A stretch of 64,000 bases of DNA, from positions 1,116,001-1,180,000 of the forward strand of contig NZ_JAATJT010000001.1 of NCBI RefSeq assembly GCF_011777505.1. Reading direction: 5' to 3'. Shown here one piece after another: positions 1 through 64,000 of the stretch (its first letter is position 1; every line of letters begins with the position of its first letter). The position numbers and the translations under genes were made by a program. The notes below the pieces were generated by a model that was given only the letters and a program-made list of their open reading frames with translations, did no database searches and was not told the DNA's origin. Source of the DNA: Gaetbulibacter sp. S0825 (lineage in GTDB: Bacteria > Bacteroidota > Bacteroidia > Flavobacteriales > Flavobacteriaceae).

Positions 1-639
1 ATCATCAAAAGGACCTATGTCTCTATTAAATCGGTTTTTTTGAATAAACTTAACGCCTTTAACACCTCTTAATTCGTTCTCATAAGATTTTTCTATACCT
101 TGTTTTCCAATAAGATCACCCATTTGGTAAAAACCATCAGCTTCAATTTCACCTTGGTTGGCTTCGGCAATAAACCCTAATACATTAGCACCAATAGTGG
201 TTTGGTAATCTCTTAACGAACGTTTTTGAATATAAAACCCTTTGTATTTCCACATTTTCTCTTGAAGAACAGCATAATCTTTTTTAGATAACTGTGGCAC
301 AAAAGGCGATGGTAATCGAGGAGAATAATTATTTGCTCTACTAAATTTCTTTTTAAAATCGTCTTTACTAATTTTTAATAAAGAACAAAACTCCAAGGTG
401 TCTAAAGGTTCAACTTCTCTTGGAATTATCATCACATCGTACGATGGTTGGTTGGCAACCAATAACTCGCCATTTCGGTCGTACACATACCCTCGTTTTG
501 GGTAATAGAATACTTTTCTTATGGCATTGTCTTCATAAATATTATACGCTTTCCCTGTATATACTTGAAGATAGAAGAGTCTTGCAATAAAAGTGATTCC
601 CACTAAAACAATTATAGAAAAGAGTAATAGTTTTCTCAT
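1..639 (-). CDS. mrdA: Penicillin-binding protein 2 (peptidoglycan transpeptidase), N-terminal part only
   Basis: This is the N-terminal 213 residues of a class B penicillin-binding protein; the transpeptidase domain lies beyond the left edge of the window. The reading starts MRKLLLFSIIVLVG, a single membrane anchor, and continues into the PBP dimerization domain with a KRGYVYDRNGELLVANQPSY stretch typical of PBP2. PBP2 cross-links peptidoglycan during cell elongation together with the MreBCD rod complex. The ATG overlaps the mreD stop codon (ATGA), so the two are translationally coupled. Gene order mreB-mreC-mreD-mrdA is the usual elongation operon. No disruption is visible in the part seen. 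Confidence 0.93.
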   Translation of the reverse strand, partial: MRKLLLFSIIVLVGITFIARLFYLQVYTGKAYNIYEDNAIRKVFYYPKRGYVYDRNGELLVANQPSYDVMIIPREVEPLDTLEFCSLLKISKDDFKKKFSRANNYSPRLPSPFVPQLSKKDYAVLQEKMWKYKGFYIQKRSLRDYQTTIGANVLGFIAEANQGEIEADGFYQMGDLIGKQGIEKSYENELRGVKGVKFIQKNRFNRDIGPFDD

Positions 640-1142
640 TTAGTTTTTCTACTGAATAAAACGGTTATTAAAATAATAAGTATTAAAGTAAAGATACTAG
701 AGAATAACGTCTTTTTTAAGATTAAAATTATTTTTGAGAAGTTAAAAATTTCTAAACTAAATAAAAGGAAGTGATGTACGAGAATAATGATTAAAAAATA
801 GGTTAATCGCTGTCCAATATCTGTATTACTAAATTTTATGGTTTGATGCTCGTAAATAGCGCCAAAAGAAAATTTTAAAACAACAGGTCTTATGTAGGCT
901 ATCGTTACACTTGCAGCTGCATGAACACCTCCTGAATCTGTAAATAAATCAACAGTTAATCCTAGTAAAAAAGCTAAAAAGATAAATAACATTCTATTGT
1001 TTTTTATAGGGAATAGAATGATAAATAAAATATATAAGTATGGATTTATATAACCCAAAAAGTTAATATGATTAAGCACTAAAACCTGTGCCAAAACCAA
1101 TACTATAAAGCGAACGATATTTGTGGTTGTGGCGTTATTCAT
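636..1142 (-). CDS. mreD: Rod shape-determining protein MreD
   Basis: This 168-residue integral membrane protein has about five hydrophobic segments, including one near residues 12-30, a pair between 35 and 65, and a C-terminal one ending in LFSRKTK. MreD links the cytoplasmic MreB filament and periplasmic MreC to the cell-wall synthases. MreD sequences diverge strongly, so the call rests on length, hydrophobicity and its place between mreC and mrdA. The start overlaps the mreC end by 8 bases and the stop overlaps the mrdA start, so the genes are one transcription unit. Confidence 0.9.
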   Translation of the reverse strand: MNNATTTNIVRFIVLVLAQVLVLNHINFLGYINPYLYILFIILFPIKNNRMLFIFLAFLLGLTVDLFTDSGGVHAAASVTIAYIRPVVLKFSFGAIYEHQTIKFSNTDIGQRLTYFLIIILVHHFLLFSLEIFNFSKIILILKKTLFSSIFTLILIILITVLFSRKTK

Positions 1143-1956
1143 CTAAATTGTTTAGATTAGAAATTTCTGCAGCATCTAAATTTTCTATGATATATACATG
1201 ACCTATGTTAGTCATGTCATTAAAAAGTGCAACATCAATTTCAAAGTAATTTTCGGTTTCATCTGTTTTAACATATGCGACCGTTCCAATTGGGATTCCT
1301 TTAGGAAAAATAGTTGAAAGCCCTCCAGTAATAATGGTATCTCCAACCACAACAGGTGCTTGTTTCGGTAAATCGATAAGTTGTACCATATATGGTGAAT
1401 TTCCATTCCAAGTTAAAATACCAAAATGATTGGTTTTTTTTAGTTGTGCGTTAACACCAATATTTGAGTTTAAAATTGACCGAACTCTACCATAATTAGG
1501 AGATACTTTGTCTATGATACCAACGATTCCTTTTGAAGTAATCACTCCAAATTCTTCTTTAATACTATCTTTTTGACCTTTGTTGATGGTCAAGTAGTTA
1601 TTTGTTAGAGAGTAACTGTTTTTATAAACTTGAGCAGGCGTGTATTTATAATTGGCATTATAGTTTAAAGAGTCTATGAAGGCTTCCTTTAATTTACCTG
1701 TTTGAGCGTTAAATAGAACAGATTTAAGCCTATTGTTTTCTTCAAGCAATATTTGATTTTCTTTTTTTAAACCAAAGTAACCCCCAATATTATTTGCCGA
1801 TTCGTAAACACCTCCTGTTAAAAAATTAGCTGAGTTAATGAATTTGCTTCTGTGATAAGAATGTGATTGGAACGTAAAAATTAGAGATATACAAAACAGC
1901 AACAAAAACAAAAGAAAGGTTTTGTTTCTTATTATAAAATTTATAATCTGTTGCAT
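1135..1956 (-). CDS. mreC: Rod shape-determining protein MreC
   Basis: This 273-residue protein has one N-terminal transmembrane segment (about residues 13-30), a coiled-coil stretch around residues 60-80 (KKENQILLEENNRLK) and the periplasmic beta-barrel domain of MreC with its GQKDSIKEEFGVITSKGIVG segment. MreC is a bitopic scaffold that connects MreB to PBP2 during lateral wall growth. It lies 10 bases downstream of mreB and overlaps mreD. Length fits the Bacteroidota family (about 270-280 residues). Confidence 0.95.
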   Translation of the reverse strand: MQQIINFIIRNKTFLLFLLLFCISLIFTFQSHSYHRSKFINSANFLTGGVYESANNIGGYFGLKKENQILLEENNRLKSVLFNAQTGKLKEAFIDSLNYNANYKYTPAQVYKNSYSLTNNYLTINKGQKDSIKEEFGVITSKGIVGIIDKVSPNYGRVRSILNSNIGVNAQLKKTNHFGILTWNGNSPYMVQLIDLPKQAPVVVGDTIITGGLSTIFPKGIPIGTVAYVKTDETENYFEIDVALFNDMTNIGHVYIIENLDAAEISNLNNLDE

Positions 1957-1966
1957 GAGTTATGCT

Positions 1967-2995
1967 CTATTTAATCAATACGCTTTTAAACTTTGGAAGG
2001 TTTTTTAGTACAATTCCAGTTCCTCTTACAACTGCTCTTAAAGGGTCTTCGGCAATGTACACAGGTAAATCTGTTTTTAAGGATAAACGCTTATCTAAGC
2101 CTCTAAGCATCGATCCTCCACCTGCAAGGTAAATTCCAGTATTGTAAATGTCTGCTGCTAATTCTGGAGGCGTTTGCGATAATGTTTCCATAACCGAATC
2201 TTCAACACGCAAAATGGACTTGTCTAAAGCTTTAGCAATTTCTCTATAGGAAATATTAACCTGTTTTGGCTTTCCAGTTAGTAAATCACGCCCTTGCACA
2301 CTCATTTCGTCTGGTGGTAACTCTAAATCTTCTGTTGCTGCACCAATCTGAATTTTTATTTTTTCAGCAGTTCTATCACCAACATATAAGTTATGTTGCG
2401 TTCGCATGTAATAAATAATATCATTTGTAAATACATCACCAGCAACTTTGACCGATTTGTCACAAACAATTCCACCAAGCGCAATCACTGCAATTTCGGT
2501 AGTACCACCACCTATATCAACAATCATGTTTCCTTTTGGTTGCATAATATCAACACCAATACCAATAGCTGCTGCCATTGGTTCGTGAATTAAATACACT
2601 TCTTTACCATTAACACGCTCACACGATTCTTTTACAGCTCGCATTTCTACTTCGGTAATTCCAGAAGGAATACAAACCACCATACGTAATGCAGGAGCGA
2701 ATAATTTCTTTTTCAAAGCAGGAATATTTTTAATAAACATGCTTATCATTTGCTCACTAGCATCAAAATCGGCAATTACACCATCTTTTAAGGGTCTAAT
2801 CGTTTTAATGTTTTCGTGTGTTTTTCCTTGCATTAAGTTGGCTTCTTTACCAACTGCTATTATTTTTCCTGAAATTCGGTCTCTGGCTACTATCGATGGA
2901 CTATCTACAACTACTTTATCGTTGTGAATAATAAGTGTGTTTGCTGTTCCTAAATCTATGGCTATTTCTTCGGTTAAGAAATCAAAAAATCCCAT
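1967..2995 (-). CDS. mreB: Actin-like rod shape-determining protein MreB
   Basis: This is a full-length 342-residue bacterial actin. Phosphate-binding loop 1 is seen as AIDLGTANT (residues 12-20), loop 2 as DIGGGTTEIAV (160-170), and the adenosine motif as GIYLAGGGSMLRGL near the C-terminus. The N-terminal GFFDFLTEE is the usual amphipathic membrane-binding end. MreB polymerises under the inner membrane and guides elongation-specific wall synthesis. It is the first gene of the mre-mrdA operon; a hairpin just upstream separates it from purH. Confidence 0.98.
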   Translation of the reverse strand: MGFFDFLTEEIAIDLGTANTLIIHNDKVVVDSPSIVARDRISGKIIAVGKEANLMQGKTHENIKTIRPLKDGVIADFDASEQMISMFIKNIPALKKKLFAPALRMVVCIPSGITEVEMRAVKESCERVNGKEVYLIHEPMAAAIGIGVDIMQPKGNMIVDIGGGTTEIAVIALGGIVCDKSVKVAGDVFTNDIIYYMRTQHNLYVGDRTAEKIKIQIGAATEDLELPPDEMSVQGRDLLTGKPKQVNISYREIAKALDKSILRVEDSVMETLSQTPPELAADIYNTGIYLAGGGSMLRGLDKRLSLKTDLPVYIAEDPLRAVVRGTGIVLKNLPKFKSVLIK

Positions 2996-3090
2996 GTGCT
3001 ATTGTAAATTATCTGAGGGTCGTTAATATTAAATTCTGATTGATTGTAAATGTAATAAAATATACGTTATTATTATGAAAATAGACTTCT

Positions 3091-3114
3091 AAAAAGCAGA
3101 CTTTATTTTCTGCT
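3091..3114 (-). terminator. Hairpin terminator downstream of purH
   Basis: Read on the minus strand, a 6-bp stem AGCAGA/TCTGCT with an 8-base loop is followed by a run of T. It lies 6 bases past the purH stop codon and before mreB, so it probably ends the purH transcript. The stem is short. Confidence 0.5.
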
Positions 3115-3119
3115 GAAAT

Positions 3120-4652
3120 TTAGTGTTTAAAATGTCTAGTTCCAGTCATTACCATTGTTAAATTATTCTCATTACAATAATCAATACTTAGTTGGTCTTT
3201 TATGGAACCTCCAGGTTGAATAACAGCAGTGATTCCTGCATTATCAGCAATTTCCACACAATCTGGAAAAGGAAAAAATGCATCACTTGCCATAACAGCA
3301 CCTTTTAGATCGAAATTAAACGATTGTGCTTTATGAATGGCTTGATTTAAAGCATCAACACGACTTGTTTGTCCAGTACCACTTGCACATAACTGCTTAT
3401 TTTTTGCAAGAACAATGGTGTTGGACTTTGTATGTTTGCATAATTTTGAAGCAAATAGTAAATCTTCAAGTTCAGCTTCAGAAGGTGAGTTATTTGTAGC
3501 AGTCGTCAGCATATCACGAGAATCTGTAATGTTATCTCTAAACTGAACTAAGGCACCATTTAAACAAGTTCTCACTGTGGTTTGAGGTAATTCAATATCT
3601 TTTTGAACTAAAAGAATTCTATTCTTTTTGCCTTTTAATATTTCTAAAGCTTCATTTGAAAAAGAAGGAGCAATTACCACTTCACAGAATAACTTATGAA
3701 TCTCATTTGCAGTAGCAACATCAATTTCAGTATTGCTAATTAAAATTCCTCCAAAAGCAGAAACAGGGTCACCTGCCAAAGCATCAACATACGCTTGATG
3801 AATGGTGTTTCTTTGTGCCAAACCACAAGCATTGTTATGTTTTAAAATGGCAAATGTTGGTGCATCACCTTTAAATTCGTTCATTAAATTAACCGCTGCA
3901 TCAACATCTAGCAGATTGTTATAGCTTAATTCTTTGCCGTGAAGTTTGTCGAACATCGCTTCAAAATCACCAAAGAAAAATCCTTTTTGATGCGGATTTT
4001 CACCATAACGCAACACTTGGCCTTTGGTCTCACTAAATTTTAATGATGCAATTTCGTGGTTTTTATTAAAATAATTAAAAATAGCAGTATCATAATGCGA
4101 AGACACATTAAACGATTTTGCTGCAAAATGCTTTCTGTTTTCTTCTGTAGTCACACCATTATTTTCAGAAATTAAATCTAAAAACTCTTGGTAATCATTA
4201 ACAGATGATACACAAATCACATCTTTATAATTTTTAGCAGCAGCTCGAATTAATGAAATACCACCAATATCTATTTTTTCAATGATATCTTGGTTGCTTG
4301 CTCCAGAAGCTACAGTTTTTTCAAAAGGATATAAGTCAACAATCACACAATCAATTTGAGGGATTTCAAACTCCACTAATTCTGCAACATCTTGAGCATT
4401 GTCTTGACGATTTAAAATACCACCAAATATTTTTGGATGTAAGGTTTTAACACGCCCTCCAAGAATAGAAGGGTAAGACGTGATGTCTTCTGCAGGCACT
4501 ACGTTAATTCCTAAATCATTAATGAATTTTTGTGTGCCACCAGTAGAGTATATAGTAACTCCTTGCTCGTTTAATTTATTTACAATTGGTGCTAAACCGT
4601 CTTTACTAAAAACGGAAATAAGTGCAGATTTAATGGTTTTGTTGTCGCTCAT
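3120..4652 (-). CDS. purH: Bifunctional AICAR formyltransferase / IMP cyclohydrolase
   Basis: PurH carries out the last two steps of IMP synthesis: formylation of AICAR and cyclisation of FAICAR. The N-terminal MGS-like cyclohydrolase domain covers about residues 1-190, with YSTGGTQKFI and GGRVKTLHPKIFGG. The formyltransferase domain follows, with LRYGENPHQKG (about 214-224) and the catalytic Lys-His segment KHNNACG (about 271-277). I start at MSDNKTIKSALISVFSKDG because homologues begin there; an in-frame codon 12 residues upstream gives an implausible extension. The resulting 510 residues match the family. A TACTTTTG promoter element lies 25 bases upstream. Confidence 0.97.
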   Translation of the reverse strand: MSDNKTIKSALISVFSKDGLAPIVNKLNEQGVTIYSTGGTQKFINDLGINVVPAEDITSYPSILGGRVKTLHPKIFGGILNRQDNAQDVAELVEFEIPQIDCVIVDLYPFEKTVASGASNQDIIEKIDIGGISLIRAAAKNYKDVICVSSVNDYQEFLDLISENNGVTTEENRKHFAAKSFNVSSHYDTAIFNYFNKNHEIASLKFSETKGQVLRYGENPHQKGFFFGDFEAMFDKLHGKELSYNNLLDVDAAVNLMNEFKGDAPTFAILKHNNACGLAQRNTIHQAYVDALAGDPVSAFGGILISNTEIDVATANEIHKLFCEVVIAPSFSNEALEILKGKKNRILLVQKDIELPQTTVRTCLNGALVQFRDNITDSRDMLTTATNNSPSEAELEDLLFASKLCKHTKSNTIVLAKNKQLCASGTGQTSRVDALNQAIHKAQSFNFDLKGAVMASDAFFPFPDCVEIADNAGITAVIQPGGSIKDQLSIDYCNENNLTMVMTGTRHFKH

Positions 4653-4676
4653 TTTAGTGTGTTGTGTTTCAAAAGG

Positions 4677-4684
4677 CAAAAGTA
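4677..4684 (-). promoter_or_regulatory. -7 promoter element for purH
   Basis: The minus strand reads TACTTTTG, a full match to the Bacteroidota -7 consensus TAnnTTTG, 24 bases upstream of the purH ATG. I see no TTG at the ideal spacing, so support rests on one element only. Confidence 0.45.
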
Positions 4685-4757
4685 GCAATTAAAAGCAAAA
4701 AATGGAGACAAAGACCTCTTGAAAAGAAGATGATTTTTTAACTAAATAGGAAAGTTG

Positions 4758-4958
4758 TTAACAAAAAAAATAAGATAACATCATAAGTATAGATGCTAGA
4801 ACTAAAATGCTCCCAGTAACCAGTAAAACTATATGAGATTGAAATATTCTTAGTATTTCCTTTTTTTGAGAATCAATATTTTTTTCATATTTCTGGCTCT
4901 TTTTATTTCCAATGAAAAAAAGAATCAGTCCGACAATTAAAAAAATAACATTTTCCAT
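4758..4958 (-). CDS. Small two-helix membrane protein of unknown function
   Basis: This 66-residue ORF begins one base after the stop codon of the GAF-domain gene upstream on the same strand, which suggests co-transcription. It has two hydrophobic helices (about residues 4-17 and 43-64) joined by a lysine-rich cytoplasmic-type loop (NKKSQKYEKNIDSQKKE). I recognise no family. Tight spacing and clean membrane topology favour a real gene, but conservation cannot be judged from here. Confidence 0.55.
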   Translation of the reverse strand: MENVIFLIVGLILFFIGNKKSQKYEKNIDSQKKEILRIFQSHIVLLVTGSILVLASILMMLSYFFC

Positions 4959-4959
4959 G

Positions 4960-5418
4960 TTATTTTAAAATACTTGAAACCTGCTTACAAATAAACTCCA
5001 AGAAACGTTCATCAGCTTCAGTAAAAGGGTCAGGAGTATTTGAGTCAATATCTATTTGTCCAATATTTTCACCATTAACAAAAATGGGTACTACAATTTC
5101 TGCTTTTACAGTAATACTGCATGCTATGTAGTTATCTTGTGCAGCAACGTCTGGTACTACAAAATTTTCATTGCTTACTGCTACTTGTCCGCAAATACCT
5201 TTTCCAAACGGAATAATAGTATGGTCTGTTGGTTCACCTACATAAGGACCTAGTTTTAGCTCTTCTTTGTCACCATTTTTAAAATAAAAACCAACCCAAT
5301 TATAGTAGTTAATATTAGATTCTAATAACTTACAGATGTTATACAACCGATTTTCTACAGTTTCATTGGTGTTTGAAACAATTTCGATTATTTTTGGTTC
5401 GAGAGCCTTTAGTTCCAT
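4960..5418 (-). CDS. GAF-domain protein, probable free methionine-(R)-sulfoxide reductase
   Basis: This 152-residue protein is a single GAF domain of the fRMsr/YebR type, which reduces free methionine-R-sulfoxide with cysteine chemistry. Family signatures seen are YNWVGFYF, LGPYVGEP, PFGKGICGQVA with one conserved cysteine, and YIACSITVKAEIVVPIFV with a second cysteine, then GQIDIDSNTPDPF. The third cysteine present in some homologues between these two is absent, as in other family members. The protein is cytoplasmic, with no signal peptide. A small membrane protein follows directly. A signalling GAF protein is the alternative, but the cysteine pattern favours the reductase. Confidence 0.8.
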   Translation of the reverse strand: MELKALEPKIIEIVSNTNETVENRLYNICKLLESNINYYNWVGFYFKNGDKEELKLGPYVGEPTDHTIIPFGKGICGQVAVSNENFVVPDVAAQDNYIACSITVKAEIVVPIFVNGENIGQIDIDSNTPDPFTEADERFLEFICKQVSSILK

Positions 5419-5458
5419 ATTGTAATTTTTTGTAAAAGTATTTAAAAATCAAATCAAT

Positions 5459-6010
5459 TTGCAAGCACTTTTAGTAAAATATAAATCGGTTATAAAATTC
5501 ATTCTAACATTTGTGTTGGTGTATGCTGTTTTATCGTTTGCTTATAAACTGTATTTAGATTATTCCGATGGCTCAAAATTTTACCCCGATTATGTCACAA
5601 ATCTCACTGCTAAACAAAGTGAGTCACTTTTGGACTCGCTAGGTTATGAAGCTTCAATTGAAGCGCATCCAGATGAGCCATCTATGAAGTTAATTATAAA
5701 TAACAAATACGTTGCAAGGGTTATTGAAGGCTGTAATTCCATTAGTATTATTATTTTATTTATCTCGTTTATCATTGCTTTTGCTGGAAGAATAAAACCA
5801 ACTATTATTTATCTTTTAGCTGGAAGTGTATTGATTTATGCGGTTAACTTATTTAGAATAGTAATACTATCTATAGGTTTATTTCATTACCCTTGGCGAC
5901 GTGATATTTTGCATAATATAATCTTCCCATTAATTATTTATGGTATGGTGTTTTTATTGTGGATGGTTTGGGTAAATCGTTTTGCTAAGTTAAAAAAACA
6001 AGATGCATAA
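5459..6010 (+). CDS. xrtF: Exosortase F (XrtF)
   Basis: This 183-residue multi-helix membrane protein belongs to the exosortase/archaeosortase family, cysteine transpeptidases that process proteins with a short C-terminal sorting tail. The catalytic triad positions are visible: Cys92 in EGCNS, Arg133 in NLFRIV and His152 in DILHNIIFP. The short form and the flavobacterial partner gene that follows identify subtype F. The only plausible start is TTG at 5459, since no ATG occurs before residue 76. It overlaps the next gene by 8 bases. No obvious target protein with an exosortase tail is found in this window. Confidence 0.9.
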   Translation: MQALLVKYKSVIKFILTFVLVYAVLSFAYKLYLDYSDGSKFYPDYVTNLTAKQSESLLDSLGYEASIEAHPDEPSMKLIINNKYVARVIEGCNSISIIILFISFIIAFAGRIKPTIIYLLAGSVLIYAVNLFRIVILSIGLFHYPWRRDILHNIIFPLIIYGMVFLLWMVWVNRFAKLKKQDA

Positions 6011-6431
6011 GTGGTCAAAATACATATTCGTTTTTGTATTGATTCTTTTGTTGGCGTTGATACGATATTTTGAAGATTATTTGTTTTACGATCCGTATTT
6101 ACAGTTTTTTGAAAACGATTATTTGTATATCGATTCACCAAGACGCGAAGCTTTAAAACTTACGCTTTTTACAACGTTAAGATATGTTTTAAATACTGTG
6201 ATTTCCTTAGGCATTTTATATGTTGTTTTTAAGGATAAAAGTGTTGTAAAGTTTTCGGTTATTATTTATGGAATTGCATATTTATTTCTGTTAGCTGCGT
6301 TTCTATATTTTGTAATAAACCCAAAGCAAGAAGAGTATTACTTGTTTTTTAATATTCGTAGGTTTTTAATTCAGCCTTTAATTTTGGTAGTGCTATTGCC
6401 AGCCTTTTACTACAATAAAATAAGACGTTAA
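6003..6431 (+). CDS. Exosortase F system-associated membrane protein
   Basis: This 142-residue protein has four hydrophobic helices and ends in FLIQPLILVVLLPAFYYNK, which I recognise from the protein that accompanies exosortase F in flavobacteria. Its biochemical role is unknown; genetic linkage suggests that it assists XrtF in the membrane. The ATG lies inside the end of xrtF, so translation is coupled. An HYC_CC_PP gene starts shortly after its stop. Confidence 0.85.
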   Translation: MHKWSKYIFVFVLILLLALIRYFEDYLFYDPYLQFFENDYLYIDSPRREALKLTLFTTLRYVLNTVISLGILYVVFKDKSVVKFSVIIYGIAYLFLLAAFLYFVINPKQEEYYLFFNIRRFLIQPLILVVLLPAFYYNKIRR

Positions 6432-6490
6432 TGTTTGTAAAAAAGCAAAGCTTATTTTTAGTTTTTATATCTTTGCTGACATCTATGATA

Positions 6491-6898
6491 ATGATAAAGC
6501 AAATATTTCATAAAATTTTTTCACTAAGTCTCGCTCTTATTGTGTTGTGCTCTACAGTGTCTTTTAAAGTTGAAAAGCATTTTTGTGGTGATGCTCTAAT
6601 AGATGTAGCTGTTTTTACTGGAGCAGAAGATTGTAGTGGCATTAACACAAATAATACTGATTACACAAAAAAAAGCTGTTGTAAAAATGAAATATCTGTT
6701 ATTGAAGGTCAAAGTGAATTACTTGTAAAGGTTTTTGATGATTTAGATTTAGAACAACAAATTTTTGTTGCCTCTTTTACGCATTCATACAGTAATCTTT
6801 TTAAAGGATTACCTCAATTAGTAATACCTCATAAAGATTATTCTCCTCCAAACTTGGTCACTGATAGGCAAATCATGGATCAAGTATTTTTAATCTGA
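6491..6898 (+). CDS. HYC_CC_PP family protein (first copy)
   Basis: This small exported protein has a signal peptide and the family hallmarks: an HFCG motif (usually HYCG) just after the signal region, a CC pair (KSCCKNE) and a PP pair near the C-terminus (YSPPNL). The function of the family is unknown. The Cys/His pattern and its position before metal genes suggest a role in copper or heavy-metal handling in the periplasm. I choose the start MIKQIFHK because it aligns with the second copy at 37737; the reading frame is open back to 6431, where an ATG overlaps the previous stop codon. It precedes a TonB receptor and metal-binding proteins. Confidence 0.8.
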   Translation: MIKQIFHKIFSLSLALIVLCSTVSFKVEKHFCGDALIDVAVFTGAEDCSGINTNNTDYTKKSCCKNEISVIEGQSELLVKVFDDLDLEQQIFVASFTHSYSNLFKGLPQLVIPHKDYSPPNLVTDRQIMDQVFLI

Positions 6899-6998
6899 TA
6901 TTTTTTTAATAGTATTTTGCTATAACTTCTAGCAATATTTAGTGCATTGATTTCAATGCGAAATTCTCAAATCATAAACTATTAGAAAAAAATATACT

Positions 6999-9233
6999 TT
7001 GAAACGTATTATATACATACTGCTTTTAATGCCAATCTTTATGTTTTCACAAGAAGAACTTAAAGGAATAATTTTTGAAGCAAACGAAAAAAACGAGCAA
7101 ATACCTTTGCCAGGAGCAAATGTGTATTGGCTTAATAGTACAGTTGGCGATGTTACTGATATTGATGGAAAATTTAGTGTTCCTTATAAAAAGGAATACA
7201 AAAAACTAGTCATAAGTTATGTTGGTTTTACAACCGATACTATAACGATTACCAGTAATAAAATGGTGGAACATTGGCTGAACCCATCGTCAAACTTAGA
7301 TGAAGTTACTATTAGAGGTAGAAACAAAGCTATGGCAACATCATATTTTGCGTCGCAAAATGTGATTAATGTGAGTAGTGAAGAGCTGTTGAAAGCTGCT
7401 TGCTGTAATCTATCGGAAAGTTTTGAAACCAACCCTTCCATAGACGTCAATTTTGCCGATGCGGTATCTGGAACACGGCAAATAAAAATGCTTGGTTTAA
7501 CAAGTCCTTATATATTAATTACAACCGAAAATGTGCCGTCTATAAGAGGTGCGTCCCAAGCCTATGGTTTAAGTTTTATTCCTGGAACTTGGGTAGAGAG
7601 TATTCAAATCACAAAAGGTGCAGGAAGTGCTGTTAATGGTTTCGAAAGCATTGCAGGACAAATAAATGCAGAATTAAAAAAACCTTTAACAGACGATAAA
7701 CTTTTTGTTAACCTATTTGCTGCAGGAAGCGAGCGTGTAGAACTTAATACGCACTTAAACACGAAAGTCAGTGAAAAATGGTCAACAGGATTATATCTTC
7801 ATGGAAACACGCATAACAAAAAGCATGATGTAAACGATGACGGTTTTTTAGATATGCCTTTGTATCATCAAATTAATGTGATGAATCGTTGGCAGTATAT
7901 TGATAATGAAAAAGGCTTTGTGAGTTTTTTAAATGTTCGATATCTAGACGATGAGAAGCAATCAGGACAGGTAAATTTTAACCCTAAAACAGATAAGTTG
8001 ACCACTAATGCTTGGGGTAGTGAAATAGATACCAAACGTATTGATGTGTCTGGTAAGTTTGGCTATGTGAATCCAGAAATTCCATACCAAAAGCTAGGTG
8101 TGCAATTAGCTTATAGTAATCATGAGCAAGAGTCATACTTCGGATTGAATGCATACAATATTAAACACAATAGTTTTTATGCAAATGTGGTGTATAATTC
8201 CATTATAAGCGATTCTAGGCATAAAGTAAAAACAGGAATTAGTTATGCTAGTGATGTTTATGATGAAGACGTAAACATGAATAACTTTGCAAGAAATGAA
8301 AACTCCGTTGGCGCATTTTTTGAATATGCTTATGATAATTTAGAAGCTTTAAATTTAACAGCTGGAGTACGAGTAGATCATAGTAATTTACTAGGTACAT
8401 TTATAACACCTAGAATTCATCTAAGATATACGCCTTGGGAAAAATCGGCGTTTAGAGCTTCTATTGGAAGAGGGAAGCGAAGTGCTAATATTTTTGCTGA
8501 AAACCAAAAAATGTTTGCAACCTCTAGAGTTATAAATCTTGTTGATACTGATGGTGATATTTACGGATTAGATCCGGAAGTTGCATGGAATTTTGGCGTG
8601 TCTTACCTACAAGGGTTTAATCTTTTTGGACAAAAAGCAGATATAACGTTTGATTTTTATAGAACAGATTTTAAAAACCAAGTAGTAGTAGATTATGAAA
8701 ACTCACAGGAGGTTAGTTTTTATAACTTAGAAGGTGATAGTTATGCCAATAGTTTTCAAACAGAATTTAATTACAATATATCAGAAGGTTTAGATGTAAG
8801 ATTGGCGTATAAATTTTATGATGTGAAAACCCAATATAATTCAGGGAAATTCGAAAAACCATTAACGCCAAAGCATCGGTTATTTGCAAATGTCTCTTAT
8901 ATGACTAAAGTAAAAAACAATTCTAGATGGAAGTTTGACGCAACATTTAATAGGTTAAGTAAGCAACGTTTTTCATCAACACAAAATAATCCAATTCAGT
9001 ATCAACTTCCTGATTATTCAAATAGTTTAGAAACACTTAATGCACAAGTCACTAAAGTGTTTTCTAATAAATTTGAAGTATATTTAGGAGGTGAAAACAT
9101 CACAAATGTAAAACAAAATAACCCAGTAGTTGCTGCTGATAATCCATTTAGTAGTAGTTTTGATACTACATTTGTTTATGGTCCAATTTTTGGAAGTAAC
9201 TATTATGCAGGTTTAAGATTAAAAATAAATTAA
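6999..9233 (+). CDS. TonB-dependent outer-membrane receptor with carboxypeptidase-like domain
   Basis: This 744-residue receptor has a signal peptide (MKRIIYILLLMPIFMFSQ), a carboxypeptidase-like regulatory domain (about residues 20-95, with GANVYWLNSTVGDVTDIDGKF), a plug domain with ACCNLSESFETNPSIDV, and a C-terminal barrel ending NYYAGLRLKIN. It imports a ligand across the outer membrane using TonB energy. The next two genes are metal-binding proteins, so a metal or metal-chelate ligand is likely but inferred. The start codon is TTG, which puts the signal peptide at the N-terminus; no ATG fits. The gene is followed after 2 bases by the HMA protein, so it is the head of an operon. Confidence 0.93.
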   Translation: MKRIIYILLLMPIFMFSQEELKGIIFEANEKNEQIPLPGANVYWLNSTVGDVTDIDGKFSVPYKKEYKKLVISYVGFTTDTITITSNKMVEHWLNPSSNLDEVTIRGRNKAMATSYFASQNVINVSSEELLKAACCNLSESFETNPSIDVNFADAVSGTRQIKMLGLTSPYILITTENVPSIRGASQAYGLSFIPGTWVESIQITKGAGSAVNGFESIAGQINAELKKPLTDDKLFVNLFAAGSERVELNTHLNTKVSEKWSTGLYLHGNTHNKKHDVNDDGFLDMPLYHQINVMNRWQYIDNEKGFVSFLNVRYLDDEKQSGQVNFNPKTDKLTTNAWGSEIDTKRIDVSGKFGYVNPEIPYQKLGVQLAYSNHEQESYFGLNAYNIKHNSFYANVVYNSIISDSRHKVKTGISYASDVYDEDVNMNNFARNENSVGAFFEYAYDNLEALNLTAGVRVDHSNLLGTFITPRIHLRYTPWEKSAFRASIGRGKRSANIFAENQKMFATSRVINLVDTDGDIYGLDPEVAWNFGVSYLQGFNLFGQKADITFDFYRTDFKNQVVVDYENSQEVSFYNLEGDSYANSFQTEFNYNISEGLDVRLAYKFYDVKTQYNSGKFEKPLTPKHRLFANVSYMTKVKNNSRWKFDATFNRLSKQRFSSTQNNPIQYQLPDYSNSLETLNAQVTKVFSNKFEVYLGGENITNVKQNNPVVAADNPFSSSFDTTFVYGPIFGSNYYAGLRLKIN

Positions 9234-9235
9234 AA

Positions 9236-9607
9236 ATGAAAAAAGTATTAGTATTAACAATTATGTTACTTGGAGTAACATCATTTGCACAAAACAAAAA
9301 TGCAAAGGCATCACTTGAAGTGGATGGAGTTTGCTTAATGTGTAAAGAGCGAATAGAAAAAGCCAGTGTAAAAACTAAGGGTGTGAAATCGGCAGTTTGG
9401 GATGTAAAAACTCACGAACTTAAATTAATTTTCGACGAGCGTAAAACAAATTTAGATGCTATTAGAAAAAATATTGTAGCTGTAGGTCATGATACTAAAG
9501 AACTTAAAGCTACAGACGAAGCTTATAACAGTGTTCATCCTTGTTGTAAATACCGCGATGAAGACGTAAAAAAAGATCACGAAAACGAAACAAAAACCAA
9601 AAATTAA
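9236..9607 (+). CDS. Secreted heavy-metal-associated (HMA, MerP-like) protein
   Basis: This 123-residue protein has a signal peptide (cleavage near FAQ at 17-19), then an HMA ferredoxin-like fold with the metal-binding pair CLMC at residues 33-36. A second cysteine site, HPCCKYRDED, sits in the C-terminal tail, followed by a highly charged end. HMA domains bind Cu(I) or similar soft metals. Periplasmic location and its position directly after the TonB receptor suggest that it receives or buffers the metal. The HPCC motif outside the HMA fold may be a second site. Confidence 0.88.
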   Translation: MKKVLVLTIMLLGVTSFAQNKNAKASLEVDGVCLMCKERIEKASVKTKGVKSAVWDVKTHELKLIFDERKTNLDAIRKNIVAVGHDTKELKATDEAYNSVHPCCKYRDEDVKKDHENETKTKN

Positions 9608-9613
9608 ATAACA

Positions 9614-9898
9614 ATGAAAAAAACACTATTAATTTTAGCATTAATGCTAAGTGCAAGTACAGTTTTAGTATCTTGTAAAGGAGAAAAAAAAGAACAAAGC
9701 GAAGAAACTGAAATGCAAGAAAGCAATGCAGCAAGTGACGCTGATATGGCTATGAACGACATTTACCAATGCCCAATGGATTGTGAAGAAGGTAAAACAT
9801 ATGATGAAGAAGGAAATTGTCCTGTTTGCAAAATGGCTTTAAAGAAAGTTGAGGGTGATAAGGATGAAAATCACTCTGAAGATAATGATAAAGATTAA
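9614..9898 (+). CDS. Heavy-metal-binding-domain lipoprotein
   Basis: This 94-residue lipoprotein has lipobox LVSC with Cys21, an acidic linker, and a heavy-metal-binding domain of the type found at the N-terminus of CusB adaptors (YQCPMDCEEGKTYDEEGNC then PVCKM). It ends in a very acidic tail rich in Asp, Glu and His. It likely holds metal at the periplasmic face of a membrane. It lies 6 bases after the HMA gene and is closed by a strong terminator, so it is the third gene of the TonB-receptor operon. Confidence 0.88.
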   Translation: MKKTLLILALMLSASTVLVSCKGEKKEQSEETEMQESNAASDADMAMNDIYQCPMDCEEGKTYDEEGNCPVCKMALKKVEGDKDENHSEDNDKD

Positions 9899-9917
9899 TT
9901 TAATTTACAAATGAATG

Positions 9918-9951
9918 AAAAAGCACTTAGTAAAAACTAAGTGCTTTTTTT
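9918..9951 (+). terminator. Rho-independent terminator of the TonB-receptor/metal operon
   Basis: A perfect 11-bp stem (AAGCACTTAGT with its complement) and a 4-base loop is followed by a T run, 20 bases past the metal-binding lipoprotein stop. Confidence 0.92.
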
Positions 9952-10008
9952 ATGATTAAAAAGTAAGGAATTGAATTATTATGCGACTTTTTAGGAATAA
10001 ACCACCAA

Positions 10009-10971
10009 ATGAATTCAAAACTAATATTAATTTGTTTAGTATTAATATCTTCTTTCAGCTATGCGCAAACATGTTGTTCAGGTGGAATTCCATTATCAAA
10101 TAATATAGGATTGCCAACACTGAGTAAAGGGAGTTTGCAAATTGGCATTAATTACGATTATAATAATCTTAATACTTTAAATTTTGGTAAGGAAAAACTT
10201 GATGATGATTCTAGGTTGAGAGTGACACATTCAGCATTACTAAATGTTAATTATTCTGTTTTCAATAATGTATCTATAGAAGGCTTGTTTACCTATGTTA
10301 ACCAACGAAGAACAATCACACAATTTGGCAACGAAAACTTAGATCAAACTTCAGGGATAGGAGATGCTGTATTGCTTGCAATGTATAGATATCAGCCAAA
10401 GAAAATTAAAAATTTAGAGTTTAATATTGGTGTTGGGACAAAAATTCCTCTTGGATCTACTACCGAAAAAAGTGATGAAGGCATTGTTTTAAATGCCGAC
10501 TTACAACCAGGAAGCAATACTTGGGATGTTATTTATTTAATGTCGATGGGGAAAAGCTTTGATTTTAGACCATCTTTTCAAATAGGCGGAAGGATTCTTT
10601 ATCGAGCAACAGGAGTCAATAATTCATACTATGGAAACACTAGCTATAAATTTGGTAACGAATTTTTATCGTATCTAAGTTTTTCAGATGTCTTCGTTGC
10701 TCTTAAAACCTTAATTTCACCCAGTTTGTCTTTAAAGTATAGAAACGCAGTTAAAGATGAATTAGATGTGTTTTCGTTAGATAACACTGGAGGGAAGTTT
10801 GTGTCAATAATTCCGAATCTTGCAATAGATATAACACCTAGCATTACTTTTTCAACAAGGGCTGAATTACCAATTGTTAGTAATGTTGATGGGACTCAAT
10901 TAGCACCAACATATAGAATAACTACTGGTCTAATTTTTAAATTTGAGGCGAGACAAACATTGTTTAATTAA
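10009..10971 (+). CDS. Outer-membrane beta-barrel protein with N-terminal TCCSGG motif
   Basis: This 320-residue protein has a signal peptide (cleavage near SYAQ, residues 17-20). The mature protein starts with the cysteine motif TCCSGGIPLS. The rest is alternating amphipathic strands with an aromatic C-terminus (FEARQTLFN), consistent with a transporter-like outer-membrane barrel. I do not recognise a specific family. A DUF3179 lipoprotein follows after 11 bases, so the two form an operon separate from the upstream metal operon, from which a terminator divides it. The N-terminal Cys pair may bind metal; this is inferred from the motif and neighbourhood only. Confidence 0.75.
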   Translation: MNSKLILICLVLISSFSYAQTCCSGGIPLSNNIGLPTLSKGSLQIGINYDYNNLNTLNFGKEKLDDDSRLRVTHSALLNVNYSVFNNVSIEGLFTYVNQRRTITQFGNENLDQTSGIGDAVLLAMYRYQPKKIKNLEFNIGVGTKIPLGSTTEKSDEGIVLNADLQPGSNTWDVIYLMSMGKSFDFRPSFQIGGRILYRATGVNNSYYGNTSYKFGNEFLSYLSFSDVFVALKTLISPSLSLKYRNAVKDELDVFSLDNTGGKFVSIIPNLAIDITPSITFSTRAELPIVSNVDGTQLAPTYRITTGLIFKFEARQTLFN

Positions 10972-10982
10972 CTAGAATAACT

Positions 10983-12035
10983 ATGAAAAAAGTAAGCTTA
11001 TTAATATTAATTTTTACAATTGTTTATTCTTGTGATAAAGCAAGTATATCTAATCAAGGAGAAGGTATATCTTTAGAAGGTCAGGAGGAATGGTTAATCT
11101 CTCGACGAGAAATTAAAGATGGAGGTTCTGGAAAAGATGGAATTCCGTCTATTGATAACCCAATATTCATAAGCGATCCTGTAGGCCTTGAAGATGATGA
11201 TTTGGTGGTAGGGATTTATTTTGAAGGAGAAGCTAAAGCTTATCCTCATTACATACTAGATTGGCATGAAGTAGTTAATGATGTGGTCGGAAACGACCCA
11301 ATTGCATTATCCTATTGTCCTCTAACAGGAACGGCATTTGCTTGGGGAAGAGCTTCTGAAAATCCAGAAGACACTTTTGGTGTTTCAGGTTTGTTATACA
11401 ATTCTAATTTATTGATGTACGATAGAAAAACGGAAAGCTTGTGGTCACAATTAAAGTTGCAATGTGTAAATGGTGATTTGGTTGGTGAAAGACCAACCTT
11501 ATTTAATGTTGTTGAGACAGATTGGAAAACATGGAAAAAACTATACCCTGAAACATTGGTGCTAAGTGAAGATACTGGGTTTTCAAGAAATTATGAGGTA
11601 TATCCTTATGGGGACTATAAGACAAATGATAATTATTTCCTTTTTCTTCCAGCGCCTCATGACAGAAGGTTGCTAAATAAAAAAAGAGTATATGCTATTA
11701 TTGATGAAGATAAATCTAAAGTCTATCAATTTGAAGATTTTATAGGAGGAAATGCGATAATAGATACATTTAATAATAAAAAATATCTTATAGTAGGAGA
11801 TGAACATATTTTAAACTCATTTGAATTAAGCCAAGATAATGTAGGGCTTACTTTTGAATATGAATTGAGTGGTTCAGGAGGGTTTTTTAAAGACAGCTTA
11901 GGCACTGTAAGAAGTGCTTTTGGGGATGTTATTTCTGGAAACCTTGGAGCATACTTAGCTCCTGCAAATTCAGTTGTTAGCTATTGGTTTGCTATTGGAG
12001 CCTTTTATCCTGAACCAGAAATATATCAACCATAA
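10983..12035 (+). CDS. DUF3179 domain lipoprotein
   Basis: This 350-residue lipoprotein has lipobox VYSC with Cys17. It contains a DUF3179 domain, recognisable from YPHYILDWHEVVNDVVG, ALSYCPLTGTAFAW and FGVSGLLYNSNLLMYDR. The SYCPLTGTA cysteine and the surrounding His and Trp residues are the conserved core. The biochemical role of the family is not known. It is paired with the upstream barrel gene, and a shared hairpin with the convergent groEL gene closes the unit. Confidence 0.88.
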   Translation: MKKVSLLILIFTIVYSCDKASISNQGEGISLEGQEEWLISRREIKDGGSGKDGIPSIDNPIFISDPVGLEDDDLVVGIYFEGEAKAYPHYILDWHEVVNDVVGNDPIALSYCPLTGTAFAWGRASENPEDTFGVSGLLYNSNLLMYDRKTESLWSQLKLQCVNGDLVGERPTLFNVVETDWKTWKKLYPETLVLSEDTGFSRNYEVYPYGDYKTNDNYFLFLPAPHDRRLLNKKRVYAIIDEDKSKVYQFEDFIGGNAIIDTFNNKKYLIVGDEHILNSFELSQDNVGLTFEYELSGSGGFFKDSLGTVRSAFGDVISGNLGAYLAPANSVVSYWFAIGAFYPEPEIYQP

Positions 12036-12066
12036 AAAAACGCTCCAATAGTATTGAAGCGTTTAT
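12036..12066. terminator. Bidirectional hairpin between DUF3179 gene and groEL
   Basis: The arms AAACGCT and AGCGTTT, extended inward with one mismatch to about 11 pairs, carry an A run on the left and a short T run on the right. It lies between converging genes and can serve both strands. Confidence 0.75.
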
Positions 12067-12091
12067 CTATATTAATTTACTAATGTGTCTC

Positions 12092-13741
<1,650 letters not shown>

Positions 13742-14017
13742 TTATACAATTGCCAGAATATCACTTTCTCGCATAATTAAATAGTCTTTACCATCTAGTT
13801 TTAACTCTGTACCAGCATATTTTCCATAAAGTACAGTGTCATGCTTTTTTACTGTCATTGGCTCATCCTTTGTGCCTTTGCCAACAGCTATAACTGTTCC
13901 TTTTTGTGGTTTTTCTTTTGCGTTATCTGGAATAATAATTCCTGAGGCTGTAGTAGTTTCTGCTTCTAATGGTTCTATTAGAACTCTATCTGCTAATGGT
14001 TTAATGTTTAAAGCCAT
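13742..14017 (-). CDS. groS: Co-chaperonin GroES (10 kDa)
   Basis: This 91-residue protein starts [20 protein letters not shown] and contains the mobile-loop segment ([20 protein letters not shown]) and the C-terminal [13 protein letters not shown] strand. It caps GroEL and is the first gene of the groESL operon. Upstream lie a 6-bp inverted repeat and a possible promoter region (about 14050-14100). Length and motifs are normal. Confidence 0.99.
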
Positions 14018-14050
14018 TTTTTATGATTTTTTAAATTAATAATTAAAATT

Positions 14051-14064
14051 AACGCTAAAGCGTT
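14051..14064. promoter_or_regulatory. Short inverted repeat upstream of groES
   Basis: AACGCT and AGCGTT are separated by two A bases, 34 bases upstream of the groES ATG, in an otherwise A/T-rich leader. It could be an operator for heat-shock control or a leader hairpin. It does not match the CIRCE element. Evidence is position and symmetry only. Confidence 0.3.
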
Positions 14065-14111
14065 GTTCTAAAATTGTGCCAATAAAATATGACTGACAAA
14101 CTTTCAGAAAC

Positions 14112-14145
14112 AAAAAATGCCAACTGTTTAAGTTGGCATTTTTTA
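14112..14145 (-). terminator. Rho-independent terminator downstream of secG
   Basis: A perfect 14-bp stem including its A/T ends (core TGCCAACT/AGTTGGCA) surrounds a 5-base loop, with a T run on the minus strand. It lies 18 bases past the secG stop and isolates the miaB-to-secG run from groESL. Confidence 0.9.
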
Positions 14146-14162
14146 TTATATATAACAGCATA

Positions 14163-14519
14163 CTAATTTGTTGTATCGTTGCCTGCTGGGTTAGCAGGAG
14201 TTTCAACAGGTGTCGTTGTAGTTGGAAGAGGCTGAGATGTTGTCGCATCTTGATCTAAAGCTTTAGACTCGGTAGTTGCACCTCCACCACTAATTGCTAC
14301 ATTCGAAAGTAAAATTAAAGCAATTAATAAAGTTGCTAAGGCCCAAGTACTTTTATCTAAAAAGTCTGAAGTCTTTTTTACACCACCTAATTGCTGAGTG
14401 CCACCTCCACCAAATGAAGATGATAATCCTCCACCTTTTGGGTTTTGTACCATTACTACTACTACTAATAGGAACGCTACTATAACGATAAGTATTAAAA
14501 ATATTGAAAACGTGCTCAT
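14163..14519 (-). CDS. secG: Preprotein translocase subunit SecG
   Basis: This 118-residue protein has two transmembrane helices (about residues 5-23 and 55-72) joined by the conserved loop MVQNPKGGGLSSSFGGGG, the SecG signature. A Thr/Pro-rich low-complexity tail follows, as often seen in Bacteroidota. SecG supports SecYE-mediated export at the inner membrane. It lies 2 bases after the TPR gene and is the last gene of the miaB run. Confidence 0.96.
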   Translation of the reverse strand: MSTFSIFLILIVIVAFLLVVVVMVQNPKGGGLSSSFGGGGTQQLGGVKKTSDFLDKSTWALATLLIALILLSNVAISGGGATTESKALDQDATTSQPLPTTTTPVETPANPAGNDTTN

Positions 14520-14521
14520 TA

Positions 14522-15424
14522 CTATTTATTGTTTTGTTCTTGTATTTCTTTTATTGCTTGAATTTGGTCTGCAAAGAAACCACTTTTTTCTGGATATTTC
14601 AAACTTAAAATTTTATAAGATTGAATGGCCTTGTCGTAGTTTTTTTGCTCAACATAAATTCGTGCTAATGTTTCAGTCATTAAGGATTCAGGTTGTATCA
14701 TTTGTGACTGAGCAATATTTTGAATTGGTGCGTCCTTTTTTATTGGCTGTATCTTTGGACTTGTAGCAATAAACTTGTCTATTAATTCAAACTTTTTGGT
14801 TTTGGTGTCTTCTTCAAGTTCAACCGTATTGTCTGCTTCATCTTGCTCTCTAATAATTGGTTTGAAACTTGTAATTTTTAACCATTCTCCAAAGGAATGT
14901 ACCTCATGTTTGTCGAAGGTTAAGGGTTTGCCAACCTCTAGAATTTCTTCTGGTGTTTTCTCGATGTTTGGAACATCTACTTTAATCATCTCTTCTTGAG
15001 GAATTAACTCTTGTTTCTCTTCAAAGAGATCTGGGCGTATTGTTGGCTCAGTGTCCTTAATGTGTTGTTTTAAGGTTTCATCAATAACCATACTTTTATT
15101 AACCGATATATCTTCAATATCGTTGACTTCAATATCTTTTAAATGTGCAATATTCTTTTTTATATGCTCTGAAATTTCGTTCTGTTGAAATTCATCAGAG
15201 GTTATAAAATCGAATAAAATACTTCTATCTGTTGTGTAAGCTGCAGTTGTTTTTAGCTCTTGATTGTATTTAAAACTACCTTGGTCTTTTAGCCCTTTAA
15301 GGTAGATAGCTCTTGCTGATTGAAAGTATGGAAATTCATCAATAATAGCTCTAACATCACTTACTTGATCAGCAGGAATTTGCTGAGGTTGTTGTAATAA
15401 GTTTGTGAAATTAGTGGTGTTCAT
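14522..15424 (-). CDS. Tetratricopeptide-repeat protein of unknown function
   Basis: This 300-residue protein has an N-terminal domain (FPYFQSARAIYLKGLKDQGS) and a C-terminal TPR-like helix pair (ETLARIYVEQKNYDKAIQSY then KILSLKYPEKSGFFADQIQ). The middle is charged and poorly structured. There is no signal peptide, so it is probably cytoplasmic. Such proteins lie upstream of secG in other flavobacteria; the function is not established. It is spaced 3 bases from lptE and 2 bases from secG. Confidence 0.85.
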   Translation of the reverse strand: MNTTNFTNLLQQPQQIPADQVSDVRAIIDEFPYFQSARAIYLKGLKDQGSFKYNQELKTTAAYTTDRSILFDFITSDEFQQNEISEHIKKNIAHLKDIEVNDIEDISVNKSMVIDETLKQHIKDTEPTIRPDLFEEKQELIPQEEMIKVDVPNIEKTPEEILEVGKPLTFDKHEVHSFGEWLKITSFKPIIREQDEADNTVELEEDTKTKKFELIDKFIATSPKIQPIKKDAPIQNIAQSQMIQPESLMTETLARIYVEQKNYDKAIQSYKILSLKYPEKSGFFADQIQAIKEIQEQNNK

Positions 15425-15427
15425 TTT

Positions 15428-15937
15428 TTACCAGTTTGATGATAATGATGCATTTACAACATCTTGTGTGATGCGTTCAAATATTTCAGCTATTGCGGTG
15501 TCTTTTTGGCTACCAACTAATTGTGCGCTTCCTGCATAATCAAAATAAAATGAGAAACGTTGGTCAAACTCAGCTTCAGGATCATTTTTATCATAAAAAT
15601 GAACTTTTACAGCGATTGTTAAACGGTTTTGAGCAGCAGTATTGTTTGCAGTGGCTGTAGTAGGAGAGATGCGATACTCCACTATTTCTCCTTCGTAAAC
15701 GAGGTCGCCATTAGATTTTACTAAATCTAGTTTTGTTTGGTTTAATATAATTTCTTCAAGAGCTATTTTAAAATCCCGCTCTAAACCTGGCTCTATTAAC
15801 GGTGCATTATTTTGAAAATAATTGACTTGAAACGTCTTCGTGTTTTCGGAAATTGAAACCGAAGTAAAGGAGTATTTCCAACAGCTTTGTAGAGTTGTCA
15901 ATAAAACTAATAGAAATGAATATTTTAAATATTTCAT
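15428..15937 (-). CDS. lptE: LPS-assembly lipoprotein, LptE family
   Basis: This 169-residue lipoprotein has lipobox LQSC with Cys19. Family features are the WKYSFTSVSISENTKTFQV opening, IEPGLERDFKIALEEIIL and a C-terminal helix (AIAEIFERITQDVVNASLSS). LptE sits with LptD in the outer membrane and helps insert lipopolysaccharide. It begins immediately after the stop of the 65-residue ORF upstream, so they share a transcript. Confidence 0.88.
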   Translation of the reverse strand: MKYLKYSFLLVLLTTLQSCWKYSFTSVSISENTKTFQVNYFQNNAPLIEPGLERDFKIALEEIILNQTKLDLVKSNGDLVYEGEIVEYRISPTTATANNTAAQNRLTIAVKVHFYDKNDPEAEFDQRFSFYFDYAGSAQLVGSQKDTAIAEIFERITQDVVNASLSSNW

Positions 15938-16135
15938 TTAATACGTGTTAGGTCGTTTCATAGTAATAAACGCATAAATATAGCCAGCATTATCTGCAAT
16001 ATCAAAATCTACACTTATTAATCGGTATCCTTGATAATGCTTTTCGTTTACTAAATCTTCTGCTTCCTGTTTGATTTTTTCAGAGCTATTACGTGCAAAC
16101 GATTTACGGATCATAAATATTTCTACTGCCTTCAT
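15938..16135 (-). CDS. Small protein of unknown function in the lptE operon
   Basis: This 65-residue soluble protein has mixed charge and a C-terminal segment GYRLISVDFDIADNAGYIYA that weakly recalls DUF4177-type small beta proteins; I would not assign the family. Its stop codon abuts the lptE ATG with no gap and it follows the sigma-54 activator by 35 bases, so it sits inside an operon. That context makes it more likely real than its size alone would suggest. Confidence 0.65.
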   Translation of the reverse strand: MKAVEIFMIRKSFARNSSEKIKQEAEDLVNEKHYQGYRLISVDFDIADNAGYIYAFITMKRPNTY

Positions 16136-16170
16136 AATGTTTTATTAAATTTCAAATTCTAAAACAACAA

Positions 16171-17421
16171 TTACAAATCAAACTGTTTTATTTTTCTATA
16201 TAAAGTACGTTCACTTATACCAAGTTCAGCAGCTGCTAATTTACGCTTTCCGTTGTGACGTTCTAAAGATTTTTTTATTAATTCTAACTCTTTGTCATGA
16301 AGCGACAAGGTTTCTTCTTCTTCGATCTCTTCGGCAAAGTGGTATTTATCTTGCGTATTTACTATTTCAACTGGCTGTGTACTTTCTTCTGGTAACGATA
16401 GGACTTCCAGCTCTTCTTTTTTAGTCTCATCATCTTCACCATAAATTTTTTGTATTAGCCCTTGATTATCTTTTTGAACATCTTGAGTGTTCCCTTTTTG
16501 CATGAGTTCCATGGTGAGTTTCTTCAAGTCATTCAAATCGCTTTTCATGTCGAACAATACTTTATAAAGTATTTCTCGTTCGTTACTAAAATCACTTTCT
16601 TTCTTAGCAGAGCTAATAACAGCAGGTAAATTTTGACCATTATCTGGTAAATAATGTCTTAAAATATCGGCAGATATTTCTCGTTTGTGTTCTAGAACAG
16701 AAATTTGTTCTGCAACATTTCGTAACTGTCTAATATTTCCACTCCAACGATATTTTAAAAGCATAGCGATAGCATCATCGCTAAGCTTAATTGTAGGCAT
16801 TTTGTATTTAAGGGCAAAATCACTGGCAAACTTTCGGAATAATAAATGAATGTCTTCTTTGCGATCCCTTAAAGGCGGTAAATGAATATCAATTGTACTT
16901 AGTCTATAATACAAATCTTCTCTAAACTTTTCCTTTTTTATAGCATCAAACATATCCATATTTGTGGCTGCTACAATACGAACATTTGTTTTTTGAACTT
17001 TACTCGAACCTACTTTTATAAATTCTCCATTTTCCAAAACACGTAATAAACGTACTTGAGTTGTTAGTGGTAATTCGCCAACTTCATCTAAGAAAATAGT
17101 ACCTCCATCTGCTACTTCAAAATAACCTGAACGTGTTTGTGTAGCACCTGTAAAAGCACCTTTTTCGTGACCGAATAGTTCACTATCAATAGTTCCTTCT
17201 GGAATAGCGCCACAGTTTACTGCTATGTATTTCCCATGCTTTCTATGTGAAAGCTGATGTATTATTTTTGGAATACTTTCTTTACCAACCCCAGATTCTC
17301 CGGTAACTAACACCGAAATATCTGTTGGTGCAACTTGTATTGCTTTTTCTATGGCACGATTTAAAACAGCATCGTTGCCAATGATTCCAAAACGTTGTTT
17401 TATAGCTTGAACTGATTCCAT
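16171..17421 (-). CDS. Sigma-54 interacting transcriptional regulator without receiver domain
   Basis: This 416-residue protein is an AAA+ activator of RpoN. It shows Walker A GESGVGKE (41-48), the sigma-54 contact loop GAFTGA (88-93), Walker B GGTIFLDEV (106-114) and a C-terminal Fis-type helix-turn-helix (about 375-416, AAAELGISERTLYRKIKQF). There is no N-terminal response-regulator or sensor domain; the AAA+ module starts near residue 10. The region between the AAA+ and DNA-binding domains is long and acidic. Activity may therefore be controlled by partner proteins or by level. It lies 3 bases after miaB, an arrangement seen in other flavobacteria. Confidence 0.93.
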   Translation of the reverse strand: MESVQAIKQRFGIIGNDAVLNRAIEKAIQVAPTDISVLVTGESGVGKESIPKIIHQLSHRKHGKYIAVNCGAIPEGTIDSELFGHEKGAFTGATQTRSGYFEVADGGTIFLDEVGELPLTTQVRLLRVLENGEFIKVGSSKVQKTNVRIVAATNMDMFDAIKKEKFREDLYYRLSTIDIHLPPLRDRKEDIHLLFRKFASDFALKYKMPTIKLSDDAIAMLLKYRWSGNIRQLRNVAEQISVLEHKREISADILRHYLPDNGQNLPAVISSAKKESDFSNEREILYKVLFDMKSDLNDLKKLTMELMQKGNTQDVQKDNQGLIQKIYGEDDETKKEELEVLSLPEESTQPVEIVNTQDKYHFAEEIEEEETLSLHDKELELIKKSLERHNGKRKLAAAELGISERTLYRKIKQFDL

Positions 17422-17424
17422 AAT

Positions 17425-18873
17425 TTAATTATTTTCTGAATAACCTTCTGCTTCGCCAATAAGGGTGGCAGTAGTGCAATCATTCACTCTTACATTTACA
17501 AAATCACCAACCTTATAGTGTTCTTTTGGGAATACAGCAACTGAGTTATGTTCGGTTCTACCTGACCAATGCTCAGAAGATTTTTTTGATTCTTTTTCGA
17601 TTAGTACCTCAACTGTTTTGTTGAGATATTCTTCAGTTCGTATTCTACTATGTTCTTGTTGTAAAGCGACCACTTCGGCTAATCTTCTTTTTTTAATTGG
17701 TTCAGGAATATCATCTTTTAGCTTTCTTGCAGCCATGGTTCCTGGACGCTCAGAATAAGCAAACATATAACCAAACGAATACTTTACATGCTCCATTAAA
17801 CTCAAGGTGTCTTGATGGTCTTCTTCAGTTTCTGTAGGGAAACCTGTAATTAAATCATGAGACACAGTACAGTCAGGTAAAATTTCTTTTATATCATCAA
17901 TCAATTTAATGTACTCTTCACGTGTATGTTGACGATTCATTTCTTTTAATATTCTGTTACTTCCACTTTGTACAGGAAGATGAATATAGTTGCAAATATT
18001 TCTATGTTTAGCCATAGATCTTACAACGTCCAAAGTCATATCTTGAGGATTAGAAGTTGAAAAACGAATACGCATTTTTGGTTGTGCTTCGGCGCATAGT
18101 TCTAACAAGTTGGCGAAATTTACTGCTGTCGCTTTTTGTATATCACTAGCTTTGTCAAAGTCTTTTTTTAAGCCTCCACCATACCATAAGTAACTATCTA
18201 CATTTTGACCTAGTAAGGTAATTTCTTTAAAACCTTTTGATGCTAAATCGTTCACTTCTTCAATAATACTTTGCGGATTCCTACTTCGCTCACGACCTCT
18301 CGTAAAAGGCACAACGCAGAAAGTACACATATTGTCACAACCACGAGTAATGGATACAAATGCTGTAACACCATTGCTTTGCAATCTCACAGGCGAAATA
18401 TCGCCATAAGTTTCATCTTTAGATAAAATAACGTTGACTGCATTTCTGCCTTCTTCAACTTCGGCAATTAAGTTTGGTAAATCTTTATAAGCATCTGGAC
18501 CAACAACTAAGTCTACTATTTTCTCTTCTTCTAAAAATTTGCTTTTTAAGCGCTCTGCCATACAGCCTAAAACACCAACTTTCATTTTCGGATTATGACT
18601 ACGTTTTACAGCATTGTATTTTTCTAAACGTTTTCTAATGGTTTGTTCGGCCTTATCTCTAATGGAGCAAGTGTTTACTAAAACCAAATCAGCTTCTTCT
18701 AGTTTTTGTGTTGTGTTAAAGCCATCATTAGCTAAGATTGAAGCTACGATTTCGCTATCGCTAAAATTCATAGCACAACCGTAACTTTCTATAAAAAGTT
18801 TTCTATTATTATCTTTATGTTGGTCTAAAACTAAGGATTCACCCTGTTTTTTCTCGTCTATAATCTTTTCCAT
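17425..18873 (-). CDS. miaB: tRNA-2-methylthio-N6-dimethylallyladenosine synthase MiaB
   Basis: This radical-SAM methylthiotransferase modifies A37 of tRNAs that read UNN codons. The N-terminal UPF0004 domain carries three iron-sulfur cysteines (C33 in ESYGCAMN, C69 in NTCSIRDKAEQ, C104 in GVLGCMAE). The radical-SAM triad is C179, C183, C186 (GCDNMCTFC). A TRAM domain follows at the C-terminus. I start at MEKIIDEKK; an upstream in-frame start adds nine residues with no similarity to the family. It is the first gene of the miaB-secG run and has a good promoter upstream. Confidence 0.97.
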   Translation of the reverse strand: MEKIIDEKKQGESLVLDQHKDNNRKLFIESYGCAMNFSDSEIVASILANDGFNTTQKLEEADLVLVNTCSIRDKAEQTIRKRLEKYNAVKRSHNPKMKVGVLGCMAERLKSKFLEEEKIVDLVVGPDAYKDLPNLIAEVEEGRNAVNVILSKDETYGDISPVRLQSNGVTAFVSITRGCDNMCTFCVVPFTRGRERSRNPQSIIEEVNDLASKGFKEITLLGQNVDSYLWYGGGLKKDFDKASDIQKATAVNFANLLELCAEAQPKMRIRFSTSNPQDMTLDVVRSMAKHRNICNYIHLPVQSGSNRILKEMNRQHTREEYIKLIDDIKEILPDCTVSHDLITGFPTETEEDHQDTLSLMEHVKYSFGYMFAYSERPGTMAARKLKDDIPEPIKKRRLAEVVALQQEHSRIRTEEYLNKTVEVLIEKESKKSSEHWSGRTEHNSVAVFPKEHYKVGDFVNVRVNDCTTATLIGEAEGYSENN

Positions 18874-18908
18874 ATTGTACTTAAAACCTGTAATAGTCAA
18901 TAAGCATG

Positions 18909-18940
18909 CAAAGATACAATTAATTTAGGTTTTATGACAA
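18909..18940 (-). promoter_or_regulatory. Promoter for miaB operon
   Basis: The minus strand carries TTG, a 21-base spacer and TATCTTTG, which fits the Bacteroidota -33/-7 consensus. It lies 36 bases upstream of the miaB ATG and probably drives the whole run to secG. Confidence 0.65.
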
Positions 18941-18972
18941 AGTGGCAGAGTGTTAAATTTAATTAAATTATT

Positions 18973-18980
18973 TACATTTG
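18973..18980 (+). promoter_or_regulatory. -7 promoter element for the membrane-protein gene
   Basis: TACATTTG matches TAnnTTTG 24 bases before the ATG at 19005. No TTG sits at the usual -33 spacing, so the call is moderate. It is divergent from the miaB promoter. Confidence 0.5.
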
Positions 18981-19004
18981 AGAGCGAACCAAACTCAATT
19001 AATT

Positions 19005-19754
19005 ATGAACTACTCCGAAATACAATCGAAAATACAGAACGCTCAACATTTAGATTTTGGAAAAACCCTCGACCTTACAATTAACATGTTCAAGGAGATT
19101 TGGTTGAAAGGTTTTTTAATGGTTTTAGTGCTTGTTGCATTTGCTGTTGGTATTTCAATGTTCTTTAGCTTTATTGGCCTAGGTCCAGAGCCTTTTGAAG
19201 TCGATTACAATGGAAATTTTAATTTCTTTGAAAACTACACCAGTAATGCTTTTTACTCATTACCACAAACTATATTGATTTCTTTCTTGACAATCGGACT
19301 GTTAGCTGGATTTTATAGAATTTGCAAACAAACGGATTTGAATAATTTGCAAAAAGATGATTTATTCTATTATTACAAAGGTCAGTTTATAGGTAAAATT
19401 TTTACGCTAGGAATAGTTTACTCTTTAATTGCCGTAATTGCTCAATGGTTATTTATTATACCATATATATATGCTTTTGTGCCTCTGTCATTTTTTGCTG
19501 TGGTTTTTTCTAATAATCCTGAATTAACCGAAACAGAAATCGTAAAGATTAGTTTTAGTTTAGGAACAAAAAAATGGTTGCTAACTTTTGGGTTGCTATT
19601 CATTACTGGTATTTTAGGAATGCTGGGTATTATTGCTTGCGGAATAGGGTTGCTGTTTACAATGACCATAGTTTATTTACCTGTTTATTTTGTGTATCGT
19701 GATGTTGTAGGATTTGAAGATGATAGCGAAATAATGAAAATTGGAACTGAATAA
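19005..19754 (+). CDS. Multi-pass membrane protein of unknown function
   Basis: This 249-residue protein begins MNYSEIQSKIQNAQHLDFGK, a soluble N-terminus, followed by about five hydrophobic segments. It resembles uncharacterised Bacteroidota membrane proteins of the glycerophosphoryl-diester/DUF975 style (repeated long helices with Gly-rich turns), but I cannot assign a family. I use ATG at 19005, since the nine-residue extension upstream would overlap the promoter element. A single-gene unit is suggested by the terminator that follows. Confidence 0.75.
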   Translation: MNYSEIQSKIQNAQHLDFGKTLDLTINMFKEIWLKGFLMVLVLVAFAVGISMFFSFIGLGPEPFEVDYNGNFNFFENYTSNAFYSLPQTILISFLTIGLLAGFYRICKQTDLNNLQKDDLFYYYKGQFIGKIFTLGIVYSLIAVIAQWLFIIPYIYAFVPLSFFAVVFSNNPELTETEIVKISFSLGTKKWLLTFGLLFITGILGMLGIIACGIGLLFTMTIVYLPVYFVYRDVVGFEDDSEIMKIGTE

Positions 19755-19775
19755 AATAACTAATTATAATCTTTT

Positions 19776-19803
19776 AAAAACCTGTATTTCACAGGTTTTT
19801 TTT
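19776..19803 (+). terminator. Rho-independent terminator
   Basis: A 10-bp perfect stem (AAAAACCTGT with its complement), a 5-base loop and a T run lie 21 bases after the membrane-protein stop. Confidence 0.9.
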
Positions 19804-19825
19804 ATACCCAAAAGCAAACTAAAAT

Positions 19826-19854
19826 TTGCAAATAAAAAAAATCGTCTACATTTG
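19826..19854 (+). promoter_or_regulatory. Promoter for topA
   Basis: TTG, an 18-base spacer and TACATTTG end 20 bases before the topA ATG. The spacing is one base shorter than the usual 19-21, but both elements are intact. Confidence 0.65.
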
Positions 19855-19874
19855 TACCTCTAAAAAAACGAATA

Positions 19875-22361
19875 ATGGCGAAGAATTTAGTGATTGTAGA
19901 GTCACCTGCTAAAGCAAAAACAATTGAAAAATTTCTAGGAAAAGATTTTAAAGTAGAGTCCAGCTTTGGGCATATTGCAGATTTACCTTCCAAAGAATTA
20001 GGTGTTGATGTTGATGGTGATTTTAAACCTAAATATAAAGTTTCCACCGATAAAAAAGCGGTTGTTAAAAAACTAAAAGAGCTTGCGAAAAAAGCCGATA
20101 TGGTTTGGTTAGCAAGTGATGAAGATAGAGAAGGAGAGGCTATTGCTTGGCATCTTGCTGAAAACTTAGGATTAGACAAAGACAAGATAAAACGTATAGT
20201 TTTTCACGAAATTACTAAGGCCGCTATTCAAAAAGCTATTGAAAATCCAAGAACTATAGATTACAACTTAGTAGATGCACAACAAGCACGTCGTGTATTA
20301 GATAGAATTGTTGGTTACGAATTATCACCAGTACTTTGGAGAAAAGTAAAAGGAGGCTTGTCTGCTGGACGTGTACAATCAGTTTCTGTAAGGTTAATTG
20401 TAGAACGTGAAAGAGAAATTCAAGCGTTTAATCCAGAAGCATCTTATAGAATTGACGCCGAATTTTCTAATGAAGAAGGTCAAACATTCAAAGCAAAGCT
20501 ACCAAAGAATTTTTCAACCAAAGCTGAAGCTCAAAAGTTTTTAGAGGATAATATCAATGCCAATTTTAAAGTTGCAGATTTAGAGAAAAAGCCTGCAAAA
20601 AAATCGCCTGCTGCTCCATTTACAACATCGACGTTGCAACAAGAGGCTGCTAGAAAATTAGGTTATTCGGTAAGTAGAACCATGACTAATGCACAACGTT
20701 TGTATGAAGCAGGTTTAATTACTTATATGAGAACCGATAGTGTAAATTTATCTGATGAAGCTAGAAAAGGAGCACAAGCTGAAATTGAAGATGCATTTGG
20801 TGCAAAGTATAGCAAATCAAGAAACTATAAAGGAAAGTCCAAAGGTGCTCAGGAAGCACATGAGGCTATTCGTCCTACTAATTTCGCACAACATACAGCA
20901 AGTGTAGAAAGAGACCAAGCACGCTTGTACGACCTTATTTGGAAAAGAGCAATAGCTTCTCAAATGAGCGATGCACAATTAGAAAGAACCAATGTGAAAA
21001 TCTCAGCATCTACCCACAGTACTTTGTTTTCTGCAAATGGTGAAATGATAAAGTTTGATGGATTTTTAAAAGTATATCTTGAAGGTACCGATGATGAGGA
21101 TACAGAACAAGAAGGAATGCTGCCAACACTAAAAGTCAATGAAAATCTTTTAAATAGATACATTACAGCTACTGAACGTTATACACGTCCTCCTGCAAGA
21201 TATACTGAAGCATCGTTGGTTAAAAAGTTAGAAGAACTAGGTATTGGTCGTCCATCTACGTATGCACCAACTATTTCAACGATTCAAAATAGAAAATATG
21301 TTGAAAAAGGTACTGTTGAAGGGGAACCTAGAAACTATGTACAACTTGTTTTAGAAAGTAATAATGTTTCAGAAAAACAATTGACCGAAAAAGTAGGTTC
21401 AGATAAAGGGAAACTTGTTCCTACTGATATTGGAATGATTGTTACCGATTTTCTAGTGAATCATTTCGAGTCTATTTTAGATTATAACTTTACTGCTAAA
21501 GTCGAAAATCAGTTTGATGATATTGCAGATGGTAAAGAAGATTGGACTGAGATGATGAAAGACTTTTATAAAGAATTTCATCCACAAGTTGAAGATGTTC
21601 AAGCAAATGCCGAAAGAGAATCTGGCGAACGTGTTTTAGGAACTGACCCAGAAACAGGTCGTCAAGTAAGTGTGAGATTAGGGAAATTTGGACCTATGGT
21701 ACAAATAGGAACTGTTGACGACGAAGACAAACCGCTATTTGCTAGCTTGTCTCCAGATCAGCAATTAACGACTATCACTTATGAGGAAGCTATAGATTTG
21801 TTCCAGCTTCCAAAAACTTTGGGAGAATATAAAGATGAAACCATAGAAGTTAATAATGGTCGCTTTGGGCCTTACGTAAAGTTTGGTAAAAAGTATGTGT
21901 CATTACCTAAAGGTGTCGACCCATTATCTGTAGAATTAGATGATGCTATTGAACTGATAAAAGAAAAAGAAAAAGCTGATGCACCTATATATATGTATCA
22001 AGATTTACCAGTTCAAAAAGGTAAAGGACGTTTTGGGCCATTTATTAAATGGAACAATATGTTTATTAACGTCAATAAAAAGTACGATTGGGACAATTTA
22101 TCCGATAACGATATCATAACATTGATTGAAGAAAAAATACAGAAAGAAAAAGATAAATTAATCCACCATTGGGAAGCCGAAGGTATTAGAGTTGAGAAGG
22201 CACGTTGGGGACGACACAATATTATTAAGGGAAAACTCAAAATAGAATTGCCTAAAACGGTAGATGTTGCTAAATTTACACTTGAAGAGGTGCAAGACAT
22301 TATAGAAAAGAATGCACCAAAGAAAAAAACAAGAAAAAAAGCAATCACCAAAAAGAAATAG
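19875..22361 (+). CDS. topA: DNA topoisomerase I
   Basis: This is an 828-residue type IA topoisomerase that relaxes negative supercoils. The Toprim domain shows VIVESPAKAKTIEKFLG (about 6-22) and the metal-binding SDEDREGE (81-88). The nucleophile is Tyr284 in TYMRTDS. Instead of zinc fingers, the C-terminus carries several short repeats of the form GRFGP-hydrophobic (LGKFGPMVQIG, NGRFGPYVKFG, KGRFGPFIKW), as in other Bacteroidota, and ends in a lysine-rich tail. It begins the run that continues to the arginase-like gene (3-base gap) and perhaps gldK. Confidence 0.98.
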   Translation: MAKNLVIVESPAKAKTIEKFLGKDFKVESSFGHIADLPSKELGVDVDGDFKPKYKVSTDKKAVVKKLKELAKKADMVWLASDEDREGEAIAWHLAENLGLDKDKIKRIVFHEITKAAIQKAIENPRTIDYNLVDAQQARRVLDRIVGYELSPVLWRKVKGGLSAGRVQSVSVRLIVEREREIQAFNPEASYRIDAEFSNEEGQTFKAKLPKNFSTKAEAQKFLEDNINANFKVADLEKKPAKKSPAAPFTTSTLQQEAARKLGYSVSRTMTNAQRLYEAGLITYMRTDSVNLSDEARKGAQAEIEDAFGAKYSKSRNYKGKSKGAQEAHEAIRPTNFAQHTASVERDQARLYDLIWKRAIASQMSDAQLERTNVKISASTHSTLFSANGEMIKFDGFLKVYLEGTDDEDTEQEGMLPTLKVNENLLNRYITATERYTRPPARYTEASLVKKLEELGIGRPSTYAPTISTIQNRKYVEKGTVEGEPRNYVQLVLESNNVSEKQLTEKVGSDKGKLVPTDIGMIVTDFLVNHFESILDYNFTAKVENQFDDIADGKEDWTEMMKDFYKEFHPQVEDVQANAERESGERVLGTDPETGRQVSVRLGKFGPMVQIGTVDDEDKPLFASLSPDQQLTTITYEEAIDLFQLPKTLGEYKDETIEVNNGRFGPYVKFGKKYVSLPKGVDPLSVELDDAIELIKEKEKADAPIYMYQDLPVQKGKGRFGPFIKWNNMFINVNKKYDWDNLSDNDIITLIEEKIQKEKDKLIHHWEAEGIRVEKARWGRHNIIKGKLKIELPKTVDVAKFTLEEVQDIIEKNAPKKKTRKKAITKKK

Positions 22362-22364
22362 CAC

Positions 22365-23531
22365 ATGAACTTAAATTTTCTTTCTCCAGTTCAAGACTTA
22401 GTTTTAGCACACAACGAATTACTCTCAAATCAAGTCTTAGGAAGAAAATTAAAAATTCACTCAAAGCAACATGGTATGCCAGATTTAACCAATGTTAAAA
22501 TGGCAATTGTTGGTGTGCTTGAAAATCGTAACGACATAAATTATATAGGAGAAGAATTTCAATTAAGCGAAATTAGAAAATCTTTGTACTCCTTATTCCC
22601 TGGAAACTGGCATTATACAGTAGCTGATATAGGCGATATTTTAAAGGGTGATACCGTTGCTGATACGTATTTTGCATTACAAGAAACCATTAAAACACTA
22701 TTAGATAATAATGTTGTGCCTATTATAATAGGAGGAAGTCAAGATTTGACCTATGCAAATTATCGTGCTTATGATGATTATTTACCGATGGTTAATATTG
22801 TAAATGTAGATTGTAATTTTGATTTAGGAGATTCTGCTAAACCCATTAAGAATAATTCGTTCTTAGGAAAAATCATTTTAGAGAAACCTTACAATTTATT
22901 CAACTATTCAACTTTAGGCTATCAAACCTATTTCAACGCTCAAGAAGAAATAGATTTAATGGAAAAACTTTATTTTGAAGCTTACCGACTAGGAGAAGTC
23001 TCAAATAATATAACTCTAGCCGAACCTGTACTTCGTGATGCTAATATTGTGAGTTTAGATTTAAAAAGTATACGTTCTGCCGAAGTAAGTACAAAACAAA
23101 AACATTCGCCAAACGGATTTGATGGTAAAGAAATTTGTGCCATTTCTAGATACGCAGGTATAAGTAATAAGGTGTCTTCTTTTGGTATATATGAATATAA
23201 AGCCTCTAAAGACGACGAAGCAACTTCTATGCTTATAGCTCAAATAATGTGGTATTTTATTGAAGGAGTAAACTGTAGAGTACAAGATGATGACTTTACT
23301 TTAGAAGACAAATACCAAAAATTCACGGTTTTAGTCGACGAACAGCAACTTATATTCTATAAAAGTAACCAAACTGGTCGTTGGTGGATTGAAATACCTT
23401 TTTTTCCAAACCTTAATAATAAATTAAAACGTCATGCGTTATTACCTTGCATGCATGATGATTACGTGGATGCTTGCAAAGGAAAAGTACCAGACAGATG
23501 GTACAAAGCATTCAAGAAAAACAGCGTTTAA
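22365..23531 (+). CDS. Arginase/formimidoylglutamase-fold protein with altered metal site
   Basis: This 388-residue protein has the ureohydrolase fold, usually annotated as formimidoylglutamase. The three metal-binding segments can be located but are changed. GGSQD (123-127) has Gln126 where the family has His. VDCNFD (148-153) has Asn151 where DxHxD has His. SLDLKS (230-235) has Lys234 where SxDxD has Asp. Asp149, Asp153 and Asp232 remain. With half of the manganese ligands lost, hydrolysis of arginine or formimidoylglutamate is doubtful. No hut genes are nearby; the neighbours are topA and gldK. Confidence 0.85.
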   Translation: MNLNFLSPVQDLVLAHNELLSNQVLGRKLKIHSKQHGMPDLTNVKMAIVGVLENRNDINYIGEEFQLSEIRKSLYSLFPGNWHYTVADIGDILKGDTVADTYFALQETIKTLLDNNVVPIIIGGSQDLTYANYRAYDDYLPMVNIVNVDCNFDLGDSAKPIKNNSFLGKIILEKPYNLFNYSTLGYQTYFNAQEEIDLMEKLYFEAYRLGEVSNNITLAEPVLRDANIVSLDLKSIRSAEVSTKQKHSPNGFDGKEICAISRYAGISNKVSSFGIYEYKASKDDEATSMLIAQIMWYFIEGVNCRVQDDDFTLEDKYQKFTVLVDEQQLIFYKSNQTGRWWIEIPFFPNLNNKLKRHALLPCMHDDYVDACKGKVPDRWYKAFKKNSV

Positions 23532-23679
23532 ACGTCGATCAAATACTCAAAATTCATCGATGAAATGCACTTTTTTTAGACAAAATGCATTTTTTTTGCT
23601 TAAAAAGTTGTTTTTATGGAAATATATAAATATGTTTACACCCTTAAAATATTTAAGATCATTAATTAACCTCAAATTT

Positions 23680-25047
23680 ATGTGTATTAAGAAGTTATTA
23701 ACATTAACAGCAGTCTTAGCTATATTAACTAGTTGTGGAACCGGAGACAAAGGCGAACTAGTTGGAGTTAAGGGAAAAAAGTGGCATCCTGAAAAACCTT
23801 ATGGAATGAGTTTAATTCCAGGAGGAGCTTTTATTATGGGTAAGTCGGATGACGATAGAGCAGGTGTTAAAGATGCGCCTACCAAAACTGTTACAGTAAG
23901 AGCATTCTACATGGACGAAACAGAAATCACAAATAGTGAGTATCGTCAATTTGTAGAATGGGTTAGAGATTCTACGCTTAGAACTAACCTTGCTGAAATG
24001 GCAGACCTCGAAGGTAAAGAACCAGGAAATGGTGATATAGGTGAATTTGCATATAAAGATGTAAATCCTGAAGAAGAAATGACTCCTTACGAAAAGTACA
24101 TGTTCGAAAACTACGAAGGAGAAATTAGAAAATTAAATACAGATATTGATTTAATATTCGACACAAGCGAGTATCCAGATGAATTGTATGCCGAAGTAAT
24201 GGACAATATGTACTTACCATTAGAAGAGTCATATAATGGACAACGTACTTGGGATGTAAAGCAATTTAAATTCCAGTACACTACTATGGATATTCAAACA
24301 GCAGCTAAGTATAAAGAGCTAAGTCGTAGTGATGTAATCGAGCAAGAAGAAGTAGAAGTATATCCAGATACTACAGTTTGGATTCGTGATTTTGCTTATT
24401 CATATAACGAGCCAATGCATAACGACTATTTTTGGCATGATGCCTATAGTGACTATCCTGTAGTTGGTGTTACTTGGAAACAAGCACAAGCATTTTGTCA
24501 ATGGAGAACATTGAATAAAAATGCATATCAAAAGAAGAGTAAAAAACAAAACGTAAATAGATTTAGATTGCCATCTGAAGCAGAATGGGAATACGCTGCA
24601 AGAGGAGGGCTTCAAGGAGCAACATTCCCTTGGGGAGGTCCTTATGCAATAAACGACAGAGGTTGTTTTATGGCAAACTTTAAACCATTACGTGGTGATT
24701 ATGCAGCAGATCAAGCGTTGTATACAGTAGAAGCTGATGCATTTGAACCTAACGATTTCAATTTATACAATATGGCTGGTAACGTATCAGAGTGGGTAAT
24801 GTCCTCTTATGATCCAGCTTCATACGAATATTCTTCAACAGTAAACCCAAGTGTTAACGATACCGAAAACGAACGTAAAGTTGTTAGAGGTGGATCTTGG
24901 AAAGATGTTGCTTATTTCCTACAAGTAAGCTCAAGAGATTATGAGTATGCAGATTCAGCAAGAAGTTATATTGGATTCCGTACAGTACAAGACTATATGG
25001 GAACTGAAGTTACTAAAAATGCCTCAAAAAACGGAAGAAAAAGATAA
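23680..25047 (+). CDS. gldK: Gliding motility/T9SS lipoprotein GldK
   Basis: This 456-residue lipoprotein has lipobox LTSC with Cys19, followed by a formylglycine-generating-enzyme-like (FGE-sulfatase) domain with GGAFIMGKSDDDR, LPSEAEWEYAARGG, NMAGNVSEWV and VVRGGSWKD. GldK forms the periplasmic ring of the type IX secretion system together with GldN. I start at MCIKKLLTLTAVL because this yields a proper lipoprotein signal; the frame is open upstream to 23434 but that part overlaps the preceding gene. First gene of gldKLMN. Confidence 0.96.
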   Translation: MCIKKLLTLTAVLAILTSCGTGDKGELVGVKGKKWHPEKPYGMSLIPGGAFIMGKSDDDRAGVKDAPTKTVTVRAFYMDETEITNSEYRQFVEWVRDSTLRTNLAEMADLEGKEPGNGDIGEFAYKDVNPEEEMTPYEKYMFENYEGEIRKLNTDIDLIFDTSEYPDELYAEVMDNMYLPLEESYNGQRTWDVKQFKFQYTTMDIQTAAKYKELSRSDVIEQEEVEVYPDTTVWIRDFAYSYNEPMHNDYFWHDAYSDYPVVGVTWKQAQAFCQWRTLNKNAYQKKSKKQNVNRFRLPSEAEWEYAARGGLQGATFPWGGPYAINDRGCFMANFKPLRGDYAADQALYTVEADAFEPNDFNLYNMAGNVSEWVMSSYDPASYEYSSTVNPSVNDTENERKVVRGGSWKDVAYFLQVSSRDYEYADSARSYIGFRTVQDYMGTEVTKNASKNGRKR

Positions 25048-25095
25048 AACAAACAATTTAAAAAATTAAACCAAACTTAACTAAAAACAAATATT

Positions 25096-25740
25096 ATGGC
25101 ACAATCAAAAGCAAGTAAAAGGTTCATGAATATGGCCTACGGATTAGGAGCATCAATCGTAATTGTTGGAGCACTTTTCAAAATTATTCATTTCGAAATA
25201 GGACCATTAACGGGTAACGTTATGTTAACCATCGGTCTTGTAACTGAAGCAATTATTTTTGCAATTTCAGCATTTGAACCTGTTGATGATGATTTAGATT
25301 GGTCTTTAGTATACCCTGAATTAGAAGGTGGTATGTCAAAAGACAAGAAAAAAGATAACCCAAAAGACGCCGAAGGTTTATTATCTAAGAAATTAGATGA
25401 TTTATTAAAAGACGCTAAAATCGATGGAGAGCTTATGGCTAGCCTAGGTGACAGCATTAAAAACTTCGAAGGCGCTGCTAAAAATATGGGACCAACTGTT
25501 GATGGTATTTCTGCAACAAAAAAGTATAGCGAAGAAATGTCGCTTGCTGCTGCACAAATGGAATCATTAAACAGCCTTTATAAAGTACAATTAGAGAACG
25601 TAAACAAGCAAGCAACAATAAACGAAGAGTCTATTGAAAATGCTGCAAAGTTAAAAGAACAAATGCAATCTTTAGCATCTAACCTGTCATCATTAAATGG
25701 TGTTTACGGTGGTATGTTAACTGCAATGAACAAAAACTAA
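25096..25740 (+). CDS. gldL: Gliding motility/T9SS inner-membrane protein GldL
   Basis: This 214-residue protein has two transmembrane helices near the N-terminus (about 13-30 and 38-57) and a long, mostly helical cytoplasmic tail ending SLNGVYGGMLTAMNKN. GldL surrounds the GldM dimer and forms the proton-driven motor that powers type IX secretion and gliding. A charged residue in the second helix (TEAIIF) is the expected proton-path glutamate. It is 48 bases after gldK. Confidence 0.97.
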   Translation: MAQSKASKRFMNMAYGLGASIVIVGALFKIIHFEIGPLTGNVMLTIGLVTEAIIFAISAFEPVDDDLDWSLVYPELEGGMSKDKKKDNPKDAEGLLSKKLDDLLKDAKIDGELMASLGDSIKNFEGAAKNMGPTVDGISATKKYSEEMSLAAAQMESLNSLYKVQLENVNKQATINEESIENAAKLKEQMQSLASNLSSLNGVYGGMLTAMNKN

Positions 25741-25783
25741 TTAGATTAATTAATAACCCATTAATAACAAAAACTAATTAGTT

Positions 25784-27352
25784 ATGGCAGGAGGAAAATT
25801 ATCTGCAAGGCAGAAAATGATAAACTTGATGTATTTAATCTTCATTGCGATGTTAGCATTGAATATGTCGAAAGAAGTGCTGTCGGCATTCGGTTTAATG
25901 AACGAACGTTTAACCGAATCTAACACAGCAGCAACAGAACGTAACTCAGCATTTATGGGCGAATTAGCAACAAAAGCTAGCGAGCAACCTGAGAAGTATC
26001 AACCATTAAAAGAAAAGGCAGATCAAATATCGTCTTTAGCTAACGATTTCAACTCATATCTTGATGGTTTAAAAGGAAAAATGACAGAGACTGTTGATGA
26101 CCCTTCAGATTACGAGATTATGGATAAAGGTGATTACCTTGACCGAAATTTCTTTAAAGGTGATAAGTTAAAACCAGAAGGAGAAGAGTTCTTAAATCAA
26201 ATAACTACTTTTAGAGATAAAGTGATTGAGGTTTTAGGAGACGATCCTAGATTTACTGAAATTGCTAAGGATGTAAAAAGTAAGTTTTCTACAGATCCAG
26301 TTACTAATAATGACGGAAATGTGTTAGAATGGTTGGATTACCATTATAAAGGATTCCCATTAGTTGCATCTTTAACTAAGATGACACAAATGCAATCTGA
26401 TATTAAAACAACACAGTCAGAAGTATTAGGCGCTATGTTTACAGGAACATTGTCTAGTGAAGTGTCAATGACCAACTATACAACATTGTTAGAAACGTCA
26501 AAATCTGCTTATTTTAACGGTGAGCAATTTGATGGGCAAATTGTATTAGGTCGTAAAGATGCTTCTACAAAACCTAATAGAGTAGAATTAGCATTAGATG
26601 GTCGCGCATTGAGTGCAAATGAGTATTCAATTGAAGATGGTAAAGTAAAATTAAAAGTTGGTACAGGAAGACCTGGCGAACATAAAATTACTGGTAAGTT
26701 AATTTTCTTAGAAAATGGAGAAGAAACTGAGGTTGAAGTAAACCAATCGTTTGCAACAGTACCAAAACCAAATTCAGCAACAATTTCAGCTGATAAAATG
26801 AATGTAGTATATCGTGGTGTTAAAAACCCAATGACTATTTCTTTTGCTGGAATTTCTGATAATAAAGTTGTTCCAACTGGACAAGGATTATCTAAAGGAA
26901 ATGGTGTTGGAAAATACATTATGGATGTGACTAGAGTACAAGGTAGAGAAGTAACAATTAATGTTACTGGAACTTTGCCAGATGGAAATAAAGTATCAGA
27001 CAATGCTAAATTTAGAATTAAAGATATTCCAAGGCCAACAGGAACTGTTAGAGGTGAAGATGGATCTGTAAAGATGCAACGTAATAGCCTTGAAATTTCT
27101 ACTATAGGAGCTAAATTGGATGATTTCGATTTTGAATTACCTTTAAATATTTCAGGTTTTAGTATTAAGGTTCCAGGACAGCCTACCATAGCTGTAAAAG
27201 GAAATAAGTTAGATACTAGAGCAAAACAAGCTTTGAAGAAAGCCAAACGTGGAGCTGGAATTCAAATATTTGATATTGAAGCTAAAATACAAGGAAACTC
27301 AAGCTATAAGCTTAAAAAAGTGTCTCCAGTATTTGTTGAATTAACAAACTAG
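25784..27352 (+). CDS. gldM: Gliding motility/T9SS motor protein GldM
   Basis: This 522-residue protein has a single N-terminal transmembrane helix (about 11-32, LMYLIFIAMLALN) and a large periplasmic part with the helical bundle followed by three beta-rich domains. The family opening MAGGKLSARQKMINLMYLIF is conserved. GldM spans the periplasm and transmits GldL motor motion to the GldK-GldN ring. It lies 43 bases after gldL. Length matches the family. Confidence 0.97.
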   Translation: MAGGKLSARQKMINLMYLIFIAMLALNMSKEVLSAFGLMNERLTESNTAATERNSAFMGELATKASEQPEKYQPLKEKADQISSLANDFNSYLDGLKGKMTETVDDPSDYEIMDKGDYLDRNFFKGDKLKPEGEEFLNQITTFRDKVIEVLGDDPRFTEIAKDVKSKFSTDPVTNNDGNVLEWLDYHYKGFPLVASLTKMTQMQSDIKTTQSEVLGAMFTGTLSSEVSMTNYTTLLETSKSAYFNGEQFDGQIVLGRKDASTKPNRVELALDGRALSANEYSIEDGKVKLKVGTGRPGEHKITGKLIFLENGEETEVEVNQSFATVPKPNSATISADKMNVVYRGVKNPMTISFAGISDNKVVPTGQGLSKGNGVGKYIMDVTRVQGREVTINVTGTLPDGNKVSDNAKFRIKDIPRPTGTVRGEDGSVKMQRNSLEISTIGAKLDDFDFELPLNISGFSIKVPGQPTIAVKGNKLDTRAKQALKKAKRGAGIQIFDIEAKIQGNSSYKLKKVSPVFVELTN

Positions 27353-27393
27353 TAAAGGAAAATAGCAGTCCCAAACTAAAATAAATTAAGAAA

Positions 27394-28284
27394 ATGAATT
27401 TTAAAAGTTTTGTATTAACCGTTGCATGTGTTTTAGTTGCAAATAGTGTAATTGCGCAAGCAAATATTCTAAACGCGAAAAGCCCAGAAGAAATTGGTGT
27501 AAAAACAGATGCGCAGATATTAATGGATAATGATAGACCATTAGAGTATGGCTATGTTGATGACAGAGACATATTATACGCAACAATGGTTTGGGAAAAA
27601 GTTGTGCTTGATGAGCGAATTAATTTTCCGCTTTATTATCCTATAGATACTAATAATATTGGTAAAGATAGACGTTCGTTATTCGATGTATTAATGCGTA
27701 GTATAAAAAACGGAGACATCGAGAATGTTTATGACGATTCTTATTTTACTACTAAACGTACGTTAAAGGATATTGAAGCCTCAATGGTGAAAATTGACAC
27801 TACAGAATTAGGTATTGAACAATTTAACGCAGGTGAACCAATTTCTCCAGAATACATAAGTAAACGAGAAATTAGTGCTGCAGATGTTGAAGAATACCAT
27901 GTAAAAGGCATGTATTATTTCGACAAACGTTTAGGTGAATTAAAATACCGTTTGTTAGGTATTGCACCTGTAATTCCTGATGTGAACTTCCTAGATGAAG
28001 AAGACCCAGGAGTGTTCCCATTATTTTGGGTGTTTTTCCCAGATGCACGTGATGTGTTGCATCATGCTAAAGCCTTTAATGGTAAAAATACTGCAATCCC
28101 ATTGTCATTTGACCACCTCTTAAACTCTAGACGTTTTAACGGCTATATTTTTAGAGAAATGAACGTGCAAGGCGATAGAGCTATTACCGAGTATATTTCA
28201 GATAATGCTTTAATGCAGTTATTAGAATCGGATAGAATAAAAGAAAAGATTCGAGATTTCGAACAAGATATGTGGAGTTACTAA
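27394..28284 (+). CDS. gldN: Gliding motility/T9SS periplasmic protein GldN
   Basis: This 296-residue exported protein has a signal peptide (to about residue 23, NSVIAQ) and the GldN family core (DDRDILYATMVWEKVVLDER, NFPLYYPID, FPDARDVLHHAKAFN). GldN joins GldK in the outer-membrane-associated ring of the secretion system. It is the last gene of gldKLMN and is closed by a strong hairpin. Confidence 0.97.
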   Translation: MNFKSFVLTVACVLVANSVIAQANILNAKSPEEIGVKTDAQILMDNDRPLEYGYVDDRDILYATMVWEKVVLDERINFPLYYPIDTNNIGKDRRSLFDVLMRSIKNGDIENVYDDSYFTTKRTLKDIEASMVKIDTTELGIEQFNAGEPISPEYISKREISAADVEEYHVKGMYYFDKRLGELKYRLLGIAPVIPDVNFLDEEDPGVFPLFWVFFPDARDVLHHAKAFNGKNTAIPLSFDHLLNSRRFNGYIFREMNVQGDRAITEYISDNALMQLLESDRIKEKIRDFEQDMWSY

Positions 28285-28303
28285 AGTAACGTCACAATAA
28301 TTT

Positions 28304-28336
28304 AAAACGCTCACAATTTTGTGAGCGTTTTTTTTA
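28304..28336 (+). terminator. Rho-independent terminator of gldKLMN
   Basis: An 11-bp perfect stem (AAAACGCTCAC with its complement) with a 6-base loop and a T run, 20 bases past gldN. Confidence 0.93.
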
Positions 28337-28394
28337 TTCTAAAACTACTATTCAATAACTGTCATTCCTGTACATACAGCAATCCATTTTTAGT

Positions 28395-28402
28395 TACTTT
28401 TG
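28395..28402 (+). promoter_or_regulatory. -7 promoter element, possibly giving a leaderless mRNA
   Basis: TACTTTTG (a TAnnTTTG match) ends only 7 bases before the ATG of the FAD oxidoreductase, so transcription would begin at or next to the start codon. No clear -33 TTG is seen. Confidence 0.45.
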
Positions 28403-28408
28403 CTTTTG

Positions 28409-29488
28409 ATGAAGAAAGTAGATTACATTGTAGTTGGCTCAGGTCTTGCAGGCATTATGTTCTGTGATGTGCTCATGCAGCATAATAAAACATTTATCGT
28501 CATTGATGATGACTCTCAAAAATCATCAATTGTTGCAGGAGGATTATATAATCCAGTGGTTTTAAAACGATTTACACCAGTTTGGAAATCTAAAGAGCAA
28601 TTAAAGTTAGCCTTACCAAGGTATAAAGCTTTAGAAAAAAACCTTAAAGTACAATTAGATTATAAAGTTCCAGTATATAGATTATTTGCATCCATTGAAG
28701 AACAGAATAACTGGTTTTTGGCAAGTGATAAAGTAGGATTGTCAGATTATATTAAACCAGAAATCCACCAAATAGAGAATAGGTTCATTAAAAGTGATTA
28801 TGGTTTTGGGAAAGTACTTCATACAGGACGAATAGATACTAATACACTAATTGATGCTTTTAAAAACGAGTTGAGAAATAACAATCAATTAGTCGAAACG
28901 TCTTTCGATTATGATGCAATTCAATTCAATGAAAGTGATGTCGCTTATAAAAATATTGAAGCGCAACATATTGTATTCGCTGAAGGATTCGGATTGAAAC
29001 AAAATCCATTTTTTAATCATTTACCACTAAAAGGCACCAAAGGAGAGTTGCTAACAATTTACGCTCCCAACCTTAATATTGATTTTGTATTAAAATCTGG
29101 AGCATTTTTAATTCCCTTGGGAGAAGACAACTATATTGTTGGTGCTACTTATGAGTGGCATGACAAATCAAACAAGACAACAGCAGCTGCAAAAACAGAG
29201 TTGTTAGATAAGCTTAAAACATTTATTAACTGCGATTTTAAAGTTGTAGACCAAGTAGCAGGAATGCGACCAACAGTTATAGATAGAAGGCCACTGATTG
29301 GGCAACATAAAAAATATAAGCAGCTTTATCTGTTAAATGGTTTAGGAACCAGAGGCGTCATGATTGCGCCTTATGTAGCAAAGAAACTGTTTGACTTTAT
29401 TGAAAATAGTGTTGAAATTGATTCCGAAATAAACATTACAAGGTTTAGTAACTATTTTCCTTGGAAAGTTGTTTGTCGTAATGCATAA
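28409..29488 (+). CDS. FAD-dependent oxidoreductase (DadA/glycine oxidase type)
   Basis: This 359-residue flavoprotein has an N-terminal dinucleotide-binding motif YIVVGSGLAGIMFCD (about 5-19) followed by an acidic residue pair (IDDDS), and a C-terminal FAD-binding segment (GMRPTVIDRRPLIG and LLNGLGTRGVMIAP). It is of the DAO superfamily, which oxidises amino acids or amines; the substrate is unknown. The start is ATG at 28409 in agreement with homologues. It frequently follows gldN in flavobacteria. The 3' end overlaps the convergent DUF983 gene by 44 bases. Confidence 0.9.
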   Translation: MKKVDYIVVGSGLAGIMFCDVLMQHNKTFIVIDDDSQKSSIVAGGLYNPVVLKRFTPVWKSKEQLKLALPRYKALEKNLKVQLDYKVPVYRLFASIEEQNNWFLASDKVGLSDYIKPEIHQIENRFIKSDYGFGKVLHTGRIDTNTLIDAFKNELRNNNQLVETSFDYDAIQFNESDVAYKNIEAQHIVFAEGFGLKQNPFFNHLPLKGTKGELLTIYAPNLNIDFVLKSGAFLIPLGEDNYIVGATYEWHDKSNKTTAAAKTELLDKLKTFINCDFKVVDQVAGMRPTVIDRRPLIGQHKKYKQLYLLNGLGTRGVMIAPYVAKKLFDFIENSVEIDSEINITRFSNYFPWKVVCRNA

Positions 29489-29837
29489 ATAGGTTAATCC
29501 AAATATTTCTTGAAAGTCTTAAAATAATTGGTAAAAAACCAATCATAGTGCCAATTATAGCTATAAAAGCGGTTATAGTACTACTGCCTAAAAACACATA
29601 GGATATCACAAAAGCAGCAACAGCAAAAGCAATTCCTACACCATAACTAACATACATAGAGCCATAAAAGAAAGAAGGTTCTATCTTATATTTAGTATTA
29701 CAGTTAGAGCAGCGTTCATGCATTTTTAAAGTCTTAGAAAGTATGTAAGCATTTTTATTTACGTACATATTTTCTTCATGACATTTGGGACAAGCACCAG
29801 TTAAAATGCTGTATAATTTATTTCCTTTCCTTAGCAT
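29445..29837 (-). CDS. DUF983 membrane protein with zinc-ribbon-like cysteines
   Basis: This 130-residue protein has two CxxC motifs (CPKCHEEN near residue 16 and CSNCNTKYK near 43), which look like a zinc ribbon, followed by two transmembrane helices (about 62-80 and 88-105) and a polar C-terminus. This is the DUF983 pattern; function is unknown. It is convergent with, and overlaps, the FAD oxidoreductase gene, and divergent from the ABC-F gene. Confidence 0.88.
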   Translation of the reverse strand: MLRKGNKLYSILTGACPKCHEENMYVNKNAYILSKTLKMHERCSNCNTKYKIEPSFFYGSMYVSYGVGIAFAVAAFVISYVFLGSSTITAFIAIIGTMIGFLPIILRLSRNIWINLFMHYDKQLSKENSY

Positions 29838-29919
29838 GGTTAATTATGTTATTTTTGCACCAAAATTGACCACAAAATTAAACTTTATTTAAGTTTTAAC
29901 CTGTAACTTTTGTAACAAA

Positions 29920-31827
29920 ATGCTAAATATTCATAAGTTATCAATCTCATTTCAAGGTGAGTATTTATTTGAAGATATTTCCTTTAGACTAAAAGGTGGT
30001 GATCGAGTGGGTCTAATTGGAAAAAATGGCGCAGGGAAATCTACACTGTTGAAGATTTTATCAAACGAGATGGAGTATGATTCTGGTCAAGTAGCCACCG
30101 AGAAGGAGCTTAAAATAGGTTTTCTAAAGCAGGATATTGATTTTGTGTACGGACGAACTATTTTAGAAGAAGCCTATGAAGCATTTTCAGAAATAAAAGA
30201 AGTTGAGACAAGCATAGAGTCTATTAATACGCAATTAGCAGAACGAACCGATTACGAAAGTGATGCATATCATCAATTAATGGTCGATTTAAATGAAAAG
30301 CAGCATCAGTATGAAATTCTAGGAGGTTACAATTACCAAGGAGAAACCGAAAAAGTATTGCAAGGTTTAGGATTTAAGCGTAAAGATTTCGAGAAACTTA
30401 CCGATACTTTTTCAGGAGGTTGGCGTATGCGTATTGAATTGGCAAAATTGCTTTTGCAAAATAACGACATATTATTACTCGATGAGCCTACAAACCATTT
30501 AGATATTGAATCTATTATTTGGTTGGAGTCTTTTCTTAAAAATTATTCTGGTGCTGTGGTTATTGTATCTCACGATAAAATGTTTCTTGATAATGTAACC
30601 AACAGAACCATTGAAATTTCACTAGGTAGAATATACGACTACCCAAAGCCGTATACAGAGTATTTGGTTTTACGTGAAGAATTGCGTGAACAACAATTAG
30701 CATCGCAAAAAAATCAACAAAAGCAAATAGAGCAAACCGAGAAGCTTATTGAGAAGTTTAGAGCAAAAGCATCTAAAGCATCAATGGCGCAATCTCTAAT
30801 TAAAAAGCTCGACAAAATTGACCGTATTGAAGTAGATGAAGATGATAATAGTGTTATGACACTTAATTTTCCAGTGTCTATAACGCCAGGGAAAGTGGTA
30901 GTGGAAATGGAAAATATTGATAAGCATTACGGTGACTTACAAGTGCTGAAAGATATCGATATGATGGTCGCTCGTGATAGTAAAATTGCTTTTGTTGGAC
31001 AAAATGGTCAAGGCAAATCTACATTGGCTAAAATTATTGTTGGCGAAATTGACTTTGGAGGACATTTAAAGCTGGGTCATAATGCGCAAATTGCTTATTT
31101 CGCTCAGAATCAAGCAGAATATTTAGACGGTAATAAAACCGTTTTAGATACCATGATTGATGCTGCTAATGAAACAAACAGAAGCAAAGTTCGTGATATT
31201 TTAGGTGCTTTTTTGTTTCGTGGAGATGAGGTAGATAAGTATGTTAAAGTACTATCTGGAGGTGAAAGAAATCGTTTGGCTTTGGCTAAGTTATTATTGC
31301 AGCCACTAAATGTTTTGGTAATGGATGAGCCAACAAACCACTTGGATATAAAATCTAAAAATGTATTAAAAGAGGCGCTTGCCAGGTTTCAAGGCACCTT
31401 AATATTGGTATCACATGATCGTGATTTTTTAAAAGGTCTAACTAATAAAGTATATGAGTTTAAGGGCCAAAAAATAAAGGAGTATTTAGGTGATATTGAT
31501 TTCTTCTTAGAGCAACGTAATCTTGAAAATTTAAGAGAGGCAGAAAAACGTGATGTTGTAAAAGAGCAAAAAAACAAAACTCAAGTAAAACAGTCTTACG
31601 AGGAACAAAAAAAGCTAAAATCACTCAACAATAGACTTAGCAAGATTGAATCTAAAATCAATCAGTTAGAAAAAGAAATTAAGGAAATTGATGTCGAATT
31701 AGAGTCTAACTATGATGCGACTGTAGCAGATCCAAATTTCTTTGATAGCTATCAAAAAAAGAAGCAAAATCTTCAAGATCTCATGGATAATTGGGAGGTA
31801 ATTCAACTGGAGATAGAATCATTTTAA
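29920..31827 (+). CDS. ABC-F family ATPase
   Basis: This 635-residue protein has two ATP-binding cassettes and no membrane segments. The first has Walker A GKNGAGKST (34-42), signature FSGGWRMR and Walker B LLLDEPTNHLD. The second has GQNGQGKST (about 365), LSGGERNR and VLVMDEPTNHLD. A long charged linker joins them, and a coiled coil (LKSLNNRLSKIESKINQLEK) ends the protein, as in Uup/YdiF-type ABC-F proteins, which act on ribosomes or DNA. It is a housekeeping member rather than an obvious resistance protein. It is monocistronic by spacing. Confidence 0.93.
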   Translation: MLNIHKLSISFQGEYLFEDISFRLKGGDRVGLIGKNGAGKSTLLKILSNEMEYDSGQVATEKELKIGFLKQDIDFVYGRTILEEAYEAFSEIKEVETSIESINTQLAERTDYESDAYHQLMVDLNEKQHQYEILGGYNYQGETEKVLQGLGFKRKDFEKLTDTFSGGWRMRIELAKLLLQNNDILLLDEPTNHLDIESIIWLESFLKNYSGAVVIVSHDKMFLDNVTNRTIEISLGRIYDYPKPYTEYLVLREELREQQLASQKNQQKQIEQTEKLIEKFRAKASKASMAQSLIKKLDKIDRIEVDEDDNSVMTLNFPVSITPGKVVVEMENIDKHYGDLQVLKDIDMMVARDSKIAFVGQNGQGKSTLAKIIVGEIDFGGHLKLGHNAQIAYFAQNQAEYLDGNKTVLDTMIDAANETNRSKVRDILGAFLFRGDEVDKYVKVLSGGERNRLALAKLLLQPLNVLVMDEPTNHLDIKSKNVLKEALARFQGTLILVSHDRDFLKGLTNKVYEFKGQKIKEYLGDIDFFLEQRNLENLREAEKRDVVKEQKNKTQVKQSYEEQKKLKSLNNRLSKIESKINQLEKEIKEIDVELESNYDATVADPNFFDSYQKKKQNLQDLMDNWEVIQLEIESF

Positions 31828-31933
31828 GGTAGTTGTATTCTTACGCAATTACCGTTTATCGAATAAAATTGGTAGTTTATCTAGTTAACTATATATTCGT
31901 GGTAGATTAGCCCCTCAATTAAAATCTACTACT

Positions 31934-32836
31934 ATGAAAACCTTAAAACTTTCACTACTGTTATGTTTTGTTACTACATTAACATTCGGTAATGTATCAA
32001 CAAAAGAAAAAGAAGCTTTAATTGCAATATGCAATGCTACTAACGGTGACAATTGGACTGTTGTCTGGGATATAGACAAGCCAATAAACACATGGCATGG
32101 TGTAGTTGTTAAAAACGATAAAGTAATTGCTTTAGATTTAAGTTTTAATAACCTTGAAGGTGTATTGCCATCTCAAATAGGCGACCTTGAAAACTTACAG
32201 ACATTAAATTTATTTAGAAATAAAATATCAGGAGTAATTCCAGAGTCCATTGGGAATCTTAAACAATTAACATCCTTAAACATAGCTTTTAACGCTTTAG
32301 AAGGAAGATTGCCAAACACTATAGGAAACTTAGCGTCTTTGGAGTCTTTAGAGTTATTTATGAATAAAATTGAAGGATCGATACCAACAACAATTGGTAG
32401 TTTATCTCAATTACAAAAAATAGAAATTTTCAGTAATAATCTTACTGGAGCAATCCCACAAGAAATAGGAACGCTTACAAATCTTAAAGAGTTGTCTTTA
32501 AGTAGTAATAATTTGTCTGGATCTATTCCTAAAACAGTTAAAAACCTAGTAAATCTTGAGAAATTGAGTTTATATGACAATCAATTATTTGGAGCTATTC
32601 CATCAAGCCTTGGTAATTTGACGAAACTTGAAGAAATTATGCTTTCAGATAACTTTTTATTTGGTAATGTACCAAGTAATCTAGCCAGTTTAGACAATCT
32701 GAAAATACTAATGATAAATAATAACGACCTACAAGGAGACTTTGCAAACTTAGGTAAGAGTCTTCCTGAAGGTGTGCAATTTGAATTCGCAAATATTGGA
32801 GAAAGAAAAAAAGCTGCTTTAGCAGGAACCGATTAA
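31934..32836 (+). CDS. Secreted leucine-rich-repeat protein, plant-type repeats
   Basis: This 300-residue protein has a signal peptide (MKTLKLSLLLCFVTTLTFG), an N-terminal cap typical of plant LRR proteins (KEALIAICNATNGDNW, TWHGVVV), and about nine repeats of LxxLxLxxNxLxGxIPxxIGxL from residue 65 to 270. There is no sorting tail, lipobox or anchor, so it is probably periplasmic or released. Repeats of this class bind proteins or peptides. A strong terminator follows. The function is unknown. Confidence 0.9.
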   Translation: MKTLKLSLLLCFVTTLTFGNVSTKEKEALIAICNATNGDNWTVVWDIDKPINTWHGVVVKNDKVIALDLSFNNLEGVLPSQIGDLENLQTLNLFRNKISGVIPESIGNLKQLTSLNIAFNALEGRLPNTIGNLASLESLELFMNKIEGSIPTTIGSLSQLQKIEIFSNNLTGAIPQEIGTLTNLKELSLSSNNLSGSIPKTVKNLVNLEKLSLYDNQLFGAIPSSLGNLTKLEEIMLSDNFLFGNVPSNLASLDNLKILMINNNDLQGDFANLGKSLPEGVQFEFANIGERKKAALAGTD

Positions 32837-32867
32837 GTAATTTGTATTATAATTATTTTTTTGATGG

Positions 32868-32900
32868 AAAAGCCACTTCAATTTTGAAGTGGCTTTTTTT
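32868..32900 (+). terminator. Rho-independent terminator of the LRR gene
   Basis: A 14-bp stem (AAAAGCCACTTCAA with its complement) around a two-base core is followed by a T run. Confidence 0.93.
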
Positions 32901-32911
32901 TAATTTTATGC

Positions 32912-32941
32912 TTGTTAAAATAGAAAAGGGTTGTATATTTG
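32912..32941 (+). promoter_or_regulatory. Promoter for the initiator tRNA gene
   Basis: TTG, a 19-base spacer and TATATTTG give an ideal fit to the Bacteroidota housekeeping consensus, 71 bases upstream of the mature tRNA 5' end. Confidence 0.8.
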
Positions 32942-33012
32942 CAGTCCAAAATGATTGAGTCGGTATTATGAGCCGAAAGTTAAAAGCTAAGACAATTGTT
33001 TTGAAATTATAT

Positions 33013-33085
<73 letters not shown>

Positions 33086-33088
33086 CTA

Positions 33089-33118
33089 GAAAGCCCAGTT
33101 TTACTGGGCTTTTTTTAT
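33089..33118 (+). terminator. Rho-independent terminator of the tRNA-fMet gene
   Basis: A 10-bp stem (AAAGCCCAGT with its complement), a 3-base loop and a T run lie directly after the tRNA. Confidence 0.93.
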
Positions 33119-33175
33119 TTTGTAGCAATATTGTAGTAAAATTGATATTATTTTATGTCAACTTAACAAATAGGC

Positions 33176-34249
33176 TTAATAAAATTCGTTAGTTCTAGTT
33201 AGTTTATATTTTTTATCATCTATTTTTTCTATTTCCATTCGTTCCTTTGTTCTAGTCAGGTATGGAACCCCTTCACTATCAAATTCATATTTTCTACCAG
33301 AATAGTATAATCTATCACTCAAATTAGAATGTATGTATTCTAATAATTCTATATGATTTTGAAAGTTCCAGTTTGATTTGGACTCGATTGGTTCTACTAT
33401 AATTATTTCGCTTACTGTTCTATCTATATTGAATTCCCTACCAGTAAAGAAGTCATGACCCAAAGTGATTTCCTCAACCAAATTTCTATCATAAAATGCA
33501 CGTCTGTTTCCTTTTATCCCTTCATAATCTTTCTCTGGACTTAAACCAGACTTAGAGCGAGGAATACCCATTTGATGTTTGCTAATTAAAAATCTCCATT
33601 CTTGTTCATATTCCCATTTATTTGATTTTACATTTGTTGCATAAAAGAATGGAATAACTGGATTAGGGAAATCACTAAAATCAATAGGATTTAATCTTTT
33701 AGTATAATTGATTGGGAATAGTCCATAACAGCTATCCTCATCTACCTTTTCTTTAATACTTGATTCTAGTTTTTCTGTATTGAATTTTATTTGAAATCCT
33801 TTCTCTTGTGTATAGTGTGGCCACATCAGTTCGTTATTATCGATACCTGTCATTGATATTATTCCAAAAATATTAGATATAGTTTCCCAAAAAGCCAATA
33901 TATATCCATGTGAATAATAGCCCTCTACATTATCTTGTTCATAAAATTTTAAAAGGTCTTCTTCATTTTTATATACTTCACCTAAAAATCTTTTGTAATA
34001 AGAATAATCTATGCGTTCTTTTGAGCCTATGAGGAATACGCTAGAATCTAAACTATCATTTAATTCATACGGATGAGATGCATATAGATAACCTTTTAGA
34101 AGAGCATCGACAGAAAATTTACTTACACTGTAAAATTTATAAATGGAATCGGGTTTCGGAATATTATGAGTTATTTCACAAGTTAACTCACCCTTTTTAG
34201 TTGGTACTTCTGTATAGTTGAAATTATTATAATTGTATGTATGCCCCAT
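33176..34249 (-). CDS. DUF2971 domain protein
   Basis: This 357-residue soluble protein matches DUF2971 by its family landmarks: an N-terminal IYKFYSVSKFSVDALL then PYELND, the central ELMWPHYTQEKGFQIKFN and the later NKWEYEQEWRFLI. The function is not known. These proteins often occur in variable genomic regions. It is the third gene of a minus-strand run after a serine recombinase and a 49-residue ORF, with a 20-base gap to the latter. It lies inside the tRNA-bounded region and has no signal peptide. Confidence 0.8.
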   Translation of the reverse strand: MGHTYNYNNFNYTEVPTKKGELTCEITHNIPKPDSIYKFYSVSKFSVDALLKGYLYASHPYELNDSLDSSVFLIGSKERIDYSYYKRFLGEVYKNEEDLLKFYEQDNVEGYYSHGYILAFWETISNIFGIISMTGIDNNELMWPHYTQEKGFQIKFNTEKLESSIKEKVDEDSCYGLFPINYTKRLNPIDFSDFPNPVIPFFYATNVKSNKWEYEQEWRFLISKHQMGIPRSKSGLSPEKDYEGIKGNRRAFYDRNLVEEITLGHDFFTGREFNIDRTVSEIIIVEPIESKSNWNFQNHIELLEYIHSNLSDRLYYSGRKYEFDSEGVPYLTRTKERMEIEKIDDKKYKLTRTNEFY

Positions 34250-34269
34250 TTTAATTTAGATTTATTGTC

Positions 34270-34419
34270 CTAGTAACGACTCATTTGTTTCAAAAATTGT
34301 TTTACTTGATATTGATTTTTAATTATCTTTTTAGCTTCCGCTGGATTTCCAGCTTCCACAGATACTGAAATAGCCGTTCCAGTTCCGTCAATTCTAATTT
34401 TGCCTTTATATGTTGCCAT
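34270..34419 (-). CDS. 49-residue protein of unknown function between recombinase and DUF2971 gene
   Basis: This short ORF runs from ATG at 34419 to TAG at 34270. The product starts MATYKGKIRIDGTGTAISV, continues into a helical part (EAGNPAEAKKIIKNQYQVKQ) and ends FLKQMSRY; it is basic and soluble, with a beta-strand-then-helix look. It lies 13 bases after the recombinase stop and 20 bases before the DUF2971 start on the same strand, which fits a three-gene operon. I do not recognise the family. It could be a DNA-binding accessory protein or a small antitoxin-like partner, but nothing in the sequence proves this. Confidence 0.6.
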   Translation of the reverse strand: MATYKGKIRIDGTGTAISVSVEAGNPAEAKKIIKNQYQVKQFLKQMSRY

Positions 34420-34432
34420 AATGTTATTTGTT

Positions 34433-35059
34433 TTATGCTGCGTTATTAATCAATCTTCTAATCTTCTGTACAGTTCCGCTAGACTTACCTGTTAACGCCA
34501 TAATATTGCGTACAGATTGCTTTTGCTTAACGAATTTCACTATGTCTGAATGTTCTGCCAAAAGTTGTTTAGCATCCTTTACAGAGCCTTGTTTGCGCCC
34601 TAACTTACCACCATCTTTAATGTATTTTGCTCTCCCACTATCTAATCTCGATTTGATTAATCGAAGTTCTGCCGATGCGAATGTGGATGCTATGCTCAAC
34701 ATGGTTTGAACCATACCGTTTATTTCTCCGTTCTCTAGTAATGTATGTAGCTTGTAGTTGTCGATAATGATGTTAATCCCATTAGCATTACATTTCTCTA
34801 AAAACAATGCAAATGATGATATTTTACGGCTTATACGTGAAATCTCAGATGCAATAATATGCTTAACGTTGTTGGTTATTGCATATTCCAGTATCTCATC
34901 ATTTACCGCATCATTTTTTGTTCCAGATTTATAGTAACTAAACTCTTTAACTATTGTATATGTGCTACTGTAATTTAACCTCAACTCTTGACTTTGGCGT
35001 GTTACATCCTGTTTGCTTTCCGTAGTTGAACATCGACAGATTAGTATTGCTTTTTCCAT
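34433..35059 (-). CDS. Small serine recombinase (resolvase family)
   Basis: This 208-residue protein has the resolvase/invertase catalytic domain: ILICRCSTTESKQDVTRQSQ with the nucleophile Ser11 next to Arg9, SEISRISRK (71-79) corresponding to the DRLSR active-site motif, and the long E helix around MVQTMLSIASTFASAEL. A short C-terminal helix-turn-helix follows GRKQGS. The size is that of resolvases and invertases rather than large serine integrases. It would catalyse inversion or deletion between short sites. It heads the three-gene minus-strand operon and is divergent from the DUF4238 gene. Confidence 0.9.
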   Translation of the reverse strand: MEKAILICRCSTTESKQDVTRQSQELRLNYSSTYTIVKEFSYYKSGTKNDAVNDEILEYAITNNVKHIIASEISRISRKISSFALFLEKCNANGINIIIDNYKLHTLLENGEINGMVQTMLSIASTFASAELRLIKSRLDSGRAKYIKDGGKLGRKQGSVKDAKQLLAEHSDIVKFVKQKQSVRNIMALTGKSSGTVQKIRRLINNAA

Positions 35060-35133
35060 ACATAAATATACAAAATATAATTCTATATATAAAAAAAATC
35101 TATCACTAATATTGTTATAATCAATAATATCTA

Positions 35134-35153
35134 TATATTTATAATTAAATATA
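35134..35153. repeat. A/T-only inverted repeat between the recombinase and DUF4238 genes
   Basis: TATATTTA and TAAATATA are separated by 4 bases, in the 154-base divergent region. It may be a recombinase site or operator. In so A/T-rich a stretch, an 8-bp palindrome can arise by chance. Confidence 0.25.
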
Positions 35154-35213
35154 GTATTTCATGATTTTATTGTATTAAAAAATTAGCTTTAAGCAAACTT
35201 AACTCGATTAATA

Positions 35214-36299
35214 TTGAATAATACGATTAAAAAAAATCAGCATTTTGTTCCCCAATTTTATTTGAAGTATTTCTCGCTATATAATGAAAAAACTAGTATT
35301 GGGCTTTACAATATCCCAAGTGCTAAATTCATTCCTTCTGCTCCAATAAAATCACAATCCGCTCAGAAATTTTTTTATGGGAAAGACGGGAAAGTGGAAG
35401 AATGGTTATCTGATGTAGAAAACAACATGGCACCAATATTTTCTAATATTATAAGTAACCAAAAGCTACCTGAATGGTCGTCAGCAATTCATTTAAAACT
35501 AATCCATTTTCTGATTGTTTTAGATTTAAGAAATCCAGTTCATAAAAATGAGATAGAAAAAGGATTTGAGCTATTTAAAGAGAAACTTAACAGGCACAAC
35601 GTAGATAATTCAGATTCGGACATACAAAAAGCATTCGATTCTATTGATAATGACCAATTATTTAATGAAAGTCTTCTTGAAGCGACTAGCAGTATTCCAT
35701 ATTTAATAGATTTAAATTTTAAATTAATTAGAAATACTACATCAATACCTTTTATCATTTCCGACAATCCAATGGTAAATTATAATCAATTTCTGGAACA
35801 TAGAAATTGGAAGCATAGTAGTCATAACGGATATGGAGCAATTGGAAGACAGATATATTTCCCATTAAATCATGAATATCTTATTGCATTTTATGACTCT
35901 GGTATATACAAAATCGGTAATAAAAAAGAGAAAATTGTAACTATTGATTCTGAAAACGAAATTCACCAACTCAACATTTTACAATATTTAAACTGTAATC
36001 AAAATTTATACTTTAATCAATTGGCATCAAGAGATTATATTCAAAACTTGGTTCAAGAGGCAGAAAAATATATCAAAGCCAATAAACCATATTCTAAAGT
36101 TGTTCCAATACTAGATAAATCAACTGGAAATCTCAAAAAGAATGAAGAAATAATAACTATTGGAAGCTCAGATGCAAAAATTAACCTAACTATTGCAAAA
36201 ATCAAAATGCATTCAAAGTCAAAAGGCATAAAATTTGACAATCACGTTGTTCAACTTAGACCAAAAGTAAAACAGCATATAGAGGTTAACGGAAGGTAG
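35214..36299 (+). CDS. DUF4238 domain protein
   Basis: This 361-residue soluble protein opens with KNQHFVPQFYLKYFS, the hallmark of DUF4238, and has the second conserved segment PFIISDNPMVNYN near residue 180 and IYFPLNHEYLIAFYDSG near 220. Function is unknown. The start is TTG at 35214; no ATG occurs before residue 72, beyond the conserved N-terminus. It is divergent from the serine recombinase across an A/T-rich gap, and inside the tRNA-bounded region. Nothing indicates a signal peptide or membrane segment. Confidence 0.8.
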   Translation: MNNTIKKNQHFVPQFYLKYFSLYNEKTSIGLYNIPSAKFIPSAPIKSQSAQKFFYGKDGKVEEWLSDVENNMAPIFSNIISNQKLPEWSSAIHLKLIHFLIVLDLRNPVHKNEIEKGFELFKEKLNRHNVDNSDSDIQKAFDSIDNDQLFNESLLEATSSIPYLIDLNFKLIRNTTSIPFIISDNPMVNYNQFLEHRNWKHSSHNGYGAIGRQIYFPLNHEYLIAFYDSGIYKIGNKKEKIVTIDSENEIHQLNILQYLNCNQNLYFNQLASRDYIQNLVQEAEKYIKANKPYSKVVPILDKSTGNLKKNEEIITIGSSDAKINLTIAKIKMHSKSKGIKFDNHVVQLRPKVKQHIEVNGR

Positions 36300-36376
36300 T
36301 TACAATTAACAGGCTCATTAAATATTTTCTGTACCGATAAAGTAGCAAAATATATCAAAGAATTAATGTGATACGA

Positions 36377-36425
36377 AAAAGTGTATCATTAACTAACCCC
36401 TATGGATTAAAAATGATACACTTTT
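36377..36425. repeat. 14-bp perfect inverted repeat in the island
   Basis: AAAAGTGTATCATT (36377-36390) and its exact complement (36412-36425) are separated by 21 bases. The pentamer GATAC or its complement occurs four times between 36369 and 36436. There is no T run directly after the arms, so a terminator is less likely than a protein or recombinase binding site. It sits in the gap after the DUF4238 gene. Confidence 0.6.
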
Positions 36426-36466
36426 AGAATTGATACAATTATTACATATTAGAATATAAATCGTGT

Positions 36467-36495
36467 AGAAAAAAGGCGAGTTTAAAACCCGCCTT
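36467..36495 (-). terminator. Terminator downstream of the acidic lipoprotein gene
   Basis: Arms AAGGCGAGTTT and AAACCCGCCTT pair with one mismatch; on the minus strand they are followed by a run of T. It is 33 bases past the lipoprotein stop. Confidence 0.8.
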
Positions 36496-36527
36496 ATATT
36501 ATATCAACTAAAAATATATGATTTACC

Positions 36528-37292
36528 TTAATCTTCTAGTAAGTTGATATATTCTTTTATTTTCTGTTTAATAGCTCCAGCTAACTCAGTATTTCCATCT
36601 GGGTCTTCTGGGCTAATCTCAATAGTTCCATCCATATTCCCATCGTTAGCAATGGATAAATCTACGCCATTTGTACTATCCAGTATCATTCCAAGGTCAA
36701 AATCAATTACAATACCTTCGGATGCCTGAGAGATAGCAATGTCAAACTGTGTGTCTTCAAAATCAACTTCCACTTCTTCTTCAAAATAATGCCAGAAAAT
36801 AAATGGAGTGCCATCAATGGTACCCTCAATTAAAACGGATTTACCAAATAAATCACTTGTAGGGTCAGTGCTTACATCAAATTCAAATTCTAGTTCTTCG
36901 TAAACACCCATAGGAACTTCAACATTTAAAAAGCTAATTTGTCCAGACATTAAATCTAATTCAAATGGACCCATAAGCTCTATTTCATCTTGAGAATCAA
37001 AATAACCGTCATCGTCCCATTGGTCGTTTTGGTCATCTTCATAATCATCATCTTCTAAATCCAACTCTAATTCAAATTCACTAATATTCATCATGAAATT
37101 GTTAATGACAATTTCGCTGTTCATTCCTTTGGAGGATGAACTGGTTCTTTGGGTTGTTAAATTGGTATAAGTTCCTTTGGCACTAATGTTTAATAAACCA
37201 TTATCATTTAGTGTTTCATCGTCTGAACAACTAAAGAAAAGGGTAATTGTAAAAAATAAGGCTATAACATTCCTTAAATAAATAGGTTTCAT
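36528..37292 (-). CDS. Acidic lipoprotein of unknown function
   Basis: This 254-residue lipoprotein has lipobox FFSC with Cys22. Its most striking part is residues 78-105, made almost wholly of Asp, Glu, Asn, Gln and aromatic residues (EDDDYEDDQNDQWDDDG), which could bind Ca2+ or other divalent metals. The rest looks beta-rich (GLLNISAKGTYTNL, VEVPMGVYEELEFEFDV) and somewhat like DUF4382 proteins, but I would not assign that family. It is a single-gene unit with its own terminator, between the DUF4238 gene and the tRNA-like fragment. Confidence 0.7.
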   Translation of the reverse strand: MKPIYLRNVIALFFTITLFFSCSDDETLNDNGLLNISAKGTYTNLTTQRTSSSSKGMNSEIVINNFMMNISEFELELDLEDDDYEDDQNDQWDDDGYFDSQDEIELMGPFELDLMSGQISFLNVEVPMGVYEELEFEFDVSTDPTSDLFGKSVLIEGTIDGTPFIFWHYFEEEVEVDFEDTQFDIAISQASEGIVIDFDLGMILDSTNGVDLSIANDGNMDGTIEISPEDPDGNTELAGAIKQKIKEYINLLED

Positions 37293-37540
37293 AAGTTTTG
37301 GGTTTTAATTATTAATAAGTTAAACGTTTGTTTATACTAATATTATTACCCTATAGTGAGTAATAATAGTTGTACTTTTCATATATAACAACTGAAATTT
37401 AAAAACTCCTACCTAATTTGTTGCTTTTTTATTTTTTTAAGCTAAAAAATGTGGTGATACGAAATACTTCTAATTATTATTCATATTCTTGTTTAAATTC
37501 AACAATAGATAAGAAATCTTTGATAAGTTGGTTAGATAAT

Positions 37541-37559
37541 TCAAGTCTTCCCGCTACTA
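37541..37559 (+). repeat. tRNA-fMet 3'-end fragment (candidate att site, right copy)
   Basis: The 12 bases TTCCCGCTACTA at 37548-37559 are identical to the tRNA-fMet 3' end at 33077-33088. The seven bases before them, TCAAGTC, resemble the tRNA T loop (TCGAGTC) with one change and three bases missing in between. No 5' part of a tRNA is present, so it is not a functional gene. It lies in a 444-base gene-free stretch (37293-37736) that otherwise holds a terminator and a promoter element. Confidence 0.6.
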
Positions 37560-37560
37560 C

Positions 37561-37590
37561 AAACCAGATACGAAAGTATCTGGTTTTTTT
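37561..37590 (+). terminator. Strong hairpin terminator after the tRNA fragment
   Basis: An 11-bp perfect stem (AAACCAGATAC with its complement), GAAA loop and T run follow the fragment by one base. No open gene precedes it on this strand, so it looks like the orphaned terminator of a lost tRNA copy. Confidence 0.9.
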
Positions 37591-37720
37591 ATGCTTATAT
37601 TCAAATAATTCAATAAAGAAATAAGCGTTATTTCGTGATAATCAACATATTAATTGGATTTTTAAAAAGTTTTTTGCTCATAAACAATTATTAAAAACAA
37701 AGAGTTATTTTAATTTTTTG

Positions 37721-37728
37721 TACATTTG
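37721..37728 (+). promoter_or_regulatory. -7 promoter element for the second HYC_CC_PP gene
   Basis: TACATTTG fits TAnnTTTG and ends 8 bases before the ATG, implying a very short or absent leader. A -33 TTG at normal spacing is not seen. Confidence 0.5.
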
Positions 37729-37736
37729 AAATTGCA

Positions 37737-38150
37737 ATGAAATCTATAGTTCATAAAATATTATCAATTGCTTTGGTCTTTGTAGTGTTATTTTCTACAA
37801 TGTCATTCACCATTAATATGCATTATTGTGGCGGCTCCTTAATGGATACTGCTATTTTTAGCAAAGTTGAAACATGCGGAATGAAAATGGAAAATCCGTT
37901 AAGTGGAGGTTGTTCTATTACTAAAATGAATTGTTGCGATGACAAATCGTTGGTAGTAGATGGTCAAGACGAGCTAAAATTATCAGTTGATAAAATTTCT
38001 TTTGAGCAGCAAGTATTCATTGCATCATTTGTATATACTTATATTAACCTTTTTGAAGGTTTAGATAAAAATGTATCTTCTTACGAAGAATACAAACCAC
38101 CACTCGTCATAAGGCAAATCTACAAGATTGACGAGACCTATTTAATTTGA
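37737..38150 (+). CDS. HYC_CC_PP family protein (second copy)
   Basis: This 137-residue exported protein has a signal peptide (MKSIVHKILSIALVFVVLFS) and all the family marks: HYCGG, a CC pair (MNCCDD) and PP near the end (YKPPLV). It also has extra cysteines in between (ETCGMKMENPLSGGCS) alongside methionines, a Cys/Met-rich patch suited to soft metals. It shares the EQQ-F-ASF segment with the first copy at 6491. It precedes a Cus-type copper efflux operon, so a copper-linked periplasmic role is likely but inferred. Confidence 0.85.
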   Translation: MKSIVHKILSIALVFVVLFSTMSFTINMHYCGGSLMDTAIFSKVETCGMKMENPLSGGCSITKMNCCDDKSLVVDGQDELKLSVDKISFEQQVFIASFVYTYINLFEGLDKNVSSYEEYKPPLVIRQIYKIDETYLI

Positions 38151-38211
38151 TTTTCAAACTATAGACGAATAAATCCTATGGCAATTTTGTCATAAGGATA
38201 ATTTGTTATGC

Positions 38212-38232
38212 TTGATGTTTCCCTAACATCAA
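38212..38232 (+). promoter_or_regulatory. Leader hairpin before the methyltransferase gene
   Basis: TTGATGTT and AACATCAA pair around a 5-base loop, 33 bases upstream of the ATG. No T run follows, so it is not a standard terminator; it could be an operator or an mRNA leader structure. Confidence 0.3.
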
Positions 38233-38265
38233 AGTCTAATTAGTTAAAATCAAATAAAACACTAA

Positions 38266-38943
38266 ATGAAAATATCTAATTTATTAAAAAGAATATATGC
38301 AAAATTGAATGACAATAGCCTTAAAGATGCTTCATTTGATTTTGTAACATTCTTGTATGACTACTATTTCGACTTTATATATGGAATTGATACTGTTTCA
38401 TGGTTTTCTATTGCCGAATTAGCTAAGGAAAATAAGGTAGCTGAACATGCTGTATTGTACCAAGCGACTAAAGTTCTACCATTAAAAACACTTTTTAAAA
38501 AATTAAATTTAAAAGAGGATCAAGTTTTTATTGATATTGGTTCAGGAAAGGGAAGAGTTCTTTTGTTGGCATCAGAACTTGGCTTTAAGGAAGTAAGGGG
38601 AATTGAGTTTTCCTCAACCTTATGCTCTATTTCTGAAAAAAATATCAAAAAATACAAGAAGAAAGTTAATACAAAGTCTAACTTTGAGATTATAAATTTG
38701 GATGCATCTCAATATCAATATAAAGATAACGAGACTGTGTTTTTCATGTATAATCCTTTTGACGAGTTTATTTTAGAAAAAGTATTAAAAAATATTACTG
38801 TTTCTATAGAAAATAATAAAAGAGAAGTACTAATAATTTATGTGAATCCAGTTCATAGACATTTTTTAGAAAAGACTATTAAACCGCGAAAAGTAACTAG
38901 TTATAATATTTGGAACGTAGAAATAGTTGTTTACAATATTTAA
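38266..38943 (+). CDS. Class I SAM-dependent methyltransferase
   Basis: This 225-residue protein has the SAM-binding motif VFIDIGSGKGRVLLLASEL (about 87-105), a following acidic strand end (GIEFSS), and FFMYNPFDE as the motif IV region. The overall pattern is like class I methyltransferases of the DOT1-like or generic type; the substrate is unknown. It sits between the HYC_CC_PP gene and the CusA gene, 18 bases before the latter, so it is probably co-transcribed with the efflux operon. It has no signal peptide and is expected in the cytoplasm. Confidence 0.85.
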   Translation: MKISNLLKRIYAKLNDNSLKDASFDFVTFLYDYYFDFIYGIDTVSWFSIAELAKENKVAEHAVLYQATKVLPLKTLFKKLNLKEDQVFIDIGSGKGRVLLLASELGFKEVRGIEFSSTLCSISEKNIKKYKKKVNTKSNFEIINLDASQYQYKDNETVFFMYNPFDEFILEKVLKNITVSIENNKREVLIIYVNPVHRHFLEKTIKPRKVTSYNIWNVEIVVYNI

Positions 38944-38961
38944 TTAATAAAACATTTAAAA

Positions 38962-41900
38962 ATGCTAAACAAAAGCATCAAATTTTTAATAGAAAATAAA
39001 TTAGTTTCGGTACTTTTTTTAGTACTATTTATTGCTTGGGGAATTACCAATGCACCATTTAATTGGGATACAGGATTTTTACCCAGAAACCCTGTAGCTG
39101 TTGATGCTATTCCAGATATTGGTGAAAACCAGCAGATAGTATTTACCAAATGGGATGGTCGATCACCACAAGATATTGAAGACCAAATAACCTACCCTTT
39201 AACAACAACTTTATTAGGAATTCCAGGAGTAAAAACTATTCGTAGTTCTTCCATGTTTGGCTTTTCAAGTATCTATATCATTTTCGAAGAAGACATAGAA
39301 TTTTATTGGAGTAGAAGTCGAATTCTGGAAAAATTAAATTCTTTGCCTGCAGGATTACTTCCGAGTAATGTGCAACCATCTTTAGGGCCAGATGCAACTG
39401 GTTTGGGACAAATTTTTTGGTACACTCTTGAAGGTCGTGATGAACAAGGAAACGTTACAGGTGGTTGGGATTTACAAGAGTTAAGAAGTGTTCAGGATTA
39501 TTATGTTAAATACGGATTATCATCCGCATCAGGAGTGTCAGAAGTGGCATCTATTGGAGGTTATGTAAAAGAATATCAAATAGATGTTAATCCAGATATT
39601 TTAAAAGAGTATAACATCTCTTTACAGCAAGTAGTTAATGCCGTTAGAAATACTAACAAGGACATTGGAGCTAAAACCCTTGAAATTAACAAAGCTGAAT
39701 ATTTGGTAAGAGGTTTAGGTTATATAAAATCTATAAGTGATATAGAAAATACCGTAGTGACCTCCGAAAACAATGTGCCAATTTTTATTAAAGATGTGTC
39801 AAAAGTGTCTTTAGGTCCAGCCGAAAGAAGAGGAATTCTGGACAAAGAAGGCGCTGAGGTTGTTGGAGGTGTGGTTGTTGCAAGATACGGTGCAAACCCA
39901 ATGGAAGTGATTACAAATGTCAAGAAGCAAATTCAAGAAATTAGTAAGGGCTTACCAACAAAAGAGTTAAAAGATGGTCGAATATCACAACTTACAATTG
40001 TGCCATTTTATGATAGAACAGAGTTGATTCAAGAAACACTTAATACGCTTGATGAAGCACTCACTTTAGAAATATTAATTACTATTCTAGTCATTATTGT
40101 GATGGTGTTTAATTTACGAGCCTCAGTGTTAATCTCTGGATTGTTGCCTGTAGCTGTTCTCATGGTGTTTATTGGTATGAAGTTCTTTGGAGTCGATGCT
40201 AACATTGTAGCACTGTCAGGTATTGCAATTGCTATTGGTACGATGGTCGATGTTGGTGTTATTCTCTCCGAAAATATTATCAGGCATATTGATGAAGACG
40301 AATCAAAAACTCCAGTTAATGAAGTTGTTTATAAGGCAACTAAAGAGGTTTCTGGAGCGATTCTTACAGCAGTAATGACCACGATTATAAGCTTTATTCC
40401 TGTGTTTACTATGATTGGAGCCGAAGGAAAACTATTTAGGCCTCTAGCAGCAACAAAAACTATGGCGTTGGTAGCTTCTGTAATTGTTGCACTATTTTTA
40501 ATACCGCCATTTGCTGCATGGTTGTTTGGTTGGAAGCCACCAAAGAAAAAAATAGGACTTGCGTTAAATATAATTTTAGCTGTATTCGGAATTTTTACTG
40601 TTTTCAGTGGTTATACTTTAGGAATCATTCTCATCGCATTTGCTGTGGTTAGTTTCTTAAAATCAAACCAAATAGTAACAACGAAACAAGCTAATACCAT
40701 TAACATTGCTATTTCGGGTATAGCTATAGTGATGCTATTGAGTGTGTATTGGCGACCTTTAGGTGTAGATTACAGTTTGGTATCTAATGTTATTTTTGTC
40801 GGTGTTATTTGCTTTGGCTTGTTAGGTGTTTTTACTGTTTTTAGACAATACTATGTACGTATTTTAACTTGGGCTTTAGCTAATAAAATTCTCTTTTTAA
40901 GTATTCCAGCATTAATTGTGTTTTTCGGAATCAATATTTGGAACAATACTGGAAAAGAATTTATGCCATCATTAAACGAAGGGTCTTTTTTATTAATGCC
41001 AACATCTTTACCACATTCAGGAGTAGAAGAAAACAAACGTGTGTTACAACAGTTAGATATGGCTGTAGCTACTATTCCTGAAATCAAAACAGTAGTTGGT
41101 AAAGCTGGTCGAGTTGAAAGCGCACTCGACCCTGCGCCATTGTCCATGTATGAAAACGTTATAATCTATAAGCCAGAGTATAAACTAAATGAAGAAGGAA
41201 AACGCGAGACATTTAAAGTCAATAATGACGGTTTGTTTGAAACCATTTCTGGTGATTTTATTGCTTCAGGAACAAAAATCGAATCAAATGCATTAATTAT
41301 TAATGATAATGGTAAATATTATCGCAATTGGCGACCACATATTAAGTCCGCTAATGATATTTGGAATGACATTGTAGGAGTAACTAAGTTGCCTGGAGTA
41401 ACTTCAGCGCCTAAACTACAACCTATTGAAACGCGTTTGGTGATGCTCCAAACTGGCATGCGAGCACCAATGGGAATTAAGGTTAGAGGACAAGATTTAA
41501 AGCAAATTGAAGATTTTGGATTGAAACTTGAAAACATTTTAAAGCAAGTTGATGGTGTTAAGAAAGAAGCAGTTTTTGCCGATAGAATTGTTGGGAAACC
41601 ATATTTGTTAATTGATATTGATAGAGATAAAATTGCACGTTATGGTATCTCGATTGAAGAGGTTCAAACGGTATTGGAAGTAGCCGTTGGAGGAAAAGTA
41701 CTCACGCAAACGGTTGAAGGTAGAGAGCGTTATGGCGTAAGAGTGCGTTATCCACGTGAACAACGTGATAGCCCAGAAGATTTAGAGAATATTTATATTC
41801 CAACATCCAAAGGAAGCCCTATTCCATTAAAAGAGTTGGTTACAATTAAGTACGAAAAAGGCCCTCAAGTAATAAAGAGCGAAGATACATTTTTAGTAGG

Positions 41901-42639
41901 TTATGTACTTTTTGATAAGGTTACCCAAGAGGCAGAAGTAACCGTTGTTGAAAATGCTCAGAAAGCTATTCAGGGTGCTATTGATAAAGGGGAATTGGTT
42001 GTCCCAAAAGGCATTAATTATCAATTCACAGGAACTTATGAAAATCAATTAAGAGCCGAAAAAACATTATCAGTTGTCGTGCCTTTAGCATTGGTAATTA
42101 TCTTTTTAATACTGTATTTTCAGTTTAGGTCTGTTGCCACATCCTTAATGGTGTTTACAGGTATTGCGGTTGCATTTGCAGGTGGTTTTATTATGATTTG
42201 GTTGTATGGTGAATCTTGGTTTTTAAACTTTAATCTTTTTGGATTTAATCTTAGGGAATTGTTCCAAATGAATCCAATAAACTTAAGTGTTGCTGTTTGG
42301 GTTGGGTTTATAGCTTTATTTGGTATTGCTACAGATGATGGTGTGGTTATGGCAACCTATTTAACGCAGACCTTCAAAAAGAATGAACCAAAATCAAAAG
42401 AAGAGATTAGAGCATCAGTTATTGAAGCAGGAGAAAAGCGAATTAGACCATGTTTAATGACCACAGCTACAACGTTATTGGCGTTGCTGCCTATTTTAAC
42501 TTCTACTGGTCGTGGTAGTGATATTATGATACCAATGGCAATTCCAAGTTTTGGAGGAATGCTTATTGCTTTAATCACCTTATTTGTTGTCCCAGTGCTA
42601 TATAGTTGGAGCAAAGAAATTACATTAAAACAGATTTAA
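38962..42639 (+). CDS. cusA: Heavy-metal efflux RND transporter, CusA/CzcA family
   Basis: This 1225-residue proton-driven pump exports metal from the periplasm or cytoplasm through a CusB-CusC-type channel. It has the RND layout with two periplasmic loops and twelve core helices. Methionines at the three places used by CusA for Cu(I)/Ag(I) are present (LMPTS, LSMYEN, VMLQTG), which favours copper/silver over zinc. It is about 180 residues longer than E. coli CusA, with an extra hydrophobic block after the sixth helix (about 40510-40850) and an extra segment in the second periplasmic loop (about 41170-41340). The outer-membrane factor starts one base later. Confidence 0.95.
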   Translation: MLNKSIKFLIENKLVSVLFLVLFIAWGITNAPFNWDTGFLPRNPVAVDAIPDIGENQQIVFTKWDGRSPQDIEDQITYPLTTTLLGIPGVKTIRSSSMFGFSSIYIIFEEDIEFYWSRSRILEKLNSLPAGLLPSNVQPSLGPDATGLGQIFWYTLEGRDEQGNVTGGWDLQELRSVQDYYVKYGLSSASGVSEVASIGGYVKEYQIDVNPDILKEYNISLQQVVNAVRNTNKDIGAKTLEINKAEYLVRGLGYIKSISDIENTVVTSENNVPIFIKDVSKVSLGPAERRGILDKEGAEVVGGVVVARYGANPMEVITNVKKQIQEISKGLPTKELKDGRISQLTIVPFYDRTELIQETLNTLDEALTLEILITILVIIVMVFNLRASVLISGLLPVAVLMVFIGMKFFGVDANIVALSGIAIAIGTMVDVGVILSENIIRHIDEDESKTPVNEVVYKATKEVSGAILTAVMTTIISFIPVFTMIGAEGKLFRPLAATKTMALVASVIVALFLIPPFAAWLFGWKPPKKKIGLALNIILAVFGIFTVFSGYTLGIILIAFAVVSFLKSNQIVTTKQANTINIAISGIAIVMLLSVYWRPLGVDYSLVSNVIFVGVICFGLLGVFTVFRQYYVRILTWALANKILFLSIPALIVFFGINIWNNTGKEFMPSLNEGSFLLMPTSLPHSGVEENKRVLQQLDMAVATIPEIKTVVGKAGRVESALDPAPLSMYENVIIYKPEYKLNEEGKRETFKVNNDGLFETISGDFIASGTKIESNALIINDNGKYYRNWRPHIKSANDIWNDIVGVTKLPGVTSAPKLQPIETRLVMLQTGMRAPMGIKVRGQDLKQIEDFGLKLENILKQVDGVKKEAVFADRIVGKPYLLIDIDRDKIARYGISIEEVQTVLEVAVGGKVLTQTVEGRERYGVRVRYPREQRDSPEDLENIYIPTSKGSPIPLKELVTIKYEKGPQVIKSEDTFLVGYVLFDKVTQEAEVTVVENAQKAIQGAIDKGELVVPKGINYQFTGTYENQLRAEKTLSVVVPLALVIIFLILYFQFRSVATSLMVFTGIAVAFAGGFIMIWLYGESWFLNFNLFGFNLRELFQMNPINLSVAVWVGFIALFGIATDDGVVMATYLTQTFKKNEPKSKEEIRASVIEAGEKRIRPCLMTTATTLLALLPILTSTGRGSDIMIPMAIPSFGGMLIALITLFVVPVLYSWSKEITLKQI

Positions 42640-42640
42640 A

Positions 42641-43858
42641 ATGAAGACAAAATATATTTGCACAATTGGTTTTACCTTTTTAATCATTAATGTTTGTAGT
42701 GCACAAACACTTCAGGATTATTTAAATATAGCTAAGTCTAATAGTTCTGAAATACAAGAGAAACGCCTAGAGTATTTACTGTCTCAAGAAAAAGTAAATG
42801 AAACAGGAAGCTTAGAAAATACTTTTGTAAGTGTTGGGCCTTTTTTGTCAACACCAGAAACAAGAGTAGGAGCTCAAATAATTAAGCTTGGAATAGAACA
42901 ACAATTGCCTTGGTTTGGGGCTTTAAGTGCAGAAAAATCTTATGCAGAAGCTATTTCGGAAACCAAACAGTTTGACGCTAACTTAGCTGAAAGAGAATTG
43001 TTATTTCAAGTAAAGTCGCTTTATTATGAGTTGTATCAAAAATATAAAACAGAGAAGATCCTTAAGGATAATAAGCAAATTTTAACCACCTATGAAAATA
43101 TGGCATTGTCGGCTTTAGAAAATAATAAAGCAACGATGAGCGATGTATTAAAAATTAAGGTTCAAAAAAATGAATTGCACAGTAAAATTTTTAAAAATCT
43201 AAACGAAATAGAAGCATTAAATAAAAACTTTAATAGGTTGTTGCAACAAGATTTAGAAACTCAAATCGTAATTCCTGATAGCTTAAGTGTTTTGGATATT
43301 CTTATAGAAGATGGTAGTGTTAATAAGCATCCTAGTATATCAAGGCTAGACACTTATAATCAGGTTTATCTCAAAGAGGAAAATCTAATAGAGAAGGATA
43401 AACTTCCAAAACTTGTTTTTGGACTGGATTATGTTTTGGTAGAAGAGCGTCAAGATTTAAAATTAAATGATAATGGAAAAGATATCATTATGCCTAAAAT
43501 AGGTTTAAATATTCCAATTTTCACTAAAGAGTACACCTCAAAAGCAGCACAAATAAAAATTAAGCAAGAAGCATTACTTTCAAGAAAAGAAAACCAGAGA
43601 AAGCAACTAGAAATGGCGCTTCAAACGAGTGTCTTGGAGCTAGACAATGCCATTATAAATGTAGTTGCTGCCCAAAAAAATTCAGTTGAAACACAATTAG
43701 CCATAGATGTTGATTTAAAAGCTTATGAAACAGGAATTTTAAATTATGACAAAATATTAAACCTTCAATTGCAAAAAATTAAATTCCAATTAATGGAAGT
43801 AGAGGGAGTTAAAAACGCATTTATCTCAAAATCTAAAATGGAGTACTTAACAAATTAA
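42641..43858 (+). CDS. TolC-family outer-membrane efflux protein (CusC-like)
   Basis: This 405-residue protein has a signal peptide (cleavage near CSAQ, residues 19-22) and long amphipathic helices with the OMF pattern in two halves (RLEYLLSQEKVNET; ELVIQ-type helices; later AAQIKIKQEALLSRKENQR). As the outer-membrane partner it would form the exit duct of the RND pump. It has no lipobox, unlike E. coli CusC. The gap to cusA is one base and to the adaptor gene 11 bases, so the three pump genes form one operon. Confidence 0.9.
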   Translation: MKTKYICTIGFTFLIINVCSAQTLQDYLNIAKSNSSEIQEKRLEYLLSQEKVNETGSLENTFVSVGPFLSTPETRVGAQIIKLGIEQQLPWFGALSAEKSYAEAISETKQFDANLAERELLFQVKSLYYELYQKYKTEKILKDNKQILTTYENMALSALENNKATMSDVLKIKVQKNELHSKIFKNLNEIEALNKNFNRLLQQDLETQIVIPDSLSVLDILIEDGSVNKHPSISRLDTYNQVYLKEENLIEKDKLPKLVFGLDYVLVEERQDLKLNDNGKDIIMPKIGLNIPIFTKEYTSKAAQIKIKQEALLSRKENQRKQLEMALQTSVLELDNAIINVVAAQKNSVETQLAIDVDLKAYETGILNYDKILNLQLQKIKFQLMEVEGVKNAFISKSKMEYLTN

Positions 43859-43869
43859 TAGACAGAAAA

Positions 43870-45585
43870 ATGAAAAATTACATCTCATATATTATAATAT
43901 TAGTAATCGGTTTATTTTTAGGTTGGTTGCTTTTTGGGACCGCAAATAATGATGAAAATACTCATAATCATGAAGTGGTTTCAGAAACCAATCAAATGTG
44001 GACTTGCTCCATGCATCCACAGATTATGCAACAAGAATCTGGTAGTTGCCCTATTTGTGGAATGGATTTAATTCCTGCTGAAATCAATAGTGATGGTTTG
44101 CTGGCAAACCAGTTTAAATTAACTGATAATGCTATGGCGTTGGCTAACATTGAAACAACCACAGTTGGGGTTGGAGAGTCAGCAACAAATCAATTAATCT
44201 TATCAGGTAAAATTCAAGCAAACGATAAAGCAACAGCTGTGCAAACAGCTCACTTTGGAGGGAGAATTGAGATTTTAAATTTTAAAAGTGAAGGTGAGTT
44301 TGTTAATAATGGAACAGTTATCGCTTCTATTTATTCTCCAGAATTAGTGACTGCTCAAAATGAGCTAATAGAAGCTATGGATATTAAAAATGAACAACCT
44401 GAGCTATACAAAGCTGTAAGAAACAAATTGAAGTTTTGGAAAATTTCTGAGCAGCAAATAAAGCAAATAGAACTAACCAAAAAAGTGATTACTAACTTTA
44501 AAATGTATGCCAATACAAAGGGATATATCGAAACAATTTTTGTAGAAGAAGGTAATCATGTTAAAGAAGGCACACCTTTATTCAAGGTAGCTAATTTAAA
44601 TACTGTTTGGGCTCAATTAGATGTGTATGAGCAAGATGTGAGAAATTTAAGTATCGGTCAATCTGTGTTAATTAGCTTAAATGCTTTTCCAGATAAAAAC
44701 ATTGAAGGAAAAATTGATTATATAAGTCCAACACTTAATAATAAAACCAGAACAATTTCCGTAAGAGCAACGCTAAAAAATTCTAACGGAAACTTAAAAC
44801 CTGGTATGCTAATTTCTGCTACCACTAAATTAAAAACTAATGATAAAGGAGCTGTAAGTATACCTAAATCTGCTGTTTTGTGGACAGGAGAACGTTCTAT
44901 TGTGTATGTAAGGGTACCAAATGATTCACCAGTTTTTGAATTAAGAGAAATCACACTTGGTAACGCAGTTGGAGAAAATTATAAAGTTTTAAGCGGATTG
45001 GAACAAGGCGAAGTAATAGTAACTAATGGCGCATTTACAGTTGATGCGGCTGCCCAACTTAATGGAAAGCAATCCATGATGAATACTATAACTTCAGATG
45101 CTGATGAGTCATCTAAGATGATCGAGAGGTTGGAAGTGTCAACAACATTTCAAGAACAACTTAAAGCAGTAGTAGAAAGTTACCTCACTTTAAAAGACTA
45201 TTTAGTAAATGATGATGCTTCTAACACAACAATGCAAGCAAAACTTGTATTAGCTGATTTAGATAAGGTAGATATGACACTTTTAACAAATAATAATGCC
45301 CACATGCAATGGATGGGACTTCTAAAAGATATTAAAACCGCTGCAAGTTCTCTTGCTAAAGAAACTGATATTGCTATGCAACGTAATTATTTTAAACCGT
45401 TATCGTCAAGCATTACAAAAGCTGTCGAATTATTTGGGATTAATCAAACTGTGTATTTACAATTTTGCCCAATGGCAGATGGTGATAAAGGAGCAAATTG
45501 GTTAAGTTTAACCGAAGAAATATTTAACCCTTATTTTGGAGATGCTATGCTAAAATGTGGTAGTGTTGAACAAGTTATTAAATAA
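43870..45585 (+). CDS. cusB: RND periplasmic adaptor with metal-binding domain and DUF3347 (CusB-like)
   Basis: This 571-residue adaptor has an N-terminal membrane helix (5-23), a heavy-metal-binding domain (about 43-71, MWTCSMHPQIMQQ then CPICGMDLIPAE), the CusB-type barrel-sandwich core (GGRIEILNFKSEGEFVNNGT and KTRTISVRATLKNSNG) and a C-terminal DUF3347 domain (about 430-560, ending FCPMADGDKGANWLS and MLKCGS). DUF3347 is often a separate protein, so here it is fused. The Met, Cys and His residues in the end domains could collect Cu(I)/Ag(I) and pass it to the pump. Confidence 0.93.
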   Translation: MKNYISYIIILVIGLFLGWLLFGTANNDENTHNHEVVSETNQMWTCSMHPQIMQQESGSCPICGMDLIPAEINSDGLLANQFKLTDNAMALANIETTTVGVGESATNQLILSGKIQANDKATAVQTAHFGGRIEILNFKSEGEFVNNGTVIASIYSPELVTAQNELIEAMDIKNEQPELYKAVRNKLKFWKISEQQIKQIELTKKVITNFKMYANTKGYIETIFVEEGNHVKEGTPLFKVANLNTVWAQLDVYEQDVRNLSIGQSVLISLNAFPDKNIEGKIDYISPTLNNKTRTISVRATLKNSNGNLKPGMLISATTKLKTNDKGAVSIPKSAVLWTGERSIVYVRVPNDSPVFELREITLGNAVGENYKVLSGLEQGEVIVTNGAFTVDAAAQLNGKQSMMNTITSDADESSKMIERLEVSTTFQEQLKAVVESYLTLKDYLVNDDASNTTMQAKLVLADLDKVDMTLLTNNNAHMQWMGLLKDIKTAASSLAKETDIAMQRNYFKPLSSSITKAVELFGINQTVYLQFCPMADGDKGANWLSLTEEIFNPYFGDAMLKCGSVEQVIK

Positions 45586-45719
45586 TTAATGATGCTAATT
45601 CGCCAATCAACAATAAAATTTCGCATTTAATCTAATTTATGTTTGTTAATAATTAATTATAATATAAATTCGCAATAGAAGATAAAATAGTCTCCTATAT
45701 TATTAACCTTTTTTTGCCT

Positions 45720-47450
45720 ATGAAATCACTACTACTAATCTACGTTTTTTGCTTAACCTCTTTTGCAATGGTGTCACAAAACCCAATTGTTATTCCTGGA
45801 ACTATTGAGTCTACCAATGTAAATTTAACGCTTCAAAATGGGGTTTTTCAATTTTTTCCTGGAGAAAATACTGCTACAATGGGAGTTAATGGTCCCGTTT
45901 TAGGTCCCACACTAATAATGAACAATGGTGATAATATGAATATTAATATCACTAATACTTTAGGAGAAGATACGACTATTCATTGGCATGGTATGCATGT
46001 GTCTGCAGCAAATGATGGAGGACCTCATACAGTAATTGGTGCTGGACAAACTTGGAACCCGCAATTTGAAGTAAAAGATAAAGCAAGTACTTATTGGTAT
46101 CATCCACATCTTTTAAACCACACAGACGAACATGCTAGTAAGGGAATCTCAGGCTTTATTATTGTTAGAGATACCGAGGAAGCTGCTTTAAGTTTACCTA
46201 GAACCTATGGTATTGATGATTTTCCATTAGCAGTACAAACAAAATCTTTTGATGGCTCTTATCAAATAAAAGCTAGTGTAAATGATGATACAACCTTAAT
46301 GGTAAATGCAACTATAAACGGACAATTAGATGTCCCTGCACAAGTAGTGCGTTTGCGTTTGTTAAATGGATCTTCACAACGTACATTCAATTTTGGATTA
46401 ACCGCAAATAGAACATTTCACCTTATAGGAACAGATGGAGGTTTGTTAAATGCTCCTGTTGCATTAACAAGATTACCTTTATCTCCAGGGGCTAGAGCAG
46501 AAATATTAGTTGATTTTACTGCTCTACAAGGGCAAACAATTAATTTGATGAGTTATGCTTCTGAATTGGCAAACGGTAACTATGGCGCTACATATCCAGG
46601 AAATTCACCGTCTAAACCACTTGATGGTTACAACCCGAATGCGTTAAATGGTGCAGATTTCAATATTTTGCAAATGGATGTTGTTGCTCAAACAGCAAGC
46701 CCAATAACAACGATTCCTGCGACCTTAGCAAATGATGTGCCTTTGGCTGAAGTGACAGCTGACGAAACAAGGTCTTTTACGTTTGAACCATTAACACCTG
46801 GGCAACAGCAATTAAATGGCGACTTTTCTATAAACAATGTTACAATGGATATGAACGTGATTAATGTTACTGTACCCTTAAACAATACAGAAATTTGGAC
46901 TTTTCAGAATAATTCAGCAATAGCACATCCATTTCACATGCACGATGTTCAATTTTATATTTTAGATATTAACGGAAGTCCACCACCTTCATATTTACAA
47001 GGAAGAAAGGACACATTCATGGTGCCAACAGGTTCAACTGCAAGAATCATCACTAAATTTGAGGATCATTTTGATGATACCATACCATATATGTATCACT
47101 GCCACATGTTAAAACATGAGGATGCGCTTGCTGGAATGATGGGACAGTTTGTAGTGGTAGACCAAACAGCTGGATTAGACGATTTGGAGCTGTCTAAAGA
47201 TGCGCTTCTATATCCAAATCCATCAAAAGGATCGTATATGACGGTTAAATTGCAAAAACCATCTGAGACAATTAAGGCCTATTCAATTGTTAATCAATTA
47301 GGACAAATAGTAAGATATCATAAAGTTCATGAAAATGAAATTAGTAATATGTATTCTTTTCCAATTTTTGAATTGGCACAAGGACAGTATTTTATAAAGG
47401 TATTTACAGAAGATAGAATTATAACAAAAAAGTTTACAAAAAATCATTAA
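45720..47450 (+). CDS. Secreted multicopper oxidase with type IX sorting domain
   Basis: This 576-residue protein has a signal peptide (to about FAMVSQ) and the four copper-binding motifs: HWHGMH (about 88), YWYHPH (about 125), HPFHMHD (about 403) and YHCHMLKHEDALAGMMG (about 459). The C-terminus (from about 490) is a type A sorting domain with LYPNPSKG, GQIVRYHKV and FTEDRIITKKF, so it is exported by the GldKLMN secretion system. It is likely a cuprous oxidase that turns Cu(I) into less toxic Cu(II). It starts at ATG 45720, 134 bases after the pump operon. Confidence 0.93.
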   Translation: MKSLLLIYVFCLTSFAMVSQNPIVIPGTIESTNVNLTLQNGVFQFFPGENTATMGVNGPVLGPTLIMNNGDNMNINITNTLGEDTTIHWHGMHVSAANDGGPHTVIGAGQTWNPQFEVKDKASTYWYHPHLLNHTDEHASKGISGFIIVRDTEEAALSLPRTYGIDDFPLAVQTKSFDGSYQIKASVNDDTTLMVNATINGQLDVPAQVVRLRLLNGSSQRTFNFGLTANRTFHLIGTDGGLLNAPVALTRLPLSPGARAEILVDFTALQGQTINLMSYASELANGNYGATYPGNSPSKPLDGYNPNALNGADFNILQMDVVAQTASPITTIPATLANDVPLAEVTADETRSFTFEPLTPGQQQLNGDFSINNVTMDMNVINVTVPLNNTEIWTFQNNSAIAHPFHMHDVQFYILDINGSPPPSYLQGRKDTFMVPTGSTARIITKFEDHFDDTIPYMYHCHMLKHEDALAGMMGQFVVVDQTAGLDDLELSKDALLYPNPSKGSYMTVKLQKPSETIKAYSIVNQLGQIVRYHKVHENEISNMYSFPIFELAQGQYFIKVFTEDRIITKKFTKNH

Positions 47451-47535
47451 ACAACTTTAGATTTCCTTTCACAAGCTCTTTTTTTAAGCTATGATGGAGT
47501 GAGTGGAATTAATTAAAATTGATTATTTAGCAAGT

Positions 47536-47563
47536 AAAGCCTCATCTTTCGATGAGGCTTTTA
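47536..47563 (+). terminator. Rho-independent terminator of the multicopper oxidase gene
   Basis: An 11-bp stem (AAAGCCTCATC with its complement) and a TTTC loop are followed by T. It is the reverse complement of the terminator at 50829. Confidence 0.9.
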
Positions 47564-47658
47564 TATGAGTTAACCAAGCGTCATATGGCTCTTATTTTTT
47601 ATGTAGTTGCTTTTAATTTTGATGAAGTTTACTTAGGTTTTGTATTTAAATATTTAAG

Positions 47659-47666
47659 TATATTTG
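47659..47666 (+). promoter_or_regulatory. -7 promoter element for the VPS10 gene
   Basis: TATATTTG matches TAnnTTTG 24 bases before the ATG. A TTG lies 16 bases upstream of it, shorter than the normal spacing. Confidence 0.45.
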
Positions 47667-47690
47667 GTTACAACCTAATTTAAGCTAATC

Positions 47691-50600
47691 ATGATGAAAA
47701 AATCACTATTCTTTATTGCCTTATTTTTTATTTTCTCATCTTTAATTGCCCAAGAAGCAAATAAATATTTTGAACCAATAAAGTATAGAAATATAGGGCC
47801 TTTTCGGGGAGGTCGTTCCACAGGCTCAACTGGAGTGGTTGGAGATCCATTGACCTATTATATGGGAACCACTGGAGGAGGTTTATGGAAAACAGAAGAT
47901 GCTGGACAAAGCTGGCATAATATTTCAGATGGATTCTTTAAAACAGGCTCAGTAGGAGCAGTAGCTGTCTCAGAATCCAATACTAATATAGTTTATGTTG
48001 GGATGGGAGAACATGCTATAAGAGGTGTTATGACATCTTATGGAGATGGTGTGTATAAATCGACTGATGCAGGGAAAACATGGACGCATCTAGGACTAAA
48101 AGAGACACAGCAAATTTCTAGAATAGTCATTCATCCAACTAATCCAGATATTATATATGTTGCAGCACAAGGTGCTATTAATGGATCGACTAAAGAGCGA
48201 GGTGTCTATAAATCAATAGATGGCGGGAAAACATGGAAAAACGTACTCTATGTGAATGATATGACTGGAGCAGCTGAACTCTCTATGGATATGAATTATC
48301 CAGAAGTGTTATATGCAGCGATGTGGCATCATAAGCGTGAGCCTTGGGTTGTAATTAGTGGAGGCGAAGGTAGTGGTTTATATAAGTCAACTGATGGAGG
48401 TGAAACATGGAAGAAAATTCATAAAGGGCTTCCAGATGAAAAAGGAAAAATGGCTATTGCTGTTAGTAGAGCAAATTCGAATAAAGTATATGCCTTAATT
48501 GAGAGTGACACTAATAAAGATTTAGGAGGGTTATTCGTTTCAAATAATGCTGGAGATAGTTGGTCACGTGTTAGTGATGATAATAGACTAACGCAACGTG
48601 CTTGGTATTATATAGAAGTGTTTGCAGATCCTAATGATGAGAATACAGTCTACGTGCTAAGTGCCCCAAACTTACGTTCTATTGATGGAGGGAAAACATG
48701 GGAACGCTTAGGTGGTACTCATGGTGACTATCATGATTTATGGATAAATCCCAATAATTCTAAAAACTTGGTCATTTCTAATGATGGAGGAGCAGCAATA
48801 TCTTTTAATTATGGTGAGTCATGGTCTACACAAGCAAACATGCCTACTGCACAGATTTATAGAATTAATACTGATAATATGTTTCCTTATAACATTTACG
48901 GAGGGCAACAAGATAATTCATCAGTAAAAATGAAGAGCATGTCGCTTGGTGGATGGAGTATTTCGCATTCAGATTGGGAAAGTTCAGCTGGAGGCGAAAG
49001 TGCATTTGCGGCATTTGATCCTGATAATCCTCGTTACGTCATGGGAGGTGTTTATTTGGGTTATATCGAATTATTGGATACAGAATCAAAAGGGTCTATC
49101 AATATTATGGCTAAGCCAAATCAGTGGCTTGGTAGAGAAGCTCGTGATATGGAATATTTGTTCAATTGGAATGCTCCAATTATACATTCTATACATGAAA
49201 AAGGGACATATTTTCATTGTGCAAATAAAGTATTGAAAACTACCGACATGGGTAAATCATGGACAGAGTTCTCACCTGACTTAACAAGAAACATAGATGA
49301 AAAACAAGGCAATGGAGGTGCTCCTTATACCAATGAAGCGGTTGGTGCAGAAAATTATGGAACCATTGCTTATATTATAGAATCACCACATGAAAAAGGT
49401 GTTTATTGGACAGGAAGCGACGATGGTTTTGTTCATATAACAAGAGATAATGGAGTTTCTTGGCAGAATGTAACACCAAAAGGACTTGGCGAAACTTTGG
49501 TTAATGCAATTGATGTGTCACCTCATGATCCAGCGACTGCTTATGTAGCAACAACTAAGTATAAATTTAATGATTATACTCCAGCGTTGTATAAAACTAC
49601 AGATTACGGTAAAACATGGAAAAATATAAGTTCCGGTATTCCTTATGGAGCATATACAAGAGTTGTTCGAGAAGATCAAACAAGAAAAGATTTATTGTAC
49701 GCTGGAACTGAAGCAGGTGTTTACGTGTCATGGAATGGTGGTCAATCATGGGAAAGTATGCAACTTAATTTACCAATAACACCGATTACAGATTTAAAAG
49801 TCCACCAAGGTGATTTAATTGTGTCTACTTCAGGAAGAGGATTTTGGATTTTGGATGATTTAGGCTTGTTGAATCAATTTAAAACCAATTCAGAAGCTGT
49901 AAAATTATATACTCCTGAGCCAGCTTTAGACGGAGCTTGGGGAAGCCAACTTAATAGCAATAGTTCTGATGGAACAGATACTTTTGAAGGTGTTAATCCA
50001 GCTAATGGGGTTATTGTTTATTACGAATTACCAAAACTTGAAGATGATACAGAAGTTACTTTAGAGATTCGAAATAGTAAGAATGAAGTTGTAAATACTA
50101 TTAGCTCGGAAAGAGATCCAAAGTATAGACGTTGGGATGGTGGACCACCACCAGCTGCAACACTTTCTAAAAAAGAAGGGCTAAATCGTTTTGTTTGGGA
50201 TATGCGCTATCCAATCATGTCTGGAATTCCTGACACATACATTGAAGCCAGTTTTAGAGGGCATCGTACTCCTCCAGGAACTTATAAACTAACACTAAAG
50301 GCTGGAGAAAAAGTTGTTTCAACAGATGCTGTTATAAAGGAAAATCCAATTTATGAAACTAAACCTGGTCAGTACGAAGAGTACGATAGTTTTATGAAAG
50401 CTATGGAATCCAATTTAACCGAGATGCACTATATGGTTAATGTGTTGTTTAAAGCCAAGAATCAAATTAAAGATGTTGTTTCTGGATTAGATTCAGATAA
50501 GCATAAAGATTTAATTGAAAAAGGAAAAAACCTGATTAAAGATTTAACTGCTTGGGATGAAGATATGATTCAACGTAAATCTAAGGCATATGATGATGTT

Positions 50601-50822
50601 GAAAATTTCCCTAACAAATTTACAGCAGAATATATTTTCTTAATCAATCAGACAGAAAGCAGCATTCCGAGAGTTAATGATCAAAATAAAAAAAGAAAAG
50701 CTGAATTGGATGCTCAATGGAATACTTTAAAAAATAAAAGTAATAATTTTATTAATTCTGAAATCCCAAACTTTAATAAGCAATTATGGGAAGCTGGAAT
50801 AGGAGCTATAAAAATGAACTAA
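47691..50822 (+). CDS. Large secreted VPS10/BNR-repeat protein
   Basis: This 1043-residue protein has a signal peptide (to about SLIAQ). It then has many Asp-box turns of the form S-x-D-x-G-x-T/S-W ([40 protein letters not shown]), which build a sortilin-type (VPS10) ten-bladed propeller. The C-terminal third has a beta-sandwich followed by helices with [20 protein letters not shown]. Such proteins in Bacteroidota are annotated as glycosyl hydrolase or VPS10 proteins; catalytic activity has not been shown. It is a single gene between two mirror-image terminators. There is no sorting tail. Confidence 0.88.
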
Positions 50823-50827
50823 AATAA

Positions 50828-50856
50828 TAAAGCCTCATCGAAAGATGAGGCTTTTA
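50828..50856. terminator. Bidirectional terminator after the VPS10 gene and formate dehydrogenase
   Basis: An 11-bp stem (AAAGCCTCATC with its complement) and a GAAA loop lie between convergent genes. With A on one side and T on the other it can act on both strands. It mirrors the hairpin at 47537. Confidence 0.9.
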
Positions 50857-50860
50857 ACTT

Positions 50861-53590
50861 CTATACAAGTTCTTTTTTGTATTTCCCTTTACTTTTCCTA
50901 ATTCTAACTGCTACTACCTTATATTCAGGACACATAGCTTCAGAGTCATGAACATCGCCAGTAATGTTGTTAATCATTATTTCTGGAAAATGAAACGTAG
51001 TACTTAGAATACCTTCTTTTACTTCATCTGTAATTCGAGCTTTTACATCTACTTTCCCACGAGGCGATTCTAAACACACATAATCACCTTCATTAATTAA
51101 ATGATTTTTTGCATCATTTGGATGAATCATCAAATAATCATCCTGAAGTATTTGCTCATTAGCTGTCCTACGAGTCATAGCACCACAATTGTAATGTTCT
51201 AATTCGCGATTAGTTGTTAAAATATATGGGTAATCTTTGGCATGTTCTGTCAACTCAACTGTTTCTTTCCAAGCTTTAAATTCAAAAAGACCTTTGCCAC
51301 GTTTAAAATCTACAGTATGTAAGATTTGTGTGTCAGTTCCATCAGGAGTAACTGGCCATTGTAACCCATTAATACCTAATCGCTCCCATTTAATTCCAGC
51401 AAAGAAAGGTACAATTTGAGAAATCTCTTCTAACATTCCATCTGGCGTATAATCAGGTTGAGGATAGCCCATTCGGTTCATAATATCTACAATAATTTGA
51501 CCATCTGGTTTTGTTCCAGGAATTGGTTCTACGACTTGACGAACTGCTTGTACACGACGTTCACCATTGGTAAATGTTCCTGATTTTTCTAAGAAAGAAG
51601 CTCCAGGTAAAATCACATCAGCATATTTAGCCGTTTCTGTCATAAATAATTCCTGAACAATCACTAAATCTGTTGCTTCTAAAGCTTTTATTACTTTTTG
51701 GGTATTTGGATCGGTTTGCACCACATCTTCACCAATAATCCAGATAGCTTTTAGTTTGCCATCTAAAGCAGCATCAAACATTTCTGGAATTTTATAACCT
51801 ATATGTTTTGGTACTTCAACACCATAAAACTCGTTGTATTTTTTATTGACTTCGTCATTGGTCACATCTAAGTATCCTGCTCCTTGATGAGGTTGAACTC
51901 CCATATCTGCAGAGCCTTGTACATTGTTTTGGCCTCGTAATGGATTTACACCAACACCACGACGACCTATATTTCCAGTCATTAGCGCTAAATCTGCAAT
52001 TTGCATCACTGTGAATGTTCCTTGTGAATGCTCAGTTACTCCTAAACCATGGAATGACATGGCATTTGGAGCAGATGCGTAAGCCATTGCAGCAGCTCTG
52101 ACTTCTTCTCTGGTAACACCAGAAATTTGTTCAATATGGTCTAAGTCAATAGAAAGTAATTCCTTTTTAAAGTCTTCATAACCTTCAGTTCTATTTTGAA
52201 TAAATGCATCATCTACAAGACCTTCGGTAACTATATAATACATCATCATATTTAGTACAGCAACATTTGTTCCAGGCCTTAATGCAATATGATGTGTGGC
52301 ATAGCGAGCTAACTCGGTACGTCTCGGATCTAATACTATAGACACATTATCCGACTTCATAGCAAACTGTTTTAGCTTTGCTCCTGTTACAGGATGTGCA
52401 TCAGTTGGATTAGCTCCAATAACCATGATACAGTTGGTGTCTTTTAAATCGTCTATAGAATTGGTTGCAGCTCCTGTTCCGTAAGTGCGTTGCATTCCTA
52501 AAGCAGTAGGAGAGTGACACACACGAGCACAACCATCAATATTATTAGTGTTTAATACAGCTCTGAAAAACTTCTGCATTAAATAATTCTCTTCATTAGT
52601 ACAACGAGAAGACGATATTCCAGCCATAGAATCTGGACCAAATTCTTCTTTAAATCCAGTTAATTTGTTAGCGATATAATCATAAACTTCATCCCAGCTT
52701 ACTTTTTCAAACTCACCATTTCTTTTAATCATTGGTGAATTTAATCGTTCTGGATGATCGTAAAATTTAAAAGCGTAGCGACCTTTTAGGCACGTATGTC
52801 CTTGATTAACTTCAGCATCATATGGAGCTTGAATGCTTAATATTTCACCATTACTTGTAGATACCTCTAGGTTACATCCAACACCACAATAGGTACAAAT
52901 GGTTCTCGTGGTATCTGTTGCTTGAATGGCTTTAGATTGGAATACATCAGAAATGGCTGAAGTTGGGCACGCTTGAGAACAAGCACCACAACTCACACAG
53001 TCGGAATCCATAAATGAATCGTCTAAGCCTTTGATGATTTTTGAGTCAAATCCTCTTCCTGACATGCTTAATACAAACTCACCTTGCACTTCATCACAAG
53101 CTCTCACACAGCGATAACAGTTAATACATTTTGACAAATCTGAAGTCATATAAGGATGACTCAAATCTTTCATTCTATATAAATGGTTGTCCCCTTCTGG
53201 ATAACGTACATCACGAATACCAACTTGAGCTGCTACAGTTTGGAGTTCGCAATTACCATTTACTTCACAGGTTAAACAATCCAAAGGATGGTCAGTTAAT
53301 ACCAATTCCACAATGTTTTTGCGCAATGCTTTAACAGCTTCAGTACTTGTGTAAATATATTGTCCTTCTGCAACAGGAGTGTGGCAAGAAGCCATTGTTT
53401 TAACAGGCCCATTCGCTTCTAAAGCTACTTCAACACTACACACACGACAAGATCCAAAAGGGTCTAAATTTGGTGCATCACAAAGTGTTGGAACTAAGTT
53501 TTTGTCCTTATAGCGACGAATATAGGAAAGGATAGTTTCTCCTTCTTCAATTTCAAATGCTCTGTTATCTATATATGCTGTTTTACTCAT
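50861..53590 (-). CDS. fdhA: NAD-linked formate dehydrogenase, molybdopterin alpha subunit
   Basis: This 909-residue protein oxidises formate to CO2. From the N-terminus it has a [2Fe-2S] domain (CRVCSVEV), a His-Cys [4Fe-4S] motif (HPLDCLTCEVNGNC), two ferredoxin clusters (CINCYRCVRACDE and CVSCGACSQACPT), a further cluster motif (CTYCGVGC) and the molybdopterin domain with active-site Cys in CARVCHSPT where other enzymes have selenocysteine. This is the NuoG-like soluble FdsA type. It is encoded downstream of its NADH-binding subunit, with a 6-base gap. Confidence 0.95.
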   Translation of the reverse strand: MSKTAYIDNRAFEIEEGETILSYIRRYKDKNLVPTLCDAPNLDPFGSCRVCSVEVALEANGPVKTMASCHTPVAEGQYIYTSTEAVKALRKNIVELVLTDHPLDCLTCEVNGNCELQTVAAQVGIRDVRYPEGDNHLYRMKDLSHPYMTSDLSKCINCYRCVRACDEVQGEFVLSMSGRGFDSKIIKGLDDSFMDSDCVSCGACSQACPTSAISDVFQSKAIQATDTTRTICTYCGVGCNLEVSTSNGEILSIQAPYDAEVNQGHTCLKGRYAFKFYDHPERLNSPMIKRNGEFEKVSWDEVYDYIANKLTGFKEEFGPDSMAGISSSRCTNEENYLMQKFFRAVLNTNNIDGCARVCHSPTALGMQRTYGTGAATNSIDDLKDTNCIMVIGANPTDAHPVTGAKLKQFAMKSDNVSIVLDPRRTELARYATHHIALRPGTNVAVLNMMMYYIVTEGLVDDAFIQNRTEGYEDFKKELLSIDLDHIEQISGVTREEVRAAAMAYASAPNAMSFHGLGVTEHSQGTFTVMQIADLALMTGNIGRRGVGVNPLRGQNNVQGSADMGVQPHQGAGYLDVTNDEVNKKYNEFYGVEVPKHIGYKIPEMFDAALDGKLKAIWIIGEDVVQTDPNTQKVIKALEATDLVIVQELFMTETAKYADVILPGASFLEKSGTFTNGERRVQAVRQVVEPIPGTKPDGQIIVDIMNRMGYPQPDYTPDGMLEEISQIVPFFAGIKWERLGINGLQWPVTPDGTDTQILHTVDFKRGKGLFEFKAWKETVELTEHAKDYPYILTTNRELEHYNCGAMTRRTANEQILQDDYLMIHPNDAKNHLINEGDYVCLESPRGKVDVKARITDEVKEGILSTTFHFPEIMINNITGDVHDSEAMCPEYKVVAVRIRKSKGKYKKELV

Positions 53591-53596
53591 AGTCTT

Positions 53597-55249
53597 CTAG
53601 TTGAAATATTGTCTTAATTCATCATCAAAATATTGCAAGGCATTACGAACTGGTAGCGGAATTCCACCACCATGTGCACATAAAGATCCTTGTTCAAGTG
53701 TTGTCAATAAATCTGTAAATAGTTTTTTGTCTATTTTATAATCTGATGTCAGGGCTTTTTCTGCTAATTCCTGACCACGTTTTGTTCCTAATCTACAAGG
53801 GAAACATTTTCCGCAACTTTCATAAGCAGCAAAATCAAATAAATGTTCAATAAATTTCATAATTGGATAATCACTAGGTACAGACACCACAGAAGCATGA
53901 CCTAATAAGAACCCTTCTTTTGAGAATGATTCAAAGTCAATTGTTAAATCGTCTATTTTTGAAACTGGGACTAAACCACCTAGCGGCCCTCCAATTTGAA
54001 CTGCTTTCACATCTGACTTAAAACCACCACCAAGTTCGTTAACAACAGTAGATAATGGTGTTCCCATCTCTACTTCATACATTCCAGGATTATTAAAAAA
54101 ACTGTCTAATGATACTAGTTTAGTTCCTGAAGAACGTTCTGTACCAATGTCTTTCCAGGCTTGTCCACCATTAGAAATGATATAGTGTAATGCAGCTAAT
54201 GTTTCTACATTATTTACTGTAGTCGGTTTGTTGAACAATCCTTTTTGTGCTGGGAAAGGAGGTCGAACTCTTACTTCTGGGCGTTGTCCTTCAATTGAGT
54301 TTATAAGTGCCGTTTCTTCACCGCAGATGTAAGAGCCTTGAGCCTGAATAATTTTAAAATCGAAACTAAAATCTGAACCATTAATGTTCTCGCCAATTAG
54401 ATTGTTAGATTTTAAATCATCAATTGCTTTTTGAACAATTGAAACAGCTTCTGGATATTCTGCACGAATGTAAAGAATACCATATTTTGCATGAGTCACA
54501 TAACCAGATATCAACATTCCGAACAATACAGAATGTGGTTGATGTTCTAATAGATATCTATCGGAATATGCTCCAGGATCACCTTCATCTGCATTACAAA
54601 TAATGAATTTTGTTTCGTTTTCTACGTTTCTGCAAAATTGTAATTTTAATCCCATAGGGAAACCTGCACCACCACGACCACGAACATTAGAAGTTTTTAT
54701 TTCCTCCAATACATCAGCTGAATCTTTTTTAAGAGCCTCTAAAAATGGTTGATAGTAATCAGTGATATTACTAAAAGGAGCGGTTAGAATTTCTTTGCCA
54801 CTGGCTTTTATATTGTAGGTGTCTTGATTTAAATTGGACTCAGAATCAATAATTGAATTCAAATTCGATATTGCGTCACCTGAATAGTTTTTTCCATCAT
54901 AATGAAAAGCAGAGTTTTCGTGGCAACGACCTAAGCAAGTCATGTGTCCTATTTCGTCAGCTTCGAATGAATCTTTTAACGAATCTATTACTTTATCTTG
55001 AGTTCCTGCGCAAACACATGCAGTTCCGTTGCAAACATATACTTTTTTGCCTTTGTTTTCAGGCTTTAAAAAATCATAGAAACTTGCGGTACCAAAAGCA
55101 TTAGCTTTTCCAACAAGAAACTCATCAGCTAATTTTGCCATGACTTCCTCACTTGGAGTGCCTTCTGGTTTTGCTAATTTCCCTAATTTATCAAAGAGAT
55201 TGTCTTTGATGCCTTTTCTTCCTAATAATTCACTTAAATTATCTGACAT
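53597..55249 (-). CDS. NADH-binding subunit of formate dehydrogenase, NuoE-NuoF fusion
   Basis: This 550-residue protein fuses a thioredoxin-like NuoE part (about 1-145, with a [2Fe-2S] set CNGTACVCAG, and MTCLGRCHEN) to a NuoF part. The NuoF part has the FMN/NADH motifs RGRGGAGFPMG and NADEGDPGAYSDRYL and the C-terminal [4Fe-4S] motif ESCGKCFPCRLG. It receives electrons from the alpha subunit and reduces NAD+. Homologous enzymes carry the two parts as separate genes (FdsG and FdsB); here they are one. It lies 6 bases from fdhD and 6 bases from the alpha subunit gene. Confidence 0.93.
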   Translation of the reverse strand: MSDNLSELLGRKGIKDNLFDKLGKLAKPEGTPSEEVMAKLADEFLVGKANAFGTASFYDFLKPENKGKKVYVCNGTACVCAGTQDKVIDSLKDSFEADEIGHMTCLGRCHENSAFHYDGKNYSGDAISNLNSIIDSESNLNQDTYNIKASGKEILTAPFSNITDYYQPFLEALKKDSADVLEEIKTSNVRGRGGAGFPMGLKLQFCRNVENETKFIICNADEGDPGAYSDRYLLEHQPHSVLFGMLISGYVTHAKYGILYIRAEYPEAVSIVQKAIDDLKSNNLIGENINGSDFSFDFKIIQAQGSYICGEETALINSIEGQRPEVRVRPPFPAQKGLFNKPTTVNNVETLAALHYIISNGGQAWKDIGTERSSGTKLVSLDSFFNNPGMYEVEMGTPLSTVVNELGGGFKSDVKAVQIGGPLGGLVPVSKIDDLTIDFESFSKEGFLLGHASVVSVPSDYPIMKFIEHLFDFAAYESCGKCFPCRLGTKRGQELAEKALTSDYKIDKKLFTDLLTTLEQGSLCAHGGGIPLPVRNALQYFDDELRQYFN

Positions 55250-55255
55250 ATATTT

Positions 55256-56080
55256 TTAACTCGCTTTTGTATTAGTTGATTGTATTTTGGTTCGTTGAGG
55301 GTTGGAATAACAGGTTGCTCTTTGGTCTCTACAAAAAGCAAAAAGAGTAATTCCTAATTCTTTAGCATAATCGACTGCTAGTGATGAAGGTGCAGAAACC
55401 GCAGCTAAAAAAGGGATTCTTGCTTTAAAACATTTAATGACTATTTCATAAGAAATCCTGCCACTCACTGTCATGATTTTAGCATCGTTTAATTCTTGAT
55501 TATTAATCAGTTTTCCAACTATTTTATCAACGGCATTATGCCGTCCAATATCTTCCATAGCACACAGTAATTTTCCATTCAAAGTAAACGCAGCAGCAGC
55601 ATGTGTGCCACCAGATTCTCTAAAATCATATTGAAAATTATTCATCTTATTAAATAAACTATGAATAAGTCCAATATCTATTTTGTTATTATCGTCAATA
55701 GTTTTTCCAATAAATGCTAAATCGCTAAGCTCTGTTTTTCCACAAATGCCACATGAGGAAACCGACAATAAACTTCTACTATTTGAATAACCTTCGCCTA
55801 ATTCTTTCTCAGGAATATTCACATTAACAATCGTTACAATACCATTGTCATTTTCTTTTTTAAGAGATATTTCGGGGATAAAATCTACATTGTTTATAAC
55901 ACCTTCTGCATGAAGTAAACCACGAACAAGCTCAATATCGTTTCCAGGTGTACGCATAGAAACTGTGAACGGTTTGTTATTGATGTTTATTTGCAAGGCT
56001 TCTTCAATTGTTAATGCATCAACAATTTTGTCGATGGTACTATTATTAAATTTTTTTCCTTGATAGTTTCGAGTAGCCAT
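55256..56080 (-). CDS. fdhD: Formate dehydrogenase accessory sulfurtransferase FdhD
   Basis: This 274-residue protein has the conserved CxxC pair (SSCGICGK) used to move sulfur from a cysteine desulfurase to the molybdenum cofactor. It also has the FdhD landmarks THAAAAFTLNG, EDIGRHNAVDKIVG and SGRISYEIVIKCF. It is the first gene of the formate dehydrogenase operon. No other molybdenum-cofactor genes are in the window, so they must be elsewhere. Confidence 0.96.
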   Translation of the reverse strand: MATRNYQGKKFNNSTIDKIVDALTIEEALQININNKPFTVSMRTPGNDIELVRGLLHAEGVINNVDFIPEISLKKENDNGIVTIVNVNIPEKELGEGYSNSRSLLSVSSCGICGKTELSDLAFIGKTIDDNNKIDIGLIHSLFNKMNNFQYDFRESGGTHAAAAFTLNGKLLCAMEDIGRHNAVDKIVGKLINNQELNDAKIMTVSGRISYEIVIKCFKARIPFLAAVSAPSSLAVDYAKELGITLFAFCRDQRATCYSNPQRTKIQSTNTKAS

Positions 56081-56167
56081 TGTATTATGGTTAAATCAAC
56101 GGTCAATTTACATAAAGTTGAGCGAATTTGCCATTTTTATTTTGTAATGATGTGTTAAAATCAAATT

Positions 56168-56977
56168 TTACTCATCTAGAAGCTGTAGCGTGACCAAATA
56201 AGCACAATGGTCTGAAGCAATGGTATCACAAATGGCTTCTGTTTTAAGAACCTTCCATCTGTGTTTTGGATAGAACAATACATAATCAATTTTTTTAACA
56301 GGATTAGCTGATGAATATGTTGGTTGAAAATTGTTTTTGTCATAGGAAGCTGTCCAAAAACTTTCCAAAATATTCATTGTATTACTATTAGGTTCTGCAT
56401 TTAAATCACCAGCTAAAATGGTTGGGTATTGATTGTTTGAAAATACTTTATTGATTTCTTTTGCTTGCTTAATTTTATTGGTCTCTAGTTTTAAATGGTC
56501 TAAATGAGTCCCAATAAAAGAGATGGTGTCTTTTGATGGTAAAACTGTTGTGATTTCTAATGCAGCTCTAGGTTCATCACCTGGAATATAAGGTAAAGGA
56601 ATGTTTCTCGTGTTTAAAAATGTGTGTTTAGATAATACACCTTCACCATATTCTCCACCATCATAATGCATCGCTCTTGCATAAATTGGTGCCATTTTTG
56701 TACGCCAACCTAATTCGGTTACCAAATCATATTTTTTAGCGCGATTGGTTTTGTAATCTACTTCTTGAAGGGCAACAAAATCTGGATTAACATCAATAAT
56801 AACTTTTGCAATGACGTCTAAATTGAAATCGCCTTTCATGGTTTTTCCGTGAAGGATATTGAAAGATAATACTTTAACTATTTTGCTTGAGTCAACTTGA
56901 GTTTGAGACCAAACAGAACTTGAAATTAGACAAGCTACAAATAATCTCAATGCGTTAATTTGATTAATATTTCTCAT
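56168..56977 (-). CDS. Endonuclease/exonuclease/phosphatase family protein
   Basis: This 269-residue exported protein has a signal peptide (MRNINQINALRLFVACLISS) and the EEP superfamily active-site segments: FNILHG, FVALQEVD, GTHLDHL, LAGDLNAEPNS and SDHCAYLVT. It hydrolyses a phosphodiester or phosphomonoester; the substrate is unknown. I start at MRNINQIN; the open frame runs 10 residues further upstream without signal-peptide benefit. Its 5' end overlaps the 3' end of the carboxypeptidase gene by 14 bases. Confidence 0.85.
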   Translation of the reverse strand: MRNINQINALRLFVACLISSSVWSQTQVDSSKIVKVLSFNILHGKTMKGDFNLDVIAKVIIDVNPDFVALQEVDYKTNRAKKYDLVTELGWRTKMAPIYARAMHYDGGEYGEGVLSKHTFLNTRNIPLPYIPGDEPRAALEITTVLPSKDTISFIGTHLDHLKLETNKIKQAKEINKVFSNNQYPTILAGDLNAEPNSNTMNILESFWTASYDKNNFQPTYSSANPVKKIDYVLFYPKHRWKVLKTEAICDTIASDHCAYLVTLQLLDE

Positions 56978-58232
56978 AGATATTTGAAAGATGATCTTGC
57001 ATATCACTTCTAATTTTAGAATTTGGTTGATTGTAATTATTGTTCATATAGCTAAAAATTAGGAGTGTTCCTTTTTTAGTAATAATATAACCACTTAAAC
57101 AATAAGTATTGGAGAGCGTTCCAGATTTTGCATATACGTAAGGTTTATCTTTTCCGCCATACCAATTGCGCAAAGTTCCGCTTTCTCCTCCAACAGGAAG
57201 ATAGTTTAACAGTTTTTCCAAAGGAATTTCTTCATACATTTTTGTTAGTAAGTGCACTGTATCTTCAGGTGAAAACAAGTTATAGACTGATAAACCTGAG
57301 CCATCTCTCCAAACAGGTTTCTGAGGGAGGTTTTGTAAGTGATTCTTAAGAATGTAATCAATACCATCTTCTACATTATAAGTGTCTTTCACTTTTTTTG
57401 CAACTTGTAGCATCAATTGCTCGGCAATAAAATTATCACTCACCACAAGCATTTGTTTGTAAACTGAATCTACAGCGACACTATTCAAAGACTTAAAATC
57501 AAAACCTCTTTTTTGAGGCATCACATATACAGGTTTTTGTAAGGTATCGCTCAATAATTCTGCAACCAATTTTGTGGATGTTTTAAAAGGAATGTAATTT
57601 AGAGTGGAATCCTGACGCTCTAAATAAAATTGATTTTCTTCAAACGCTCTATTCATATCTGTGGAGTCTAAAACAGTAATGTGTTTTTTGAAATAAGAAG
57701 GATGCGCTGTAATAGAATCACCTTTCATAGCATACGTTAACACATTTCCATACATTGGGAACAAGCTTCTTTCAGGCATGTAATAATATTGATAATCTTC
57801 CCATGACCACCCATTTCCAAAACGGTTGTCATCTAAAGATTCATCAAGTATAACTATTGGGCCATTATGACTATTTAAAAAAGGGATGGTTTTAGAACCT
57901 TCAAATTCATATAAAAAAGAAGGATCTGCAGTACCTTTAATAAATAAGGTGTCATTGTTTTTGTAATACTCAAGACCTACTAGAGAATCTCCTAAAGTTT
58001 TGTAAGCTGAATAAAACGTATACAATTTAGTGTTGGAAGCAGGCGTAAAAAACTTACTTCCATTATGGTTAATGATTTGAGTTCTTGTTTCAGGATTATA
58101 TAAAACAAATCCTTTAAAAAACTCTGATTCTTTTTGATGCTTATTAAAATCTTTTTTGAGCTTGTAAGTAGTGCTGCAGGAGCTAACTGTGATTAAAAGC
58201 GTAAACAGAAATAGTTTGTAAAGTATTTTCAT
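56964..58232 (-). CDS. dacB: D-alanyl-D-alanine carboxypeptidase/endopeptidase (PBP4 family, S13)
   Basis: This 422-residue lipoprotein has lipobox VSSC with Cys19. The SxxK motif is Ser66-Asn-Thr-Lys69 (TPASNTKLY), DGSGLSVYN is the SxN region, and KSGTLSN is the KTG-like box. It trims or cleaves peptidoglycan cross-links in the periplasm. It is shorter than E. coli PBP4, without the large insertion, as in many Bacteroidota. It begins 10 bases after the sulfatase stop. Confidence 0.9.
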   Translation of the reverse strand: MKILYKLFLFTLLITVSSCSTTYKLKKDFNKHQKESEFFKGFVLYNPETRTQIINHNGSKFFTPASNTKLYTFYSAYKTLGDSLVGLEYYKNNDTLFIKGTADPSFLYEFEGSKTIPFLNSHNGPIVILDESLDDNRFGNGWSWEDYQYYYMPERSLFPMYGNVLTYAMKGDSITAHPSYFKKHITVLDSTDMNRAFEENQFYLERQDSTLNYIPFKTSTKLVAELLSDTLQKPVYVMPQKRGFDFKSLNSVAVDSVYKQMLVVSDNFIAEQLMLQVAKKVKDTYNVEDGIDYILKNHLQNLPQKPVWRDGSGLSVYNLFSPEDTVHLLTKMYEEIPLEKLLNYLPVGGESGTLRNWYGGKDKPYVYAKSGTLSNTYCLSGYIITKKGTLLIFSYMNNNYNQPNSKIRSDMQDHLSNIYEKY

Positions 58233-58241
58233 TTGAGAATG

Positions 58242-59768
58242 TTATTTGTCTCCTAGTTGTTCGAATTTAAAACGTTTATTTTCAGAAGGTTCATGTTCTT
58301 GAATCATAATTTCGGCTATTCTTTTAACAATCTCAGGATGTTGGTCTGCAAGATTGTTTTGTTCTAGAATATCGTTTTCTAAATCATATAATTCAATATC
58401 TAAATTACCATCAAAAATATTTTTACGTATACCTTTCCATTTTCCTAATCGTACAGCTTGTTGCCCTTTGTAACTAGGAAATTCCCAATATAAAAACTCG
58501 TGAGGTTGTTGTTGCTCACCTAATAAAACAGGCTTAAAACTTAAACCATCAATATTTTCAGGAGATTCAATATCAGCAATATCACAAATGGTGGGCATCA
58601 TATCATAAAATGCTGATATATGTTCACTTGTTGTACCAGCTTTAATTTTATTTGGCCAACTTGCAATAAGTGGAACTCTGATACCACCCTCGTAGGTATA
58701 ACCTTTGGTCTTTCCATAGCCATTTGAAAAAGGCTTTGAGCTTTCAAAAAACTCAAAATCTACACCTCCAGTATATGTTGGTCCATTATCACTTGAGAGA
58801 ATAATTACGGTGTTATCATAGATTCCTAGTTCTTTTAGTTTTTTTACGAGGTCACCTAATTGATAGTCTAAATAGTCTATCATGGCTGCGTAGGTCGCTC
58901 TTGGGTATCTATTAGGAAAATATCCTTTGTCTCCAATATATGGTTCCTCATCGCCAAACAGCTTTAGGTATTTATCTACAAACTCTTTTGGTGCTTGTAA
59001 AGGTAAATGTGGCAATGGTGAAGCATAATAGATAAAGAAAGCACTATCCTTATTTTTTGTCATAAAATTAATAGCTTTTTCATGAATCCGTTCAGGAGCG
59101 TAATCAGTTTGATTATACTTTGCATAACTTGCTTCATCAAAAGGGTCTGCAAGAGAATCCAGTTTTGTTCTTGGAGGAACTAATTCGTTATTAAGTATAT
59201 CTTTTTCGGTATTTTCCCATAGGTGAGGAGGGTATAAATTATGCGCTTGACGTTGGCAATTATAACCATAGAAATAATCAAATCCTTGAAGAGTTGGTAT
59301 ACCATCACTTTCTGGAGCACCTAAACCCCATTTGCCAAATAACCCTGTTTTGTAACCAGCTTTTTGAAGTTGATGCCCAATGGTAATAGTGTTGTTTGGT
59401 ATTGGTCGTTGACCTTCTAAACTTGGGTCTTCTGAAACTGCTGCATAATCCCAAACGTTTCCTCGTTCGTTCCACTCGTCATTACCTCTAATGTATGCAT
59501 GTCCAGAATGTTTTCCTGTTAAAAACATATAACGAGCAGGTGCACAAACTGGAGCGCCTGAATAATGCTGTGTAAACAACATACCATTTTTTGCTAAGGC
59601 ATCCATATTAGGCGTCTGAATTTTTTGCTGACCGTAAATGCCAACTTCACCATAGCCTAAATCGTCGGCTAGAAAATAAATAATGTTGGGTTTCTTATTG
59701 GTTTCTTCTGATTTTTTACAGCCACAAATAAGAACTGTAACGAGCAATATTGAAAATAAATGCCTCAT
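58242..59768 (-). CDS. Type I sulfatase lipoprotein
   Basis: This 508-residue lipoprotein has lipobox LICGC with Cys17, metal ligands DD (35-36) in FLADDLGYG and the CxPxR motif CAPAR (C75-R79), where Cys75 is turned into formylglycine. The C-terminal part holds YEGGIRVPLIASWP and LYDLENDILEQNNLA, which match the arylsulfatase family. It removes sulfate esters, possibly from marine polysaccharides; no glycan-degradation genes are nearby. I start at MRHLFSILLV rather than 21 residues upstream, which gives a proper lipoprotein signal. Confidence 0.93.
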   Translation of the reverse strand: MRHLFSILLVTVLICGCKKSEETNKKPNIIYFLADDLGYGEVGIYGQQKIQTPNMDALAKNGMLFTQHYSGAPVCAPARYMFLTGKHSGHAYIRGNDEWNERGNVWDYAAVSEDPSLEGQRPIPNNTITIGHQLQKAGYKTGLFGKWGLGAPESDGIPTLQGFDYFYGYNCQRQAHNLYPPHLWENTEKDILNNELVPPRTKLDSLADPFDEASYAKYNQTDYAPERIHEKAINFMTKNKDSAFFIYYASPLPHLPLQAPKEFVDKYLKLFGDEEPYIGDKGYFPNRYPRATYAAMIDYLDYQLGDLVKKLKELGIYDNTVIILSSDNGPTYTGGVDFEFFESSKPFSNGYGKTKGYTYEGGIRVPLIASWPNKIKAGTTSEHISAFYDMMPTICDIADIESPENIDGLSFKPVLLGEQQQPHEFLYWEFPSYKGQQAVRLGKWKGIRKNIFDGNLDIELYDLENDILEQNNLADQHPEIVKRIAEIMIQEHEPSENKRFKFEQLGDK

Positions 59769-59874
59769 GAATATTGGTGGTGGTTTATGCTTTCCGAATA
59801 TACAAATTAGATTAATACTTTTTAAATCCAATGTTTTGTTTGTTGTTAAAAAGCTTTTAAGCCTAAATAATTTT

Positions 59875-59882
59875 TATTTTTG
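59875..59882 (+). promoter_or_regulatory. -7 promoter element for the TrmH-type gene
   Basis: TATTTTTG fits TAnnTTTG and ends 7 bases before the ATG, again implying an almost leaderless transcript. T-rich sequence makes chance matches easy. Confidence 0.4.
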
Positions 59883-59889
59883 TCTAACT

Positions 59890-60348
59890 ATGATTGATAA
59901 TTTTGAAAACGAATATTTTGGTATTGGCATCCAAAATGGAAAAACACCCGAGAATTTAGGCGTTCTTTGGAGGTCTGCTCAAAATTTATGCGCAAGTTTT
60001 ATTTTTACTATTGGCAATAGATATGCAAAACAAGCTTGTGATACGCATAATGCCGTTAAAGCTATGCCATATTTTCATTACGACACCTTTGAAGATTTTT
60101 ACAATCATTTACCTAAAGGAGCGAGGTTAGTTGGTGTAGAATTAACCGAAGAAGCAGTAGGTTTAGAATCGTTTCACCACCCAAGACGTTGTGTATATCT
60201 GTTAGGTGCCGAAGATCATGGATTATCAAAAAAAGCTATCGAAAAATCACATCATTTAGTAAAATTTCAATCCGAATTAAGCTTAAATGTGTCTGTTGCT
60301 GGAAGTATTGTGATGTACGATAGAGGCTTACACAAACCAAGAAGTTAA
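59890..60348 (+). CDS. TrmH/SpoU-family RNA methyltransferase
   Basis: This 152-residue protein is a minimal SPOUT 2'-O-methyltransferase. It shows N-terminal KTPENLGVLWRSAQNLCAS, then VYLLGAEDHGLSKKAI and the knot motif SLNVSVAGSIVMYDRG. The size and order fit TrmL/TrmH-like tRNA modification enzymes. I start at MIDNFENEYFG; the open frame upstream is the opposite strand of the sulfatase gene. It is probably cytoplasmic and stands alone. Confidence 0.9.
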   Translation: MIDNFENEYFGIGIQNGKTPENLGVLWRSAQNLCASFIFTIGNRYAKQACDTHNAVKAMPYFHYDTFEDFYNHLPKGARLVGVELTEEAVGLESFHHPRRCVYLLGAEDHGLSKKAIEKSHHLVKFQSELSLNVSVAGSIVMYDRGLHKPRS

Positions 60349-60361
60349 AGAATATACCACT

Positions 60362-62086
60362 ATGAGAAAAATATTAATAATTATTGCTGTTTTAATTATT
60401 TCATGTAGTTCTAATCAGAAAAAAGAAATTGCAGATACCGTTGTCACTAATGCAAGAGTATATACTTTGAGTTGGGATGATCCTTCATTAGATGGAGTTC
60501 CAGCACAAAATGCATCGATTAAAAATGGTGTTTGGCAACCTGATGCAGAAGCCATTGCTATAAAAAATGGTTTAATTCAATTTGTTGGTACAACAGAAGA
60601 AGTACAAAACTATATTGGAGAAACCACTAAAATTATTGATGCTAAAAATGCTTTTGTGGTTCCAGGGCTTATTGAATCTCATGGTCATGTACATGAAATA
60701 GGAGAAAAATCTGAAATGGTAGCTTTAAATAATTTGTCTGGAGATGAGATTATTGAAGCGATATATCAAAAATCACTTCAAGTACCAGCTGGTGAGTGGA
60801 TAATTGGTTATGGGTGGGATGAAGCTGAATTTGCAAATGAATATCCTGATATGATTGCCTTAAGCAACAAAGTAAAAAATAATCCAGTGGCATTGCAAGG
60901 CTTAAGAGGTTTTGGAGCTTTGGGAAATGCTTTAGCTTTTGAGTTGGCAGAAATTACTACAGAAACTGTTGCAACCGATGGAGGAGAAATTTTGAAAGAT
61001 GAAAAAGGCAATTTAAAATATGTTTTACTAAACCATGCAAAAAACCTGTTAGATAATAAAATTCCAAAAAAGACATTAGAACAAAGAGGAAGAATTCTAA
61101 AATATGGGCTAAACCATTTGGCTAGTCTAGGGTATACTACAGCGCATCATGCTGGAGTGGTAAAAGAATGGATGGAAGGTTATGAAGATTTAGATAGTAA
61201 AAACGAATTAATGTTAAGAACGCAAATTTTTGTAGCTGCCAGAATGCATAACATTGAACTTGTTGAAGAATGGGTAGAAAAGGGACCAACAAGTAGCGAT
61301 TCAGCTTTTTTACAAGTAAAAACGTTTAAAGCCTATTATGATGGTTCTTTGGGTTCTAGAGGTGCGAACTTTTTGGAAGATTATAGTGATCAGTCTGGGC
61401 ATAAAGGTGTAGCAAGTACAGATTATGGCTTTCATGAAGGCTTAATAAAAAAGGCTCTAGATGCTGGATTTCAATTAGCAATCCATTGCATTGGAGATAA
61501 AGCAAATCGTGAAGTTTTAGATTTATACGATGATTATTTTAAAGAGCATCCTGAATCTAGAGATTTACGACATCGTATTGAACATGCGCAAATTATTCAT
61601 CCAGATGATTTTACTCGTTTTAAAGACTTAAATATTGTTGCTTCATTAGAACCTGGACATGCTGTCGAGGATATGCCTTGGGCTATTGATCGAGTTGGAG
61701 AAGAGCGTATTAAAGGAGGTTATGCTTGGCGTTCTCTTAGAAAAGCAGGAGCAACAGTGATTTTTAATTCAGATTATGCTGGAACAGACCCAAGTTTTTT
61801 CTATGGTGCGTATTGTGCTATTACAAAGCAAAAAAGAGATGATGACAAGCAGTGGTTTCCAGAGCAAGCCTTTACACCAGAGGAAACTTTAAGGGCTTAT
61901 ACCATTTGGGCTGCTTATGCATCTAAACAAGAACACTTAACTGGAACTATTGAAGTAGGAAAATGGGCAGACTTAACTTTTATGGATGTAGATGTTTTAA
62001 ATATTGGTAATACAAATCCAAATCAACTATTAAATGGTCAGATTCTAAAAACCATGGTTAATGGTAAAGTTGTTTATGAGAAATAA
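60362..62086 (+). CDS. YtcJ-type amidohydrolase lipoprotein
   Basis: This 574-residue lipoprotein has lipobox IISC. It belongs to the amidohydrolase-3 (YtcJ) group: metal-binding GLIESHGHVHEIG, later AIHCIGDKANREVLDLYDD, HRIEHAQIIHPDD and the C-terminal GKWADLTFMDVD. The substrate is unknown; the lipobox suggests periplasmic action at a membrane. It lies 13 bases after the methyltransferase gene. A second YtcJ-type gene is encoded convergently at 62542-64000. Confidence 0.9.
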   Translation: MRKILIIIAVLIISCSSNQKKEIADTVVTNARVYTLSWDDPSLDGVPAQNASIKNGVWQPDAEAIAIKNGLIQFVGTTEEVQNYIGETTKIIDAKNAFVVPGLIESHGHVHEIGEKSEMVALNNLSGDEIIEAIYQKSLQVPAGEWIIGYGWDEAEFANEYPDMIALSNKVKNNPVALQGLRGFGALGNALAFELAEITTETVATDGGEILKDEKGNLKYVLLNHAKNLLDNKIPKKTLEQRGRILKYGLNHLASLGYTTAHHAGVVKEWMEGYEDLDSKNELMLRTQIFVAARMHNIELVEEWVEKGPTSSDSAFLQVKTFKAYYDGSLGSRGANFLEDYSDQSGHKGVASTDYGFHEGLIKKALDAGFQLAIHCIGDKANREVLDLYDDYFKEHPESRDLRHRIEHAQIIHPDDFTRFKDLNIVASLEPGHAVEDMPWAIDRVGEERIKGGYAWRSLRKAGATVIFNSDYAGTDPSFFYGAYCAITKQKRDDDKQWFPEQAFTPEETLRAYTIWAAYASKQEHLTGTIEVGKWADLTFMDVDVLNIGNTNPNQLLNGQILKTMVNGKVVYEK

Positions 62087-62139
62087 ACTACTTCTCTTTT
62101 TAAAGTAAGCAATTAATTATATACGTCGCTGTAGAGAGT

Positions 62140-62502
62140 TTACTCAATTTTTTTAATGTAATCTATACAAAGAGGAACACCGGTTTCAGAAATTTTATTT
62201 AATTCGTTAACTGTAAATTCTATATTTCCTTGTATTTTTTCCCAATAAATCCATAAAGTTATATCGGTTGCGCCAGCTTTTTTAAACTCAGGTTTGTTTT
62301 TAACAATAAATTCAGCCATCCACTCGATTCTATTTAATTCAATATTATCAGGAGTTTTGATAGAACACGCTCCATAAGGAATCTTAGTATTCTTAAATCT
62401 TCCTTTTTCTCCAATATCATTGAATTCAATAATATATCCAAACTTAATATTTAGAATTTCTTTCAGTAGTTTTGGTGAAACTTTTCTCCATATAAATGGC
62501 AT
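62140..62502 (-). CDS. Small protein of unknown function
   Basis: This 120-residue soluble protein, rich in Ile, Lys and Glu, starts MPFIWRKVSPKLLKEILN and includes LWIYWEKIQGNIEFTV. I recognise no family and see no signal peptide or membrane helix. It is on the minus strand 39 bases after the YtcJ-type gene cut by the right edge, so the two could share a transcript. The clean start and stop and normal codon use favour a real gene. Confidence 0.65.
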   Translation of the reverse strand: MPFIWRKVSPKLLKEILNIKFGYIIEFNDIGEKGRFKNTKIPYGACSIKTPDNIELNRIEWMAEFIVKNKPEFKKAGATDITLWIYWEKIQGNIEFTVNELNKISETGVPLCIDYIKKIE

Positions 62503-62541
62503 TCAGGATTTATCATTTCTTAAATTCTCTACAACTAAGAA

Positions 62542-64000
62542 TTAATCCTCCTTTTCAAATACAACTTTACCATCAAAAATGGTCATAACAACCTTAGTGT
62601 CTAGAATTTTATCTTCATCTACAGTCATGATATCTTGATCAAAGATTGCAAAATCAGCAAGCTTACCAACACTAATAGAGCCTTTTATATCTTCTTCAAA
62701 AGCACCATAAGCAGCATCTAAAGTATACGATTTTAATGCTTGTTCTCTGGTCATTTTTTGCTCTGGTTCGTAACCTCCTTCAGGAGTGCCTTTTAAAGTT
62801 TTACGACTTACACTAGCATAAAAACTAGGAATTGGATTTAAAGGCTCCACTGGAACATCTGTACCATTTACGATTGGAATACCACTTTGTAACAAATCTT
62901 GCCACATATAAGCACCTTCCTTAATACGCTTTTCGCCTAAACGATCGATTGCCCAAGGTCTGTCCGACGACATATGAACAGCTTGCATTGCTGGAATTAC
63001 TTTCAATTCTGCAAATCTTGGAATATCATCTGGATGTAAATGTTGTGCGTGTTCTATTCTAAATCGGTGATCAGAATCTACCTTAGATAATTCAGTCATT
63101 GCAGCTTCATAGCGATCTAATATTTCTCTATTTGCTCGGTCACCTATAGCATGTGAGCATACCTGAAACCCGTTTCGAAGCCCATTACGTGCTGTTTTAT
63201 CTACCATTTCCATTGGAAGCGTTTCAAGACCAAAATGACCAGGTCTATCTGTGTAAGATTCAAGTAGCCATGCGCCTCGATTTCCTAATGCACCATCACA
63301 GTTTAATTTTATTGATCGAATAGTAAATCTATGATCAGGATCAATACTTGGTCCTTTTTCATACCATTCATTAAGAAGTTTTTCATCATTGCCAGTAAGC
63401 ATTGCATAAATTCTAATATTCATATTGCCTTCAGCCTTCATACGATTGTAAAAAGCTATGGTTCCTCTTCCAATTCCTGCATCATGGAATCCTGTAATAC
63501 CATTTTCGTAACAAGCTTCAATGGCTAAATTAAAGGCTTGGATATTTGATTCTGGTGTGTTAGCAGGAATATGTTTACCAATTAAACCTCCAGCACGTTC
63601 ACTAAAAATTCCTGTTGGTCTACCAGCTTGATCAACAATAACTTCACCTCCTTCTATTTCATAGGTGTTAATACCATCTGTAGATAATGTGAGTAAGCCA
63701 GCAATTTCCATGGCTTTTTCATTAGCAAAGCCAGCATGACCACTAGCATGTCTTAAATACACTGGATTATTTGGAGAGACTTCACTTAGTCTATGATGTG
63801 TTTGAAACCCTTTAACAGTGTATTCTGGTACACTGTCCCATTTACTTTGATGCCAACCTCTTCCAGTAATCCATTCACCAGGCTCCGCCGTTTTAACACG
63901 TTCGGCTACGGCATCAATAATATCTTGATAACTATTGGTATACATTAAATCTAGTTCAAGCTCATTATAACCTAATCCCATAAAATGTCCATGGCCTTCT
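62542..64000 (-). CDS. YtcJ-type amidohydrolase (partial, right edge)
   Basis: This gene enters from beyond the right edge; 486 residues are visible and the N-terminus is missing. The reading continues past the first internal Met as EGHGHFMGLG, which is the metal-binding HxH segment. Further family marks are CSHAIGDRANREILDRYEA, HRFRIEHAQHLHPDDIP and the C-terminal SVGKLADFAIFDQD. It is a paralogue of the gene at 60362, with the same motifs in the same order. The substrate is unknown. Confidence 0.9.
   Translation of the reverse strand, partial: EGHGHFMGLGYNELELDLMYTNSYQDIIDAVAERVKTAEPGEWITGRGWHQSKWDSVPEYTVKGFQTHHRLSEVSPNNPVYLRHASGHAGFANEKAMEIAGLLTLSTDGINTYEIEGGEVIVDQAGRPTGIFSERAGGLIGKHIPANTPESNIQAFNLAIEACYENGITGFHDAGIGRGTIAFYNRMKAEGNMNIRIYAMLTGNDEKLLNEWYEKGPSIDPDHRFTIRSIKLNCDGALGNRGAWLLESYTDRPGHFGLETLPMEMVDKTARNGLRNGFQVCSHAIGDRANREILDRYEAAMTELSKVDSDHRFRIEHAQHLHPDDIPRFAELKVIPAMQAVHMSSDRPWAIDRLGEKRIKEGAYMWQDLLQSGIPIVNGTDVPVEPLNPIPSFYASVSRKTLKGTPEGGYEPEQKMTREQALKSYTLDAAYGAFEEDIKGSISVGKLADFAIFDQDIMTVDEDKILDTKVVMTIFDGKVVFEKED

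Follow-up and report, generated by a model that had tools for sequence, protein, structure and literature searches.

The 4.47-kb segment that follows the tRNA-fMet gene in the 64-kb window (the whole stretch of Gaetbulibacter sp. S0825 DNA analysed here) is very probably a decayed integrative element located at the 3' end of this tRNA. It appears to be a member of a family whose elements are small, target tRNAs in most cases and occur in Flavobacteriaceae and related Bacteroidota, and whose constant core is a small serine recombinase with a res-like site of its own of approximately 105 bp (Table 1).

Table 1. Features of the island at tRNA-fMet (window coordinates)
Feature	Position	Strand	Evidence
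tRNA-fMet, anticodon CAT, attachment gene	33013..33086	+	ARAGORN
Left tRNA-end repeat (attL-like)	33077..33088	+	exact 12-mer
Left end of element, includes terminator	33088..33153	+	near-identical in G333; absent from G002
Terminator in left end of element	33088-33114	+	terminator scan
DUF2971 protein, candidate defence gene PDC-S31	33176..34249	-	Pfam 1.4e-7; PADLOC PDC-S31 5e-25
49-aa protein adjoining recombinase	34270..34419	-	77% identity in G333, 51% in L154
Small serine recombinase, 208 aa	34433..35059	-	PF00239 (Resolvase family) 1.1e-16
DUF4238 protein, likely defence cargo	35214..36299	+	PF14022 9e-37
Res-like site holding 14-bp inverted repeat	36342..36447	+	profile from 13 other loci, E 6.1e-13
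Acidic lipoprotein-like gene, 254 aa	36528..37292	-	occupies place of the HTH and integrase genes of G333
Right tRNA-end repeat (attR-like)	37548..37559	+	exact 12-mer
Terminator after right repeat	37561..37586	+	terminator scan

A previous sequence-only reading of this region had described an exact recurrence of the tRNA-fMet end, followed by a second, different strong terminator, and both observations were borne out. Indeed, the 12-mer TTCCCGCTACTA, comprising the last 10 nt of tRNA-fMet plus TA, has a second copy on the same strand 4,471 bp downstream, and a whole-genome pattern search identified exactly two copies in the 3.16-Mb genome, both at the island borders (the reversed pattern, used as a control, had 0 genome matches). 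The only further match in the window with up to two mismatches lies at 29253. Preceding the second copy, TTCAAGTC is similar to the T-loop TTCGAGTC except that TTCCCGC follows after a short gap, and a gapless test (last 16 tRNA bases, ≤3 mismatches) misses this likeness. Given that the right repeat is short and its upstream similarity gapped, the second 12-mer might have arisen by chance or from an ancient duplication of the tRNA, with the segment being ordinary variable DNA. We consider this highly improbable, as the chance expectation under a first-order Markov model is about 8e-5 per 5 kb on one strand (0.1 for the genome), the left end is common to an element in another genus (see below), and T-arm copies have accreted at the same locus in genome G002.

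The LRR gene-tRNA order was kept in all nine related genomes compared for it, while homology with the same-genus genomes stopped at the tRNA end in 5/5 cases. Genome G002, for example, shares 97% identity as far as the tRNA and lacks the left end of the island. The distance between the tRNA and the metal gene varied (4.6, 27, ~55 and 68 kb) and, together with the homology ending at the tRNA, this shows by sequence comparison that the tRNA-fMet locus is an integration hotspot. Identical gene content in all related genomes, which had been named as the finding that would speak against an insertion, was not what we observed, since all five same-genus genomes differ after the tRNA; an empty site with the tRNA directly beside the HYC_CC_PP gene, which had also been anticipated, was not found in the related genomes compared. 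The nearest relative carries a tyrosine integrase at this locus, and such a gene adjoins the tRNA in G002 and G034. Further support for an element integrated at the tRNA, or its remnant, came from genome G333, which belongs to another genus and in which a sister element occupies this same tRNA. The two elements have in common the left end, the small protein next to the recombinase (48 aa in G333), the recombinase itself and the inverted-repeat region. The G333 element also contains a tyrosine integrase and an HTH/Rep-like gene, both of which the window element lacks, as well as, at its distal side, a near-copy of the end of the tRNA; no mobilisation gene was recognised in it.

The genes of the island are those described before (DUF2971, 49-residue protein, serine recombinase, DUF4238 and acidic lipoprotein), and the reported absence of a tyrosine integrase also held, as no integrase gene of any kind is present within 33089-37559. 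A tblastn search of the window for an integrase remnant, with the integrases of G002 and G034 as queries, returned nothing at E≤1, and the best match to a Rep remnant in the island had an E value of only 0.12. As the G333 sister element keeps its tyrosine integrase and HTH/Rep-like gene, the integrase of the window element was probably lost. Among the remaining genes, the one for the DUF2971 protein is a candidate defence gene by its PADLOC match, and the 49-aa protein resembles DpnD/PcfM below the Pfam cut-off. The DUF4238 protein has no PADLOC match and is likely defence cargo; PMC9122126 mentions T7 resistance from a DUF4238 protein. For the acidic lipoprotein-like protein, we found no match in Pfam, PADLOC or PHROG, nor any tblastn match in the 15 other family loci.

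The small serine recombinase is 84% identical to the G333 copy and 50-82% identical to those of 14 further named loci, and residues R9, S11, R75 and R78, which we take to be catalytic, are invariant in 16/16 loci. No close relative was found on plasmids (50 records, all below 60% identity and at 31-35% among the records listed), in phages (a single record, 30% identity) or in IMG/VR (140 pattern stretches, none of them a relative), and a PDB search by sequence gave no match. The sequence-only reading had left open whether an integrase had been lost or the small recombinase had an unusual role. Since the window element has no other recombinase, and the closest relative of this one lies at the same tRNA in G333, it could itself be the integrase for the tRNA-fMet end; yet recombinases 74-91% identical to one another occupy Phe, Gln, Leu and Met tRNA genes, each beside a separate integrase, and the site they have in common is internal to the element, away from the tRNA and without resemblance to tRNA ends. 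We therefore give this role very little credence and favor loss of the integrase.

This common site was located with a profile built from 13 other loci without the window sequence, which matched the 64 kb only once at E≤10 and gave one strong match in the genome; independent profile matches were obtained for the window, G333 and L158. The 14-bp inverted repeat noted earlier is present (arms at 36377-36390 and 36412-36425), not as a stand-alone feature but as the middle of the conserved site, and it is missing from the terminator scan, which argues against a plain terminator. The site is compound, contains repeated half-site-like motifs and lies near the recombinase gene, with cargo between gene and site in 3/16 loci and beyond the site in 13/16. 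A search of plasmids and phages with the L155 site gave no match. The best named models for the recombinase are DNA invertases (PHROG 125, 4e-15; Mpi family, 1.7e-10, with 40.9 bits versus a cut-off of 272 for the Mpi model) and this, together with the cargo enclosed in three loci, could suggest an invertase acting on a segment with a promoter or cargo. Such a system requires two inverted crossover sites, however, while every one of the 16 loci has a single strong site in constant orientation relative to the recombinase gene, and eight weaker profile rows all overlap the strong site on the opposite strand, making inversion improbable. The PF00239 domain and the compound site, single in each replicon and next to the gene in constant orientation, are traits of small serine resolvases with res, and we read the ~105-bp sequence as the putative res site of the small recombinase.

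The family comprises 16 loci, namely the window, G333 and 14 further loci, mostly at tRNA genes, in which the same recombinase/site core is paired with tyrosine or large serine integrases; judged by sequence, its members thus appear to share one recombinase and site and to differ in integrase and cargo. A tRNA was present in 12/14 named loci versus 5/20 controls (p 0.0013), with L150 and L163 having none in the sequence covered, and all seven tyrosine-integrase loci that have a tRNA also carry a distal near-copy of its end. Specific anti-phage matches were found in 10/15 loci scanned, and HUH-Rep motifs are present in a protein encoded at 13/16. HUH proteins include relaxases, and the element might accordingly be mobilised by conjugation or phage, with the HUH protein being a relaxase instead of a replication protein and the recombinase serving another step. 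This is rather unlikely, given that structure modelling supports a Rep fold for one of three Rep types, with a viral Rep domain as the top structural match and others of this kind making up most of the runners-up (the second type gave a poor model and no useful match), and that the few family proteins scanned contained no match to a relaxase or packaging family. No satellite, primase, packaging or capsid gene was recognised among the family proteins scanned, and no conjugation genes among the scanned proteins of the window element's relatives. No description of the family was found in the open-access journal literature searched.

Several known systems resemble these elements. Integrating rolling-circle plasmids of the pSAM2 type similarly combine an integrase at a tRNA 3' end with a replication protein, while the family has another kind of HTH-HUH protein as well as the small serine recombinase with its site and defence cargo. 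The small serine resolvases and invertases that act with res sites (Tn3/gamma-delta type; Mpi) are comparable to the window recombinase in catalytic domain, size and a compound site with half-site-like motifs beside the gene, but the latter resides in an integrative element and scores far below the Mpi cut-off. Phage satellites that carry a defence hotspot, P4-like ones among them, as presented in PMC9122126, are likewise small tRNA-type elements with variable anti-phage cargo near the integrase, except that no helper is known for the family. The window element itself resembles a cis-mobilizable element (CIME), described in PMC5704250 as a decayed ICE or IME retaining attL and attR: tRNA-end repeats are kept at both borders, the integrase is gone and the site is one where other elements accrete. 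Unlike a CIME, it retains a recombinase and res-like site, and it derives from a family that is not among the known ICEs or IMEs. With a tRNA-integrated genomic island it has in common the tRNA-end repeats at both borders and its absence from that place in 5/5 same-genus genomes, but it has no integrase gene.

Beyond the core, fuller members have a separate integrase of the tyrosine or large serine type; they usually also encode an HTH protein in which HUH-Rep motifs occur, and anti-phage cargo is frequent. With respect to catalysis, replication, resolution, defence and mobility, we infer the following working of the element. The integrase would carry out insertion and excision at the tRNA, the Rep-like protein would copy the excised circle, the small recombinase would resolve multimers or tandem copies at res, and the cargo would protect the host. 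In the window copy, the two end repeats, the recombinase with its site and the cargo remain while integrase and Rep are lacking, so that it would be movable only with an integrase supplied in trans. Its left end and core could represent an old insertion and its right end another event.

A further reading, which we consider less likely than not, is that the recombinase/res core acts as a joint for module exchange: two elements stacked at a single tRNA, or present together in a cell, would recombine at their res sites and give rise to hybrids in which integrase and defence cargo are both new. This would account for the pairing of an almost unchanged core with integrases of the tyrosine as well as the large serine type at several tRNAs. 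It would also account for the match between the window copy and G333, which covers the left end, the recombinase and the site but nothing past the site, the part in which the window copy has no integrase. In Bacteroidota, the recombinase together with its ~105-bp site is a marker for a family of small integrative elements that have anti-phage genes, known or candidate, as neighbours, so that new defence genes may be looked for by position, and a resolvase/res-driven swap of cargo and integrases between small islands without obvious transfer genes becomes testable.

The last ten bases of the tRNA-Met(CAT) gene together with the following TA form a 12-mer that occurs twice in the 3.16-Mb genome, both times at this locus, while its reversed control pattern has 0 occurrences across the same 3.16 Mb; a Markov model predicts about 8e-5 occurrences in 5 kb of one strand. 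The exact repetition of the tRNA 3' end described in the sequence-only reading is thus confirmed, and so is the different terminator after the second copy, as the terminators at the two copies differ from each other. The G+C content of the segment between the copies is 29.7%, compared to 32.5% and 33.9% in the two flanking 5-kb stretches.

Features of the locus in window coordinates
Feature	Position	Strand
tRNA-Met(CAT) gene	33013-33086	
tRNA-end 12-mer (last ten bases of the tRNA plus TA), copy 1	33077-33088	
Small serine recombinase gene	34433-35059	-
Res-like site (profile match)	36342-36447	
tRNA-end 12-mer, exact copy 2	37548-37559	
DOT1-like methyltransferase gene	38266-38943	

The LRR locus was compared in nine related genomes, five from the same genus and four from the family; in every one of them the tRNA follows the LRR gene. 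Homology between the window and the five same-genus genomes breaks off between 33088 and 33094; genome G002 is 97% identical to the window up to the tRNA end, yet the homology stops there too. In the window, 4.6 kb separate the tRNA and the HYC_CC_PP/CusA genes, compared with ~27 kb in G001, 68 kb in G003 and, provided that two of its contigs with a common 140-bp end adjoin each other, ~55 kb in G002; this variation points to an integration hotspot. In G004, the multicopper oxidase gene (at 45.7 kb in the window) lies ~0.5 kb after the tRNA, and for the segment itself G005 shows just two short matches. A tyrosine integrase gene immediately follows the tRNA in G002, with two additional T-arm copies, one ~32 kb further on and one where the next contig begins, and G034 likewise has a tyrosine integrase at this position. 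The sequence-only reading had envisaged a strain without the intervening 4.5 kb: the content after the tRNA does differ among the same-genus genomes, but a clean empty site was not found among them. Insertion at the tRNA is nevertheless well supported by the end of homology in these five genomes and by an element at the same tRNA in G333, a genome of another genus.

Other arrangements were seen at this tRNA. In G002 (C32:227000-269780 and C11:1-400; L036, L098, L099, L097) there is an apparent tandem array, in which a ~32-kb stretch with a tyrosine integrase is followed by ~9.7 kb where no integrase was noticed, each ending in a T-arm copy. In G151 (L147), a 44-bp copy of the tRNA-fMet 5' half lies 11.8 kb ahead of the full tRNA; the interval between the two encodes a 213-aa small serine recombinase (33%) as well as a tyrosine integrase, and another tyrosine integrase is encoded after the full tRNA. 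The DOT1-like gene, located between the HYC_CC_PP and CusA genes, has a strong match only in the window's own genome among 60 related genomes and weak ones in three more; its two flanking genes are ~120 bp apart in G001.

The recombinase has matches of some kind in 51 of 397 family genomes, and the only close full-length one outside the window's genome is in G333 (84%). The next best reaches 35%, aside from a broken relative in G265 (L128/L148; 65% identity over the C-terminal part, internal stop codons). The G333 recombinase locus is likewise situated at this tRNA. Its alignment with window 32906-33153 (89%) extends beyond the tRNA into the element, with near identity over the first 60 bp past the tRNA. 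This left end is followed in G333 by genes for a 48-aa protein (77%) and the recombinase, by an unrelated cargo gene and by the inverted-repeat region (73%), and further on by genes for a 224-aa HTH protein, a 171-aa protein and a 435-aa tyrosine integrase (PF00589, 1.9e-8); the tRNA end recurs as a near-copy at a distance of 5.0 kb. The right-hand part of the window element holds a lone lipoprotein-like gene, to which none of the 15 other loci gave a match. Of the two explanations offered earlier for the missing integrase, its loss or an unusual role of the serine recombinase, the integrase of the sister element and this reduced right-hand part argue for loss.

A scan of named genomes added 14 loci (L150-L163; recombinase identity 50-82%) from Flavobacterium, Lutibacter, other Flavobacteriaceae or Flavobacteriales, one Crocinitomicaceae and one Pedobacter. 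Within the sequence examined, a tRNA gene was present at 12 of them (not at L150 and L163) and at 5 of 20 control loci with distant serine recombinases (Fisher p 0.0013; locus lengths uneven in both sets). The targets, judged by repeats or adjacency, are tRNA-fMet, Phe, Gln, Leu and a second Met type. Tyrosine integrases are Pfam-supported in G333, L150, L152, L158, L160, L161 and L163 (L152, L158 and L160 through their SAM-like domain, with PF00589 missing or scoring below its cut-off); large serine integrases have such support in L153, L155, L156 and L159; L151 (PF00589 below cut-off) and L157 (no Pfam match) were assigned by similarity to others, L154 retains fragments of a disrupted large serine integrase, and L162 is cut by a contig end. 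When the tRNA's last 16 nt were searched in 14 loci, one distal near-copy was found in 7/7 tyrosine-integrase loci with a tRNA (G333, L151, L152, L157, L158, L160, L161), in 0/5 with a large serine integrase (L153-L156, L159) and in 0/1 for truncated L162; the window, whose copy has a gap, gave none. In 7 of 14 loci, the window among them, an exact repeat of 12 bp or more reaches the tRNA end. In all four intact cases (L153, L155, L156, L159), the large serine integrase gene terminates within the antisense strand of its target tRNA, overlapping the 3' part by 42-48 bp; L155 has a second copy of the integrase C-terminus at its far end.

A ~105-bp stretch in which TGATAC/GTATCA motifs recur is common to 13 of the 14 named loci, upstream of the recombinase; its position is partly set by construction because the 13 sequences were chosen by the letters AATCAA. 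The resulting profile matched the three loci outside it, namely the window (6e-13, its only match in 64 kb), G333 (3e-20) and L158 (2e-11), in all of which cargo lies between recombinase and site. Each of the 16 loci has one strong match in the same orientation, and 8 weaker rows overlap the strong site on the other strand. With a 16-locus model, 7 of 397 family genomes have matches at E<=0.001, which are strong in four of them (the window's genome, G333, G296 and G075) and weak (E above 1e-4) in the other three. In the stretches examined around the sites of G296 (L192) and G075 (L193, cut by a contig end), tblastn gave no recombinase. A single compound site adjoining a small serine recombinase is more in keeping with a resolvase than with an invertase.

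A Rep-like HTH protein carrying HxH and YxxK motifs is encoded in 13 of the 16 loci (not in the window, L150 or L163), in three types named after L155 (n=8), G333 (n=3) and L160 (n=2, assigned by motifs), none of which received a name from Pfam, PHROGs or NCBIfam. Among solved structures, the L155 type (model pLDDT 86) is matched best by a viral Rep endonuclease domain (E 8e-4, with no other match at <=0.001), and ranks 2-9 are mostly Rep domains; for the G333 type, the model was poor and brought no useful structural match. In a hand-picked subset of cargo proteins, PADLOC reported a defence match in 10 of the 15 loci scanned (all but L155): PDC-S31 for the window's DUF2971 protein and in L158, type I restriction in L151, SIR2-HerA in L153, AbiTii in L156, type IIG restriction in L157, L160 and L161, PDC-M30B in L162 and PtuA in L163. 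Matches in L154 (histidine kinase) and L159 (UvrD-type helicase) were generic, and the scanned cargo of G333, L150 and L152 had none. Nor did PADLOC match the DUF4238 proteins of the window and L161; PMC9122126 describes strong T7 resistance from a DUF4238 protein.

On the recombinase tree, the large-serine label changes 4 times (shuffled mean 4.4; 236 of 500 shuffles as low) and the tyrosine label 6 times (shuffled mean 5.5). As these counts are close to their shuffled means, integrase class appears independent of the recombinase, and L156 and L152 have 91% identical recombinases and different integrase classes. Because only 3 of 13 inner branches of the tree are well supported, we consider this lack of correspondence across the family suggestive. 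In the boldest reading, modules would be exchanged at res. The functions of integration, replication, resolution and defence are those expected from the protein families. What is new here is the recombinase-site core and the family of elements that surrounds it.
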